Below, one piece after another: positions 1-62,408 of a stretch of DNA of 62,408 nucleotides (position 1 is the stretch's first letter; every line of letters begins with the position of its first letter). Origin of the DNA: Alteromonadaceae bacterium (GTDB lineage: Bacteria; Pseudomonadota; Gammaproteobacteria; Pseudomonadales; Cellvibrionaceae); assembly GCA_002746115.1 (NCBI GenBank), contig NVXL01000001.1, forward strand, positions 126,447-188,854, written 5' to 3'. Position numbers and translations under genes: made by a program. The notes under the pieces were generated by a model, which searched no databases, had not been told where the DNA came from, and was given only the letters and a program-made list of their open reading frames with translations.

Positions 1-713
1 CTGTTGGACTTAGCCATGGCATTGATGAAGCGCTGCCACGCAACGTCGTTTGTTAGACCCCCATGAATTTGCCATTGCTTAAATAAAGTATCACAGGCTT
101 TGGGGTGGGATTTGCCAGCACTCCAAATCTCGGCCACCTCGTCGTAAGCGCTGTTGTTTCCGCCGTCGATGCGGGCGTATAAATTAAAACATTCAAGCTC
201 ACGCCGCTTCAAATTGCTAGTGTAATAATCTTGATACATAGGCCAAGCTTTTTTAGATGCGAGCAAAAATAGCCATTGTTCGCGCAAGCGGGTTTCTAAA
301 AATGCGCCTTTATGTGATTGAAGAAACTTATCGACCTCGGATTTATCGCCGAGGCTTAGATCTTTTTTGAGGCGAACATAGTCAATGTAGGGCACTAAAG
401 GGTAATCACCGAGCAAGGCATAATGCTTGTTGTAAGCTTCTACGTCTTGCTTTCTGAGTGCTTGTTTAGCGAGCTCGTAATGATAGCGTTGCTCGTTGAG
501 TCGTTTGGCTGTAAGGGCTGCGGCCTTCTCCGAGCTTGGGTCGTTCGGGGTGTCTGCTGATGATGAAAAAGCGGTTTGTGAGTTTGTGGTTCCAGTCTCC
601 GTTAGGCTAATACCATAGTTCGGTTGTTCGCTCGTAGAGGGAGTAATTAATGCCGACGCTGCTAGCGACCAAGCGCAAATCAAACCGAAAATAGGAATAG
701 TGAGAAGTTTCAT
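1..713 (-). CDS. slt: Soluble lytic murein transglycosylase, N-terminal part (cut by window edge)
   Basis: The reading frame begins at an ATG at 711-713 and runs leftward off the window, giving about 237 residues without a stop. A hydrophobic signal peptide of about 20 residues comes first, then a low-complexity Ser/Thr stretch. After that comes a helical region with segments such as YVRLKKDL, KGAFLETRLREQWL and ECFNLYARIDG, which match the alpha-superhelical U domain of Slt70-type enzymes. These periplasmic enzymes cleave the MurNAc-GlcNAc bond of peptidoglycan and form 1,6-anhydromuropeptides. The catalytic SLT domain lies outside the window, so activity cannot be judged here. The gene is divergent from uup, the arrangement I recall from pseudomonads. 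It is functionally linked to NagZ, encoded about 9 kb away, which processes its products. Confidence 0.88.
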   Translation of the reverse strand, partial: MKLLTIPIFGLICAWSLAASALITPSTSEQPNYGISLTETGTTNSQTAFSSSADTPNDPSSEKAAALTAKRLNEQRYHYELAKQALRKQDVEAYNKHYALLGDYPLVPYIDYVRLKKDLSLGDKSEVDKFLQSHKGAFLETRLREQWLFLLASKKAWPMYQDYYTSNLKRRELECFNLYARIDGGNNSAYDEVAEIWSAGKSHPKACDTLFKQWQIHGGLTNDVAWQRFINAMAKSN

Positions 714-869
714 AAGTTTTTTTGATAAAATCATCTGTTGAAACGAACAGAGTGCGCGCTTTGACCTTATTGTTAGTTAAAAACGAAGATTTCGCTACTA
801 CATTTATGGAATAAGCCCCCTTTTTTATCCTTGTCTGCGCCCTTAGGGCGCCCCGATTTTGAGGTTGAA

Positions 870-2789
870 ATGCCCCTAGTAAAACTCGATAACCTGCATT
901 TACACTATGGCGAACAAGTTATATTCGATGGTGTTGATTTACAGTTAAACCCCGGCGAGCGTATTTGTATCGTTGGTCGTAATGGTGCTGGTAAATCCAC
1001 GCTGCTTAAGGCCATTGACGGTAAAGTGGAACCGGATGGCGGCCATAGCTGGCGAGATCCTGCTGTGACGATCGCGAGCTTGTCTCAGGACTTACCTAAT
1101 GCCGAACAGTTATCTGTTTTCGACTTTGTTGCTGGCGGCCTTAAAAGTGTCGTGGATGATTTGCATAGCTACCAGCGCTTGTCTACTCAGCCTGGTGATA
1201 TAGATCTCCAAGCGCTTGAAAAGTTGCAACACCGTATTGAGGCTGCCGATGGCTGGAGCCTAGAGAATAAAATTGCTCAGGTGCTGACGCAATTAGATCT
1301 CGATGGTGATCGCATGATGTCTGACCTCTCAGGAGGATGGCGAAGACGTGTGTCTTTAGCGCAAGCTTTGGTGTGTGAGCCAGATGTACTGCTTTTAGAT
1401 GAGCCTACCAATCATCTCGATATTGCTGCAATTGAATGGCTTGAACAGCATTTGCTGAAGTTTGCCGGGGCAATCGTTTTTGTTACGCATGACCGTGCAT
1501 TTTTACGTGCAGTCGCGAATAAAATTGGTGAGCTTGACCGAGGCGTGTTAAGTCTTTGGGATGGTGATTACGCAGGCTTTCTTGTTTTCAAAGAACAGCA
1601 GCTAGAAGTTGAAGCTCGACATAATGCACTGTTTGATAAGCGACTCGCACAAGAAGAAGTATGGGTTCGTCAGGGGATCAAAGCGCGGCGTACTCGCAAT
1701 GAAGGGCGGGTACGAGCCCTTAAAAAAATGCGGGATGAGCGAGCCGGCCGACGCGAAGTGAGTAAAACAGCGACCATTGTACATACTAGCGATACCATAT
1801 CAGGCAAGTTGGTGGCTGAGCTAAAAGGGGTGAGCTTCGGGTGGGGGACAGGCAAACAAGTTATCAATAACTTTACTTCGACCATTATTAGGGGCGATAA
1901 AATTGGTCTTATAGGCCCCAATGGTATCGGAAAGAGTACATTTTTGAAAATTCTCTTAGGTGATTTGGAGCCAGAGCAGGGCAGCGTTAAAATTGGTACC
2001 AAGCTGTCCGTCGCGTATTTTGATCAGATGCGAGATCAGCTGGATGTTGAAAAAACCGCTATCGATAACATTGGCGGCGGTCGTGACACCATTGAAGTCG
2101 ATGGTAGAAGCAAGCACATCATTAGTTACTTGGCGGATTTTCTATTTTCAGGTGAGCGTGCTCGGACACCAATCAAAGCGCTTTCCGGTGGTGAGCGGAA
2201 CCGTGTCCTACTCGCAAAACTTTTTAGCAAGCCCAGTAACTTGTTGGTGATGGATGAGCCGACAAACGACCTCGATGCTGAAACACTAGAATTATTGGAA
2301 TCCCTACTTGTTGACTACGACGGCACATTATTGCTCGTCAGCCATGATCGGGAGTTTCTTGATAATGTAGTGACCAGCTCGATTGCCTTCGAGGGCAATG
2401 GCAAGTTGATTGAATACATTGGCGGCTATGAGGACTGGATTCGTCAGGGCGGGCATTGGCCAGGCAGTCAGGGTTCAGCTGCTGCACAGCAGGCTGAGCA
2501 AGAGGATCAAGAAGTTAAAGTCGCGCTTAAACCGGCTGCCAAGAAAGCCGCGCCACCCAAGAAGCAACTGAGCTATCAACTACAACGAGAGTTGACGCGC
2601 TTACCTGCTGAGCTGGAAGCTTTAGAAGTTAAAATTGCTGATTTACATGAGCGTATTGGCGGCGCTGATTTTTATCAACAAGACGAAAAAGCCGTCAATG
2701 ATGTGCTTGCCGAGCTCGCTGAGCAGGAGTCGTTATTACAGCAACAGTACGGGCGCTGGGAAGAGCTAGAAGTGATGAGTGAGGCTTAG
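870..2789 (+). CDS. uup: ABC-F family ATPase Uup
   Basis: This is a soluble twin-ATPase protein of the ABC-F family, which acts on ribosomes and not as a transporter. The first nucleotide-binding domain has Walker A GRNGAGKST (residues 36-44), signature LSGGWRRR and Walker B LLLDEPTNHLD. The second has GPNGIGKST, LSGGERNR and LVMDEPTNDLD. A charged linker rich in Lys/Ala precedes a C-terminal coiled coil, the DNA/RNA-binding tail typical of Uup. I chose the ATG at 870 because GAGG lies just upstream and the protein then begins MPLVKLDNLHLHYG, as the family does. An in-frame TTG at 831 would add 13 unlikely residues. The length of 639 residues is normal. The next gene starts at the base after the stop codon, so the two are probably cotranscribed. 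Confidence 0.95.
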   Translation: MPLVKLDNLHLHYGEQVIFDGVDLQLNPGERICIVGRNGAGKSTLLKAIDGKVEPDGGHSWRDPAVTIASLSQDLPNAEQLSVFDFVAGGLKSVVDDLHSYQRLSTQPGDIDLQALEKLQHRIEAADGWSLENKIAQVLTQLDLDGDRMMSDLSGGWRRRVSLAQALVCEPDVLLLDEPTNHLDIAAIEWLEQHLLKFAGAIVFVTHDRAFLRAVANKIGELDRGVLSLWDGDYAGFLVFKEQQLEVEARHNALFDKRLAQEEVWVRQGIKARRTRNEGRVRALKKMRDERAGRREVSKTATIVHTSDTISGKLVAELKGVSFGWGTGKQVINNFTSTIIRGDKIGLIGPNGIGKSTFLKILLGDLEPEQGSVKIGTKLSVAYFDQMRDQLDVEKTAIDNIGGGRDTIEVDGRSKHIISYLADFLFSGERARTPIKALSGGERNRVLLAKLFSKPSNLLVMDEPTNDLDAETLELLESLLVDYDGTLLLVSHDREFLDNVVTSSIAFEGNGKLIEYIGGYEDWIRQGGHWPGSQGSAAAQQAEQEDQEVKVALKPAAKKAAPPKKQLSYQLQRELTRLPAELEALEVKIADLHERIGGADFYQQDEKAVNDVLAELAEQESLLQQQYGRWEELEVMSEA

Positions 2790-3341
2790 ATGGCTATTGC
2801 ATGGATTTTAATTATTCTCGCTGCTGCGATGGTGTTGGGGCCAGTATTGCTTATTCAGCCAAGCAAAGGCGCCGCTAAAACCGCAAAAATCCGTGAACTT
2901 GCTGCGCTTGCCGGGCTTCGGGTGAGCGTATTATCGAAAGATGATGCAAAAAGAGATAAAAACAAAGACGGCTTGCAAAGTGAGGCTCGTGATTACGTTG
3001 AGTATTCACAGCGTCTACCACGCACCTTTGAAGATATTTATCAGGGGGATTCTTGCTGGTCGTTAACGCGTTGCAACTATACGCATGGCCTGCATTTTCA
3101 TAGCTTATGGGATTGGGGTGGTGAGGCGAGGCCGAATACGCGTCTTGAGGCCGCATTAAAAACCTTCATTGACCAGTTGCCTGAGGGGGTTAGCTCGTTA
3201 ATTTTGCGAGACGATTACTGTGCACTTCATTGGAATGAGGTTTGTATTGAGCAAAGCCCAGAAGACGCAGTTGCAGGAATTCAGCAACTATTGGTGGCCT
3301 TCGTTAGTATTTTAACGTTTACTGAAGGTTCGACGACCTGA
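2790..3341 (+). CDS. Conserved hypothetical membrane-anchored protein
   Basis: A protein of 183 residues. It starts with one hydrophobic helix (residues about 3-23), followed by a Lys-rich stretch and a soluble domain with conserved-looking Trp and Cys residues (DSCWSLTRCN, HFHSLWDWGG). This predicts a single-pass inner-membrane protein with a cytoplasmic domain. It abuts the uup stop codon exactly (TAGATG), so it is almost certainly translated from the same message. A small protein of unknown function occupies the same place after uup in pseudomonads, as far as I recall. I cannot assign a function. Confidence 0.85.
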   Translation: MAIAWILIILAAAMVLGPVLLIQPSKGAAKTAKIRELAALAGLRVSVLSKDDAKRDKNKDGLQSEARDYVEYSQRLPRTFEDIYQGDSCWSLTRCNYTHGLHFHSLWDWGGEARPNTRLEAALKTFIDQLPEGVSSLILRDDYCALHWNEVCIEQSPEDAVAGIQQLLVAFVSILTFTEGSTT

Positions 3342-3381
3342 GCTGTGTTTGACTTAGGGGCTGTACTTTATCCCGTACAGA

Positions 3382-4170
3382 CTATTGATGTGTACCGCTA
3401 GCGCCTATTGACGCTGCCTGTTCCTGTTGTCTGTGGGTGTTTTCAAAGGAGCTGGATGTTGTTGGGTTGTAGATGGTTTCGGGCATTAACTCGACGGATA
3501 ACGCTAGGCGCCTATTGTGTAAAATTTCACCTAATTCTGCCATGATTCGATTTTGGCGGTCATCTTTGTGGCCGCTCTCGGTTGCAACTTCCAGGGCTTT
3601 TCGATAAAAAGCCGCTGCTCGTAGCGTGTCGCCTCGGTTGACCGCCTGATGACCTTGACCGACATTACTGGTGATTTTGGTCATAAAGTTGGCCCAAGAA
3701 AGCTCACGTATATAGCTCTCCATTTGGGTGCTATCGATGAGTCCGTTCCCATGGCGCCGCCGAACAACTCGGGCGGCTTCCGTGAGGGAAAAGTGTGATT
3801 TAGCGATAGCGGCATCACTTTCCCTGAGCCTGAATAGTTCTACTTGCCTCGCGCCTCCAACTAAATCGTTACCGTGTTTGAGTGCGTTTTCTAAATGAGC
3901 GTCGTAGAGGTGTTCATCTGGTGCAATTTTGCGCATACGGTTGATTACATCAATTGCTTCATCATTGATCGCTTTAGGTACGTCTTTCGATTCGACCAGT
4001 GATTCAATCGTCGCCGATAGTTCCTCTAAATCAGAAACGTTACGTTTGAGGTAGTTTAAACGCTGATTGATTAAACGATTTCGGGTTTCTTTGTGGTTAA
4101 CGAAGCTGACTACCACCAGCGACAGTACCGCTAGGCTCAGCAAAAAAATGATGATGAACACACTAGACAT
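3382..4170 (-). CDS. Hypothetical membrane-anchored helical protein
   Basis: I placed the start at the ATG at 4168-4170, giving 262 residues. The protein then opens directly with a strong transmembrane helix (SSVFIIIFLLSLAVLSLVVV) with GGAATT a few bases upstream. An in-frame ATG at 4182 and one at 4236 would only add a non-hydrophobic leader. After the helix come about 240 mostly helical, charged residues, including a stretch resembling a tetratricopeptide repeat (GDTLRAAAFYRKALEVATE). The tail is Gln/Ser-rich. It is convergent with the preceding gene. The fold suggests a scaffold or envelope-associated protein. I do not recognise a family and give no function. Confidence 0.8.
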   Translation of the reverse strand: MSSVFIIIFLLSLAVLSLVVVSFVNHKETRNRLINQRLNYLKRNVSDLEELSATIESLVESKDVPKAINDEAIDVINRMRKIAPDEHLYDAHLENALKHGNDLVGGARQVELFRLRESDAAIAKSHFSLTEAARVVRRRHGNGLIDSTQMESYIRELSWANFMTKITSNVGQGHQAVNRGDTLRAAAFYRKALEVATESGHKDDRQNRIMAELGEILHNRRLALSVELMPETIYNPTTSSSFENTHRQQEQAASIGASGTHQ

Positions 4171-4553
4171 AGGGAATTCCATGTATAACAAAGCGGTAGA
4201 GGTTTCTCTCAGTACTGCAGGCCACTGGGTAACCATGCCTTAATTTTAGTTCGAATCCGGCAGATTTGAAATTTTTCACGTGAACCTTTGTGTACTTTTA
4301 TCGTTCATTTTTGGTAAAAATTTCATCAGTTGTTCTTGCGACACTTGACCTGCGAGCGGCGAAGATTTATATATGCCCACCTTAATATTAAATAATGCCC
4401 AAAAATTTGCTTGCATATGAGCATATTTAATCGAGCGTTTGATTGAATAGTATGCAAGATTGTGTGAAAAGCACGAAACGATGATCAAGTTTTAGAACAA
4501 AGACGAATAACTTGGTCTAAATTAATAAGAGTTAATCATTTGAGAAGTGTTAT
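4171..4553. other. Intergenic region upstream of topA
   Basis: A 383-bp AT-rich stretch between two divergent genes, so it must carry both promoters. I see no convincing -35/-10 pair. A 70-codon minus-strand frame within it (4276-4488) has no ribosome binding site and no recognisable features, so I do not call it. The bases GTTCGAATCC at 4249-4258 resemble a tRNA T-loop, but no acceptor stem or CCA follows. Confidence 0.5.
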
Positions 4554-7262
4554 ATGGGGAAGTCATTAGTTATCGTGGAATCTCCCGCCAAAGCCAAGAC
4601 GATCAATAAATATCTTGGTAAAAACTTTGTGGTGAAATCTAGTGTTGGTCATATACGAGACTTGCCCACCAGTGGCGGCAATAAAGCACCAGTTGATGCG
4701 AAGGCGCGGGCTAAGCAAGCGGCGTTAACGCGCAAAATGTCGCCTGACGACAAAGCTGCTTACAAAAAGCGCAAGTCTAAGGAGCAGCTAATCAATCGAA
4801 TGGGGATTGACCCAGATAATGACTGGGCAGCCCATTACGAGACGCTACCAAACAAAGAAAAGGTGGTAGCCGAGCTTCAAAAGCTAGCAGCTGACGCCGA
4901 CACCATCTATCTCGCGACGGATTTGGATAGAGAGGGAGAGGCCATCGCCTGGCACTTACGTGAGACGATCGGCGGCCCTGACGAGCGTTATCGCCGTGTC
5001 GTGTTTAATGAAATTACTCAAAGCGCCATACAAGAGGCTTTTAAAGAGCCGGGTCGCCTCGATATGGATCGAGTGAATGCCCAGCAAGCACGACGCTTTT
5101 TAGATCGCGTTGTTGGCTATATGGTTTCACCTTTGCTGTGGGAAAAAATTGCCCGAGGTTTGTCCGCTGGCCGTGTTCAGTCGGTGGCGGTGCGCTTAAT
5201 TACCGAGCGTGAGCGCGAGATTCGCGCGTTTATCCCTGAAGAATTTTGGAACGTCACCTTAAATTTAGATACAGAAAAAGGTGAGCGAACAGAGTACGAA
5301 GTTCGTAAATATCAAAATAGCCCCTTCAAGCCTGTAAGCGCTGATCAAGCACGTGAAGCAGTAAATGCGCTAGAGAATGCTACATTCAAAGTTGCTAAGC
5401 GTCAGGATAAGCCGACTAGCTCCAAGCCTGGCGCACCGTTTATCACTTCCACGTTGCAGCAAGCCGCTTCTACGCGTCTTGGCTTCGGGGTGAAGAAAAC
5501 CATGGTGCTGGCGCAAAGGCTCTACGAAGCTGGCTACATCACATACATGCGTACTGATTCTCGGCACTTGAGCAAAGATGCCGTAGAGGCTTGTCGTGAC
5601 TATATCGTCGATGAGTATGGCAAAAAGTACCTACCGTCTGAGCCCTTAACTTATAGCAGCAATAAAGGCGCACAAGAGGCTCACGAAGCGATACGACCCT
5701 CAGAGGTTTCTCGTAAACCTACTCAGCTCAGCTCTATGGAGCGTGATGCAGAACGCTTATACGCACTTATTTGGCAGCAATTTGTTGCCTGCCAAATGGC
5801 AGCGGCTGAGTTCACAAGTACTTCGGTGGTTGTGAATGCCAGTGGTTATGAAATGCGTGCGCGTGGGCGTATTGTTAGGTTTGAAGGCTTCATGAAGGTC
5901 ATGCCTCCGGTTGCTAAAAAAGACGAAGATCCAATTTTGCCTGATGTTAAAGAGGGCGACTTACTTAAGCTTGACGAGGTTATACCCAAACAGCACTTTA
6001 CCAAACCACCTGCTCGTTTTAGTGAAGCGGCTTTAGTTAAAGAGTTGGAAAAACGTGGTATTGGCCGCCCGTCTACCTACGCATCTATTATTTCTACGAT
6101 TCAAGATCGTGGTTACGTACACGTTGAAAGTAAGCGCTTTTACGCCAACAAAATGGGCGACATCGTTACAGAGCGATTGGTCGAAAGCTTCGGTGAGCTG
6201 ATGGACTACGGCTTTACGGCAAACATGGAAGAGTCTTTGGATGCGGTTGCAGATGGCAAGAAAAACTGGCTGACTCTCCTTAATGAGTTTTATGCGGATT
6301 TTTCCTCAACTTTGGAGGTGGCGCATAGCAGTGAGGGGGGGGGGATGCGTGCAAATGACCCCGTCTCAACGGATATCGTCTGTGAAAAATGCTCTAGAAC
6401 CATGCAAATTCGAACCGGTGGTACCGGGGTTTTTCTTGGGTGTTCTGGTTATGCTTTGCCGCCCAAAGAGCGTTGTAAAAGCACGATGAATCTTGTTTCT
6501 GGCGATGAGGCGATCAACGTTGAAGATGATGAGGAAGCTGAAACGCGTCAACTGATTCAAAAGCGTCGCTGTAATACCTGTAATACCGCCATGGATAGTT
6601 ACTTGCTAGATGAAACTCGCAAATTGCATATCTGTGGGAATAACCCGGATTGTGATGGTTACGAGGTTGAACAGGGTACCTTTAAGATCAAAGGATACGA
6701 AGGTCCGCTGATCGAATGTGATAAATGTACCAATGACATGCAGCTTAAGTCTGGGCGTTTTGGAAAATATTTTGGCTGTACTAACGAAGACTGTAAAAAT
6801 ACTCGTAAGTTATTACGTAGTGGCGAAGCTGCACCACCCAAAATGGATCCGGTAGATTTGCCGAATTTAGCTTGTGATAAGGTTGAGGATCATTACGTAT
6901 TACGCGATGGCGCTAGCGGATTATTCTTAGCCGCCAGCCAGTTTCCTAAAAATAGAGAAACTCGGGCACCGCTAGTGAAAGAGCTTCTTCTTGCTAAAGA
7001 GGGCTTGGATGAAAAGTATGCTTTTTTGTTAACGGCGCCCACTCAAGACAGCAACGGCTTGGATACGGTTATCCGTTACAGTCGCAAAACCAAAGAGCAG
7101 TATGTTCAAAGTGAGTCTGAGGGGAAAGCGACAGGCTGGAAGGCCTTTTATGAGGGCAGTTCTTGGAAGGTAACAGAGCCTCCGGTGAAGAAGGCTCCAG
7201 CCAAAAAAGCAGCGGTGAAGAAAGCTTCTGCGACCAAAAAAGCTGCTTCGGAAAGTGATTAA
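4554..7262 (+). CDS. topA: DNA topoisomerase I
   Basis: Type IA topoisomerase that relaxes negative supercoils by a transient 5'-phosphotyrosine break. The N-terminal TOPRIM domain shows [13 protein letters not shown] (residues 5-17) and [15 protein letters not shown] (121-135). The catalytic tyrosine is Tyr331 in ITYMRTDS. Three four-cysteine zinc ribbons follow the core, for example CEKC..GC..C, CNTC..C..C and CDKC..GC..C. The protein ends in a Lys/Ala-rich DNA-binding tail. At 902 residues it is slightly longer than the E. coli enzyme (865). A run of ten G residues at 6335-6344 encodes a Gly-Gly-Gly segment just before the zinc ribbons. It is a potential slippage site: a frameshift there would leave the catalytic core but remove the C-terminal DNA-binding part. 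Confidence 0.98.
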
Positions 7263-7332
7263 TACACTGTGATGAGTATATGGCAGCTGTATTATGGGGT
7301 ATTGACGCTTGACTGACTCGAAGGGGGATCTT

Positions 7333-7851
7333 GTGGTTGAACAGCAGCTGACGCTAAGTAAGTCGTTGCTTGCGGAGCTGCAAAATAAGCATGGTAAAGT
7401 GTTACATAAGTCGATTTTACAGTCAGCTGTGTCTCAACTATGCTTGGCTTTGGCGCTTTATTTACAAGAAATTTCGCCACAGCTTAATCATGGCGATTGC
7501 TTTTCGTCGTTGGACGCCTTGCTTGCTCGTTTAGCTAGAGAGCAAGAAGCGGGTAAAATGTTGCATCAGAAGTTGAATGAGCTGTGCGCTATGTATCGCT
7601 CGCAAGACTCTTGGGTGGCTTTTCTTGTGTCAGTGCAGTCGTCGCTTGTATATACCCTAGGGCAGTGGCGCCTTGTTAATCGGCTTAACGCCATTGATGC
7701 CACTGACTCATCTCAGCTTATTGCAACGAGCGGAGCGCAAGATACTCTACTCTTGCACTGGTCTCAGTGTAGTCTTGCTCAGTTGCTTGAAGTTCATCAT
7801 GATATGGCGATACTCGTGTCACGACACCGTGAATTTGAGTTGGAGTATTAA
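7333..7851 (+). CDS. DUF6586-like helical protein
   Basis: The chosen start is GTG at 7333 because AGGGGG lies at about 7322-7327 with good spacing. A TTG at 7309 in the same frame has no such site. The product is 172 residues, Leu-rich and helical with no membrane segment or signal. The position directly downstream of topA and the overall character fit the DUF6586 family found after topA in pseudomonads. The function is unknown. The family assignment rests mainly on synteny and general composition. Confidence 0.75.
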   Translation: MVEQQLTLSKSLLAELQNKHGKVLHKSILQSAVSQLCLALALYLQEISPQLNHGDCFSSLDALLARLAREQEAGKMLHQKLNELCAMYRSQDSWVAFLVSVQSSLVYTLGQWRLVNRLNAIDATDSSQLIATSGAQDTLLLHWSQCSLAQLLEVHHDMAILVSRHREFELEY

Positions 7852-7977
7852 CCCGAATAGGGTGTTGCGAGCACTTCTGACGTAATGTCGGTTTTTACAT
7901 AATCATATATAAGTTGAGCGAAACGGGTTTTTCGATGGTAGACTGTGAGCCATCTGACGATTGAATCGGATCAAAAT

Positions 7978-8223
7978 ATGTCCACGTTATACGAAATCAT
8001 AGAACTGCCAAATGGCGATATTGCATTACAGCGCGCTGATGATAAGGGCGAGCCCCTAGTTTCTATACGCTTCTCTCAAGAGTCCCTTTACTTTCTAAGC
8101 GAGTCCAAAGTCGAGGTTGCTAAAGCAATGATCGAGGCCGGTCTTGAAGCGGCAGGTGATATGGACGAAGAAGCCGAGCATGACGAAAGTTCTGATCTGG
8201 TGGAATGCCATACGCTTCATTGA
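7978..8223 (+). CDS. Small acidic conserved hypothetical protein
   Basis: An 81-residue protein starting at the ATG at 7978 (MSTLYEIIELPNGDIALQRAD). A GTG 33 bp upstream is in frame, but the protein reads naturally from the ATG. The N-terminal half looks like a small beta-rich domain (PNGDIALQRADDKGEPLVSI). The C-terminal quarter is strongly acidic (DMDEEAEHDESSD). A short protein of this type sits between the DUF6586 gene and sulA in pseudomonads, as I recall. The function is unknown. Confidence 0.75.
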   Translation: MSTLYEIIELPNGDIALQRADDKGEPLVSIRFSQESLYFLSESKVEVAKAMIEAGLEAAGDMDEEAEHDESSDLVECHTLH

Positions 8224-8347
8224 TGTATTACTGTTTATCTCTGATCAAAGCCATTAGCTCTAAGCTAGCCCTAATCTAAATATCCCTTTTCCTATGCTTG
8301 TTAAATCCGCACCGAATTTAGTGCAATATTTCCAAGTTGCGGCATTC

Positions 8348-8776
8348 TTAGGGACGTCTAATTATTAAACCTTTGCAGCTCCCTATTATTGATGCATTTT
8401 CTAATGTCTTGCGGCTTTTTTCATTTAAATAGTCAAGAGATGCTACGACACTGGCACTGCTGCCATCTTCGAGAGCGCTTTTGAGCACCGATAGTGATTT
8501 GTCAGTGTGTGATATGTGCACAAGTCGAATCTTGTTAAGTGCAAAGTTGAAGTCACTGATTTGCGACTTATGCACTGGGGTGGTGGTAATCCAGGTCAAC
8601 CAGCGGTCACCTGCATGTTGACTGAGGTAAGCCAGCATCGACAGCACAGCATCATTGGCAGTTGGTTCAGCTGTCGGGATAATAATCTCCGTCAGACCAA
8701 AATTAGGTGCCGTTGACGTGGTTGTCTGGCGTGCTACCGTTGAATACTCGAATGCTATCGTTTGCTTGGCTTTCAT
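8348..8776 (-). CDS. sulA: SOS cell-division inhibitor SulA
   Basis: A 142-residue protein with the SulA core: a segment with LTEIIIPTAEPTANDAVLSMLAYLS, then RWLTWIT, followed by segments containing KIRLVHIS and SALEDGSSASVVASL. SulA binds FtsZ and blocks Z-ring assembly during the SOS response, and it is degraded by Lon. The gene begins 2 bp after the lexA stop codon, so it is transcribed with lexA and controlled by the LexA boxes at 9410-9444. The lexA-sulA pairing is the pseudomonad-type arrangement, whereas in E. coli sulA stands alone. A longer in-frame extension is not needed. Confidence 0.9.
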   Translation of the reverse strand: MKAKQTIAFEYSTVARQTTTSTAPNFGLTEIIIPTAEPTANDAVLSMLAYLSQHAGDRWLTWITTTPVHKSQISDFNFALNKIRLVHISHTDKSLSVLKSALEDGSSASVVASLDYLNEKSRKTLENASIIGSCKGLIIRRP

Positions 8777-8778
8777 GA

Positions 8779-9384
8779 TTAATGTCCTCGTCTAATTACA
8801 CCAACGCTTAAACCTTCAATTGAAAAACTTTCGTCTCTTAAATCGACTTTAATAACGTCAAAATCGGGGTTTTCTGGCCAAAGCTCAACGATGGCTCGGT
8901 TTCGCTCGCGTTTAAAACGTTTAACAGTGACTTCGTCTTCTATTCGGGCGACGATGATTTCGCCGTTGCGAGCTTGATTAGTGCTGTGAACAGCGAGTAG
9001 GTCGCCATCTAAAATACCAGCATTTTTCATGCTCATACCGTGGACTTCGAGTAGATAGTTGGCACTTGGGTGGAAAAAGCTCTCAGGGATGTTGTGATAA
9101 TCCTCGATGTTCTCTTCCGCTAAAATAGGGTTCCCTGCGGCCACGCGACCAATAAGTGGGATGCCTGAATGCGAAGCTGGTAATCGGATGCCGCGTGATG
9201 CTCCGGGAACAATCTCAATAGCGCCTTTACGCGCTAAAGCTTTTAAATGTTCTTCGGAAGCATTGGCAGAGCGGAAGCCTAGTATCGCAGCTATTTCGGC
9301 GCGTGTAGGCGGGTAGCCAGTATCGTTAATGTGTCGCTTGATGAGGTCGAGCACCTCTTGTTGCCGAGCGGTGAGTTTTATCAT
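8779..9384 (-). CDS. lexA: LexA repressor
   Basis: The SOS repressor, a 201-residue homodimer with an N-terminal winged helix-turn-helix ([11 protein letters not shown], then [13 protein letters not shown]) and a C-terminal self-cleaving peptidase domain. The Ala83-Gly84 cleavage site lies in RVAAGNP, the nucleophile is Ser118 in GMSMKNAG, and the general base is Lys155 in VTVKRF. RecA filaments on single-stranded DNA trigger autocleavage and induce the regulon. The gene lies 25-60 bp downstream of one consensus and one near-consensus LexA box, so it is autoregulated. sulA follows after 2 bp. Confidence 0.98.
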
Positions 9385-9409
9385 AATGTCTCCGGTGGTG
9401 GCTTGGCTC

Positions 9410-9425
9410 GTGGTTTAATATACAG
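9410..9425 (-). promoter_or_regulatory. LexA box 2 (one mismatch)
   Basis: On the lexA strand this reads CTGTATATTAAACCAC, which matches CTG-N10-CAG except for the last base. It is spaced three bases from box 1. A tandem pair in front of lexA is also the E. coli arrangement. Confidence 0.65.
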
Positions 9426-9428
9426 TAT

Positions 9429-9444
9429 CTGTGATTATATACAG
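9429..9444 (-). promoter_or_regulatory. LexA box 1 (consensus)
   Basis: Read on the lexA strand this is CTGTATATAATCACAG, which fits CTG-N10-CAG exactly and has the AT-rich core of E. coli boxes. It lies 45-60 bp upstream of the lexA ATG. Confidence 0.9.
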
Positions 9445-9508
9445 CTAAATTGCGAATGCAAGAGCTTTTGTTGTTACGGGTGCGGCACAGAAGTGGCGAA
9501 GGGTTTGG

Positions 9509-9529
9509 CGTTTCGTGCGTCACGAAACG
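9509..9529. promoter_or_regulatory. 21-bp perfect palindrome, operator-like
   Basis: Arms CGTTTCGTG and CACGAAACG (9 bp each, perfect) flank a 3-bp CGT spacer. It sits between the LexA boxes and nagZ. The size and symmetry are those of a dimeric helix-turn-helix repressor site of the TetR type. No regulator gene is adjacent. Pseudomonads carry the TetR-type psrA here, which is missing in this window. Confidence 0.5.
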
Positions 9530-9778
9530 TATTCTAAATACGGTGTGGTAAGTGAGATCGTATTAAAACTACTGCAATAACGCTTAAAAGATCGCTAGAA
9601 TGTCGGGGTTTTGAGGTGCTTAGGGTTATATGGTGATATTGGGTTTAACCCGAATTTACCTTATCCCGTCATGATTCGATTAGATCCATTTTGAATACAG
9701 ATTATAATGAAGGTACTCCGTTCAGCGTTGCTATGGCAATGATGATCCCACCTATTACTGGAATGTTAAGTTATCCGA

Positions 9779-10867
9779 ATGTTAAATAAAAATAGCGACT
9801 TAGGCTCACAAACATCCGATACCATCGGGGGAAGGGGGGATAGCACAGCCGATAAAACGCCTCTGGGGCGGATTATGCTGGATCTTGAAAAAAGCCATAT
9901 TCAGCAGGAAGACCGAGAGATTCTTATGCATCCGCAAACCGGCGGGTTGATTCTTTTTTCGCGAAATTATGAGTGCCCTCAGCAGCTTGACGAGCTAATT
10001 AAAGAGATACGAGCCTTGCGTGCGCCGTTAATTATTGCTGTTGATCATGAAGGTGGTCGGGTGCAACGGTTTAGGGAGGGCTTTACTCGGATTCCTGCGA
10101 TGCAAAAGCTTGGGCAGTTTCACGACTCTGAGCCGGAGCGAGCCTTGGCGCTCACCGAAGACGTGGGCTGGCTATTAGCTTCTGAGTTAATTGCTTACGA
10201 TATAGATATGAGCTTTGCGCCTGTTTTAGATATCGACGACGACTTTAGTGATGTTATCGGTGATAGGGCATTTTTCTCGAACCCCGAATCTGTTATTCAG
10301 TTGGCGGGAGCGTTTATTGATGGCATGCATAGCGCGGGAATGGCAGCTACCGGCAAGCACTTTCCTGGGCATGGCAGTGTCAAGGCTGATAGTCATTTGG
10401 CTCTTCCAGTTGATGAGCGGTCAATGGCGGAGATCGAAGCGCATGATATTCGACCTTTTAAAGCCTTGCTTAATCGGCTTGATGCGATCATGCCTGCGCA
10501 CATACGGGTGCCAGCGTTTGATGATGAACTTGTAGGCTTTTCTAAGCCTTGGTTAGTTGATTACTTAAAAGGGAAGCTTGATTATCAAGGCGTGATTTTC
10601 AGTGACGATCTAAGCATGTTTGGTGCGGCTACAGTGGGTGATATTCGAGCTAGAGTGCATTCGGCGCTTGATGCTGGTTGTGATGTGGCTTTAGTTTGTA
10701 ACTCTCGTAAAGATGCAGAATTGGCGTTAGAGTACGTGGAAGGTCAAACGAGCCTGCGTGGAGATTCGCGGTTGTGGCGTATGCGTCGAAGCGAGCAGTA
10801 TTCGTTACCTATGCTTAAGGCGCAAGCTCGTTGGGAGCAAACAGTTGAGCAAATTAATAAATTGTAG
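9779..10867 (+). CDS. nagZ: Beta-N-acetylhexosaminidase NagZ
   Basis: Cytoplasmic glycoside hydrolase family 3 enzyme that removes GlcNAc from 1,6-anhydromuropeptides in cell-wall recycling. The domain starts at about residue 29 (GRIMLDLE) and shows GGLILFSRNY, DHEGGRVQRF, and the substrate-binding and catalytic loop KHFPGHG...DSH. The Asp nucleophile lies in FSDDLSM. The protein is 362 residues, about 20 longer than E. coli NagZ. The excess is a Gly/Ser/Asp-rich N-terminal leader with no signal-peptide character. No better start lies inside it, since the next Met would cut into the barrel. A consensus -10 hexamer TATAAT at 9703-9708, with a poor -35, may be its promoter. Confidence 0.95.
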   Translation: MLNKNSDLGSQTSDTIGGRGDSTADKTPLGRIMLDLEKSHIQQEDREILMHPQTGGLILFSRNYECPQQLDELIKEIRALRAPLIIAVDHEGGRVQRFREGFTRIPAMQKLGQFHDSEPERALALTEDVGWLLASELIAYDIDMSFAPVLDIDDDFSDVIGDRAFFSNPESVIQLAGAFIDGMHSAGMAATGKHFPGHGSVKADSHLALPVDERSMAEIEAHDIRPFKALLNRLDAIMPAHIRVPAFDDELVGFSKPWLVDYLKGKLDYQGVIFSDDLSMFGAATVGDIRARVHSALDAGCDVALVCNSRKDAELALEYVEGQTSLRGDSRLWRMRRSEQYSLPMLKAQARWEQTVEQINKL

Positions 10868-10897
10868 TGTTAGCCATTAAAGTACGAGGAAGGGCGT

Positions 10898-12019
10898 GTG
10901 TTAAATAGTCTGTATGATTTTTTAAATTCCAATTATATGGTGGGGCGACTTTGGTTGTATGAGGTGGTCGCGGTTTTGGTGGTCACTGTGTTTTGCGTGG
11001 TGATTGTTCCGCGCATGGTTGCACGATTACAGGTGGCTGCAAAAAGTACGGAAGCCGTTTGGGATGACGCACTCTTTGATGCTTTGGTAAAGCCTGCTAT
11101 TTGGATGTCTTGGTTGTTAGGCGTTAGCTTTGCAGTGAATACGATTGTGATACATGTTGTTCCTGACTCGGTTGTGCCGGTTGGTTTGCTTGCTCGAATT
11201 TTGGGTGTTTTCATTTTAGTGTGGTTTGTTAATGGGTTTGTTTCTCGTATTGAAACCAGTGTTATAAATGGTCGCTATAATGCTGATTCGATCGATAAAA
11301 GTACCGCGCTCGCGTTAGGCAAATTACTACGAATATCCATTATTATTAGTGCTTGTCTGATTACCTTGCAGCTGTTCGACTATAGCATTACGGGTTTGCT
11401 TGCATTTGGCGGTATCGGGGGTGTGGTAATTGGCTTTGCCTCCAAAGATCTGCTAGCCAATTTTTTTGGTGGTCTGATGATTTTTCTCGATCGTCCATTT
11501 GCTGTAGGTGATTGGGTGCGCTCACCCGATCAAAATATTGAAGGCGTAGTCGAGCACGTCGGTTGGCGCTTAACTCGTATCCGTACTTTTGACAAAAGAC
11601 CACTATATGTGCCTAATTCGACGTTTACGCATATCTCAGTGGAAAACCCTTCTAGGATGAGTCATCGCCGTATCTACGAGACAATCGGGGTTCGCTATGA
11701 TGATAGTCATGCGGTGGCTGCCATTGTGGCTGATGTCAAAAAGATGTTAGAGCACCACGATGAAATTGATATAAATAATACGCTGATTGTGAATTTTAAT
11801 AGCTTCGGCCCCTCTTCTTTAGATTTTTTTATTTATTGCCTGACCAAAACGGTCGATTGGACTAAGTATCACGAGGTGAAGCAGGATGTATTGCTACGAA
11901 TTTTGAAAATTATTGATAACCATGGTGCTGAGTGTGCTTTCCCGACATCAACGATTCATTTAGCGGATTCAAATAGTCCGTTGAATATTGATTCGCTAGT
12001 TCATGAGGGGGCAGACTAG
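10898..12019 (+). CDS. MscS-family mechanosensitive ion channel
   Basis: A 373-residue inner-membrane channel. The GTG start at 10898 is preceded by GAGGAAGG. There are four or five hydrophobic helices in the first 190 residues. The pore-lining TM3 is rich in small residues (GLLAFGGIGGVVIGFASKDLLANFFGG), followed by the beta domain (FLDRPFAVGDWVR) and the C-terminal alpha/beta vestibule. The family opens under membrane tension to release osmolytes on hypo-osmotic shock. The size and extra N-terminal helices place it nearer YnaI/YbdG-like members than the 286-residue MscS. It starts 30 bp after nagZ and may be cotranscribed with it. Confidence 0.92.
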   Translation: MLNSLYDFLNSNYMVGRLWLYEVVAVLVVTVFCVVIVPRMVARLQVAAKSTEAVWDDALFDALVKPAIWMSWLLGVSFAVNTIVIHVVPDSVVPVGLLARILGVFILVWFVNGFVSRIETSVINGRYNADSIDKSTALALGKLLRISIIISACLITLQLFDYSITGLLAFGGIGGVVIGFASKDLLANFFGGLMIFLDRPFAVGDWVRSPDQNIEGVVEHVGWRLTRIRTFDKRPLYVPNSTFTHISVENPSRMSHRRIYETIGVRYDDSHAVAAIVADVKKMLEHHDEIDINNTLIVNFNSFGPSSLDFFIYCLTKTVDWTKYHEVKQDVLLRILKIIDNHGAECAFPTSTIHLADSNSPLNIDSLVHEGAD

Positions 12020-12595
12020 TATAGCTTCAAGCCTGTAATTCATTGCATGGTCAAACGTTTGTCTTAAACGTGCGTTTGATCTCAGCGATTTCGAAGTGTA
12101 AATTTCGCCAAGCTGTACCTAAGGTAAATATCCCACGTAATTCCTTAAAACTCTCATCAATAATATCTCTGAAGAATTCTCTATTTGTTTGGCTTGTCTT
12201 TAATTCTATTTTCTATCCCGTTTTTTAAACATCTTATCCAGTTGTTTTTTTTGTCAGGCGACTAACTTGGCGTCAGTGGCTGTGTTTTTTGACACCTAAA
12301 ACATTTTTCTGTGCTTAGTGAATTTTAAATTTTTAGTGGTGTTGATCTTGGGTAGTTTTTAATGCGTTCTGGATCGGGTGTGTTGCGAATGTTTTGCTGG
12401 CGATAATAATGTTTTTATTGACGACATTAATTCGGTGTTAGGTGACGTTAATTTAAAAATAGGCGATGTGTTGCGCAAAAATAATAATCCAAGGTGGACA
12501 GCGTATTATTATTGGAATAGTGTTTTTATGGGAAGTACATTTCGAGTGCTCTTCTCCCTATTCCCAAGGTACATTCAAACATGAGAGGTATAATT
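12020..12595. other. AT-rich intergenic region ahead of a cold-shock gene
   Basis: A 576-bp stretch of low GC with poly-T/poly-A tracts. Two short plus-strand frames (12043-12228 and 12378-12584) lack ribosome binding sites and recognisable content, so I leave them out. The second ends inside the csp leader. Cold-shock genes commonly have long structured 5' untranslated regions, and the 150-250 bp before the csp start could be one. I see no clear promoter or terminator. Confidence 0.45.
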
Positions 12596-12811
12596 ATGGC
12601 TGTTCGAGAACTTGGCACCGTAAAATGGTTTAATAATGTGAGGGGCTACGGCTTCATCACTCGTGAAAATGCAAGTGATGATATCTTTGTGCATTTTCGA
12701 AATATCCGTGGTAGCGGCTACAAGAGTCTCAATGAAGGGCAAAATGTTGAATTTGAACTTCAGCAGGGGGCAAAAGGATTGCAAGCTGATGATGTAGTTG
12801 CTTGTTGCTAG
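12596..12811 (+). CDS. Cold-shock protein (CspA family)
   Basis: A 71-residue single cold-shock domain. The RNA-binding motifs are [15 protein letters not shown] (RNP1) and DIFVHFRNI (RNP2). These proteins bind single-stranded RNA and melt structure at low temperature. The ATG at 12596 is chosen because GAGAGGT lies 6-12 bp upstream, and an upstream in-frame ATG at 12581 has none. It differs from the CspD-type protein encoded at 43.8-44.1 kb, which has an extra tail. Confidence 0.93.
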
Positions 12812-12918
12812 GTCTTGGTGGTTAACAAATCGAATGTCGTTCTTAGTTGTTTTTAGTAGATCTTTCCGTTTCTGTTTCAGTTCTGATTGTGAAGGTCGCT
12901 GTTTGTTATGAGCAGCGA

Positions 12919-12949
12919 ACCGCCTTATTTAAGGATTGCGGTCTTTTGT
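12919..12949 (+). terminator. Possible terminator after csp
   Basis: ACCGC at 12919-12923 pairs with GCGGT at 12938-12942. An inner CTTA/TAAG pairing extends the stem, and CTTTT follows. It lies 108 bp after the csp stop codon and before eboD. An upstream GGTCGCTG/CAGCGAACC pairing overlaps it. The T-run is short, so confidence is limited. Confidence 0.4.
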
Positions 12950-13091
12950 CAGGAGGGGACTACTACCTCTTTCGCTAACTGAGTTTCATTGCTAGGCGAA
13001 TGTGTTACCTGGGTATGTAGTCTTCATTGTCGATGTTATACTAGCCCGAACGACCGGTGGTATAACAAGGCCGAATGACAGATGGTGGAAA

Positions 13092-14231
13092 ATGACAACA
13101 ATAACTATTAATCAAGAAGTCCATCTAGACTTCAGTTACACAGTAAACTTTACGCAATCAGCTTTTGCTATTGATAATCATACTTTACGCGATGTGCTCA
13201 TCAGTCCAGCGCGACAAAACGCTCGGCTCCTTGTAGTGGTCGATGAAAATGTTGCCAAAAGTAACGTTTCTTTAAGTAAGCAAATCTTAGCCTATGGTGA
13301 GGCGCATGATCTTGAGCTGCTATCGCCGTTCATCTTCTCGATGGGCGGGGAGCAGGTTAAGCAATCTATGGATATTGTTGAGGCCATACATTTACGTGTG
13401 GCGGAAGATAATATTGATCGCCATTCCTATATTTTGGTCATTGGTGGTGGTGCGTTGATTGATGCTGTTGGTTATGCCGCAGCTACCGCGCACCGTGGTA
13501 TTCGCTTGGTGCGTATGCCGAGTACTGTGCTCGCTCAAAACGATGCCGGTATCGGTGTTAAAAACGGTATTAATTACCTCGACAGAAAAAACTTTTTAGG
13601 TACTTTCACGCCACCTTATGCAGTGATTAATGATGTTGACTTACTTGCGTCCTTAGATGTGCGTGATAAGCGTGCCGGTATAGCAGAAGCCGTAAAAGTG
13701 GCATTGATTAAAGATGCAGAGTTTTTTACCGAGCTGTATACGCGTCGTTTTGAATTGCGAGACTTCGATGCTGAAGCTATGCAAAGTATGATTGTGCGTT
13801 GTGCTCAATTGCATTTGGTGCATATCCGCGATAGTGGCGACCCTTTTGAATTGGGTACTGCACGCCCCCTTGATTATGGACATTGGTCTGCGCACGCGCT
13901 AGAGACTATTTCAGAGTATCAATTACGTCATGGTGAAGCAGTGGCTATTGGTATCGCCATTGATACTTGCTATTGTGCCTTGCAGGGTAAAATTAGCGAA
14001 GAACAAAAAGAACAAGTGCTGACCTTGTTAACTGATATCGGGTTCTCGTTGTGCTGCGATGCGTTAAAACAGCTCGATATTTCCGCTGCGTTACAGTCGT
14101 TTCGTGAGCACTTAGGTGGCGCGCTTAGTATTACCATGCTTGATGGCATTGGTACTTGTGAACAAGTTGAAACTATTGACTTGCCTAATTTGCAGGCGAG
14201 TGTGGATTACCTCCTGTCGTTAGGGGAATAG
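13092..14231 (+). CDS. eboD: EboD: 3-dehydroquinate-synthase-like sugar phosphate cyclase
   Basis: A 379-residue member of the sugar phosphate cyclase superfamily (3-dehydroquinate synthase and valiolone synthase relatives). The NAD-binding glycine motif is ILVIGGGALIDAVGYAA. The active-site Lys segment is GVKNGINYLDRKNFLGTF. The three zinc ligands are Glu in GIAEAVK, His in DYGHWSAHALE and His in RHGEAVAIGI. I chose the ATG at 13092, with GGTGGA just upstream, because earlier in-frame codons add an unrelated leader. A -10-like TATACT lies at 13037-13042. The genome presumably has a separate aroB for shikimate synthesis. This copy is tied to ebo genes and its substrate is unknown. eboC starts two bases after its stop codon. 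Confidence 0.88.
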   Translation: MTTITINQEVHLDFSYTVNFTQSAFAIDNHTLRDVLISPARQNARLLVVVDENVAKSNVSLSKQILAYGEAHDLELLSPFIFSMGGEQVKQSMDIVEAIHLRVAEDNIDRHSYILVIGGGALIDAVGYAAATAHRGIRLVRMPSTVLAQNDAGIGVKNGINYLDRKNFLGTFTPPYAVINDVDLLASLDVRDKRAGIAEAVKVALIKDAEFFTELYTRRFELRDFDAEAMQSMIVRCAQLHLVHIRDSGDPFELGTARPLDYGHWSAHALETISEYQLRHGEAVAIGIAIDTCYCALQGKISEEQKEQVLTLLTDIGFSLCCDALKQLDISAALQSFREHLGGALSITMLDGIGTCEQVETIDLPNLQASVDYLLSLGE

Positions 14232-14233
14232 CC

Positions 14234-15112
14234 ATGTCTGTCAGCCCAAGATGGCATGCATTTGCGTCCTTAATTCGTCTACCTAATGTGTTTACGGTTT
14301 TGTCTAATGTGGTCGCAGCTCATATTGTCGCGACGCAAGCCGATATTCAGCCCGTTACTTTGTTAATGACTTTGCTTGCAAGCGCCGCTTTTTATCATGG
14401 TGGTATGGTGGTGAATGACTGCCTTGATTTTGATGAAGATCGTCAGATGCGGCCTAAGCGGCCACTACCTGCCGGGCATTTTTCGTTGCGCCAAGCATGG
14501 ACGATTGCAGTATTTATGATGTTGTTGGGTTTGATTTTGTCCGTGCAATTGGGCGGTGTGACCGGGATTGTTGCGTTGTTACTTGCTGCGTTTATTTTTG
14601 GTTACAATCTTTCGAATCGTGAGGGTTATTGGGGCTGCGTTTGGATGGGCTGTTGTCGCTTACTTAACTGGGCTTTGGCGCTTTCCGCTGTTGGTGGTTT
14701 GGCTGCGTATTGGCCCTATGCATTAGTTGTAGCTGTTTACGTAAGTGCATTGACCATAATTAGCCGCGATGAAGTTAAAGCCACTCGACCTCAGTTGGTT
14801 GCTTGGTGCGCCTCCGTTATGCTTGTTGGTGCTTTAGGTTTTGTTTTCTTTTTACATCAATGGGGGAGCTTAAACCTTATAGCGATGGGGTTGTTTGTTC
14901 TTGGCTTAATGGCGATTGGCTGGCGTTTGTGGCAGCTATCGCATAACTACCAGACCTCAGAAATTCAACGCACAATCAAATTTTTTGTACTTGGTCTTAT
15001 CCCCTTGGATGCGGCTTTAGTTTGGGTGAGCGGTTATCCGGTGTTTGCAGTTGCGGTGGTGTTATTGTTGATACCCAGTCGGGTGTTGGCGCGATATTTT
15101 TACGTAACGTAA
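14234..15112 (+). CDS. eboC: EboC: UbiA-family prenyltransferase-like membrane protein
   Basis: A 292-residue integral membrane protein with about eight to nine hydrophobic helices. The first Asp-rich motif is intact (NDCLDFDEDRQMRPKRPLPAG, residues 61-81), the signature of UbiA prenyltransferases that bind prenyl diphosphate through magnesium. The second motif, usually DxxxD, is represented only by ISRDEVKATRP, so catalysis may be altered. It is preceded by AGGGGAA at the end of eboD, which points to translational coupling. In the ebo system EboC is proposed to take part in membrane handling of a precursor. That role comes from knowledge of the family, not from this sequence. Confidence 0.87.
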   Translation: MSVSPRWHAFASLIRLPNVFTVLSNVVAAHIVATQADIQPVTLLMTLLASAAFYHGGMVVNDCLDFDEDRQMRPKRPLPAGHFSLRQAWTIAVFMMLLGLILSVQLGGVTGIVALLLAAFIFGYNLSNREGYWGCVWMGCCRLLNWALALSAVGGLAAYWPYALVVAVYVSALTIISRDEVKATRPQLVAWCASVMLVGALGFVFFLHQWGSLNLIAMGLFVLGLMAIGWRLWQLSHNYQTSEIQRTIKFFVLGLIPLDAALVWVSGYPVFAVAVVLLLIPSRVLARYFYVT

Positions 15113-15237
15113 TTTTTTTGTTATGATCGAGCACTCCATTTTGCTCGTAATTTGTAGGCTTTATGAAGTTGCTGTGACATTGGCTACGCGTAAAACTGCA
15201 GCACAGCATGAAAATCACCTATTATCGCTAAGACATT

Positions 15238-16173
15238 ATGCCTGTTGTAAACTTGGAACGATTTGAAAGCCTTCTGAAAGACGGAATCCATGCTGAGGCA
15301 TGGCTTTGGTTTGAGCAAGCCTGCGAAAAATTCACATTATCTGATAATGCTCAGGCGCTTTATATGGCTATGGCGATGGCGAGGCGTAAAGTTTCGGCTA
15401 GCTCCGCAGCTGCAAACGCCAATACCTTTATCGACCCCTTACTTCTAGCGCGTTATTTTGGCGATGCACCTGAGCAATTTTCTTGGTGTCAGCAGGCTTT
15501 AGCGCAATGGCAATATGATGAGTTGGCGCGTGTATTGTTACTTTGCAGAGCATGCCAGGCTGAAACTTGTGCCGGAACCTTACGTTATCGCGATGATGAG
15601 ATATTGGTGAGTGCTTATCAGCAGGGTGATGAATATGAGCGTGAAGCGTTTTTAAAGGGCTTATGTCTTTTGCAGATGATCGTTAAACCGATGGCTGCTG
15701 CTGAGTTAAAAAATATCACTCTTGAAGCTTGCCGGGCTAACGTACTTACGATGTTGGGCGCTATTGTTTCAAATAACCCATACCCGGCTGAAAATTTTAG
15801 CGAGCATGAATTTAATCAACTGGTACTGAAGTCGTTATTTTCGGATTTTTCAATTGATTCCACTGTGGCTCTAAAAGAGCGCCGCAATGCTGAGATGTCA
15901 CGTATGTGTTATGACTTCTTGCGAGAGCGTTTAGCGGCTAAGCGCTTGCCGCCACCGTCTATATGGCTTACCTTATCGCTAGAGCATACACCGGAAGCAG
16001 AAGCCGAGTTTCTTTTGTTTCTAAGCGACAAAAACGAACAGCAGCGTTACTTTGTAGCAAAATCCTTGAGTTGGCAGTATCCGTCACAGACACTGCAAAC
16101 CGCAATAGCTGAGCAAATAATGCGTGAAAAAGATACAGTGGTGCGAAAATTACTGAAAGTTTGTCAAAAATAA
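15238..16173 (+). CDS. eboA: EboA domain protein
   Basis: A 311-residue soluble, helical protein without signal peptide. It contains the EboA hallmark LEACRANVLTML..NPYPAENFSEHEFNQLVLK, followed by LFSDFSID. The family has no known enzymatic activity and was defined by its presence in ebo clusters. The 125-bp gap to eboC holds a 6-bp hairpin (CGAGCA at 15128-15133 with TGCTCG at 15142-15147). The gap could separate an eboDC unit from an eboABEF unit. The N-terminal half is more variable and looks like paired helices (ARVLLLCRACQAETCAG). Confidence 0.87.
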   Translation: MPVVNLERFESLLKDGIHAEAWLWFEQACEKFTLSDNAQALYMAMAMARRKVSASSAAANANTFIDPLLLARYFGDAPEQFSWCQQALAQWQYDELARVLLLCRACQAETCAGTLRYRDDEILVSAYQQGDEYEREAFLKGLCLLQMIVKPMAAAELKNITLEACRANVLTMLGAIVSNNPYPAENFSEHEFNQLVLKSLFSDFSIDSTVALKERRNAEMSRMCYDFLRERLAAKRLPPPSIWLTLSLEHTPEAEAEFLLFLSDKNEQQRYFVAKSLSWQYPSQTLQTAIAEQIMREKDTVVRKLLKVCQK

Positions 16174-16236
16174 TAACGATAACTGCGACTACACACAATA
16201 ATATAATAATAGTGAAATAACTTTGGAGATATCACC

Positions 16237-17169
16237 ATGGCCTTAAAATTCTTTGAACCCCATATCCATATGGTTTCCCGCACGACTGACGATTATGAGA
16301 ATATGGCTGCGGCAGGTGTGATTGGTGTTGTCGAGCCTGCTTTTTGGCAGGGGCAGCCGCGCACACAAGTGGGTAGCTTTGTTGATTATTACGATACTTT
16401 GATCGGTTGGGAGCGCTTTCGTGCCAGCCAATTTGGTATTCGTCACTACTGCACCATGGGGCTTAACCCTAAAGAAGCGAATAATATACCTATGGCTGAG
16501 GAGGTGATGAAAATATTACCTCGCTATTTAGCCAAAGACGGTGTTGTGGGTGTTGGGGAAATTGGCTATGACGAAATTAACGACGTAGAAGACCGCTTTT
16601 TTGCCGAGCAGTTACAGCTAGCAAAAGAATTCGATTTACCGGTGTTGGTTCACACGCCGCACCGCGATAAGGTCAAAGGCACCAAGCGTACGCTTGATCT
16701 AGTGCGTGAAATTGGTCTTAACCCAGAAATGGTAATTATTGATCACCTGAATGAAATTACCATCGATTTAGTCACCGAGACGGGTTGTTGGAAGGGGCAC
16801 TCTGTTTACCCTAAAACAAAAATGTCTGAAAGCCGTATGGTCGCCTTGTTGAACCGTTACGGCACCGACAAAATGGTCGTTAATAGCGCTGCCGATTGGG
16901 GCGTAAGCGATCCATTAAAAGTCCCCAAAGTTGGCCAAGCTATGCTTGAGGCTGGCTATTCTGAGGCGGATGTTGAGAAGGTACTCTTTACTAACCCTAT
17001 CGAATTCTTTGCTCAGAGCGGGCGTATCAGTGTGGAAGAGGTAACACGACCTTTGATCGATCAAACCAAGCTGCATGAAGAGAACTCGGCGCTGCGTGGT
17101 CAGGAGCCTGTTGTTGAGAATGTTGCAGGTGAATCTATAACGGATACGGCTAAGCCGGACGGTGAGTAA
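16237..17169 (+). CDS. eboB: EboB: TatD-like metal-dependent hydrolase
   Basis: A 310-residue TIM-barrel hydrolase of the amidohydrolase/TatD type. Metal-ligand candidates are His9 and His11 (EPHIHM), Glu in GVGEIGYDE, His in VLVHTPH, His in IIDHLNE and Asp in NSAADWG. The opening MALKFFEPHIHMVSRTTDDY and the segment WERFRASQFGI are typical of EboB. It has a GGAG ribosome site 10 bp before the ATG. The stop codon overlaps the eboE start in TAATG, so the pair is coupled. About 30 residues of charged tail follow the barrel. The substrate is unknown. Confidence 0.9.
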   Translation: MALKFFEPHIHMVSRTTDDYENMAAAGVIGVVEPAFWQGQPRTQVGSFVDYYDTLIGWERFRASQFGIRHYCTMGLNPKEANNIPMAEEVMKILPRYLAKDGVVGVGEIGYDEINDVEDRFFAEQLQLAKEFDLPVLVHTPHRDKVKGTKRTLDLVREIGLNPEMVIIDHLNEITIDLVTETGCWKGHSVYPKTKMSESRMVALLNRYGTDKMVVNSAADWGVSDPLKVPKVGQAMLEAGYSEADVEKVLFTNPIEFFAQSGRISVEEVTRPLIDQTKLHEENSALRGQEPVVENVAGESITDTAKPDGE

Positions 17170-18365
17170 TGCCGGCTTGGAGCATAGAAGACATCGGTTA
17201 TTGCGCGAATGTGCATGCCGGTGTCACTCCAGATTCTATCGAACAAAATCTAGTAAAAATCACAGCTGAAGTTCGTCGGGAGCGTGGTCTGAATTCAATG
17301 GCTGCGGGCTTATGGTTGTGTGAGCAAGCGGCACAGTCCTATGTTGATGATGATGCACGGCTAGATCGTTTAGTCGCTTGCTTGGAAGAGCAGCAATTAT
17401 ATACCTTAACTTTTAACGGTTTCCCGCAAGGGGATTTTCACCAAGCGGTAGTTAAAACCCGCGTCTATGAGCCTACATGGGCAGATCCGTCACGCCTGCA
17501 ATACAGTTGTGACTTAGCCACTATATTGAGCCGATGCTTACCTGAACGGCATGACGTCGGCACTATCTCAACCTTACCGTTGGCGTATCGTCTAAGCTGG
17601 CGAGCCGATCAGCATGTTATTGCTTGTGAAAACCTTTGTCGTTTCGCTATGTTTGCCGAGCGTCTTGAAGCTAACACAGGTAAATGTATTCGCCTGTGTT
17701 TAGAGATGGAGCCCGGTTGCGTTTTAGAGCGCAGTGATCAGTTGCTGGTGTTATTCGCGCAAGATTTACCGATTGCTGCAAAGTCGGTTGCTGTATCTGA
17801 GTTTACGATGCGCCGCTATCTTGGCATTTGTTATGATATTTGCCACCAAGCGGTTATGCAGGAAGATATTACGCAGTCGGTAAAGTCTATACATCAAGCG
17901 AATATTCTTATCGGTAAAGTCCAAGTCTCCTCAGCTATGTACGCACCTAACCCGGCAGATGTTCAGGTGCAAGACGCCTTACAAGGGTTTGCGGAACCTA
18001 AGTATCTGCATCAAGTAACTACAAGGTCAGCCGACGGTGCATTGGTATTTTGTGATGATTTAAGTGATGCGTTGGGAGAGCTACAATTATCCAAAAACGC
18101 ACCTTGGTGGATACATTATCACCTTCCTATTCAAGCCTCTGAATTAAGTTTTAATGGGCTTACTACAACTCAAAAGCAAATTCTTACTTTTTTCGATGCC
18201 ATAAAAATACTTGATTACAGCCCTCATTTTGAAGTGGAAACTTATACCTGGGATGTTTTGCCCGCGTCTGAACGCTTGGCGGGTGACGCGGGGCTAATTC
18301 AAGGTTTAACTGGCGAACTTCAATGGTTAGAGCGGCAACTAAAGCTGCAACAGATGCTAGTTTAA
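17169..18365 (+). CDS. eboE: EboE: metabolite traffic TIM-barrel protein
   Basis: A 398-residue protein with a xylose-isomerase-like TIM-barrel fold. It has family-typical segments GYCANVHAG (residues about 11-19), TFNGFPQGDFH, STLPLAYR, LCLEMEPGC and LGICYDICHQAV. Conserved His, Glu and Asp residues at strand ends are consistent with a metal site. Such proteins are annotated as metabolite traffic protein EboE. The start overlaps the eboB stop codon by one base. No transmembrane segment or signal is present, so it is cytoplasmic. The function in the cluster is unresolved. Confidence 0.9.
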   Translation: MPAWSIEDIGYCANVHAGVTPDSIEQNLVKITAEVRRERGLNSMAAGLWLCEQAAQSYVDDDARLDRLVACLEEQQLYTLTFNGFPQGDFHQAVVKTRVYEPTWADPSRLQYSCDLATILSRCLPERHDVGTISTLPLAYRLSWRADQHVIACENLCRFAMFAERLEANTGKCIRLCLEMEPGCVLERSDQLLVLFAQDLPIAAKSVAVSEFTMRRYLGICYDICHQAVMQEDITQSVKSIHQANILIGKVQVSSAMYAPNPADVQVQDALQGFAEPKYLHQVTTRSADGALVFCDDLSDALGELQLSKNAPWWIHYHLPIQASELSFNGLTTTQKQILTFFDAIKILDYSPHFEVETYTWDVLPASERLAGDAGLIQGLTGELQWLERQLKLQQMLV

Positions 18366-18411
18366 ACTTCTTTAACATTGCGTACCAAAACATAGGATTA
18401 ATACTTCCCCC

Positions 18412-19815
18412 ATGTATTCATCAAAAGCTTCATCAAAACATTCACCAAAGCATTGTGTTGTATTAGATATTGTTGGTTTTAGCGCTTCGCTATTGGGCGA
18501 AAATACACCTAATATAAACCGCTATATTCAGGCCAACGCGAGCTGTCCGATGGAGGGCGTGTTCCCTGCCGTTACTACCACGGCGCAATCCAGCATGCTC
18601 ACCGGTTTGTTACCTAGTGAACACGGCGTTGTTGGTAATGGTTGGTATGAGCGAGATATGGCGGAAGTCATGTTTTGGAAGCAGAGTAACTCCTTGGTGC
18701 AGGGCAACAAAATTTGGCACAAGCTTAAGCAAACATTGCCTGACTTTCGAACCTCCAAAATTTTTTGGTGGTACAACATGTATGCCGATGTGGAAGCCTC
18801 AATTACGCCACGGCCGCACTATCCCGCGGATGGGCGTAAAATCATTGATCTTTATTCGACACCTCCTGGGCTGCATCAGTCGATTGAAAGTAAGATCGGC
18901 AAGTTTCCTTTTTTCAGTTTTTGGGGGCCGAAAGCTGGATTGCCTGCGAGTCGCTGGATTGCCGATGCCGCCATGCTGGAATATCAGCAGAATAAGCCGA
19001 ATCTACAATTGGTGTATTTGCCGCATTTAGATTACTGCTTGCAAAAATATGGGCCTTCTAGCCCGCTCATTGGGGCGGAGGTAAAAGCCATTGATGCGGT
19101 TGTTGGTGAGTTACTGGACTTTTACGAGCAGCAGTCGGCAACGGTTCTATTGGTATCTGAATACGGTATTGTTGATGTTGATACGCCAATTCACATTAAT
19201 CGTATATTAAGAGAACATGGCTACCTTGAAGTGCGAGATTCGCTTACCTGGGAATTACTTGACCCAGGGGCTAGCCGAGCATTTGCCGTGTCCGATCATC
19301 AAGTAGCACATGTTTACTTGAAATATGAGTGCGACCGCGCAGCGGTTAAACAGCTGCTAGAAAATTTGCCTGGTGTGGATTGCGTGCTGGATCACGAGGA
19401 GAAAAAGCAGTGGGGGATTGCTCATGCCCGTGCAGGTGACTTGGTTGTTGTTTCCAAAGAAAATGCTTGGTTTACTTATTATTATTGGCTAGATGAGCGT
19501 AAAGCGCCGGATTTTGCTCCAACGGTCGACATTCATCGTAAACCCGGTTATGACCCGGCTGAAATGTTTGTTGATCAGTCGCTACGCTTTCCGATGTTAA
19601 AAGTGATGATGCGGTTATTGCAGAAAAAACTGGGGATGCGGATGCTGATGGACGTGATCAGTTTGGATGCCAGCCTGGTCAAGGGGAGTCACGGCAGGCC
19701 TGCATCGACAATTGATTTAGGGCCAATATTTATTGGCCCTAAGGATATGGTCACAGGCGAGGGTATGAAAATGACGGATGTGGCTGGTAAAATCGAAGCT
19801 TTTTTTGCAGACTAA
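18412..19815 (+). CDS. eboF: EboF: alkaline phosphatase/nucleotide pyrophosphatase superfamily protein
   Basis: A 467-residue protein of the alkaline phosphatase superfamily. Metal and nucleophile motifs in order are VVLDIVG, the Thr-rich FPAVTTTAQSSMLTG (nucleophile near residues 55-57), YLPHLDYCLQKYGP, LVSEYGIVDVDTPIH and KGSHGRP. In the third motif a His usual in pyrophosphatases is Gln. In the fourth, DHG is replaced by EYG. The enzyme therefore belongs to the distinct EboF-like branch. There is no signal peptide. It is the last gene of the cluster and ends at a perfect 12-bp hairpin terminator that overlaps its stop codon. Confidence 0.87.
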   Translation: MYSSKASSKHSPKHCVVLDIVGFSASLLGENTPNINRYIQANASCPMEGVFPAVTTTAQSSMLTGLLPSEHGVVGNGWYERDMAEVMFWKQSNSLVQGNKIWHKLKQTLPDFRTSKIFWWYNMYADVEASITPRPHYPADGRKIIDLYSTPPGLHQSIESKIGKFPFFSFWGPKAGLPASRWIADAAMLEYQQNKPNLQLVYLPHLDYCLQKYGPSSPLIGAEVKAIDAVVGELLDFYEQQSATVLLVSEYGIVDVDTPIHINRILREHGYLEVRDSLTWELLDPGASRAFAVSDHQVAHVYLKYECDRAAVKQLLENLPGVDCVLDHEEKKQWGIAHARAGDLVVVSKENAWFTYYYWLDERKAPDFAPTVDIHRKPGYDPAEMFVDQSLRFPMLKVMMRLLQKKLGMRMLMDVISLDASLVKGSHGRPASTIDLGPIFIGPKDMVTGEGMKMTDVAGKIEAFFAD

Positions 19816-19845
19816 AATCTACCAGTTTTCTGGTAGATTTTGTTT
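19814..19845. terminator. Bidirectional intrinsic terminator between eboF and the UbiM-like gene
   Basis: A perfect 12-bp stem: AAAATCTACCAG (19814-19825), loop TTTT, CTGGTAGATTTT (19830-19841), then GTTTTA. The A/T ends of the stem supply U-runs in both directions, so it can end eboF and the convergent minus-strand gene. Confidence 0.9.
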
Positions 19846-19866
19846 TATCGTCGCCGGCATTTGTAT

Positions 19867-21051
19867 TTATTGCAACTGTGTAAGCTTACGTGCGACCAAG
19901 TTTTTAAAGGGTGAAAGTTTATTCCCTAGCAATAAAGTCGCGCTACGAACAAGCTTCGCGGCAGGGTGATCATTGGTGTATAGCTTCACAATGGCGTTGG
20001 TCGCTTCGTAAATGGGGCGGCAATGTAGCTGATGGCGAATTTCATACGTTTGCAGCACCCGCATACTCCCGATATCCGTACCACGGTTGGAGGCTTTGAT
20101 AACCGCATTTGCCAAGGTATCTACGCCTTGCAAACCCATGTTAAAGCCTTGTGCGGTTACGGGGTGCATGCCAACGGCAGCATCGCCGATTAGGGCAAAG
20201 CGTCTTGATACAAACCTGTCCGAATATACGCCAACCAAGGGGTAGTTAAAGCGCTTAGTTATTAGCTTCATTTTACCTAAGCGGCCGCTAATAAATTGCT
20301 CCGCTTGTTGGGCGTATTGTTCACCCGATAGCGATAGCATCTCTTGGGCGAGGTTGGCGTTTACCGTGATGACGACAGATGAAATCTTGTCGCCGAGCGG
20401 TAATATCGCGCAGGTCTTGCCGTATAAAAAACACTCTCGTGCAGTGCTATTATGATCTTTCGCGTGCTCGACATTACAGACAATCATCACGCGTCCGTAG
20501 TCTTTCATTTTGGCGCCAATGCCAAACATCCTTCGACTTTCCGAGAACCGGCTATCAGAGGCGATAAGTAATTGTGTGCTTAGTGTTGTGCCGTCATCAA
20601 GTACGGCTTTACCTGTCCAGGCGCTTTTTAGTTTGCGCTCAGTAATGATGTGGATATTGGTATATGCAGCCGCTTGCTCGTAAAGCGCTTGACGAATGTT
20701 ATGGTTGGCTACTAAGTAGCCGAGTGGCTCGTCGTTACTGTCGTTACGGGTAAAGTCCAAAGTGAAGGGGGAGGCGCCGCTCATGACTGTGGCATCTTGC
20801 AGGCGATGAATATCGTTAACGGCAATACGTTGCCAAGCGCCTATCTCACTTAAGTACTGTTGACTGCGGTGAGCGAGAGCTATCTCGCGACCGTCCATTT
20901 CTGGTTGACTTAAGTCTAGCTCAGTGACTTTATCGACGATGGCAATATTAAGGCCGACCTTTGCAAGGCGGCAGGCCATGGCCAAACCAACAGGCCCTGC
21001 ACCTATTATTACAACGTCGTAGCGGCGCTCTGCGCCTTTATCTGTTGGCAT
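19867..21051 (-). CDS. FAD-dependent aromatic hydroxylase of the UbiH/UbiF family, UbiM-like
   Basis: A 394-residue flavoprotein monooxygenase. The N-terminal dinucleotide motif is DVVIIGAGPVGLAMACRLA. A GREIALAHRS segment and the GDAAVGMHPVTAQGFNMGL motif contact FAD. The family hydroxylates the ubiquinone ring precursor. The GREIALAHRS and MHPVTAQGFN details resemble UbiM, which hydroxylates C5/C6 positions in some proteobacteria. UbiH, UbiF and related paralogues cannot be excluded without alignment. It is convergent with eboF and shares its terminator. A 14-bp inverted repeat lies 30-72 bp upstream of the start. Because it sits beside ebo genes, a role outside quinone synthesis is possible but is only inference. 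Confidence 0.8.
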   Translation of the reverse strand: MPTDKGAERRYDVVIIGAGPVGLAMACRLAKVGLNIAIVDKVTELDLSQPEMDGREIALAHRSQQYLSEIGAWQRIAVNDIHRLQDATVMSGASPFTLDFTRNDSNDEPLGYLVANHNIRQALYEQAAAYTNIHIITERKLKSAWTGKAVLDDGTTLSTQLLIASDSRFSESRRMFGIGAKMKDYGRVMIVCNVEHAKDHNSTARECFLYGKTCAILPLGDKISSVVITVNANLAQEMLSLSGEQYAQQAEQFISGRLGKMKLITKRFNYPLVGVYSDRFVSRRFALIGDAAVGMHPVTAQGFNMGLQGVDTLANAVIKASNRGTDIGSMRVLQTYEIRHQLHCRPIYEATNAIVKLYTNDHPAAKLVRSATLLLGNKLSPFKNLVARKLTQLQ

Positions 21052-21080
21052 ATAAACGCCCCGAATCTTGGAAAATTAAT

Positions 21081-21123
21081 CTGTTTAATGTACTACAAAT
21101 AAGTCTTTTAGTACATTAAACAG
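21081..21123. repeat. 14-bp perfect inverted repeat in a divergent promoter region
   Basis: CTGTTTAATGTACT (21081-21094) and AGTACATTAAACAG (21110-21123) are exact reverse complements, separated by 15 bp. The repeat lies between the UbiM-like gene (minus) and the Deg-type protease (plus). It could be two operator half-sites, a 5' leader hairpin of the UbiM-like message, or the scar of a small mobile element. No T-run follows it, so it is not a standard terminator. Confidence 0.7.
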
Positions 21124-21242
21124 CGTCTCCTTGCGGGCGGTAAGTTAAGATTAACGCAGTGGCCAGTGCCGCTGTGGTTATTTGCCTTTTGTATCTGTGT
21201 TTTTATGTGAGTATTTTTATGGGTGTATTGAACATGTGTTGT

Positions 21243-22769
21243 ATGAAATTCAAGCCGCTGACTGCCTTCTTTTCTCGATATAAGCTTGAATTTGTTTGTT
21301 CTTTTTTTTTGAGCGTACTGCTTTTGAGCTTTGCAGGCCAGGCAAGTGCTACGAGCAAAGAAGATAACTTAAAGCGCGCCGTGGTGAAAATTTACGCGAA
21401 TACAGCGGCTCCGGACTACTTTACACCATGGCGTTTATTGAACAGCCGTCAAAGTAGCGGCTCCGGCTCTGTCATTGCCAATAATCGTATTTTGACCAAC
21501 GCCCATGTGGTAGCGGATGCTCGGTATTTACAAGTTACTAAGCACGGAGATGCGCGTAAGTATTTGGCGAAAGTGTTATTTGTTGCACACGAGACTGACC
21601 TAGCCATAATTACCGTAGAAGATGAGCATTTCTTTGAGGGTATAAAACCGCTCTCGTTCGGCTCGTTACCCAAGCTATTAGAAGAGGTTTCCGTTTACGG
21701 TTACCCTTTTGGCGGTAATACCTTGAGCGTCACCAAAGGCATTATGTCGCGGGTCGAGCATCAGAAGTATGCCCATGGAAATCAATACTTTTTAGCGGGT
21801 CAGGTGGATGCCGCGATTAACCCAGGCAATAGCGGTGGGCCTGTGATTATTAAGAATAAAATCGTCGGGGTGGTTATGCAATCGAGAGCGGGCGGTAGAG
21901 CTGAGAATCTTGGCTATTTTGTGCCACCAAGCGTTATCAAACATGTACTAGACGATGCTAGAGATGGTAGCTATGAAGGCTTCTCCGATATGGGCCTGCG
22001 ATTACAAACTTTAGAAAGCCCCGCGATTAAAGCAGTCTATGGCTTAAAACCGGAGGAAAGCGGAGCGCTTGTGGTAGCAGTGTTTGATGGCGCTTCCGCT
22101 TTTGCTTATCTTCAGAAAGATGATGTCATTATGTCGATAGATGGCTACGATCTTGCCGACAACTTAACGGTGAAAATCTCGAAAGACCTACGGACTAGCT
22201 ATAAATATGTCACGGATCAGTACAGCATTGGAGAGGATGTTTCTGTTGTAGTCTCACGCCATGGTGTTAAGCAAACCATTGTATTGCCGCTGAAAAGCTA
22301 CGAGCGCCATTACAACTTGGTTCAGCGGGAACGATTTGACACTGTGCCACGTTATTACGTGTACGGAGGAGTTGTATTTGTGCCGCTTAATATGAACCTT
22401 ATCAAACGCTGGGGGCACGACTGGGTTAATAAGGCACCGATTGATTTTTTGCAGATGCGCCAGGAGTGGAGCACTCCAGAGAAACTTGAAGTGGTGGTGG
22501 CGCTTAAAGTGCTGGCGGGCGACGTTAATCTTGGTTTTCATGATTGGAAGAACTGGGTGGTTGCGTCGGTAAATGACGAGCCGATTCTAGATTTTCGGCA
22601 TTTTTGTGAGATGCTGGAACAAAATTCTCACGAGTTTGTATCGTTTAAAGACGATAACGGCTTTCAACTTGTTATGAACCATGAAAATGCGCTCAGTAGC
22701 GAAGAGGACATACTCTCGTTGTATCAGGTACCCAATAAACATTCTGTTGGCTTATTTAGTGATCCTTAA
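21243..22769 (+). CDS. Deg/HtrA-type periplasmic serine protease with two PDZ domains
   Basis: I chose the ATG at 21243. It starts a classical signal peptide with basic residues, a hydrophobic core FFLSVLLLSFAG and an AQASA-like cleavage site, whereas upstream in-frame codons add a Cys-rich leader. The trypsin-like domain has His88 (LTNAHVV), Asp119 (HETDLAII) and Ser197 (NPGNSGGPV). A PDZ domain follows at about 255-350. The C-terminal part (YVYGGVVFVPLN, then another short PDZ-like segment) resembles the PDZ_3 domain of plant Deg9/Deg2-type proteases, not bacterial DegP. At 508 residues it is longer than DegP. A run of nine T residues in the signal-peptide codons (21302-21310) is a minor slippage risk. 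Substrates are unknown. Confidence 0.88.
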   Translation: MKFKPLTAFFSRYKLEFVCSFFLSVLLLSFAGQASATSKEDNLKRAVVKIYANTAAPDYFTPWRLLNSRQSSGSGSVIANNRILTNAHVVADARYLQVTKHGDARKYLAKVLFVAHETDLAIITVEDEHFFEGIKPLSFGSLPKLLEEVSVYGYPFGGNTLSVTKGIMSRVEHQKYAHGNQYFLAGQVDAAINPGNSGGPVIIKNKIVGVVMQSRAGGRAENLGYFVPPSVIKHVLDDARDGSYEGFSDMGLRLQTLESPAIKAVYGLKPEESGALVVAVFDGASAFAYLQKDDVIMSIDGYDLADNLTVKISKDLRTSYKYVTDQYSIGEDVSVVVSRHGVKQTIVLPLKSYERHYNLVQRERFDTVPRYYVYGGVVFVPLNMNLIKRWGHDWVNKAPIDFLQMRQEWSTPEKLEVVVALKVLAGDVNLGFHDWKNWVVASVNDEPILDFRHFCEMLEQNSHEFVSFKDDNGFQLVMNHENALSSEEDILSLYQVPNKHSVGLFSDP

Positions 22770-22977
22770 ATCGCATAGTTATCATTTTTTTGACTAAACT
22801 TAATGTTACATAGCATTGTGATTCTTGATGGCGAGGCAATGACATTAAGACTTAAAAGTACTTTGATCTTACAGGCGACTCTAATCTGCCGGCAGGCCTA
22901 GCTCCTTGGCAGGTGATTTGCCTCTGGGTTATCTAAAACGAAGCTAAAAGGGCGTGAAGGTGGAGGGTGGAAGGTGT

Positions 22978-23847
22978 ATGAAAAGCGAAGTACTTTTTGA
23001 TCAGGCTAAAGACCTTATTAAAGGATTTATCGTTCCGCCGAAGCCGAGTGTCGTAAGTGCTATACAAAAAGTCGCGCCTGACCTTAAAAAAATGTCCGAC
23101 CTTTTGAAGCTCGACCCTGCCTTGTCGGCAGCAATTCTAAAGGTGATTAACTCGCCTACTATTGGTTTGGCGGCAAACATTACCTCGATTGAATATGCGA
23201 TGGAGCTGCTAGGTTATAACAGTGTTATCAATATTATTAATGCCGTATTGCTGAAAAAGACCTTAAAATCTACCCAGAAGTCATCGCTGTTAGATCGCTA
23301 CTGGCGCTCTACGAATGAAGTATCTGCTGCAATGGCTGCGATGGTGCGGCAATTGAATTTACATAAAGCGAGCATCACGGTAGATGAAGCGTATTGTCTC
23401 GGGTTGTTCCATAACTGCGGTATGCCGGTAATGTTTAACCGTTACGACTGCTATTTTGATTATTTACGTGAAGCTTACGACCAAGATGATCGCTCTGTTA
23501 ATGTCATTGAGAATGAAAAGTATCAAACTAATCACTCAGTGCTGGGGTATTTCATTACCAAAAGTTGGCACTTACCTGACGTCATCTGTAGAGTAGTGCA
23601 GCTGCATCATGACCCTAAAACATTAGGTCAATTAGATTGGCTGCCTGAAAAAACGGCAACATTGTTGGCCATATTAAAAATGGCAGAGCATATTACCAAT
23701 GAGTCTTCTCTAATGGATGTTCCTGGTGAAAACAATGAGTGGAAATTATTCTCTCAGAATATATTGGATTATATCGGTATTAGCGAAGTAGACTTTGAGG
23801 AGTTAGGCGATGTGATATTGGATTCTGTTGAGAGAGGAGCCAGTTAA
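22978..23847 (+). CDS. HDOD domain signalling protein
   Basis: A 289-residue cytoplasmic protein. The HDOD domain spans most of it: PPKPSVVSAIQKVAPDLKKMSDLLKLDPALSAAILKVINSP, ITSIEYAMELLGY, GLFHNCGMPVMF, and later HHDPKTLG. HDOD proteins are HD-superfamily relatives without the catalytic HD pair. They usually act as output or scaffold domains in c-di-GMP or two-component pathways. The start at 22978 is chosen because GGAAGG lies 5 bp upstream, and an in-frame start at 22954 has no comparable site. The upstream region 22770-22977 contains an exact 10-bp palindrome CTGCCGGCAG but no recognisable riboswitch. Confidence 0.9.
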   Translation: MKSEVLFDQAKDLIKGFIVPPKPSVVSAIQKVAPDLKKMSDLLKLDPALSAAILKVINSPTIGLAANITSIEYAMELLGYNSVINIINAVLLKKTLKSTQKSSLLDRYWRSTNEVSAAMAAMVRQLNLHKASITVDEAYCLGLFHNCGMPVMFNRYDCYFDYLREAYDQDDRSVNVIENEKYQTNHSVLGYFITKSWHLPDVICRVVQLHHDPKTLGQLDWLPEKTATLLAILKMAEHITNESSLMDVPGENNEWKLFSQNILDYIGISEVDFEELGDVILDSVERGAS

Positions 23848-23905
23848 AGGGCATGTTGGTTAATTCGTATAAATCCTTACTTTTGAGTGTAATGTAAGCG
23901 CGACT

Positions 23906-23922
23906 AAGGCAGAGCCTTTTTA
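23906..23922 (+). terminator. Small possible terminator after the HDOD gene
   Basis: AAGGC (23906-23910), loop AGA, GCCTT (23914-23918), then TTTA. A five-pair stem with a short U-run is a weak terminator, 59 bp after the HDOD stop codon. Confidence 0.4.
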
Positions 23923-24025
23923 GACTTTAATAATGAAAAACCGCACTATTGCCGCTAATGCTCCTTTTGTCCCGTCTAAGTGTTTCCTTACGGTCTATTA
24001 TGGATTTATGTGTTGATTGAAAAGC

Positions 24026-24043
24026 GAACGTTTTTTTGCGTTC
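24026..24043 (+). promoter_or_regulatory. Leader hairpin before the Hpt/HD-GYP gene
   Basis: GAACG (24026-24030) and CGTTC (24039-24043) pair around a T-rich loop. The hairpin ends 7 bp before GGAGG (24051-24055), the likely ribosome site of the next gene. That site is 15 bp from the only plausible start codon (GTG 24071), which is unusually far, because an in-frame TAA at 24056 rules out nearer starts. Weak translation initiation is therefore likely. Confidence 0.4.
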
Positions 24044-24070
24044 ATATTTTGGAGGTAAACACTTTATATC

Positions 24071-25273
24071 GTGACTGTAGATACTGCAACAACGCCGCTT
24101 CTTGAGGCTAATTCTCAGATAGCCGTTGAGTTATTCGACGCATTCGGCGACATCCACGACGAAATTGATGCCTTACTGCCTCAGTTGTTACAACGTTCTG
24201 ATGTAGAGAAGCTCAATCAGATTTTTCGCGCTATCCACAATATTAAAGGCAATGCGAGCTTGGTCGGTGCTCCGGCGATTATTCGCTTTGCTCACGCCCT
24301 AGAAAACGTTGCCGAATCGTTACGGTGCCAACGCTACGTATTAACATCAAAGCTTGCCGATTGTATTCAGTTGAGCATGGATCGCTTGCGCGATATTCAC
24401 GAACGTGAATTACTCAATCGTAAGTTTGGTTACCTTTACGAGGATGAAGCCATTCGTTTCTTAAATTTAGTGGCGGATGCTGATACCGAGGTGGTTGATT
24501 GCTTTGCTGAGCAATTGATAGAGATCCTTGGCGCTGGGGTACGCATTCCCGAAAACAACCCCTTAGTGGCAATTGAGGAGGTGGATCGCCACACGATTGA
24601 AAAGACGGTACTCGCTAATGTACCCCCTCAAAAAGAGATTGTGGTAGACGTGAAGGGTGACCGAAAAATCGTCGTGAACATTACCAATGCCAAGCTTAGT
24701 GAAGACTTGATGTACTATCAGGAATTAGCCCTACAGCAAGATAGCCAGAAGCAGAAGTGGAACCAGCGTAGCCTTATTCTGGTTGATTGGGCGCAAAAGA
24801 TGAACGAGATCAGCGGTGTTCTGGTGCCTCCTGAGCAGCTGGCTGCGGCCGTTTACTTGCATGATATAGGCTTGTCTTTTTTGACCTATGATGCCATGGT
24901 TAAAAAAGATTCTTTTACGACCGATGAGTTACAAGAAATTCAGCAGCATCCGCGGTGGGGAGCCAATATGCTAAGCCGTATTCCTGGTTGGGAGGAAGCG
25001 GCTGAAATTGTTATGCAACATCATGAGTACATTGACGGTAGTGGCTTTCCTATGGGGTTAAAAAGTAATGATATTCATCACGGAGCCAAAATTCTGGCCA
25101 TTATCGATGAGTTCTTTGAATTAATTAATAACGACCTTGATAAGTCAAAACGCTTGCTCGTCGTGCGCGCTATCGCGCAGGTAAATGCCTGCGCAGATAC
25201 AAGGTTTGAAGGTTTATGGGTGCAATGTTTTAATCAAATGATACGCAAAGAGGTGAGAACTGGCAGTCTCTAG
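24071..25273 (+). CDS. Hpt domain fused to HD-GYP-type phosphodiesterase domain
   Basis: A 400-residue protein. Residues about 10-110 form a histidine phosphotransfer domain with the phospho-accepting His in FRAIHNIKGNASLVG. Residues about 225-395 form an HD-GYP-like domain with the HD pair in AAVYLHDIGLSFL, then QHPRWGANML, and HHEYIDGSGFPMGLKSNDI. The GYP triplet is GFP and the DGxGYP glycine pattern is kept. HD-GYP enzymes hydrolyse c-di-GMP, and the metal-binding His and Asp residues are present. The direct fusion would let a phosphorelay control turnover of the messenger. The gene ends 4 bp from the end of the convergent GGDEF/EAL gene. Confidence 0.88.
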   Translation: MTVDTATTPLLEANSQIAVELFDAFGDIHDEIDALLPQLLQRSDVEKLNQIFRAIHNIKGNASLVGAPAIIRFAHALENVAESLRCQRYVLTSKLADCIQLSMDRLRDIHERELLNRKFGYLYEDEAIRFLNLVADADTEVVDCFAEQLIEILGAGVRIPENNPLVAIEEVDRHTIEKTVLANVPPQKEIVVDVKGDRKIVVNITNAKLSEDLMYYQELALQQDSQKQKWNQRSLILVDWAQKMNEISGVLVPPEQLAAAVYLHDIGLSFLTYDAMVKKDSFTTDELQEIQQHPRWGANMLSRIPGWEEAAEIVMQHHEYIDGSGFPMGLKSNDIHHGAKILAIIDEFFELINNDLDKSKRLLVVRAIAQVNACADTRFEGLWVQCFNQMIRKEVRTGSL

Positions 25274-25277
25274 CTTT

Positions 25278-27770
25278 TTATCCGCATACACTAGAGGTAA
25301 TGGGTGTTGGGTCTGCCACGTCTGTCGCTGAAGTAACATTCTGCTTTGGTGGTTTAAAGAGTATTTGGGTAATATCCTTAGCGACTTGTGGTTGACTAAA
25401 AAAGAAGCCCTGGTAACTGTGCAGAGGTTTATCTTTTAACAACTCCCACTGTTGATGTGTTTCGATACCTGTAACGATAGTGTCGATCTGTAAGGTCTTG
25501 GCCATTGCAATAATGCCGTCAATAAATAATTCCTCGCGTTTGGTGCCAGGGAGCTTTTCGACAAAGCTACGGTCAATCTTTACGGTATCAATTGGGAACT
25601 GATTTAAATAATTCAGCGACGCATAGCCAGTACCGAAATCGTCTAATACGATTGAGAACCCCATGGCTTTTAAGCTTCGGAGTGTCTCAAGAATGGATTG
25701 ATCTTTGAGTGCCAATAAAGGCTCTGTGATTTCTATGTCCACCTGTGAGGCATCAATGCCGTGCCTTTCTAGGTTTTTTTCTAAGGTATCAGTGAGTAAT
25801 TTACCTTGATCGAACTGACGTGTTGAGAGGTTGATGCTCAGGCGCAAGAGGGGGGAAATGCTGTGTTGCCAGCGTTTAAATTGTTTACAGGCTTCGCCGA
25901 GTAACCATTCAAAGACAGGGAAAATCAAACGAGTGTCTTCGAGTATAGGGATAAACTCTAATGGTGAGATTAAACCGAGTTGCTTGCTCTTGCAGCGCAA
26001 TAATACTTCGAGCGCGCAGATTTTTCCGTTGCCAAACTCGACTCTGGGTTGATAGCACAAGTAAAACTCTTTGTCTTGCAGAGCCCGCTTCATCGCGCTT
26101 TCTAGCGTCCTACGGCGTTTGCTCTTATTGTTAAGTTCTTCGGTGAAGTATTGGAAGTTATTACGGCCTTTGTCCTTGGCTAAATACAAGGCTGAGTCGG
26201 CATTACGCATGATGGTCTGAATGTCCGTGCCGTCTTTAGGGTAAATAGCAATACCGACGCTGACACCGATTTGCACCGTGCCTTTGAATAATTTGATGGG
26301 CGTATCTAGGGCGTCAATTAATTTCTGTGCGACAACCGCACAGCCTCTGCCATCGGCAACATTGGAACTAAGTAATATGTTGAACTCATCACCACCGATT
26401 CGGCCAACGCTATCGGAATCTCTGCAAACACTTTGGATTTTTTTACCGACAATACTCAGTAGTTCATCGCCAGCATCATGGCCGAACGCGTCATTAACGG
26501 CTTTGAAACGATCTAAGTCCAGCGCAAGTAGGGCGATTTGAGTGTTGTTACGCTTGGCTAAATCCATATTCTGCATGAGTTGTGCGTTAAACAAAGCGCG
26601 ATTCGATAAGCCTGTTAATGGGTCATACAAGGCTTGGGATTGCAGTTTTTCGTTCGCTTGCTCAAGTGAGCGTCGCTTCTCCGCAAGTAGGCTGTTGTCT
26701 TGCAGTAATATGGCTTGGCTGTGATCACTGAGGGTGAACTGAGTGAAGATAAAGCTGCGTACTTGACCGCTTTGGTCATTAATATCAAAGACTTGCTTAC
26801 CGTCTTTCTTTTCTAGATCCTCAATGGCAGCAAAGATGCTAGGGCATTGCTCAATGATATCCACCATGATTTCGTTTATGGGTAGATAAGAGGACAAGGA
26901 TCGCTTGATAAAGCCAATTTGCATTTGCTCAGCAATTTGCTCAAAGAAGTTGAAATGCTGATTTTGGTACATGGCTAGCGCCATATTGACGATGGTGCGA
27001 ATACGTAGATGAAAAATATTAATGGGTTCATCGTCGTAGAGAATATCGAGAGCGCCGGATTTGAGCGCTTCTTCCGGAATACCATCTCGTGTCGTATAGA
27101 TGACGACGATACTACCCGAAGTGGCTTGTGTACTCATCAGCTTGCGAATCAGGGTTTGCCCAGTATCGTTTGCCATCAAATAGTTAACGATGATAACCAG
27201 TTGTTGATGTCGTTTAGCAATACCAAGACTTTGCTCAATCGAATTGGCCGAATATACACGATACCCTTGTTGGCGCAGTGCGTTTGAAAACTTATCGCTG
27301 AGCGTGGGCGTATTATCAGCGAGTAAAATGTTTACATGAGTGTCATGTGCGCTGCGGGCTTTGGGGTGTTGCCTTGGAGCATGGCAGCGAGACAAAAATT
27401 GGGTGATACGGGCGGGGAGCTCATCCATTTTGGCTTCAAATTGCCATTCAATAGGAGAGGCAATTTCAGGGAACAATTCGTAATCTGATTGCTTTGCGTC
27501 GTTGGAATATATCAGTAAGGGTGGTGGCTCGCCTTTCGATAGTGCTCGTAAACGTTTAACAAACTGCTCTCCAGTGGCATCTTTTAACTGCCAGCTGACG
27601 ATAATGGCATCGTACTGCAGTCCGTGCTCCGCAGTTCTTAAGTAACGATCTATGCCTGATTGGGAGTCAGTCGCAATATCGACATTGACGCTATTTTCGC
27701 TTAAACCTTCCTTTAAGTAGCCACTAGCGTCATCTGAACTTTCTACAACTAACACATGATAGTCTTTCAC
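25278..27770 (-). CDS. Dual pseudo-receiver GGDEF-EAL protein
   Basis: An 830-residue cytoplasmic protein. It begins with two receiver-like domains. The first (residues 1-125) has Ser where the phosphorylated Asp should be (AIIVSWQLKD). The second (about 145-265) has Asn (VIIVNYLMAN). A linker with a PAS-like region follows, then a GGDEF domain with intact RIGGDEFN and an RDSD inhibitory site five residues before it. The EAL domain at the end has EVLLR in place of EALLR but keeps SINLSTRQF, IEITE, DDFGTGYASL, VKIDRSF and SYQGFFFS. Both cyclase and phosphodiesterase activities are thus possible, with classical phosphorylation of the receivers excluded. It is convergent with the Hpt/HD-GYP gene. 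Confidence 0.9.
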   Translation of the reverse strand: MKDYHVLVVESSDDASGYLKEGLSENSVNVDIATDSQSGIDRYLRTAEHGLQYDAIIVSWQLKDATGEQFVKRLRALSKGEPPPLLIYSNDAKQSDYELFPEIASPIEWQFEAKMDELPARITQFLSRCHAPRQHPKARSAHDTHVNILLADNTPTLSDKFSNALRQQGYRVYSANSIEQSLGIAKRHQQLVIIVNYLMANDTGQTLIRKLMSTQATSGSIVVIYTTRDGIPEEALKSGALDILYDDEPINIFHLRIRTIVNMALAMYQNQHFNFFEQIAEQMQIGFIKRSLSSYLPINEIMVDIIEQCPSIFAAIEDLEKKDGKQVFDINDQSGQVRSFIFTQFTLSDHSQAILLQDNSLLAEKRRSLEQANEKLQSQALYDPLTGLSNRALFNAQLMQNMDLAKRNNTQIALLALDLDRFKAVNDAFGHDAGDELLSIVGKKIQSVCRDSDSVGRIGGDEFNILLSSNVADGRGCAVVAQKLIDALDTPIKLFKGTVQIGVSVGIAIYPKDGTDIQTIMRNADSALYLAKDKGRNNFQYFTEELNNKSKRRRTLESAMKRALQDKEFYLCYQPRVEFGNGKICALEVLLRCKSKQLGLISPLEFIPILEDTRLIFPVFEWLLGEACKQFKRWQHSISPLLRLSINLSTRQFDQGKLLTDTLEKNLERHGIDASQVDIEITEPLLALKDQSILETLRSLKAMGFSIVLDDFGTGYASLNYLNQFPIDTVKIDRSFVEKLPGTKREELFIDGIIAMAKTLQIDTIVTGIETHQQWELLKDKPLHSYQGFFFSQPQVAKDITQILFKPPKQNVTSATDVADPTPITSSVCG

Positions 27771-27908
27771 AATACTGCCTTTCGTGCATCGAGGTTAGGC
27801 AGAGGGTGGGAGGGAGATACCACTGCTAACGGTCTATGTTTATTCCATTTGATTTATTCTATTTGTATCCTATTCCGGCTACTTCAATAACCTGAGGGTA
27901 GTTTAACC

Positions 27909-29084
27909 CTAGCTTTCTTTCGCCGCCACTTTTGGCTTATATTTTATGATTTTAACCAAAAGCCCCATTCGGGGGTGGTCGATGTAGTGTAACTCTTTAC
28001 TGCGCATACGTCTTGTTTGTTGCATTTGGGTAATGTGGCGAATAACGTAGGGCTTTTCTGTGTAAACACTAAAGTCTTGCAGGTTGCTAGGTGAGGTGAC
28101 GTCTCCGAAGTTAAAACGATAGCTAGAGAGTTGGGGTTGCCAACCACTGTTCAAGTTGCGGTTGGGCTTGGTGCTGTCGATACTATTGTTGTAGATGCTG
28201 GTGCCATTTCCGAGGTTTACCTGGATGCCTTGTTGGCCGCTTTGCTCGGCGTTTATGAGGGGGGATAGCGCTAGGTCAGCTGACAAGGTCTGCATTTGTA
28301 GCATTACTGGTAATTCCGGCAGGGCAGGCCAATGCTCAGATACTTGACCGTAATTCGCTTCAAATTCACTCATCCATAAATTGGTTTGAATATGAAGGTA
28401 GCGTTTCACACCTAAAACAATGCTGCCTTCGAGCTCTTTATGTTTTTCGTAGCTTTTGCCGCCTTGGATGATGATTGCTTGCGCGTGTTTGGGGTCTTTC
28501 ATAGGTTGGCGCCAAGTCTCATGGAATAGCACCCGCAGCCGTTGTGAGCGTTCAATCGCGCGAGCTTCATCGCTGAGTTCGCGCTCTGAGGCCTCAAGTA
28601 ATATGAACGGTTGTTCTTTGGGGAATATGCGTTTCTGTTCCGCGTCTATCATTGTTTGGATTAATTTGCGGTTAAGCGGGTCGACTAGGTCGTTATCCTT
28701 AATAGTGGCGAGCAATGCTTTGTTTGTGTTGTCGCTGGTCTCGGTTTTTAACGGAGCACCACCGGTTAACCGCGCGTGCTCTTCAGTTAAGGCTTGCGCT
28801 TCAATGGCGGCTTCTAGCAATAGTGAATCCTGCAGGTGCTGAAGCCTAGGTGGGTAGGATAGTGCGATGTTTTTAGACCAAACCTCTCCTTCTGCGCTTT
28901 GCTGACGTTTAAATATGATGACTTCGACTTGATACCAATCAGAGAAATACTCCTCGATTAAGGCTTCTTCCGACTGGGGTGGCGCCTGCGCCCAAGCGGT
29001 GGACACCACGCTAAAGAAGGCTAATGCTGTGCTAATTGGTCGCCAGGGCAGGCTACGGTACCATTTGTTCATGTCAACTAGCAT
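27909..29084 (-). CDS. csiV: CsiV family envelope protein
   Basis: A 391-residue exported protein. An Arg/Lys-poor N-terminus and hydrophobic stretch (STALAFFSVVSTAWA) end in an AQAPP site, so it has a signal peptide. The domain opens with DWYQVEVIIFKRQ, the CsiV signature (PF10972), and ends with the conserved ELHYIDHPRMGLLVKI. In Shewanella CsiV is a small periplasmic partner implicated in peptidoglycan-related processes. The first ATG at 29084 lies 2 bp after the mfd stop codon, and a second in-frame ATG at 29072 fits the signal peptide equally well. The pairing with mfd is conserved in pseudomonads. Confidence 0.85.
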   Translation of the reverse strand: MLVDMNKWYRSLPWRPISTALAFFSVVSTAWAQAPPQSEEALIEEYFSDWYQVEVIIFKRQQSAEGEVWSKNIALSYPPRLQHLQDSLLLEAAIEAQALTEEHARLTGGAPLKTETSDNTNKALLATIKDNDLVDPLNRKLIQTMIDAEQKRIFPKEQPFILLEASERELSDEARAIERSQRLRVLFHETWRQPMKDPKHAQAIIIQGGKSYEKHKELEGSIVLGVKRYLHIQTNLWMSEFEANYGQVSEHWPALPELPVMLQMQTLSADLALSPLINAEQSGQQGIQVNLGNGTSIYNNSIDSTKPNRNLNSGWQPQLSSYRFNFGDVTSPSNLQDFSVYTEKPYVIRHITQMQQTRRMRSKELHYIDHPRMGLLVKIIKYKPKVAAKES

Positions 29085-29086
29085 GA

Positions 29087-32000
29087 TTAACTCGCTTTTT
29101 TAAGGTGTTTAAACAGTGTATGCACGGCTTGCAAACGCTTGTCACTTGATTGCATGTCAAAGGTAAACTTTAAATGATTGGCACCTTCGAGGCGGTAGTG
29201 CTGCGGTTGATTTTGAACCAGCTTAACAATATTTAAAGGTTCGACTTTGGTATCTTCAGAAAATTCAATACGGCCTTGGCTGGCACCAGCATCAATTTTA
29301 CTGACTCCAAGGCTTTCCGCTTCAAAGCGTAGTTTACTTTGGAGGAATAAGTTTTTCGTAGCGCTCGGTAGTAGGCCAAAGCGATCGATCATCTCAATTT
29401 GCAAGGCTTCGAGCTGGCTTTCATTCGTGGTTGAGGCGATGCGTTTGTAGAGTGTTAAGCGAGTATGGATATCAGGGAGGTAATCCGCTGGAATTAAGGC
29501 CGGTATGCGCAGGTTCATATCAACGGTGGTGGCGTAAGGTTTTTCTAGGTCGATTTCACGTCCGCTTTGAATGGCTTTGACGGCTCGGTCGAGCATATCC
29601 ATATATAGAGAGAAGCCGATCGTTTGAATCTGACCGCTCTGCTCATCGCCTAATAATTCACCTGCACCGCGAATTTCCATATCGTGTGAAGCAAGCATAA
29701 AGCCTGCACCGAGCTCTTGCGCTTCACTGATGGCTTCGAGCCGTTTGTGGGCGTCAGCGGTAATGTTACGTTTGTTTGGAGCCATTAAATAAGCGTAAGC
29801 TTGATGATGTGAGCGGCCAACACGTCCGCGTAATTGGTGTAGTTGGGCGAGGCCAAAGGTGTCGGCTCTGTCAATAATAATGGTGTTGGCATTGGGCACA
29901 TCAATACCGGTTTCAATAATTGTTGTACAAACCAAGATGTTAAAACGTTTGTGGTAAAAATCGGACATGACCGATTCGAGGTCTCGCTCACGCATTTGGC
30001 CGTGGCCAATTCTTACTCGCGCTTCAGGCACCAGCACCTCTAGATTTGCCGCAATTTTTTCAATATCTTTCACTTCGTTGTGCAGGTAGTAAACCTGTCC
30101 GCCGCGCATTATCTCTCTTAATATGGCCTCTTTGATAATGTTTTGGTCGCTTTCGCGTACAAAGGTTTTTACCGATAGTCGTTTGGCTGGCGGTGTGGCG
30201 ATAATGGACAGGTCACGAATGCCGTTCATAGACATGTTTAAGGTGCGCGGAATTGGCGTTGCCGTCATGGTTAATATGTCGATGTCGGTACGTAGCGCCT
30301 TCATGGCTTCTTTTTGGCGAACGCCAAATCGGTGCTCTTCATCGATAATCATCAAACCAAGGTTGGCGTATTTAATACTGCCTTGAATAAGCTTGTGAGT
30401 ACCGACAATTAAATCGACCTTGCCAGCTTCCAGTCGCTTTATAACGTCGTTGGATTCTTTGGTGCTTCTAAACCGTGAAAGAACCTCAATATTGACGGGC
30501 CAATCGGCAAAGCGGTCTTTGAAATTCTCATAGTGCTGTTGAGCCAACAATGTCGTCGGTACCATAATGGCTACTTGCTTGCCGTTCTGTACGGCAATAA
30601 AAGCGGCGCGCATCGCGACCTCGGTCTTACCGAAGCCAACGTCACCGCAAACCAGTCTATCCATTGGTTGTGGCGAGAGCATATCGTCAACTACAGCGAT
30701 GATGGCGGCTTGCTGATCTGGCGTTTCTTCAAATGGAAATCCGGCGGAGAAAATTTCGTAATCTTGCTTAGGTTTTGTATAGGCGAAACCGATCTTGGCT
30801 TTGCGCTTGGCGTAGATGTCGAGCAGATCTGCCGCAACATCGCGGATTCTTTCTACGGCTTTGCGTTTAGCTTTTTGCCATAGCTCATTGCCTAGTCGGT
30901 GCAGGGGAGCGTGGTCTTCACCTGAGCCGCTGTAGCGGCTAATCAGATGCAGGTTAGCGACGGGGACGTAGAGTTTGGCCTCGTTAGCATATAACAGCAC
31001 TAAAAATTCCTCTGCCTGACCATCATGTTCAATAGTTTGCAGCCCTTTATAGCGCCCTACGCCATGATCGATGTGGACTACCGGTGCTTCGAGTTTGAGC
31101 TCGGTGAGGTTCTTGACGATATTGTCATGTTCCTCATTGCTGGTTTTACGTCGACGTGTTTGACGTATTTGAGTTCCAAATAATTGTGACTCTGCAATAA
31201 TTAGTACGGCTGGATCTGCGCTACTAATGCCGTGATCTAGGTCGGCAATGGTGATGGCGATCGGGGAGCTGCTGTTTAAAAAGGTATGTATGTTGTCGAT
31301 ATCATCGGGTTCGACATCGATTTTACGCAAATGCTCTTTGAGTATTTCGCGTCGTCCGTTCGACTCAGCACAAAAAATAACCCGCTTCTCAGTGTTATAT
31401 AATAGCTGTTCGACGTTGTGGAGTGGATTGTTTGCTCGGCTGTCAATTTCGACTAAAGGCGGGGGGGTGACATCGAAATTGATCGTGCCGAGCTTTGCTT
31501 CAAGTGCGTTGGTGTGCAACGTGATACGGGGGAATTGCTTGAGCTGACCAAATAACTCGTTAACCGGTAAAAATATTTCATGCGGCGGCAATATCGGTCT
31601 TTCTGGGTCAACGCAGCGCTCTTCATAACGATGTGTGGCTTCGCGCCAAAACTCTTCATAAGCGTCCTCAAACCCATCATTGACTAAGATCTGAGTGTTT
31701 TCTGGTAAATAGTCGAGCAGTGTTGCGGTACTTTCAAAAAACAGTGGTAGAAAATACTCAACACCTGAGGGAGATAGGCCCGAATTAACATCTTGGTAAA
31801 CTGGGCAGCGCTTATGCTGAACATCGAATTTTTCGTGCCAATTGTGGCGAAAGCGCTGGCAGCTCTCTTCGTCGAGCGGGCATTCTTGCCCGGGTAAAAG
31901 CTCAATGTCATTGACTTGGCATATTGTTCGTTGCGTCTCTGGGTCAAATTTACGCAGTGATTCGATTTCGTCGTCAAATAACTCCACTCGATAGGAGCTG

Positions 32001-32545
32001 TCGCTTCCCATTGGGAAGACATCAATGAGTGAGCCACGTAAAGCAAATTCACCGTGCTGGTGAACCGTGTCGACGTGGCTGTAGCCGGCAAAGACCAATT
32101 GTTGGCGAAACCTTTCGCGGTCGAGCCGTTCACCGTTTTTGATCACTAGGCTTTTTGACAGAATGTACGATTGAGGTACAAGGCGCTGCGCTAATGTCTG
32201 GGCTGATACGATGACCAGCGAGCGCTCAGCTTTTGCCAGTTGATAAAGGCAGCGCATACGATCTGAAATAATGTCTTGATGTGGCGAAAACGTATCATAA
32301 GGGAGTGTCTCCCAATCAGAAAATAATACCACTTCAGGAGCGTTTTCCTGACCGTCAATATAACTCTCGATATCACTTTGTAGCCTTGCGGCGACCGTCA
32401 TGTTTTGCACTATCAATAATGTGCAGCCGGAATGGGCGCATGCGCGAGATGCGACAGCCAGACCGAGACTACTACCGAGTAAGTTGCCCCAATGTTGTTT
32501 ATCACCAGGTTTGCCGCAAGGCGGCGGAGAAATCGGACTACTCAT
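29087..32545 (-). CDS. mfd: Transcription-repair coupling factor Mfd
   Basis: ATP-driven translocase that removes stalled RNA polymerase at lesions and recruits UvrA. Domains in order are an N-terminal UvrB-like region (FSDWETLPYDTFSPHQDI), the RNA-polymerase interaction domain (VVHIDHGVGRYKGLQ), the helicase core with Walker A GDVGFGKTEVA and DEEH box (IIDEEHRFGV), the TRG motif region (LHQLRGRVGRS), and the C-terminal inhibitory domain. From the ATG at 32543-32545 the protein has 1152 residues, matching E. coli (1148). Two upstream in-frame starts (32599, 32722) would add up to 59 residues of unlike composition. The start is the least certain point. Confidence 0.95.
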   Translation of the reverse strand: MSSPISPPPCGKPGDKQHWGNLLGSSLGLAVASRACAHSGCTLLIVQNMTVAARLQSDIESYIDGQENAPEVVLFSDWETLPYDTFSPHQDIISDRMRCLYQLAKAERSLVIVSAQTLAQRLVPQSYILSKSLVIKNGERLDRERFRQQLVFAGYSHVDTVHQHGEFALRGSLIDVFPMGSDSSYRVELFDDEIESLRKFDPETQRTICQVNDIELLPGQECPLDEESCQRFRHNWHEKFDVQHKRCPVYQDVNSGLSPSGVEYFLPLFFESTATLLDYLPENTQILVNDGFEDAYEEFWREATHRYEERCVDPERPILPPHEIFLPVNELFGQLKQFPRITLHTNALEAKLGTINFDVTPPPLVEIDSRANNPLHNVEQLLYNTEKRVIFCAESNGRREILKEHLRKIDVEPDDIDNIHTFLNSSSPIAITIADLDHGISSADPAVLIIAESQLFGTQIRQTRRRKTSNEEHDNIVKNLTELKLEAPVVHIDHGVGRYKGLQTIEHDGQAEEFLVLLYANEAKLYVPVANLHLISRYSGSGEDHAPLHRLGNELWQKAKRKAVERIRDVAADLLDIYAKRKAKIGFAYTKPKQDYEIFSAGFPFEETPDQQAAIIAVVDDMLSPQPMDRLVCGDVGFGKTEVAMRAAFIAVQNGKQVAIMVPTTLLAQQHYENFKDRFADWPVNIEVLSRFRSTKESNDVIKRLEAGKVDLIVGTHKLIQGSIKYANLGLMIIDEEHRFGVRQKEAMKALRTDIDILTMTATPIPRTLNMSMNGIRDLSIIATPPAKRLSVKTFVRESDQNIIKEAILREIMRGGQVYYLHNEVKDIEKIAANLEVLVPEARVRIGHGQMRERDLESVMSDFYHKRFNILVCTTIIETGIDVPNANTIIIDRADTFGLAQLHQLRGRVGRSHHQAYAYLMAPNKRNITADAHKRLEAISEAQELGAGFMLASHDMEIRGAGELLGDEQSGQIQTIGFSLYMDMLDRAVKAIQSGREIDLEKPYATTVDMNLRIPALIPADYLPDIHTRLTLYKRIASTTNESQLEALQIEMIDRFGLLPSATKNLFLQSKLRFEAESLGVSKIDAGASQGRIEFSEDTKVEPLNIVKLVQNQPQHYRLEGANHLKFTFDMQSSDKRLQAVHTLFKHLKKAS

Positions 32546-33116
32546 AGATAAATGGCCAAAGTAGGCGTTGAAATTATAAGGATACAGTGAATGCTGCATC
32601 GCTAAGCTTGCATGTGCGTAAAGTTCGCGTATTCTAGCGGTCTTTGTTGCCCTTAAAAAGCGCGTGTTCGTAGAAATAGGATAATTAGCCTGCGATCTTG
32701 CGATAATACCGCAAAACACCAAATTGTATTTGAAAACAATAACCTAATCGATAAATGCTTGCATTTAGCTGGCTAAAATCGCTTGAAATCCGTATAGTTA
32801 GCGCGATTTTTTGGTGCGAGTTGCGCTCAATAAATGAGTGTTGGCTAAGCTTGCGCGGCGCAAAGGCCATGAAATATCGGTGATCGGGCGAGTATTGACC
32901 AGTTTGGCAACGATCCATGATTAACATCATGCGTTTTATTCGTTGTGAACGAATACTTATTTGTTTTAAATCGCTTGTGCATTATCCATAAGTGGCGCCC
33001 CGCTTTGATCGAGGTTCAGAAGCTTCGATAGGTTTACCCATACAGATTCCACCCTTATCCGTTTTGTCTAGGCGGGTAAAGGTTTATTTTTTAACTTTTA
33101 AATTAGGCTCGTATGT
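32546..33116. other. Divergent mfd-nqrA intergenic region with overlapping palindromes
   Basis: A 571-bp gap serving as promoter region for mfd and nqrA. It contains TAAATGC-TT-GCATTTA (32752-32767, 7-bp arms) and, overlapping it, TTTAGC-TG-GCTAAA (32764-32777, 6-bp arms). A -10-like TATAGT lies at 32793-32798 downstream of them. The nqrA start at 33117 has AGG 10 bp upstream. I see no gene here. Confidence 0.5.
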
Positions 33117-34460
33117 ATGATTAATATCCATCGAGGATTGGATTTACCCATTACTGGGGTACCCCAGCAATCCATTGAAGATGGCCCAAATATTCGATCT
33201 GTTGCGCTAATCGGTTTTGATTACCATGGTATGAAACCGACAATGGCTGTGCAGGTTGGAGATAAAGTAAAAGTTGGGCAACTTCTTTTTTCCGACAAAA
33301 AAACCGAAGGTGTGAAGTACACCTCACCTGCAAGTGGCACTGTTGCCGCGATTAATCGTGGGCAACAGCGTGTTTTTCAATCTATCGTCATTGATGTCGA
33401 TGGTGATGAGAAAATTGCGTTTAAACAATATGGTGCAGCTGAGCTTTCTGGGCTCGACCGCCAAAGTGTTGTAGATAATTTAGTCGAATCAGGCTTGTGG
33501 ACCGCGTTGCGCTCACGTCCATATAGCAAGGTTCCTGCAGTTAGTGCGACGACTGCGTCTATATTTGTTTCTGCAATGGATACCAATCCGTTAGCAGCAG
33601 ATGCGCAATTAGTGATTAAAGCTAAGTCCGAGGCGTTTAACCAAGGCTTGCAAGTACTGTCTCGCTTAACTGACGATAAGGTTTATGTTGGTCAAGCACC
33701 AGGCAGTGACTTAGGCACAGCTGGTGTTGAAAACGTCGTTTACGAAAGTTTCTCCGGCCCTCACCCGGCAGGTAACGTCGGTACGCATATTCATTATTTG
33801 GCGCCAGCCAGTTTGAATAAGCCTGCGTGGACGGTTGGCTATCAAGATGTCATCGCGATTGGGGAGTTGTTTGCCTCAGGTACGCTAAATACTGAGCGTG
33901 TGATCTCGCTTGCCGGCCCTCAGGTTGAAAGCCCGACTTTAGTGCGCACCCGTATTGGCGCTAGCTTGGAAGAGCTAACGGCTGGAAAATTAAAGTCCGG
34001 TGAAAACCGTATTGTTTCTGGTTCCGTATTTGGTGGTCGTACTACTAATGGGGCTGTTGCCTTTTTAGGGCGTTATCATCAGCAAGTGAGCGTCTTGCTT
34101 GAAGGCCGTGAACGACCATTTATGCACTATGTTGGTTTAGGTACGAACCGGTTTTCTTCTATTGGTGTTTACTTGTCTAAACTATTTAGCGGTAAAAAGT
34201 TCAACTTCACAACCTCAACGAATGGCAGTGAGCGTGCCATGGTACCCATTGGTATGTACGAAAAAATTATGCCAATGGATATTTTACCTACGCAGTTACT
34301 GCGCTCATTAATAGTTGGTGATACAGATATGGCGCAGAAGCTTGGGTGCCTAGAGCTGGACGAAGAAGACTTGGCTTTGTGTACTTTTGTTTGCCCAGGC
34401 AAATACGAATACGGCCCAATTCTTCGCGATAATTTAACGCGAATAGAGAAAGAGGGCTAG
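33117..34460 (+). CDS. nqrA: Na+-translocating NADH:quinone reductase subunit A
   Basis: A 447-residue peripheral subunit beginning [16 protein letters not shown], as the family does. It binds quinone and lacks transmembrane segments. Typical segments are [26 protein letters not shown] and SGSVFGGR. Na+-NQR is the sodium-pumping complex I alternative of many marine bacteria. It is the first gene of the operon nqrABCDEF-apbE-nqrM, with very short spacers throughout, so the subunits are expected to be made together. Confidence 0.97.
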
Positions 34461-34462
34461 GC

Positions 34463-35668
34463 ATGAAGATATTACGTAAAGTTCTTGATGATATGGAGCC
34501 CCACTTTCATAAAGGTGGTAAATACGAGAGCTGGTTTGCGTTGTACGAAGCGGTAGATACCGTTTTCTATCAACCAAACACTGTTACTCGTACAAGTGCT
34601 CACGTACGCGACGGTATTGACCTGAAGCGTATTATGATTTTGGTTTGGGCTTGCGCCTTTCCGGCTATGTTCTACGGTATGTACAACCTTGGTTGGCAAG
34701 CCAATACTATTTTGGCTGATATGGCCGTGCCTCCTGCGGATACGTGGCGCACGACTTTGATTGGTCTCTTTGCGGGTAATGACCCTTCCAGTATTTGGGA
34801 TAACTTTATCTATGGTGCCGCGTATTTTGTGCCCATTTACATGGTTGTCTTTTTTGTTGGTGCTTTCTGGGAAGTGCTCTTTGCCATGAAACGTGGCCAT
34901 GAGATTAACGAAGGTTTCTTCGTGACATCTATTCTGTTCGCCTTAACCTGTCCCCCAAGTTTGCCTTTGTGGCAAGCCGCGCTAGGCATTAGCTTTGGTG
35001 TTGTGATTGGTAAAGAGGTATTCGGCGGTACCGGTAAAAACTTCCTTAACCCCGCGTTAACTGGCCGTGCGTTTTTGTTTTTTGCATATCCAGCTTATAT
35101 GTCAGGCGATCAAGTTTGGACTGCGGTTGATGGTTACACCGGTGCGACTGCGTTGTCGGTTGCCGCTCAGGACGGCATGGAGGCTCTAACGGCTCAAATG
35201 TCTTGGTTCGATGCCTTCTTTGGTCAAATGCAAGGTTCCATTGGTGAAGTGTCTACACTCGCGATTATGTTAGGCGGTATAGTTTTGCTGATTTCAGGTG
35301 TTGCCTCACTGCGAATTGTGCTGGGTGTTGTTGTTGGCACTACCTTAACCTCGCTGTTATATGGCGCGGTGGGTGATGCTGGTTCTAACCCGATGTTTGC
35401 GATGCCTTTCTATTGGCATTTTGTCGTTGGTGGTTTTGCCTTTGGCACCTTCTTTATGGCGACTGACCCCGTTTCGGCTTCGATGACAAATAAAGGTAAG
35501 TGGTTTTTTGGGGGGCTGATTGGTTTTATGGTTATCACCATTCGTGTAGTGAACCCCGCCTTCCCTGAAGGAATGATGTTGGCCATCCTATTCGCCAATA
35601 TATTTGCGCCTTTGATGGATCATTTTGTGGTTCAAGGCAATATTAAGAGGAGATTGGCTCGTGGCTAG
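34463..35668 (+). CDS. nqrB: Na+-translocating NADH:quinone reductase subunit B
   Basis: A 401-residue integral membrane subunit with about ten hydrophobic helices. FMN is attached covalently to a threonine near the GATA of [10 protein letters not shown] (Thr229 here). The helix [14 protein letters not shown] and the cytosolic N-terminal region match the family. Start codon ATG lies 2 bp after the nqrA stop. The last 8 bp overlap the nqrC start region. Confidence 0.97.
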
Positions 35669-36449
35669 AAATACTGATTCAATTAAACATACGATCATCG
35701 TAGCCGTTATTTTATGTGTGGTTTGCTCGATTATCGTATCAACGGCTGCCGTGGTACTACGTCCAGCACAAAAGGCAAATAAAGCTATCGACTTCAAACG
35801 CAACATTCTTGCAGCAGCAGGTATGTTGGATGTGTCGAAAGAAGCTAAATCTGTTAACGAGCAATTCTCGATTGTTGAGACCAAAGTGGTCGATTTAAGA
35901 ACTGGTAAATATACCGATGCGGTAAGTAATATCGAGATTTATGATCAGCGTAAAGCCGCTAAAGACACCAGTATGTCGCAAAAGTTGAGCTCTGATGAAG
36001 ATATCGCTGGTTTGTCACGCCGTGAAAACTATTCCAAAGTTTTCTTGGTTAAAAATGCTAGTGGCTTAGATAAGCTAATATTGCCGATTCGTGGTTACGG
36101 CCTTTGGTCTACACTCAAGGGCTTTGTCGCATTAGAATCGGACTTGAATACCGTTGTCGGTTTAGGTTACTACGAGCATGGTGAAACACCGGGGCTTGGT
36201 GGTGAAGTTGATAACCCCAAGTGGAAATCACTTTGGTCAGGTAAGAAAGTCTATAGCGATAATGGTGATGTAGCGTTGACTGTTATTAAAGGTAAAGTCA
36301 CCTCTACGACTCGTCAGGCTGAGCATAAAGTCGATGGTCTGTCAGGCGCTACGCTTACCAGTAACGGTGTCGATAATATGATCAAATTTTGGCTGGGCAA
36401 AAATGGTTTTGCGCCTTATCTAAACAACCTCAAGAAAGGGGGAGCGTAA
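35661..36449 (+). CDS. nqrC: Na+-translocating NADH:quinone reductase subunit C
   Basis: A 262-residue subunit with one N-terminal membrane helix and a periplasmic FMN domain. The FMN attachment motif is SGAT (Thr at about residue 231) in [12 protein letters not shown]. Start is GTG 35661, preceded by AGAGGAGA. It overlaps the nqrB end by 8 bp, and the earlier in-frame ATG at 35625 is inside nqrB. The flavin is attached by ApbE, encoded downstream. Confidence 0.96.
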
Positions 36450-36451
36450 CC

Positions 36452-37111
36452 ATGAAGATTAAAGAAGTTCTCTTCAAGCCCATTTTCGATAATAACCCGA
36501 TTGCTCTACAGATTCTTGGTATTTGTTCTGCATTAGCGGTGACCTCGAAGTTGGAAGTCACACTTGTGATGTGTATTGCTTTGACTCTGGTGACAGCGTT
36601 TTCTAACTTTTTTGTTGCGTTAATCCGTAATTTTATCCCTGGCAATATTCGTATCATCGTGCAGATGACTATTATTGCTTCGTTGGTGATCATGGTTGAT
36701 GAAGTACTGAAAGCCGTCGCTTATGATATTAGTAAGCAGCTATCAGTATTTGTTGGCTTGATTATTACTAACTGTATTGTAATGGGGCGTGCGGAAGCCT
36801 TCGCCATGAAGAATCCACCGGTTATCAGCTTCTTAGATGGTATCGGTAACGGTTTAGGTTACAGCGCTTTGTTGATCGCTCTTGCCGTGATTCGTGAGCT
36901 CTTAGGTTTTGGTAAGTTATTTGGTTTTGAAATACTTAAATTGTCTACCGACGGTGGTTGGTATGTGGCTAACGGTTTGTTGTTGGCTCCGCCAAGTGCA
37001 TTCTTCTTGATCGGTCTGATTATATGGGGAGTTCGCTCCTTCAAAAAAGGTCAGATTGAAAAGGATGAGTTTAAAATTGCACCGAATACTGTTGCGAAGG
37101 AGGCGGTGTAA
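36452..37111 (+). CDS. nqrD: Na+-translocating NADH:quinone reductase subunit D
   Basis: A 219-residue integral membrane subunit with about six helices. The ATG at 36452 begins [16 protein letters not shown] as expected. A typical segment is [12 protein letters not shown]. The protein is homologous to NqrE and RnfA/E and contributes to the iron site between D and E. Its stop codon overlaps the nqrE start in TAATG. Confidence 0.97.
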
Positions 37112-37719
37112 TGGAATTTTTATTAAGCATTTTTGTTGAGTCCGTGTTCTTGAAGAACATGGCACTTTCCTACTTCCTTGGTATGTGTACTTTTTTGGCG
37201 CTATCTAAAAAAATCGATGCGGCTATCGGTCTAGGTATTGCGGTAATCGTTGTGCTTACCATTACCGTACCTGTTAACAACCTCATCTACACCTATTTGT
37301 TGTCTGAAGGTGCGTTGGCTTGGGCGGGGTATCCGGAGGTCGACTTAAGCTTCCTGGGTTTGATTAGCTACATTGGTGTTATTGCGGCAATCGTGCAAAT
37401 CATGGAGATGGTTTTAGACCGTTATGTACCTGCTTTATACAATGCGCTAGGCGTGTTTCTTCCGTTGATTACAGTGAACTGCGCAATTCTTGGCGGTGCA
37501 TTGTTGATGGTAGAGCGTGACTATAACTTTGCAGAGAGTGTGGTTTTTGGCGCCGGTTCCGGTATCGGCTGGGCTTTGGCAATTGTAGCTCTAGCGGGTA
37601 TCCGTGAAAAAATGAAATACAGTGATGTTCCTGAAGGCTTACAGGGGCTGGGCATTACTTTTATTACCGTTGGATTGATGTCCCTAGGCTTCATGTCCTT
37701 TGGCGGTATTTCTTTGTAA
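37111..37719 (+). CDS. nqrE: Na+-translocating NADH:quinone reductase subunit E
   Basis: A 202-residue integral membrane subunit beginning [26 protein letters not shown]. It carries the family segment [17 protein letters not shown] with the conserved Cys of the D/E iron centre. The one-base overlap with nqrD suggests coupled translation. A short stem (CCCGTC, then GGCGGG, one G-U) lies in the 59-bp gap before nqrF. Confidence 0.97.
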
Positions 37720-37778
37720 AACCGATGAGCCCGTCTTTGAGGCGGGTCGCTGTAAATCATTGAGGTAAGACGAAATTT

Positions 37779-39002
37779 ATGAATTTGGAAATTATATTAG
37801 GTGTTGCCATGTTTACCGTCATGGTGCTTGCGCTGGTAGGAATCATTCTTGCCGCGCGTGCAAAATTGGTAAACAGTGGTGATGTATCAATTGAGATTAA
37901 CGGTGAAAAGACCGTTACTGTCCCTGCTGGCGGTAAGCTTTTACAAACATTAGCCGCTGCAGATTTGTTTTTACCTTCTGCTTGTGGTGGTGGTGGTACT
38001 TGTGCTCAATGCCGTTGTGTTGTTAGTGAAGGTGGTGGCTCTATGCTACCTACAGAAGAAGCGGCTTTTAGTAAGCGCGAAGGCAATGAAGGCTGGCGTT
38101 TAAGCTGCCAAGTGCCGGTTAAGCAAAATATGAAAGTTACCGTGCCAGAAGAAGTATTCGGCGTTAAGCAGTGGGAGTGTACTGTTGAGTCTAATCCTAA
38201 TGTGGCGACTTTTATTAAAGAGCTAACCTTGCGTTTGCCTGAAGGCGAGAACGTTGACTTCCGTGCTGGTGGTTATGTTCAGCTGGAAGTGCCTCCGCAT
38301 CACGTTAAGTTTTCTGATTTTGATATCGATGAAAAGTATCGAGGTGATTGGGAGCATTTTGGTTTCTTCAAACTAGAGTCTACAGTGACCGAACCTGTGG
38401 TTCGCGCTTACTCTATGGCTAACTACCCTGAAGAGAGAGGGGTGGTTAAGTTCAATATTCGTATTGCAACGCCACCACCACGTACAACGGGTTTACCGCC
38501 AGGGCAAATGTCGTCCTATACGTTTAACCTTAAACCGGGCGACAAAATGAACGTATTTGGTCCCTTCGGTGAATTCTTCGCGAAAGATACTGATGCTGAA
38601 ATGGTATTTGTTGGTGGTGGTGCGGGTATGGCACCAATGCGTTCACATATCTTTGATCAACTACGTCGTTTAAATAGCACGCGTAAAATGTCTTTCTGGT
38701 ATGGCGCGCGCTCTTTGCGTGAGTTGTTCTATGCGGATGAGTACGATGAGCTTGCGGCAGAGAACGAAAACTTCGATTGGCACGTGGCGCTCTCTGACCC
38801 ACAGGCTGAAGATAACTGGGAAGGTAAGACGGGTTTTATTCACAACGTACTTTTTGAAAGCTACCTTAAAGACCACCCAGCACCAGAAGATTGCGAGTTC
38901 TATATGTGCGGACCTCCCATGATGAATGCGGCCGTTATCAAAATGCTGAAAGATCTTGGTGTTGAAGATGACAATATTATGCTGGATGATTTTGGGGGCT
39001 AA
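37779..39002 (+). CDS. nqrF: Na+-translocating NADH:quinone reductase subunit F
   Basis: A 407-residue subunit, the NADH entry point. One N-terminal membrane helix is followed by a ferredoxin domain with [2Fe-2S] ligands Cys69, Cys75, Cys78 and Cys110. A flavodoxin-reductase-like FAD domain ([11 protein letters not shown]) and an NADH-binding domain ([13 protein letters not shown]) follow, with CGPPMMN near the C-terminus. The length is standard. Confidence 0.98.
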
Positions 39003-40074
39003 TATTCGCAAGTCTTTATGCCTTATAGGTGCAAGCTTCTTGCGCCTTAGGCCGCTAATAAAGGCTGGCCTTTGCGCCAGTCTTTTGTTGTTTGTAATCG
39101 CTTGTGCTCCGCCTAAGTCCGTTCGTGAGGTATATCTTTTTGACGGGGCGACGATGGGTACTACCTATCAAATTAAAGCCGTCCCTAGCGATAAATCTGA
39201 TATTGCTCACGCAAAGCTTGCTCAAAAGATTGACGCGGCGCTTCTTACTTTTAATCAGCAAATGTCTACCTACATAGATAACTCTGAGTTGTCTCTTGCT
39301 AACCGAGCACCGCTTGATCGGTGGATCCCTGTTTCTGAACCGCTGTTTCATGTGCTTGATATAAGTCAGAAGGTAAGCTTGTGGTCGGGAGGGGCTTTTG
39401 ATATCACCGTGGGGCCCTTGGTAAATTTGTGGGGCTTTGGTCCCGTTGACCGCAAGGGAATCCCTAATGATGACGAAATTGCGAGCGTGCTCAGCACTAG
39501 TGTCGGCCATCGTTTTGTCGAGCTTGATTCTCAAGCGAAAGCGATTAAAAAGTCTGCACCGGTGACGATGGATTTATCTGCAGTAGCGAAAGGCTACGCG
39601 ACAGATGTGCTTGCCAAGCTTCTTGAGCGACATCAAATCAGTGATTATATGATTGAGATTGGTGGCGAACTATTTATCTCTGGGCAAAATGCTAAAGGTC
39701 AGCAATGGACTATTGGGGTTGAGAAGCCGACGGTAGATCGTAGTGGTGCTATCCAAGCAATAAGTGGTGATGGCATCGGTATTGCGACTTCGGGTGATTA
39801 TCGGAATTATTACGAGGAGGGCGGGCAGCGTATTTCTCATACCTTAAACCCTCGAACAGGTCGACCTATTGAGCACTTTTTACTGTCGGTCACTGTTGTA
39901 ACAGATAGCGGTGGTATGGCGGACGCTTTAGCGACGGCTCTGAATGTGCTCGGTCCAGATACCGGTTACGCGTTAGCCTTGGATCGTGGGCTTGCAGCAT
40001 TTTTTATTTACAAGGAGAATGGTGAGTTATTAACCAAGCATTCTCCTGCGTTTGAACAGTACATGGTGCAATAA
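38986..40074 (+). CDS. apbE: FAD:protein FMN transferase ApbE
   Basis: A lipoprotein of about 362 residues that transfers FMN from FAD to threonines of NqrB and NqrC. The N-terminus has a hydrophobic stretch ([12 protein letters not shown]) ending in a lipobox Cys followed by APP. The ApbE domain has [50 protein letters not shown] and [14 protein letters not shown]-like segments (here [14 protein letters not shown]). I use ATG 38986, which overlaps the nqrF end by 17 bp, because no other credible start precedes the signal. It lies in the nqr operon, as expected for a maturation factor. Confidence 0.9.
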
Positions 40075-40325
40075 TGGCAATTTATCTTATTAGTTTTGCG
40101 GTGATTTCACTCATCGTTTTATCAATGTCTGTTGGTGTTATTTTTGCCAACAAACCGATTAAAGGCTCTTGTGGCGGTATGGCCGCATTGGGTATTGACA
40201 CCTCTTGCGATATTTGTGGTGGCGACACTAAAAAATGTGACGAAGAGCAACAGCGTAACCAGGCTGGTGCGAGCGCAAAGCAAAATGATTTAGCTTACGA
40301 CGCGTCTTCTTCAGCCTCTAAGTAA
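40074..40325 (+). CDS. nqrM: Na+-NQR maturation protein NqrM
   Basis: An 83-residue membrane protein with one N-terminal helix followed by a Cys-rich motif [23 protein letters not shown], the four-cysteine signature of NqrM (DUF539). It is needed for assembly of the NQR iron centre. The start codon overlaps the apbE stop (TAATG). A polar low-complexity tail of about 30 residues follows. Confidence 0.93.
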
Positions 40326-40343
40326 GGTGATTGGAAGTTGAAT

Positions 40344-41744
40344 ATGGCAGAGTACAAATACGATGTTTTGGTGATTGGTGCAGGCCCTGCTGGTGAGGCT
40401 GCGGCGATCTCGGCAGCAAAAAATGGTATGAGTGTTGGCGTTGTTGATGCACAGTCAGAGCTTGGCGGTAACTGTACTCACAAGGGTACAATACCGTCAA
40501 AAGCTCTACGTAATGCTGTCAAACAGGTGATTCAATTTTCCTCGCAGCAGATTTTTCGTTCTATGGGGCAAGCAAAAAATTTGGGCTACCCTGATATTTT
40601 GGATGCAGCATTAGCGGTTATTCCAAAGCAGGTGGCTTTGCACGCTGAGTTCTTTAGCAAGAATAATATTGATGTACATTGTGGTTATGCACGCTTTCTC
40701 GGCGACAATAAAATTGAGGTGGCAGGGCATGATAAACAGACGATCTTAATCCGTGCAGATCATTTTGTGGTTACGACTGGGTCTCGCCCTTATCACCCTG
40801 AAGATGTGGATTTCACGCATGAGCGTATTTTTGATAGTGATACGATTCTTACCATGCGTAATACACCAAGAACTTTGATTATTTTTGGTGCCGGTGTGAT
40901 TGGGTGCGAATATGCGTCAATTTTTGCGGGCTTAGGGATTAAGGTTGATTTAATTAACAGCCGCGAACGATTACTATCATTTTTAGACGATGAAATTTCA
41001 GATGCGCTTAGCTATCACTTGCGTGATAGTGGTGTAATGGTCAGGCATAACGAAACGCATGAAGCTGTAGAGGCGAGTGATTCCGGTGTGACTGTTCGCT
41101 TGAATTCAGGTAAGCGCATTAAGGCGCAGGCTTTGCTATGGTGTAATGGTCGTAGCGGTAATACGGACAATTTAGGATTGGAAAACATCGGCCTTAAAGC
41201 CAATCACCGTGGTCAGATTACCGTCGACCAAAATTACCGTACCGACGTCGATAATATCTATGCCGCGGGCGATGTTATTGGTTGGCCTAGCTTGGCGAGC
41301 GCCTCATATGATCAAGGTCGTTCAGTTGTAGACTCTATTATGCAGCGTCCAGCTCGCTACATTATTGATGCCCCAACGGGTATTTACACGCTACCGGAGA
41401 TTAGTTCGGTGGGGAAAACCGAGCTGGAGTTAACCTCTGCGAAAATCCCCTATGAAGTAGGGCGTGCTTTTTTTAAGGATACCGCGCGAGGACAGATTAG
41501 CGGTGAAGATGTTGGTATGCTAAAGATTTTGTTTCATATTGACACCTTGGAAATTCTGGGTATTCACTGCTTTGGTGCTGAAGCCACTGAAATTATTCAT
41601 ATTGGCCAAGCAATCATGAGTCAGCCCTTGGGCGCTAATACGATTGAATATTTCGTGAACACAACCTTCAACTATCCGACGATGGCCGAAGCGTATCGAG
41701 TGGCATCCTTAAATGGTCTCAACCGCATTAACCGCGACGCTTAA
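40344..41744 (+). CDS. sthA: Soluble pyridine nucleotide transhydrogenase
   Basis: A 466-residue FAD flavoprotein that equilibrates NADPH and NADP+ with NAD+ and NADH. It has [17 protein letters not shown] (FAD), [18 protein letters not shown] (only one of the two cysteines of disulfide reductases, as normal for SthA), [16 protein letters not shown] (NAD) and [10 protein letters not shown] choose ATG 40344 with GGAAG 7 bp upstream; a TTG at 40338 is less likely. At 466 residues it equals E. coli SthA. Confidence 0.96.
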
Positions 41745-41771
41745 CTTTTTATCACGCACAGCCGAAGGCAT

Positions 41772-41793
41772 GCGCTTTACTTGGGTAAAGCGC
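41772..41793. repeat. Perfect hairpin after sthA
   Basis: GCGCTTTAC (41772-41780), loop TTGG, GTAAAGCGC (41785-41793): a 9-bp perfect stem, 28 bp after sthA. No T-run follows on either strand, so it may be a rho-dependent or processing-stabilising structure rather than an intrinsic terminator. Confidence 0.5.
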
Positions 41794-41921
41794 AAAAGCT
41801 AAAAGAAACGTTATTATTATTTGATCTTTGTTTTGGGCTGAGGCTCAAGGGTAAGGCTTTAAGAAAAAGCAAAAACCGAGCTCCTAGCGGGTGCGCCCAA
41901 ATGGTTAAATCTGCGGACGAC

Positions 41922-42230
41922 TTAGACGACGACGACCGAGTTTTGCTCGTCACCAATGTTACTTGGTACATATTTGTCGGCAGTGCTGTCGTTTTCCCAA
42001 CGCTCACCATCAATTACGTAGCGGTATTGGTATTCTTTCCCTGGCTGCAGGTCTAACGTCGTCGCATAATCACCACTTTTTTGCTTGCGCAGCTTAGTGG
42101 CATTAGCGTTCCAATCGTTAAACTCGCCTGCTAATGTGATGCTTTTGGCGCCTTCGGTAAGGGTTTCAGGCACAATAAATTTCACTTTACAAACTGGCTT
42201 AGTTTTCAGGTACTTCTTTTCTACACTCAT
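41922..42230 (-). CDS. Stand-alone CBM48/isoamylase early-set domain protein
   Basis: A 102-residue protein consisting almost entirely of one early-set/glycogen-binding domain: VKFIVPE, SITLAGEFNDWN, TTLDLQPGKEYQYRYVIDGERWENDS, VPSNIGDEQNSVVV. Such modules bind alpha-glucans in branching and debranching enzymes and in AMPK-beta. No catalytic domain or glycogen gene is adjacent here. It could be a glycogen-binding regulator, but that is only inference. It is convergent with sthA. Confidence 0.85.
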   Translation of the reverse strand: MSVEKKYLKTKPVCKVKFIVPETLTEGAKSITLAGEFNDWNANATKLRKQKSGDYATTLDLQPGKEYQYRYVIDGERWENDSTADKYVPSNIGDEQNSVVVV

Positions 42231-42554
42231 TGGTGTTCCTCGGGCTTAGCTTTTGCTGATTAAAAAATTCTGATTTCGATGGGGTTTAACTTACCGGTGA
42301 CGCAGGTTGGCCGACCGCTTGTTCGGGAATATTGGCAGATATTGCTTGGCAATGTGGGTAAATAATGGTGTTTGTTCAAGGTATAGTTCACTTGTCGTTC
42401 AGGTAACATGTGTACTTTGGTAGATCTAAACGCTAGAGAAGGCATAGTGTTTAGAGGGGTGTTCTGCTGCGAGTATTCTACCGCTCTAAGGGAGGCTAGT
42501 GCTAGCACGATAGGCAATATATAGGGTTCAATTTACGCTAAAGAAATGTCTGTT
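42231..42554. other. Intergenic region between nudJ and the CBM48 gene
   Basis: A 324-bp gap serving as promoter of the minus-strand CBM48 gene and 3' flank of nudJ. It holds a stem CTAAACGCT with AGTGTTTAG (42426-42434 and 42446-42454, one G-U) and a small palindrome GCTAGTGCTAGC (42495-42506). I see no gene. Confidence 0.45.
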
Positions 42555-43007
42555 TTATATCAAGTCGTAATATAGGGCTTGAATGTCGTGCGATCCATAC
42601 TCTTTGTAGCGCTTAATGTCCCTAATTACAAGGGGGCTGCGTAATTGCTGTTGAATATTGAGTATTTTTTCAAAAGGCATCCAGTGTGCAGCGATAATGT
42701 CGCTATCGAGTGGGCCGTCGTTTTGTTGTGAAACTATGGTTGCGGTGAAAGAGTGGCGCAGGTAGGTGGCGCCATTTGAAGGGGCAAGGTATTGGCTGAC
42801 TCCTAAGGCGCCAGTGATTTTTACTTGGTAGCCGGTTTCTTCGAGAGTTTCTCTCTTTGCTGCGTCGATGAGAGTTTCGTTTTCCTCAAGATGACCTGCG
42901 GGTTGATTGAATACTGTTTTCCCGTCGCATAATTCTTCCACAAGTAAAAACTTACCATCATCTTCAATGACTGTGGCTACGGTGACGTGGGGGTGCCAAG
43001 TGTTCAT
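42555..43007 (-). CDS. nudJ: NUDIX hydrolase NudJ
   Basis: A 150-residue pyrophosphohydrolase. The Nudix box is GHLEENETLIDAAKRETLEETG with the REUXEE core. The ending LRSPLVIRDIKRY and the adjacent rluE match the E. coli nudJ neighbourhood. NudJ hydrolyses nucleoside di- and triphosphates and thiamine pyrimidine pyrophosphate. Its ATG overlaps the rluE stop by four bases (ATGA), so it is translated with rluE. Confidence 0.92.
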   Translation of the reverse strand: MNTWHPHVTVATVIEDDGKFLLVEELCDGKTVFNQPAGHLEENETLIDAAKRETLEETGYQVKITGALGVSQYLAPSNGATYLRHSFTATIVSQQNDGPLDSDIIAAHWMPFEKILNIQQQLRSPLVIRDIKRYKEYGSHDIQALYYDLI

Positions 43008-43690
43008 CGTGGTTTCCTGCGGTCTTTTTTATTTGTTGGTTTACGGTTTGTTCTTGGGTGTTGTGTGTTTCTGGCAGCTCTGTTTGTTGGTTTATTTCTT
43101 GTTTTACTATTGCTGCTGGTACTGCCGCCATTGTTGGGTAAATTTACCTGCATGTGCACATGCTGCCCAAGGGACAAGTTTTCAATGTTCCAGGGGCCGA
43201 TTGAGGTGCGAATTAGTCTAAGTGTCGGAAATCCCACCGCGGCAGTCATGCGGCGTAACTGTCGATTTCGGCCTTCGGTAATTGTGATTTTTATCCAAGA
43301 CGTGGGTTTGTTGATGCGCTCACGTATTGGAGGGCTGCGCGGCCATAGGGGAGGTTCATCAATAGGTGATACGACAGCGGGTTTTGTCAGGCCGTCTTTC
43401 AGTACTACGCCTTTGTTTAGTTGCTCTATGGCCGAGTCGCTAATTGCGCCCTCAACCTGAATTAGGTAAGTTTTAGGGAGTTTGTGATCCGGGTGGGCAA
43501 TACGGTGTTGCAACTTACCATCATTGGTGAGTATAACTAGACCTTCAGAGTCCCGGTCGAGCCTGCCGGCAGGGTAATAGCCTTTGTAAGCGGGGTCGTT
43601 AATGTGATGAGCAAGTGTTGTGCGCCCGGCATCGTCAGTGAACTGACATAAAACATCAAAAGGTTTGTTAAAAAGGAGTAAGTTAGCCAT
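43004..43690 (-). CDS. rluE: 23S rRNA pseudouridine synthase RluE
   Basis: A 228-residue RsuA-family enzyme that makes pseudouridine in 23S rRNA. The catalytic Asp lies in YYPAGRLDRDSEGLVIL, with TEGRNRQLRRM downstream. I choose the ATG at 43688-43690 (MANLLLFNKPF) because the upstream in-frame start adds residues not found in the family. A basic, Arg/Lys/Asn-rich tail of about 40 residues follows the domain and may bind RNA. Confidence 0.93.
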   Translation of the reverse strand: MANLLLFNKPFDVLCQFTDDAGRTTLAHHINDPAYKGYYPAGRLDRDSEGLVILTNDGKLQHRIAHPDHKLPKTYLIQVEGAISDSAIEQLNKGVVLKDGLTKPAVVSPIDEPPLWPRSPPIRERINKPTSWIKITITEGRNRQLRRMTAAVGFPTLRLIRTSIGPWNIENLSLGQHVHMQVNLPNNGGSTSSNSKTRNKPTNRAARNTQHPRTNRKPTNKKDRRKPR

Positions 43691-43807
43691 AAAGTTGGGC
43701 GCAGTTAAGTGCCGCCGCAGCAATGAGGTGCGGCGATATTGTGGGCTTATTATGTGGCAAACAAAATGCTGGGCGTGTTATCGAGGCTCAGGGGACGCTT
43801 AGCTGCG

Positions 43808-44119
43808 TTAGGCCTGGCCTAGTTCTGCCATTTCAGGCGCAGCTTCTTTAGTTGAGGTACTCTCTGCATCGGCTTTTTGGTTTGCCTCGGTCTTGTTTGC
43901 ATCGCTAGCTGTGCTTTCAAGTGCGCGGATCTCAATAGCGTGCAGGCCTTTTTCGCCTTGTTCGATATTAAAGCCTACCTGTTGCCCGGCTTTTAATGTT
44001 CGATAACCATCCATTTTAATGGATGAATAATGTGCAAATAGGTCGTCTCCACCGTCATCAGGCAAAATAAAGCCGAACCCTTTTGCATTGTTGAACCATT
44101 TAACTGTTCCACTAGCCAT
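43808..44119 (-). CDS. cspD: CspD-like cold-shock domain protein with acidic tail
   Basis: A 103-residue protein. Residues 1-68 are a cold-shock domain ([31 protein letters not shown]). A polar/acidic Ala/Thr/Glu-rich tail of about 35 residues follows. The gene is divergent from clpS-clpA, the classic cspD-clpSA arrangement. CspD inhibits replication in stationary phase in E. coli. It differs from the plain csp gene at 12.6 kb. Confidence 0.9.
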
Positions 44120-44232
44120 AATTGGCGCCTTTTTTTATAACTGCGTTATCGCCTATATATCTCGCATTAGGCGTAGCATTTGATGTAAATTATTGTTATA
44201 TATCTGTTGCCGAAATTGCTCCGAGAGAACTT

Positions 44233-44241
44233 TGATATAAT
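44233..44241 (+). promoter_or_regulatory. Extended -10 promoter element for clpS-clpA
   Basis: TG-A-TATAAT (44233-44241) is an extended -10 with the perfect hexamer. It lies 139 bp before the clpS start. No clear -35 is seen, as expected for extended -10 promoters. Confidence 0.55.
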
Positions 44242-44267
44242 CGGGGGCGTCTTGTCAAGTTTTTCTG

Positions 44268-44299
44268 CTTTAATTGTACTTTTGTTATTGCAATTAAAG
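44268..44299 (+). promoter_or_regulatory. Hairpin in the clpS leader
   Basis: CTTTAATTG (44268-44276) and CAATTAAAG (44291-44299) form a perfect 9-bp stem with a 14-base loop, about 27 bp downstream of the extended -10. It would form in the 5' untranslated region of the clpS message. Confidence 0.5.
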
Positions 44300-44379
44300 T
44301 AGTGGTGCACCGCTGAGTTTAAAGTTTTTTGTTTGGTGTATGTCGCTTTCTATAACGTTTTTTAGGGATTTGTTAATCC

Positions 44380-44748
44380 ATGGGTAATATTGAAATTCTT
44401 CAACTAACATTAAACAAAGAGAGCGATCTTGACGATGATGGTGGTCTCGCGGTACAGCAGCAAAAGCCAAAGCTGAAACGCCCCCCACTTTACAAAGTTG
44501 TATTGCTCAATGACGATTACACTCCAATGGAGTTTGTCGTCGAAGTGCTCGAGCGTTTTTTTTCAATGAATGTCGAGCGTGCTACTCAGGTTATGCTTGC
44601 AGTACATCATGATGGTAAAGGGGTGTGCGGCGTGTTTTCACGCGATGTGGCAGAAACTAAAGCAGCACAGGTGAATCAATATTCCAGAGCGAATGAGCAT
44701 CCGCTGCTGTGCGAAATTGAGGCGGCAGATGACAGTGATTCTGACTAA
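44380..44748 (+). CDS. clpS: ATP-dependent Clp protease adaptor ClpS
   Basis: A 122-residue adaptor that hands N-degron substrates to ClpAP. Conserved core [23 protein letters not shown], then [11 protein letters not shown] and AETKAAQV. A polar 30-residue N-terminal arm precedes the core. The gene is followed 27 bp later by clpA, so both are one operon. The bpt and aat genes nearby make the N-terminal leucine/phenylalanine signals that ClpS reads. Confidence 0.97.
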
Positions 44749-44775
44749 TTTAGATCGGACTTAGGCGTACCAATA

Positions 44776-47046
44776 ATGTTAAGTAAAGATTTAGAGTCAA
44801 CACTCAACGAAGCCTTTAAAGGGGCACGATCCAAGCGGCACGAGTTCATGACTGTTGAGCACTTGTTGCTAGCTTTGGTTGATAATGATTCGGCCGCAGG
44901 CGTTCTTAAAGCTTGCGGTACGGATTTAAGCGTGCTTAAAAAAGATCTCTCGGAGTTTGTCGATTCGACGACGCCGTTAATTCCCCAGGGGGACCAAGAG
45001 CGCGAGACACAGCCGACCTTGGGCTTTCAGCGAGTTTTACAGCGCGCTGTTTTTCATGTGCAGTCCTCAGGTAAAAATGAAGTCACTGGTGCGAACGTTT
45101 TGGTCGCTATTTTTAGCGAGCAAGAAAGCCAGGCCGTCTACTATCTCAAAAAGCAGAGTGTTGCTAGGATTGATGTAGTCAACTACATCACTCATGGCAT
45201 CTCCAAGGTTTCGGGTCCCGCGGGTAGCGAGCAAAGTGGTCACGATCATAATGAAGACGAAGCCGCCACTCAAGGGGGGGAGGGGTCGCAGGAGAATCCA
45301 TTGGATGCTTACACGACTAACCTCAATGAAGTTGCCTTACTCGGGAAGGTTGATCCCTTAGTCGGCCGGGATCAAGAAGTTGAGCGAGTACAGCAAATAT
45401 TGTCTCGCCGCCGAAAAAACAATCCGTTGTTAGTGGGTGAAAGTGGTGTCGGTAAAACCGCCATCGCTGAAGGTCTTGCTAAGAAAGTTGTTGACGGAGA
45501 GGTTCCAGAGTCGTTAGCGGGTAGCGTGGTTTACTCGCTTGATTTGGGCTCGCTACTTGCTGGCACCAAATATCGCGGTGACTTTGAGAAGCGTTTTAAA
45601 GGGCTGCTCGCGGAACTTCGAAAGCGCGAAGATGCCATCTTATTTATTGATGAAATTCATACCATTATTGGTGCAGGTGCTGCGTCCGGTGGCGTGATGG
45701 ATGCGTCTAACTTGCTTAAACCTTTGTTAACGTCTGGCGACATTCGCTGCATTGGTTCAACGACGTTTCAAGAGTATCGCGGCATCTTTGATAAAGACCG
45801 TGCTCTCTCTCGCCGCTTCCAGAAAGTGGATATTGATGAGCCCAGTGTTGAAGATACTTACAAAATACTCAAAGGTTTGAAGTCGCGCTTTGAGGAGCAC
45901 CACAACCTTAAGTATACCGATAAGGCGATTCGTGCTGCTGCGGAGCTCGCTGGTAAGTATATTAACGATCGCTTTTTGCCAGATAAAGCCATCGATGTGA
46001 TTGATGAGGCCGGCGCATATCAGCAGCTGCTAACCGAGTCTAAGCGTAAAAAACAAATCGGTGTTCGTGATATTGAAGAGGTCGTCTCTAAGATTGCTCG
46101 AATTCCAGCTAAAACAGTATCATCTTCAGATAAAGACTTGCTTGGCAAGCTGGATGATACGCTCCGCATGACTGTCTTTGGGCAGAGTTTGGCGATTGAT
46201 GCTATTTCGTCCGCGATCAAGCTTTCAAGAGCTGGTCTTGCAAATCAAGATAAGCCAGTAGGCTCGTTCCTATTTGCCGGGCCTACTGGGGTTGGTAAAA
46301 CTGAACTATGTCGTCAGTTAGCGTTGGCGATGGGCGTTGAGTTGATTCGCTTTGATATGTCTGAGTATATGGAGCGCCATACGGTATCGCGATTAATCGG
46401 CGCGCCTCCTGGTTATGTTGGCTTTGATCAGGGCGGGCTCTTAACTGAGGCTGTCACCAAGCAGCCGCATAGCGTAATTTTGCTAGATGAAATCGAGAAG
46501 GCGCATCCCGATGTCTTTAACTTGCTGTTGCAAGTAATGGATCACGGAACCCTGACGGATAACAATGGCCGGAAAGCGGACTTCCGAAGTGTTGTGCTTA
46601 TTATGACAACGAATGCCGGTGCTGAAGATATTAGCCGTAATTCGATAGGCTTTTCTAAGCAGGATAATACGAGTGACGGTTCTGAGGCGATTAAGAAGCA
46701 GTTTAGCCCAGAGTTCCGTAACCGTCTTGATTCGATTATTCAGTTCTCTAGCTTATCGTTAGACGTGATCAAAACGGTTGTCGATAAGTTCCTCATGCAA
46801 CTACAGACGCAGTTGGATGATAAAAAAGTCACCATGGAGATCTCTGACGAAGCCCGAGAGTGGTTGGCCGTCAATGGTTACGACGAGAAAATGGGTGCGC
46901 GTCCAATGGCTCGTATTATCCAAGAGAAAGTCAAAAAGCCCTTGGCTGAGCTGGTGTTATTTGGCTCGCTTGCGGAAAAAGGCGGCACCGTGCAGATTAC
47001 GGTGAAGGACGATCAGCTGAATTTGGAGTGCGAGCCCGCCGTATAG
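44776..47046 (+). CDS. clpA: ATP-dependent Clp protease ATP-binding subunit ClpA
   Basis: A 756-residue AAA+ unfoldase that works with ClpP. The N-domain has two Clp repeats at residues about 1-140. A charged linker rich in Glu/Gly/Gln (with a run of seven G bases in its codons) leads to AAA-1: Walker [21 protein letters not shown]-2 has [21 protein letters not shown]. The C-terminus lacks the M-domain, as expected for ClpA. Length is close to E. coli (758). Confidence 0.98.
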
Positions 47047-47127
47047 CGGTTTCAGTGCTCGCTTTGTTTTTGTTCGCCTAATTTAGGCTTAAAGTCTCAA
47101 TCCATTTCAATCCCGATCAATTTCAGC

Positions 47128-47157
47128 AAAGCTTCTCCATGGCGAGAGGCTTTTTTT
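47128..47157 (+). terminator. Intrinsic terminator after clpA
   Basis: AAAGCTTCTC (47128-47137), loop CATGGC, GAGAGGCTTT (47144-47153, one G-U pair), followed by four more T residues. It lies 82 bp after the clpA stop and before the convergent infA gene. Confidence 0.85.
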
Positions 47158-47205
47158 ATGTCGGGGTTTTTTGGTAAATTTAATAAAAGGCGTTAGCGGG
47201 TAGGT

Positions 47206-47248
47206 GTCAAACCAAGGGCATAGGGATGCCGTATTGTGTCGGTTTGAC
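47206..47248. repeat. Nested inverted repeats downstream of infA
   Basis: GTCAAACC (47206-47213) pairs with GGTTTGAC (47241-47248). Inside, GGCAT (47217-47221) pairs with ATGCC (47226-47230) around AGGG. It lies between the clpA terminator and the infA stop, so it would be in the infA 3' region. It lacks a T-run. Confidence 0.55.
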
Positions 47249-47269
47249 CTGCTTAGGCTAGAGTCAGTG

Positions 47270-47488
47270 TTATCTGGCTCGGTAGGTGATACGGCCTTTG
47301 CTAAGGTCGTAAGGTGTCATTTCCACTTTAACTTTGTCACCAGTCAGAATACGGATGTAGTTTTTACGCATTTTGCCGGAGATGTGAGCAGTAATGACGT
47401 GTTCGTTTTCTAGCTTGACTCGAAATGTAGTGTTAGGAAGCGTATCAATCACTTCGCCTTCCATTTCAAAATTCTCTTCTTTTGCCAT
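47270..47488 (-). CDS. infA: Translation initiation factor IF-1
   Basis: A 72-residue S1-like OB-fold protein beginning [19 protein letters not shown] and containing [27 protein letters not shown]. It binds the 30S A site. Length is exactly that of E. coli IF-1. The gene stands between clpA and bpt-aat, as in pseudomonads. The 207-bp gap before bpt holds no tRNA. Confidence 0.98.
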
Positions 47489-47695
47489 TCGGGCAGTAAC
47501 CTCAGTTGTTCGTGCTGTATTGTCGTTTGGCCAAACTATTTGCTGGCATCAAGCAACGCTTTTTCAAGGGCGCAATTCTGCCTCAATTACATGTCAATGC
47601 CAAGGGGGCTTCCAATAAATTGCCAAAATAGTAAAAAATAGTTGATTCTAAGGCTGTTTGGGTGTTTCAGCGCGAGTGTATCGACTGGAAAGTGA

Positions 47696-48460
47696 TTACT
47701 CAGGTGGGGTGGAGGGGCTAGTGGCGGGATTGTTTTTTGCTTGCTTGTTGCAAGAAATGGTCACCCAGTGATTGTTCACAAAGACTTGGAATGGCTGAAA
47801 ATTGACTTTGTAATTCATTTTGAGTGATTGTTTAATCCAATAACCGAGGTAGACATAAGGAAGATTCAGCTCGGTTGCCCACTGTATTTGAGATAGTACG
47901 TTGTATACGCCTAGGCTGCGTTTGTCCTCTTCAGGATCAAAAAAAGTATAAATCGCCGATATTCCGCTCTCGATAACATCCGCCATGGCTACCGAGAGTA
48001 ATTTACCTTCGGGGGTGCGCATAATGACGTAGCGGGTGACCTGCCATTCTGTGGTGAGAAAATCGGTAAATTGGCTGCGAGTGGGCGGGTACATATCCCC
48101 GTCGCTGTGCCTAGCCTCAATGTAGCGCTTATAAAGATCGAAATACTCGTCACAGTCAATCGACGATACCTGCTCGATGTGTAAGTCACGATTTTTTTTA
48201 AAGCAGCGCGATTGAGACCTAGTGGCTTTAAAGGTCTCGGTGGGAACTCTTATCGGGATGCAAGCATTGCAGGTTGCGCACTGCGGCCGGTAAATGTGAG
48301 ATCCGCTACGCCTAAAGCCCAATTCGGATAAGTGACTGTAAATACCGGCGTCGATAGTGGTTGCAGGGTCAACAAAGATAGTGGTGGCTTCTTCGCTGTC
48401 AATATAGCTACACGGGTGTGGGCGGGTTGCAAATAGTTTGATGCTTGATAAGTCAGCCAC
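47696..48460 (-). CDS. bpt: Bpt: aspartate/glutamate leucyltransferase (ATE family)
   Basis: A 254-residue member of the arginyl-tRNA-protein transferase family. Bacterial members with this length transfer Leu to N-terminal Asp or Glu. Conserved segments are CATCNACIPIRVP, FDPEEDKRSLGVYNVLSQI and YVYLGYWIKQSLKMNYK. Start is GTG at 48460 with GGCGGAG upstream, one base after the aat stop. The C-terminal 20 residues are low complexity. Confidence 0.93.
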   Translation of the reverse strand: MADLSSIKLFATRPHPCSYIDSEEATTIFVDPATTIDAGIYSHLSELGFRRSGSHIYRPQCATCNACIPIRVPTETFKATRSQSRCFKKNRDLHIEQVSSIDCDEYFDLYKRYIEARHSDGDMYPPTRSQFTDFLTTEWQVTRYVIMRTPEGKLLSVAMADVIESGISAIYTFFDPEEDKRSLGVYNVLSQIQWATELNLPYVYLGYWIKQSLKMNYKVNFQPFQVFVNNHWVTISCNKQAKNNPATSPSTPPE

Positions 48461-48461
48461 G

Positions 48462-49175
48462 TTAGAACTCCGCCATTGTATTGCAGTTACGCCACTCTTT
48501 GGGGGCGAGAATTTCGGGAATGGCTAGTTTAAGTTTAGACTCAAACTGTTCTCGAGAGACTTCTTTTGCGCCGAAAGACATTAAATATTCGGTTTTCATT
48601 TGGCAGTCAATCAGCTCAAATTGCCACCGCTGTAGTTGTTTGACCAAGTGGACAAAAGCAATTTTGGACGCCCCGGAAGCGCTGCTGAACATAGACTCAC
48701 CGAAAAAAGCCTTGCCTAGCGCTATGCCGTATAAACCCCCTACCAGTTGATCTCCTTGCCAGGCCTCCACGGAGTGGGCGAAGCCTGCGTGGTGCAGGTC
48801 GAGGTAGGCCTCCAGCATATCGTCGGTAATCCATGTACCGTTTTCACCGTTTCGAGAAATGCTGGCACACTGCCGAATCACTTGATGAAAAGCGTGATCC
48901 ATGGTGATTTTAAAGGGTTTTTTATTGAGCAGTTTGCGTACGGATCTACCGACGTGTAGTTCCGCCGGTACAAGGACTGTACGAGGGTCTGGAGACCACC
49001 AGAGAATCGGTTGGTCATCGCTAAACCACGGAAAGATACCTCGGCTGTAGGCCTGCAAGAGCCTCTCGGGTGACAAATCCCCCCCGACGGCAAGTAAACC
49101 GTCAGGGTCACAGAGTGCTTGCGAGGTGTCCGGAAACTCCAAGTGCTGCTCGTCTAGCCAAACCAAAGCGTCCAT
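48462..49175 (-). CDS. aat: Leucyl/phenylalanyl-tRNA-protein transferase
   Basis: A 237-residue enzyme that adds Leu or Phe to proteins with N-terminal Arg or Lys. Conserved segments are PDGLLAVGGDLSPERLLQAYSRGIFPWF, WWSPDPRTVL, GGLYGIALGKAFFGESMFS and CQMKTEYLMSFGAKEV. Together with bpt it makes the substrates for ClpS-ClpA. It starts 10 bp after the trxB stop, so trxB-aat-bpt form one operon. Confidence 0.96.
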   Translation of the reverse strand: MDALVWLDEQHLEFPDTSQALCDPDGLLAVGGDLSPERLLQAYSRGIFPWFSDDQPILWWSPDPRTVLVPAELHVGRSVRKLLNKKPFKITMDHAFHQVIRQCASISRNGENGTWITDDMLEAYLDLHHAGFAHSVEAWQGDQLVGGLYGIALGKAFFGESMFSSASGASKIAFVHLVKQLQRWQFELIDCQMKTEYLMSFGAKEVSREQFESKLKLAIPEILAPKEWRNCNTMAEF

Positions 49176-49184
49176 GGTGATCGC

Positions 49185-50302
<1,118 letters not shown>

Positions 50303-50398
50303 TAGCATATTTAATGACGCCAATAGCGAAGAATAATTCTGTAGAAAGAGTACAATAATCGCATCTTCGCACGGAAATAATGAACATCGTTACCAGTA

Positions 50399-52741
50399 AT
50401 GTCTGAAAAAACACCTGATAATGCACGGGAATCAATGGGGCGCTCTAGTGCACTCGTTAAGATTGTACGTGAGGGCATGCTGATCGGGCTGATATTGCTC
50501 TGTGCCTACCTAACTCTAGCGCTTTTTAGTTACAGCGCTAACGATCCCGGCTGGTCAAAAACTGGCACCGGCGGACTCATCGAAAATGCAGCAGGCCCAG
50601 CAGGCGCTTGGCTGGCAGATGTCTTCTTCTCCATTTTTGGCAACATGGCTTACGTCTTCCCCCTAATGCTGGCTTATCAAGCTTGGATGCGCTTACGTGA
50701 GCGCGAGGCGATTACTTTTGATCCTTTGATTTTTGCTTTGCGTTGTGTCGGCCTCGTTCTGATTATGGTCTCAGGCACAGGGCTTGCCGTTAAAAAGTTT
50801 GGTGAAACAAGTGAGTTGCTGCCATTTTCCTCAGGCGGTTATCTGGGCTTAAGCACTTCCGGTGCCGTGGACACAACCTTTGGCTACATGGGCGGAAGCT
50901 TTTTGCTCTTGGCGATGCTGCTTTTCGGCCTCACCGTTTTTATGGATATCTATTGGTTTGTGGTGATGGAACGCATTGGCGGCTTCGTCTTGAAAAGTTG
51001 GAGTTATATTCAGCGCAAGTTCAGGCGCTGGCTTGCAGACTACCGTGAAAAGAGGAAAAACAAACAAGCGCAAGCCGAGCACAAGCAAGCCGTTGCAATT
51101 GAGATTAAGCGCCAGAAGGTACGAGAACCGCCTAAAATAAAGCCCCCCGTTCAAAAACCAGTTGTGAGTGCACGTGTAGGCTTAGAAAAGCAGCAAAACT
51201 TGTTTGACGATTCACCTGCAGTGGGGGAGCTTCCGTCGGTAAGTTTATTGGATCCCGCGGATGTGCGCAGTGGCAAAGGCTACTCAGAAGAGTCCTTAGA
51301 GGAGATGTCTCGATTGCTGGAATTAAAGTTAAAAGACTTTAACGTCATTGCCGTGGTGGAGTCGGTGTTGCCGGGCCCTGTGGTAACGCGTTTTGAAATT
51401 CAGCCTGCACCGGGTGTGAAATCGAGCAAAATTAGTAACCTTGCTAAAGACCTTGCGCGAGCACTTGCGGTCAATAGTGTACGTGTTGTCGAGATTATTC
51501 AGGGCAAGTCCGTTGTGGGTATTGAGATACCGAATGCACATCGTGAAATGGTGCGCTTAAGCGAGGTCATTTCGTCGGAGGCTTATGAAAAGACTAAATC
51601 GCCATTGGCCTTGGCTCTAGGGCATGATATTGCTGGGCTACCGGTTATCGCCGATTTGGCCAAAATGCCCCACTTGTTGGTCGCAGGTACAACAGGCTCG
51701 GGTAAGTCCGTCGGGGTTAACTCGATGTTGGTGAGTATGCTCTACAAATCAACGCCGGAAGAGGTTCGGCTGATTTTGGTTGACCCGAAAATGTTGGAGT
51801 TGTCGGTTTACGATGGAATTCCACATCTGCTCACACCGGTAATCACCGATATGAAAGACGCCGCTACTGGGTTGCGCTGGTGCGTTGGTGAAATGGAGCG
51901 CCGCTATAAATTAATGTCGGCCTTGGGCGTGCGTAACTTGGCGGGCTACAACAAAAAAATTAAAGACGCGCTAAAAAACGGTGAGCCGATTCTTGATCCG
52001 TTATGGCGGCCAGAAGATGATGGTGTGGTTGAGTTGTCGGATGCAACGGCGCCGGAGCTTAAGCACTTACCGTGCATCGTCGTGGTGATTGATGAATTTG
52101 CTGACATGATTATGATCGTTGGTAAAAAGGTCGAGCAGCTTATTGCGCGTATTGCTCAGAAGGCACGTGCAGCGGGCATTCACTTGATCTTAGCGACCCA
52201 GCGCCCCTCGGTCGATGTGATCACGGGCTTGATTAAAGCCAACGTGCCGACGCGCATGGCCTTCCAAGTGTCGTCCCGTATTGACTCTCGTACTATTTTG
52301 GATCAAGGCGGAGCCGAGCAGTTGCTGGGGCACGGGGATATGCTGTATCTACCGCCAGGAATGGCCATTACGCAGCGTGTGCATGGGGCGTTTATTGACG
52401 ACCACGAAGTGCATAAGGTCGTAGCTGACTGGAAAAAACGCGGTAAGCCAGATTATTTAGAAGAAATATTTAGCGAGAGTGTTAACAGTATTCCTGTGCC
52501 GGGGTTTAGCACCGAAGACGAAGGCGGTGAAGACAGCGAATCCGACCCCTTATACGACGAAGCCGTGGCTTTTGTTACCGAAACACGTAAAGCCAGTATA
52601 TCTTCGGTTCAAAGAAAACTGCGAATTGGCTACAATCGTGCTGCTCGGTTGGTTGAACAAATGGAAGCCTCGGGTGTCGTGACTGAAATGTCTGGCAGCG
52701 GTGGCCGAGAGGTACTCGCACCGGCGCCGCCTAAGCGTTAA
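50399..52741 (+). CDS. ftsK: DNA translocase FtsK
   Basis: A 780-residue septal DNA pump. Four N-terminal transmembrane helices (within residues about 25-180) anchor it. A short charged linker replaces the long one of E. coli. The motor has the alpha domain ([11 protein letters not shown]), Walker [14 protein letters not shown], and the Walker B region [14 protein letters not shown]. The C-terminal gamma winged helix ([38 protein letters not shown]) reads KOPS. It coordinates chromosome dimer resolution with division. Confidence 0.97.
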
Positions 52742-52757
52742 ATAAATGTTAATTTAA

Positions 52758-52801
52758 TACTAAATCAGTACTGAATCGGTACGAAAAAGGTACGTGATCA
52801 A
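52758..52801 (+). repeat. Degenerate 11-bp tandem repeat before lolA
   Basis: TACTAAATCAG, TACTGAATCGG, TACGAAAAAGG and TACGTGATCAA follow one another without gaps between ftsK and lolA. Copies two and three share GG ends. It lies 29 bp before the lolA ATG and could be a regulatory array or chance repetition. Confidence 0.45.
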
Positions 52802-52829
52802 TTTTAATAACTAACAACGGTTTAATTGA

Positions 52830-53594
52830 ATGATGATAACGATTTGTCGCCAATATTTAAAAGCTAGCTTTACAGTCGTGGCTTTTATCGCGTTGACCGG
52901 TACTGCTCAAGCGCAGACAGAGAGCTCCCCCCAAACCACTGGGCAACCGCCTGAACCGCCTGCAGCTGATCACGCAGTCAAAGATAAGATAGCAACAGAT
53001 ACAGCAGCACAAGATAAAGCCGTCTATCAGCGTTTTGCCAGTTTGCTTTCAGAATTACAGGCGATGTCAGGACATTTTGAGCAAGTGGTTTTAGATGGCG
53101 AAGGTCATCAAGTGCAAAAAACACAGGGCGATTTTAAAGTAAAACGACCCGGATATTTTTGGTGGGAAGTGGCGCCTCCCTACGAGCAAGTAGTTGTAGG
53201 CACGCCGGATTCTCTGAAAGTCTACGATCCGGATCTTGAGCAGCTTACTGTCCATGATAAAAGCTCACTAGCTGGCAGCCCCGCGATGTTAATTAGTGGC
53301 GATATCACCGCTATCGAGCAAAATTACCAAATTAAGTTACGCGAGAAAGACGGCAAGCAGACCTTTGATCTGAAGCACTTAGTTGTGAAGCCGGACGGAT
53401 TTGAAACGCTATCGATCACGTTTACGTCTAGTGCTAAAAAAGGCAGTTCTCAACTTGAAGCGATGCAGTTTAGCGATAAACTTGGCCAATCAACCCAGAT
53501 CACTTTTTCCAGTATTGATCGTAACCCAGGCTTAGATGTCAGCAGTTTTGAGCTAAAAGTTCCCGAGGGAACCGACGTCATTATTGATCAATAA
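52830..53594 (+). CDS. lolA: Outer-membrane lipoprotein carrier LolA
   Basis: A 254-residue periplasmic chaperone that carries lipoproteins from LolCDE to LolB. A signal peptide (hydrophobic TVVAFIALTGTAQA) is followed by an unusual 40-residue Pro/Ala/Gln/Thr-rich linker. The LolA domain then starts near YQRFASLLSEL and has PGYFWWEVAPPYEQVVVGTPDSLKVYDPDLEQLTV. E. coli LolA has about 203 residues, so the linker explains the extra length. It follows ftsK as in pseudomonads. Confidence 0.95.
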   Translation: MMITICRQYLKASFTVVAFIALTGTAQAQTESSPQTTGQPPEPPAADHAVKDKIATDTAAQDKAVYQRFASLLSELQAMSGHFEQVVLDGEGHQVQKTQGDFKVKRPGYFWWEVAPPYEQVVVGTPDSLKVYDPDLEQLTVHDKSSLAGSPAMLISGDITAIEQNYQIKLREKDGKQTFDLKHLVVKPDGFETLSITFTSSAKKGSSQLEAMQFSDKLGQSTQITFSSIDRNPGLDVSSFELKVPEGTDVIIDQ

Positions 53595-53618
53595 CACCAT
53601 TTCCACAGGCATCTTCAC

Positions 53619-53990
53619 ATGTTATGGTTAGCGGTTGCTCTTGGCGGTAGCTTGGGTGCATTAGGGCGTTACGGTTTGGCACAAGCTTTTCCTGTTGTTG
53701 CAGGCCATTGGCCACTGGCGACATTTATTGCCAATCTTTTGGGCTCAATGTTAATGGCTTTGGGCTTTGTGGTGATTATGGAAAAAGCGCTGCTACCCGA
53801 ATATATGCGCCAGCTCTTACTTGTTGGCGGAATGGGTGCCTTTACGACATTTTCGACATTTTCGCTTGAATCGCTGTTTTTAATACAGGGTGGCCATTGG
53901 GGCTTAGCGTTAAGTTACGTTGCCGCTACGATGTTGGGTTGTATCGTTGCAGCCTATATAGGCTATACCTTGGCGCATGCGCTTTTATAG
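53619..53990 (+). CDS. crcB: Fluoride channel CrcB (Fluc)
   Basis: A 123-residue four-helix membrane protein that forms dual-topology fluoride channels. Conserved features are GGSLGALGRYGL, NLLGSMLMAL and GGMGAFTTFSTFSLE (with the Phe track). The gap of 24 bp to lolA is too short for a fluoride riboswitch, so it is likely read from upstream. Confidence 0.95.
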   Translation: MLWLAVALGGSLGALGRYGLAQAFPVVAGHWPLATFIANLLGSMLMALGFVVIMEKALLPEYMRQLLLVGGMGAFTTFSTFSLESLFLIQGGHWGLALSYVAATMLGCIVAAYIGYTLAHALL

Positions 53991-54065
53991 CGTTCAGAGC
54001 TGCCCAGAGTTAAGTGCGTTTGATTATTCACATCGCAAATAATGAATTATTTTAAATAAATTTAA

Positions 54066-55388
<1,323 letters not shown>

Positions 55389-55398
55389 GCGAATCACT

Positions 55399-56784
55399 AT
55401 GGATTATCTACCACTATTTTTTGACTTGCGTGGCAAGCACTGCCTAATTGTTGGCGGTGGTGCTATCGCTACTCGTAAAGCCCGCTTGCTCAATAAGGCG
55501 CAGGCCTGTATTCATGTCGTTGCGCCTAAAATAGAGCAGGAGCTTAGTGCCTTAGTGCTTGCCAGTGGCGGCCAGCTGATTGACGGCGAATATCATTCAG
55601 AGCTATTGCAGGACAAAGCCTTAGTTATCTCCGCTACCGACATTGCGGAGGTTAACGAGCGCGTAGCGAGGGAGTGCCATGCACTCAAGCTACCCGTTAA
55701 CGTGGTCGATTGTCCGTCTTTGTGCTCCGTTATAATGCCCGCTATTATCGACCGAAGTCCCTTAATAATTGGGGTGACGAGCGGCGGCCAAGCGCCGGTT
55801 TTAGCGCGTAAAATTCGTACCCAACTCGAAAGCTCCATTCCAGCGGCTTACGGTGCTTTGGCTAAGTTGTTTAGCCCGTTTCGGAAGAAGATTAAAAAGG
55901 CCTTTCCCGATGATGATGTTCGTCGTAGGTTTTGGGAAAATACCATAGATGGCAGCGTTGCTGAAAAAGTCTTTGCTGGTGACCTTGCTGGTGCGGAGCA
56001 AGAGCTTCGTGAAAAGATTGATCAACAAGACGTGTTGCGAGGCGGTGAAGTTTATCTAGTGGGCGCAGGCCCCGGCGACCCGGATTTATTGACATTTAAA
56101 GCGCTGCGTTTAATGCAAAAGGCCGAAGTCGTTTTGTACGATCGTTTAGTCTCTGAGCCAATATTAGACATGGTGCGGCGTGATGCCGAGCGTGTTTATG
56201 TCGGTAAAAAGCGTGATAATCACGCCGTGCCTCAGCAGGAGATTAACCAAATGCTGGTGGACTATGCCCTGCAAGGCAAGCGTGTACTACGCCTTAAAGG
56301 AGGCGACCCCTTTATCTTTGGGCGAGGTGGCGAAGAGATCGATTTACTTGCAGCAAACAAGGTGCCGTTTCAGGTCGTGCCTGGCATTACCGCAGCTTCA
56401 GGTTGCGCAGCTTATAGCGGTATCCCGTTAACACATCGAGACTACTCGCAATCGGTACGTTTTATTACCGGGCATCTAAAAGAAGATGGCGACGACCATG
56501 CTTGGGGTGAGTTTGTTAACCCGAATCAAACCTTGGTGTTTTACATGGGGCTAGCGGGGTTATCCCGTATCTGTCAAAAGTTGATTGAGCATGGGAAAGA
56601 CCCTCAAACACCCGCAGCACTTATTGAAAAGGGCACATTGCCTGAGCAGCGTATACATAAATCTACGCTTACCGGGTTGCCCGAATATGTAAAACAGCGC
56701 AAAGTTAGTGCGCCGACTTTACTTATTATTGGCGACGTGGTGAGCTTGCATGACACGCTGAATTGGTATCACCCACAGGCATAA
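55399..56784 (+). CDS. cysG: Siroheme synthase CysG
   Basis: A 461-residue trifunctional enzyme. The N-terminal dehydrogenase/ferrochelatase domain begins [31 protein letters not shown], with Ser in [14 protein letters not shown]. The C-terminal uroporphyrinogen-III methyltransferase domain has [20 protein letters not shown] and [17 protein letters not shown]. It makes siroheme for sulfite and nitrite reduction. It starts 10 bp after serS, as in pseudomonads. Confidence 0.97.
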
Positions 56785-56932
56785 CTGTGGCATACAACCG
56801 GAAATACCTTACTTCGCTATTAAATAAACGCCTTTGCTGCCGATAACCTATTGGAATAAGCTCGGATTTTAGTCTGAGAAAACCTTATTTGACGTTATCG
56901 TTGAGCAAAATCGTTTTTTAGGAGTCCAAATA

Positions 56933-57190
56933 ATGTATGACGGAATCAAAACTATATATCACCCGCAAAGCCCGCGCGCGAGCGTAACAGCGGCTGAGGC
57001 GTCTGGGGGGGTAAGGCCTACTCCTGATGATCGTTGGCGAAGGTCGGGTTTGATTAACCCAGCAGAGCGCCGCAAAGCTAAAGATCGCCGCCGTCGCGAC
57101 GATCAGCGCGTCTCAGGCTTCAATCTTCGTTCTGGCCGCGATCGCCGCAAAAATGCAAATCGTCACCCCAAAATTGAAATTCAAGTTTAA
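56933..57190 (+). CDS. Small Arg-rich hypothetical protein
   Basis: An 85-residue, strongly basic protein with a good ribosome site (AGGAG about 10 bp before the ATG at 56933). It contains Arg-rich runs around ERRKAKDRRRRDDQR and RSGRDRRKN. No membrane segment is present. DRR-repeat stretches occur in nucleic-acid-binding and PilZ-neighbour proteins, but I do not assign a family. It lies between cysG and gor. Confidence 0.7.
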   Translation: MYDGIKTIYHPQSPRASVTAAEASGGVRPTPDDRWRRSGLINPAERRKAKDRRRRDDQRVSGFNLRSGRDRRKNANRHPKIEIQV

Positions 57191-57221
57191 TTATCAACCT
57201 AACTATTGAGGATTGCTGACT

Positions 57222-58613
57222 GTGAAGTATGATTATGATCTATTCGTTATTGGTGCAGGCTCCGGCGGCGTAAGAGCAAGTCGCATTGCTTCACAGTTGG
57301 GGGCGAAAGTTGCCGTGGCGGAAGATCTGTACCTTGGCGGTACCTGCGTCAACGTTGGTTGTGTACCTAAAAAGCTATTTGTTTACGCTTCAGAGTTCTC
57401 GCAAGCCTACCGCGCAGCCCAAGGCTTTGGTTGGTCCGAGGTCAAGCCTACTTTTGATTGGGCAACGTTGCGAGATAACAAAACGCATGAAATTGAGCGC
57501 CTTAACGGCGTATACGACAATATTCTCACGAAAGCCGGTGTTGAAGTACTTCATGGTCGTGCGACTATAGTGGATGCGCATACCATTAACCTGACGGATA
57601 CTCGGGACAATAGCGTTAAGCAGTTTAGTGCCGAGCGTATATTGCTTGCCACAGGTGGATGGCCGCGCAAGCCTGGATTCCCAGGTGCCGAGCACGTCAT
57701 GACCTCTAACGATGTCTTTTTCTTAGATAACTTCCCTAAGCGTGTTCTGGTTCAAGGCGGTGGTTATATCGCGGTTGAATTCGCAGGTATTTTCAATGGT
57801 TTAGAGTGCGATACCGAGCTGCTCTATAGGGGGCCATTGTTCTTGCGTGGTTTTGATCAGCAGGTGCGCGATTTTGTGGCGCAAGAACTGACTAGTAGTG
57901 GCGTTACCTTGTCGTTCAATACTGATATCGAAAAAATCGACAAACAAGAAGACGGCAGCTTGAAGGTGACCTTGAATACGGGCGAGATTCGAGAAGTTGA
58001 TGCGGTATTCTCTGCAATCGGTCGCAGCCCTAAAGTCCAAGGCCTTGGTCTAGAAAACACCCAAGTTGCAATGAAAAAGAGCGGCCATATTGAAGTGAAT
58101 GATAATTTCCAAACGGCTGAGCCAAGTATTTATGCCTTAGGGGATGTAGTCGGACGCAAAGAGTTAACCCCGGTCGCATTAGCGGAGGGTATGGCCTTAG
58201 CGAATCACCTATACAGCGGTAAGGACATTGCTTTGGACTACAACAATATTGCAACCGCCGTATTTTGCCAACCTAACATCGGAACAGTAGGTTACTCCGA
58301 AGAAGAGGCCGCTCAGGCTGGTTTGAACTGCGAAATTTATAGCAGTGAATTTAAGGCGATGAAAAACACCTTAAGTGGCGATCCGGGTAGAACTCTGATG
58401 AAGTTAGTCGTGGATGCTGACAGCAAAAAAGTTGTTGGCGCGCATATGGTAGGACCCGATGCGGGAGAAATCATTCAGGGGTTTGCGGTTGCAATCAAAG
58501 CAGGTGCAACGAAGGAAGACTTCGATAACACCGTGGGTGTACACCCAACCGCAGCTGAAGAGTTTGTAACGATGCGTCAAGTGGCGCGTGTTAACCCTGC
58601 CGATGACGCTTAG
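57222..58613 (+). CDS. gor: Glutathione-disulfide reductase
   Basis: A 463-residue FAD/NADPH enzyme. The FAD motif is DLFVIGAGSGGVRASRIA, the redox pair is Cys42 and Cys47 in GGTCVNVGCVPKKLF, and the C-terminal His-Glu is in GVHPTAAEEFVTM. GTG 57222 is chosen because TGAGGA lies 9 bp upstream, while the earlier TTG (57213) directly abuts that site. It keeps the cytoplasmic thiol pool reduced. Confidence 0.95.
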   Translation: MKYDYDLFVIGAGSGGVRASRIASQLGAKVAVAEDLYLGGTCVNVGCVPKKLFVYASEFSQAYRAAQGFGWSEVKPTFDWATLRDNKTHEIERLNGVYDNILTKAGVEVLHGRATIVDAHTINLTDTRDNSVKQFSAERILLATGGWPRKPGFPGAEHVMTSNDVFFLDNFPKRVLVQGGGYIAVEFAGIFNGLECDTELLYRGPLFLRGFDQQVRDFVAQELTSSGVTLSFNTDIEKIDKQEDGSLKVTLNTGEIREVDAVFSAIGRSPKVQGLGLENTQVAMKKSGHIEVNDNFQTAEPSIYALGDVVGRKELTPVALAEGMALANHLYSGKDIALDYNNIATAVFCQPNIGTVGYSEEEAAQAGLNCEIYSSEFKAMKNTLSGDPGRTLMKLVVDADSKKVVGAHMVGPDAGEIIQGFAVAIKAGATKEDFDNTVGVHPTAAEEFVTMRQVARVNPADDA

Positions 58614-58663
58614 TACTTGCTTGCTACTTGTTTAGTATTCTAAGTTGAGCGCAGGTTTTTTGG

Positions 58664-58855
58664 CTAGATTCTCGTGCCGTTAAAATTGGCGGTACGATCA
58701 GATGGAATGTAGCCTTTGAGCTTATCGGCAATGCTTTTCTTAAGCGTTGTGTCGTCTGTAATAACATGTGGAGTGCCAGATACTGGCGATGATTCGGCTT
58801 TCATAGTGTTATTATCGTCTTGAGTATCTGTATTCTTTTGAAAGAAACCAAACAT
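58664..58855 (-). CDS. Small hypothetical protein
   Basis: A 63-residue polar protein starting at the ATG at 58853-58855 (MFGFFQKNTDTQDDNN). A GTG 12 bp upstream is an alternative start. The C-terminus has a helix KKSIADKLKGYIPSD. I do not recognise it. It is convergent with gor. Confidence 0.5.
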   Translation of the reverse strand: MFGFFQKNTDTQDDNNTMKAESSPVSGTPHVITDDTTLKKSIADKLKGYIPSDRTANFNGTRI

Positions 58856-59333
58856 TTCCGTAAGCACCTCTTTAGCAATTCTTAGCAGTTCGTTAGTAAG
58901 CCTTTAACTAATCAAATAAGTTTTCAGTCTTGTTCCTATTGTTATTCTTATCGTTTTCTGAACGAATATAACGTTGCTGCTTTGTAACATAAGTGTAACA
59001 CCTCAGATATGTTTTGTTAGTCGGCGAGTTGAGTTATGCGCCTCACGTTGTTATTTGGTGACAAGAATCACAAAAAAACTAGCCGCAGAAAGACGGGTAT
59101 TTACGGTGGTTAGTGAAAAGGCGCGTAAATCTTTTTATTGGCGTTAAAATAGCTTTTCAAGTGGTGATTTATTTTCAATCGAAGGGGTTGAATTATAATC
59201 TGGCGGGCCGTAGGCTGCAAACTTGTGCTGGCTTATCGCTGGGGTGAGTGATTCAAGTACGAGAAATGTGGTGGAAATTCGCCTAGCACCTGAATAAAGT
59301 GCAAGGCGACGGAGTAAAAATAGCGACTACTTG
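58856..59333. other. Intergenic region with an orphan -10 element and a stem-loop
   Basis: A 478-bp stretch with no gene. A perfect plus-strand -10 hexamer TATAAT lies at 59194-59199 without a good -35. A stem-loop follows at 59280-59308: CGCCT/AGGCG and GCAC/GTGC with one mismatch position. No plus-strand protein gene starts here, so a small RNA of about 100 bases ending near acnB is conceivable. The stem-loop could equally belong to the acnB 3' end. Confidence 0.45.
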
Positions 59334-61961
59334 TTAACTAGTCTTAACTTCTTCTACTTCAATAGCGGCAATACGCTTACCTTGTGCAGCACCTTCTTGG
59401 AAGGACGCAATTTGACTGAAATCCATATACTTAAATATCTCATCGGACATCGAGTCAATTTTAGTCGCGTAAGACATATACTCTTCAAGCGTTGGTAATC
59501 TACCTAAGATACCGCCAACCGATGCCAACTCGGCTGAGGTTAGGTACACATTTGCACCAGTACCCAAACGGTTGGGGAAGTTACGGGTAGATGTCGAAAG
59601 TACCGTTACGCCATCTGCCACCCGTGCTTGGTTACCCATACACAAAGAACAGCCAGGCATTTCGGTGCGTGCGCCTTTCGAGCCGAAGATATTGTAGTAA
59701 CCTTCCTCCATCAAGATATGCTCATCCATTTTTGTTGGCGGTGAAATCCAAAAGCGTGCTTTTAGGGCACCAGGCACGGTTTCAAGCAACTTACCAGCAG
59801 CACGGAAGTGACCAATGTTGGTCATACATGAACCGATGAATACCTCGTCAACCTTGTTGCCAGCCACATCAGACAGCAAACGTGCGTCATCTGGGTCGTT
59901 CGGGCAACATACAACAGGCTCGTTCAGCTGATCAAGATCGATCTCGATGACTTCACAGTATTCTGCATCGCTGTCCGCGGCCATTAAGGATGGCTTAGCC
60001 AGCCACTCTTCCATCTTAGTCGCACGACGCTCTAAGGTACGCTTGTCGCCATAGCCTTCAGAGACCATCCAGCGCAACAGAGTAACGTTAGAGGTCAGGT
60101 ATTCAGCGACTTTGTCTTCGTCTAGCTTGATTGCACAGCCAGCAGCAGAGCGTTCGGCGGAAGCATCGGATAGCTCAAAAGCTTGCTCAACGGTTAAGCC
60201 GGTCAAACCTTCAATTTCAAGGATGCGTCCAGAGAAGATGTTCTTCTTGCCCTTTTTCTCTACGGTTAAAAAGCCGTCTTTAATGGCTTGGTAGGGAATG
60301 GCATGTACTAAATCACGCAGGGTAATACCTGGCTTCATTTTGCCTTTAAATCGTACGAGTACGGATTCAGGCATATCCAAAGGCATAACACCAGTCGCGG
60401 CAGCAAAGGCAACCAAACCGGAGCCAGCAGGGAAGGAAATCCCCATTGGGAAGCGCGTATGTGAGTCACCACCAGTACCTACGGTATCTGGTAATAACAT
60501 ACGGTTCAGCCATGAATGGATGATACCGTCGCCAGGGCGCAAAGAGACACCGCCACGATTCATAATGAAGTCAGGCAGGGTATGCTGAGTCTCGATATCA
60601 ACAGGCTTTGGGTAAGCCGCTGTATGGCAAAAAGACTGCATGGTTAAATCGGCTGAGAAGCCCAAGCATGCAAGATCTTTTAACTCATCACGAGTCATCG
60701 GACCCGTAGTATCTTGTGAGCCGACCGTGGTCATTTTAGGCTCGCAGTAAGTGCCAGGGCGGATGCCTTGGCCTTCTTCTAGACCGCATGCGCGGCCAAC
60801 CATTTTTTGTGCAAGCGTAAAGCCTTTACCTGAGTCTTCAGGTATCACCGGTTGGCGGAATGAATCGGAGGCGGGTAAGCCTAATGACTCACGTGCTTTA
60901 GCGGTGAGGCCACGACCAATGATTAGGTTGATTCGGCCACCGGCTTGGACTTCATCAAGCAGTACATCGGATTTCAGGGCGAATTCGCTGATGACATCGC
61001 CAGCTTCATTTAAGATTTTGCCGTCGTAAGGGCGGACTTCGATTACATCACCCATAGCTAGATCATCAACGGGTGCTTCGAATACGAGTGCGCCAGCATC
61101 TTCCATTGTGTTGTAGAAGATCGGAGCGACCTTTCCGCCGATGCAAATACCGCCGCCGCGCTTATTAGGCACGCCAGAAATATCGTTGCCAAAGTACCAA
61201 AGTATTGAATTGGTGGCTGACTTACGTGAAGAGCCGGTACCTACAACGTCACCAACAAAGGCAACTGGGTAGCCTTTTGCTTTTACCGCTTCGATTTGAG
61301 CGAGAGGGCCTTTTACGCCTTCTTCAGTTGGCTCTATGCCTTCACGAGCCATTTTGTACATGGCTAATGCGTGCAGTGGAATGTCAGGTCGTGACCATGC
61401 ATCTTGCGCAGGGGAGAGGTCATCAGTGTTGGTTTCGCTTGTGACTTTAAAGACGCTGACTTTGATTGACTTAGGGACTTTATCGCGTGAGGTAAACCAT
61501 TCGGCATCAGCCCAAGATTGAACAATCTCTTGCGCAACGCTGTTGCCCGCTTTGGCTTTCTCTTCAACGTCATTAAAGGCGTCGAACATTAATAAGGTGT
61601 GTTTGATTTCGATAGCAGCAAGCGGTGCCAATTTGGCATCGTCTAATAGGCTTACGAGTGTTTCGATATTGTAGCCGCCGTGCATGTTGCCAAGCAGTTT
61701 AATGGCGAGCGGCTTGTCGATAAGCGGTGACGTGGTTTCGTCTTTTAAAATGGCGCTCAGGAAACTAGCTTTTACATACGCGGCCTCATCCACACCTGGT
61801 GGTACGCGCTCACTGATCAGTGCCAGTAGGGCTTTTTCTTCACCTTTAGGTGGCGTTTTTAGCAGTTCAACCAAGGCGGCGACTTGTTCGGCCGTGAGTG
61901 GTTTTGGGGGGATGCCCTGAGTTTGACGTTCTGCAACATGGTCGCGATAAGCTTCTAGCAC
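59334..61961 (-). CDS. acnB: Aconitate hydratase B / 2-methylisocitrate dehydratase
   Basis: An 875-residue TCA-cycle enzyme. The N-terminal HEAT-like domain (MLEAYRDHVAERQ), the swivelling domain and the core with the 4Fe-4S ligands in GSCMTNIGHFRAAG and MPGCSLCMGNQARV are all recognisable. GGDSHTRFPMGISFPAGSGLVAFA also fits. Start is GTG at 61961 with GAGGA upstream. The length is near E. coli AcnB (865). It can also act in the methylcitrate cycle. Confidence 0.97.
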   Translation of the reverse strand: MLEAYRDHVAERQTQGIPPKPLTAEQVAALVELLKTPPKGEEKALLALISERVPPGVDEAAYVKASFLSAILKDETTSPLIDKPLAIKLLGNMHGGYNIETLVSLLDDAKLAPLAAIEIKHTLLMFDAFNDVEEKAKAGNSVAQEIVQSWADAEWFTSRDKVPKSIKVSVFKVTSETNTDDLSPAQDAWSRPDIPLHALAMYKMAREGIEPTEEGVKGPLAQIEAVKAKGYPVAFVGDVVGTGSSRKSATNSILWYFGNDISGVPNKRGGGICIGGKVAPIFYNTMEDAGALVFEAPVDDLAMGDVIEVRPYDGKILNEAGDVISEFALKSDVLLDEVQAGGRINLIIGRGLTAKARESLGLPASDSFRQPVIPEDSGKGFTLAQKMVGRACGLEEGQGIRPGTYCEPKMTTVGSQDTTGPMTRDELKDLACLGFSADLTMQSFCHTAAYPKPVDIETQHTLPDFIMNRGGVSLRPGDGIIHSWLNRMLLPDTVGTGGDSHTRFPMGISFPAGSGLVAFAAATGVMPLDMPESVLVRFKGKMKPGITLRDLVHAIPYQAIKDGFLTVEKKGKKNIFSGRILEIEGLTGLTVEQAFELSDASAERSAAGCAIKLDEDKVAEYLTSNVTLLRWMVSEGYGDKRTLERRATKMEEWLAKPSLMAADSDAEYCEVIEIDLDQLNEPVVCCPNDPDDARLLSDVAGNKVDEVFIGSCMTNIGHFRAAGKLLETVPGALKARFWISPPTKMDEHILMEEGYYNIFGSKGARTEMPGCSLCMGNQARVADGVTVLSTSTRNFPNRLGTGANVYLTSAELASVGGILGRLPTLEEYMSYATKIDSMSDEIFKYMDFSQIASFQEGAAQGKRIAAIEVEEVKTS

Positions 61962-62139
61962 GGTTAGTATCCTCTGAATACGTTTGGAGGTTTACTTAAT
62001 ACGCAGGATCTCTGCACATTAAGGCTATCAATGGCACACATTGATGGTGGATATACAAACACAGATCTGAGCTGCAGTGGTCTGCAACTCAGGATCGGGC
62101 TTGTGTTGGCGCGAATTCTACCTGAAACAGTTGCAACTG

Positions 62140-62408
62140 TTAAGTTTTAGCGTTCTTGGGGGCTGATTTAGCGTCACTGCCCGGGGCTTGTGAGGGCTTA
62201 TAAGAGGGCCAGTCTAGGTTTTGAGGCTGCTCAATCTCTGGGCGAGTCATGCTTGCTGAATGCTTTAGGAATAGCTCCCCAATCGTTGGCAGCACTTGAT
62301 AACTGTAGGGTTTACCATCGTACTCAAACATGAGTTTGTAGGCGTGCAGGTAGGAGCGGTCGCTGGCTGTGCCACTATAGCGTGAGTCGCCTAAGATACT
62401 AGCGGCAA
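62140..62408 (-). CDS. C-terminal part of a RluA-family pseudouridine synthase (cut by window edge)
   Basis: The minus-strand frame is open to the window end and runs 3' to a stop at 62140. It encodes ILGDSRYSGTAS..RSYLHAYKLMFEYDGKPYSYQVLP, which matches the end of the RluA/RluD catalytic domain (ILGDxxY, LHA.L). A Ser/Pro/Lys-rich tail of about 30 residues follows. The active-site region lies beyond the window. It is cotranscribed in the same direction as acnB but separated by 178 bp. Confidence 0.75.
   Translation of the reverse strand, partial: AASILGDSRYSGTASDRSYLHAYKLMFEYDGKPYSYQVLPTIGELFLKHSASMTRPEIEQPQNLDWPSYKPSQAPGSDAKSAPKNAKT

Follow-up and report, generated by a model that had tools for sequence, protein, structure and literature searches.

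A GGDEF-EAL protein with two aspartate-less receiver domains and an altered EAL glutamate: an unusual combination of known parts

In a stretch of bacterial DNA of 62,408 nucleotides, hereafter called the window, we find a gene (25278..27770, minus strand) for an 830-residue protein of the order REC-REC-PAS-like-GGDEF-EAL, in which both receivers have lost their phospho-accepting aspartate. Each of its parts is of a known kind, but they are combined in an unusual way. It is well supported by the sequence that its receivers can no longer take up phosphate in the usual way and that its control is independent of phosphorylation. The explanation that we favor, with moderate confidence, is that non-phosphorylatable docking pseudo-receivers would control an active, product-inhibited cyclase, followed by an EAL domain that would bind c-di-GMP without hydrolysing it.

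The reading frame is fully open from a GTG start at 27770 to 25278 on the minus strand, on which all features of the protein lie. Pfam recognized two receiver stretches, a GGDEF domain at residues 380-538 (26157..26633) and an EAL domain at residues 559-794 (25389..26096). Among the 25 NCBIfam families listed, the GGDEF domain model TIGR00254 passed its threshold, and none of the equivalogs passed theirs. The AlphaFold2 model of the whole protein (38-row alignment, mean pLDDT 82, pTM 0.48) contains two receiver-like domains, a long helix at residues 250-280, a poorly resolved middle, a further helix at residues 360-381, which comes after the PAS-like region and runs into the GGDEF domain, and finally the well-resolved GGDEF and EAL domains. 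Receiver 1 (residues 1-130; 27381..27770) was placed by alignment, model and structure comparison, and receiver 2 (residues 144-268; 26967..27341) additionally by Pfam. Structure comparison matched residues 1-132 and 143-272 to receivers, with Z 15.1-16.8 among the 50 matches listed, and the C-terminal half to two GGDEF-EAL tandems, that of PA0575 (Z 37.6, 424 aligned) and that of MorA (Z 34.9, 418 aligned). Used alone in a sequence search, receiver 1 was recognized weakly (best E 1e-6). The PAS-like region (residues ~283-360; 26691..26924) is assigned from the order of strands and helices in the models and from its alignment to three tandem-receiver relatives. A second model, of the N-terminus only (four sequences, mean pLDDT 66.5), has this PAS-like order with low to moderate confidence; the comparison run with the N-terminal model listed receivers only and is thus not informative on the PAS-like part.

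A sequence-only reading of this DNA had proposed that Ser and Asn replace the aspartates of the two receivers, and both the alignment with the three relatives and the AlphaFold2 model bear this out. In this alignment (A1) the LLDW of all three relatives lies over IVSW of the window protein and their IIDF, again in all three, over IVNY. The exact substitutions are therefore D to S59 (codon AGC, 27594..27596) and D to N196 (codon AAC, 27183..27185). In the model both parts fold as receivers, with S59 and N196 at the ends of strands 55-59 and 192-196, i.e. of β3. A displaced but functional aspartate can be set aside: no other Asp stands at the β3 end of either receiver, the nearest ones being D54, D64 and D202. 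The losses extend beyond this residue. Receiver 1 keeps DD1 (E10) and T/S (S89) and has lost DD2 (S11), D (S59) and K (E111, whose placement rests on alignment A1 and is less sure than the other receiver positions). In receiver 2, DD1 (D152) and T (T226) remain, and DD2 (N153), D (N196) and K (D246) are gone. The identical three of five active-site residues are thus gone from both receivers, and it is for this reason that control without aspartate phosphorylation, as the sequence-only reading had it, is well supported. AGC is two base changes away from an Asp codon and AAC one; a sequencing slip is unlikely, since S59 (AGC) and also T767 (ACA) of the EAL domain are each two changes from the usual codons. 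According to Bourret and co-workers (PMC12632262), a pseudo-receiver is a receiver fold in which one or more of DD, D, T and K are missing, and it counts as aspartate-less if D is among them. By this definition both domains, with the fold given by Pfam and model and with DD2, D and K absent, are aspartate-less pseudo-receivers. In a representative bacterial set, the same paper counts ~6% of receivers as pseudo-receivers; for aspartate-less receivers across all life it cites ~4%.

The closest relatives of the N-terminus are three proteins from the same taxonomic order (L054, L055 and L056; E 9.9e-31, 1.2e-27 and 2.5e-25; 22-24% identity), which align to residues 4-373 in two cases and to residues 48-373 in the third, and all of which carry Asp in both receivers. 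A profile search at the level of the class gave matches in 36 of 369 genomes, the window genome included. From the 36 matches outside the window 29 were fetched, most of them being proteins of 840-900 residues with the order REC-REC-PAS-GGDEF-EAL. From 41 aligned relatives we dropped L054, L055, L093 and L097, which have no GGDEF, L131, which lacks receiver 1, and a duplicate; 35 unique tandem-receiver GGDEF-EAL proteins were left for counting. At the Asp position of receiver 1 they have Gly (33), Ser (1) or Asp (1, L056). A first receiver without its Asp (34/35) is thus common among proteins of this domain order. Receiver 2 of the same proteins keeps DD, D and K in 35/35 and T in 34/35. Compared with these 35, only the window protein has both receivers dead, in a sample which, gathered with a profile or query tied to Asp-bearing rows, is biased against double-degenerate proteins. 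We also note a class-wide REC-REC-PAS-GGDEF-EAL family (L100-L129, L094-L099) with Gly for Asp in receiver 1, mostly with an LGWP motif, and with the Asp of receiver 2 kept. This LGWP family is a recurrent case of a pseudo-receiver joined to what is apparently a true receiver.

In the trees the window protein falls elsewhere. Its receiver 1 groups with the Asp-bearing L054-L056 (branch 5.4), and its receiver 2 sits with L093 and L097, in which Asp is kept, beside L054-L056 (branch 5.0). Both fall outside the LGWP clade (for receiver 1 a starred group of 36 rows, for receiver 2 a starred clade of 35), and both are on long branches for which the tool issued a warning. Because the window receivers group with Asp-bearing ones, their losses look independent of the LGWP clade, a reading to be taken with caution on account of the long branches; with the same warning, the trees do not favor a loss inherited from that family. 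The search of 144 genomes of the family, which scored at most 13 candidates per genome, gave no full-length match, and outside the window the N-terminus was matched best, though weakly, by a receiver (E 2.9e-9, residues 136-244). Viral contigs searched with receiver 1 and genome contigs searched with the N-terminus alone yielded no relative; a search with the whole protein was dominated by other GGDEF-EAL proteins. In the genome collection this genus has a single member, and no close orthologue turned up that would show the changes to be conserved. In the accessible parts of the open-licence literature on degenerate receivers and pseudo-receivers with GGDEF and EAL we found no GGDEF-EAL protein with tandem aspartate-less receivers, which is no proof of absence.

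In the C-terminal half, as the sequence-only reading had it, the GGDEF domain and its RDSD inhibitory site (I-site) are kept: D383, D418, D420, N426, D427, D435, GGDEF at 459-463 and K532 are all present, each checked residue is shared with at least 33 of the 35 relatives, and RDSD (residues 450-453; 26412..26423) lies five residues ahead of GGDEF. By sequence criteria the protein is a probable diguanylate cyclase, with predicted activity. The further claim that most EAL residues are kept holds by count, with 11 of the 12 positions checked unchanged (E588, L590, R592, N647, E680, E683, D710, D711, K731, E770 and Q787), but the missing one is the first Glu of ExxE, which is catalytic in other EAL enzymes. 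Here Thr767 (codon ACA, 25470..25472) takes its place; in the MorA alignment AEGVE stands over VTGIE. The residue corresponds to E352 of RocR, in a numbering taken from papers rather than from an alignment to RocR, and E352 is reported among the metal ligands of that enzyme (PMC7911125). In TBD1265, alanine at the first ExxE Glu (E703) abolished activity, and alanine at the second (E706) left it unaffected (PMC12943098). The change at the E352 position thus argues against a working phosphodiesterase. The EAL motif itself reads EVL (EVLLR, 588-592) with ExLxR kept, and loop 6 reads DDFGTGYAS; the EVL is not telling in itself, since valine is described as the commonest replacement at this point (PMC4374697). 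In the 77 unique EAL domains of the fetched loci, the window included (109 rows before incomplete and identical ones were dropped), the E352 position holds Glu in 73, Lys in two, Gly in one and Thr in one, the window protein. Its own genome has 27 EAL domains that we found, 24 of them with Glu; the exceptions are the window protein (T), a paralogue on contig C267 (K) and a protein on C284 (P). The EAL domain of the latter (L218) is broadly degenerate, at several catalytic positions. Taken together, the window EAL lacks the full phosphodiesterase set, with Thr for the first ExxE Glu, and shows the features of the FimX/LapD kind of non-catalytic EAL, namely ExLxR kept and a catalytic residue lost. 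Most likely it binds c-di-GMP without hydrolysing it. Some caution in such a reading is advised by FimX, whose EAL lacks several catalytic residues: according to PMC3527489 the isolated EAL domain binds c-di-GMP and has no significant activity, and the full-length protein is reported as phosphodiesterase-active.

How might such a protein work? We suggest a docking and dimerizing module, probably made up of both pseudo-receivers together with the PAS-like region, which the long helices 250-280 and 360-381 would connect to a diguanylate cyclase that is active and product-inhibited. The EAL domain, with its Glu lost and ExLxR and the other metal and ligand residues kept, would then serve as a feedback sensor or effector surface. 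We infer cyclase activity, binding of c-di-GMP by the EAL domain and control by contacts. Contacts with other molecules probably govern the protein, and that its output is set by contact with another protein is a reasonable inference. The swapped aspartates set against Asp-bearing relatives, the kept receiver folds, the complete GGDEF domain, the lost EAL Glu and the match of the C-terminal half to the solved PA0575 and MorA tandems count for this explanation. The weak recognition of receiver 1, the low to moderate confidence of the PAS-like region, the weak best match to the N-terminus in the family genomes, the long branches and the fact that the change in TBD1265 was to alanine, not to Thr, count against it.

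A rival explanation is an EAL domain that still hydrolyses c-di-GMP despite T767, which would make the protein a bifunctional cyclase/phosphodiesterase under pseudo-receiver control. The 11 kept positions with ExLxR and the loop 6 sequence fit this idea, the best solved relatives include the MorA tandem, whose entry is named diguanylate cyclase - phosphodiesterase, and full-length FimX is active with catalytic residues lost, as its isolated EAL domain is not (PMC3527489). Against it stand the inactive TBD1265 variant, altered at the equivalent Glu (PMC12943098), and the Glu kept in 24 of 27 EAL domains of the genome, so that we consider hydrolysis unlikely. It is also possible that the N-terminus is simply decaying, since both receivers are on long branches. 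In its full form this idea has a lineage-specific newcomer gene whose N-terminus drifts unconstrained and whose GGDEF domain is constitutive. The branches of 5.4 and 5.0 would agree with it, as would the lack of a full-length match in the 144 family genomes and the absence of the gene and its two neighbors from beside csiV in 20 relatives. The fully open frame, the conserved GGDEF residues, the DD1 and T/S residues kept in both receivers and the receiver folds of the models all speak against such drift, and we hold it to be rather unlikely. Finally, the pseudo-receivers could sense a ligand, for instance by binding c-di-GMP as the pseudo-receivers of ShkA and Cle do (PMC10333796). The Cle-type motif listed in that source, the sole ligand signature searched, is absent from the window protein, and this option appears highly improbable to us. 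Docking pseudo-receivers in front of an active cyclase and a c-di-GMP-binding EAL domain remain our preferred explanation.

Which partner could dock is a question that leads to the neighboring genes. The immediate neighbors encode an HDOD protein (297 residues; 22954..23847, plus strand; ORF and Pfam), an Hpt-HD-GYP protein on the same strand (400 residues; 24071..25273, plus strand; ORF, Pfam and motif check) and CsiV. The Hpt-HD-GYP protein has an intact HxxKG phospho-His motif and keeps the HD and HHE..DG.G(F)P motifs. Its gene indeed faces the GGDEF-EAL gene, as the sequence-only reading stated, the two being convergent with 4 bases between them. The joint circuit drawn from this arrangement, in which the HD-GYP protein would be the phosphodiesterase, the GGDEF-EAL protein would make and sense c-di-GMP, and Hpt or HDOD would dock on the pseudo-receivers, fares less well. 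The genes are adjacent, but their convergent orientation means that they cannot form one operon or share a transcript, and no receiver Asp is there for the Hpt His to use. We looked at 37 other loci of Hpt-HD-GYP homologues, the C267 paralogue included (17 of 57 non-window places listed and 20 of 23 places in other genomes; several share a genome and several are cut off by contig ends). A GGDEF-EAL gene is nearby in three of them (L188, L196 and L240), two of which keep the ExxE Glu, and HDOD was detected in 0/37; the Hpt part went undetected in two of the 17, and the 20 count as homologues without a check of the Hpt His. In L240 (2239-4896) the GGDEF-EAL gene is convergent with the Hpt-HD-GYP homologue as in the window, with no receiver detected and the Glu kept.

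A parallel lies in the same genome on C267 (L196:4374-9810). Here a second Hpt-HD-GYP homologue, with the Hpt His replaced, shares a run of genes on one strand with a hybrid kinase and with a REC-PAS-GGDEF-EAL protein that has Lys for the first Glu of ExxE. The chance that both Hpt-HD-GYP-linked GGDEF-EAL proteins lack the Glu is 3/351 = 0.009, for a pattern noticed post hoc. This thin parallel favors the joint circuit, and the replaced His of the C267 homologue counts against it, as does the third homologue of the genome (C41; L265:6576-7662), split over two reading frames, which has no GGDEF or EAL match within ~7 kb. Beside csiV in 20 family genomes we found none of the trio of HDOD, Hpt-HD-GYP and GGDEF-EAL. 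In one of these genomes, G006, csiV is directly convergent with the homologue of a gene that lies at 18412-19815 in the window and looks phosphatase-like by eye, so the five window genes between them (19867-27770) are absent at that site. A conserved Hpt-HD-GYP, HDOD and GGDEF-EAL cluster was thus not found in the loci looked at. Among the class genomes, with the window genome left out, Hpt-HD-GYP and tandem-receiver genes share 5 genomes against 1.5 expected (P 0.012), where they are on different contigs or ~440 kb apart (G607); because signalling-rich genomes would give this too, we do not use it as evidence. Overall we regard a joint circuit as quite improbable. In a wider picture, all the classical switches of a c-di-GMP node would be demoted, the receivers to docking or sensing, the EAL domain to a sensor, with hydrolysis handed over to partner HD-GYP proteins; the Glu loss on C267 would reflect the same division of labor. 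We offer this as a distinctly doubtful idea.

In comparison with known systems, the GGDEF-EAL tandems of MorA and PA0575 are the closest solved sequences and structures for the C-terminal half; they keep the ExxE Glu where the window protein has Thr. Their N-termini differ from that of the window protein. FimX (REC-PAS-degenerate GGDEF-EVL) shares the EVL motif (PMC3527489). However, it has one receiver and a degenerate GGDEF domain, whereas the window protein has two receivers and an intact one and matches FimX far more weakly than MorA (79 vs 332 bits); the intact GGDEF and the weak score rule out membership. In PleD, as in the window protein, a cyclase is preceded by two receiver folds; of the two in PleD one is a pseudo-receiver, but the protein has three domains, no EAL and a first receiver that is phosphorylated (PMC12632262), where the window protein has S59. 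The LGWP family shares the domain order and a receiver 1 without Asp (34/35), yet it differs in its intact receiver 2, where the window protein has N153, N196 and D246, in the first ExxE Glu kept in the rows read, and in its clade, outside which the window receivers fall on long branches. Most similar in the N-terminal half are L054-L056, whose REC-REC-PAS-like module aligns with the window protein end to end (best E 9.9e-31, residues 4-373). L054 and L055 are hybrid-kinase-like, and L056 (1895-5686) encodes 1263 residues with four receivers around PAS-GGDEF-EAL (REC-REC-PAS-GGDEF-EAL-REC-REC), sharing GGDEF-EAL with the window protein. Unlike the window protein, all three keep both receiver Asp and L056 also keeps ExxE. 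They adjoin cheB- and cheR-like genes, to which L054 and L055 add cheA-, cheW- and mcp-like ones (all named by eye); the window gene, unlike such chemosensory tandem-receiver modules, is not beside che genes. The switching of pseudo-receivers in bacteria is described as an open question (PMC12632262). A probable cyclase with two aspartate-less receivers, and relatives with both aspartates that share its module, offer a natural comparison for the role of a receiver without phosphate.
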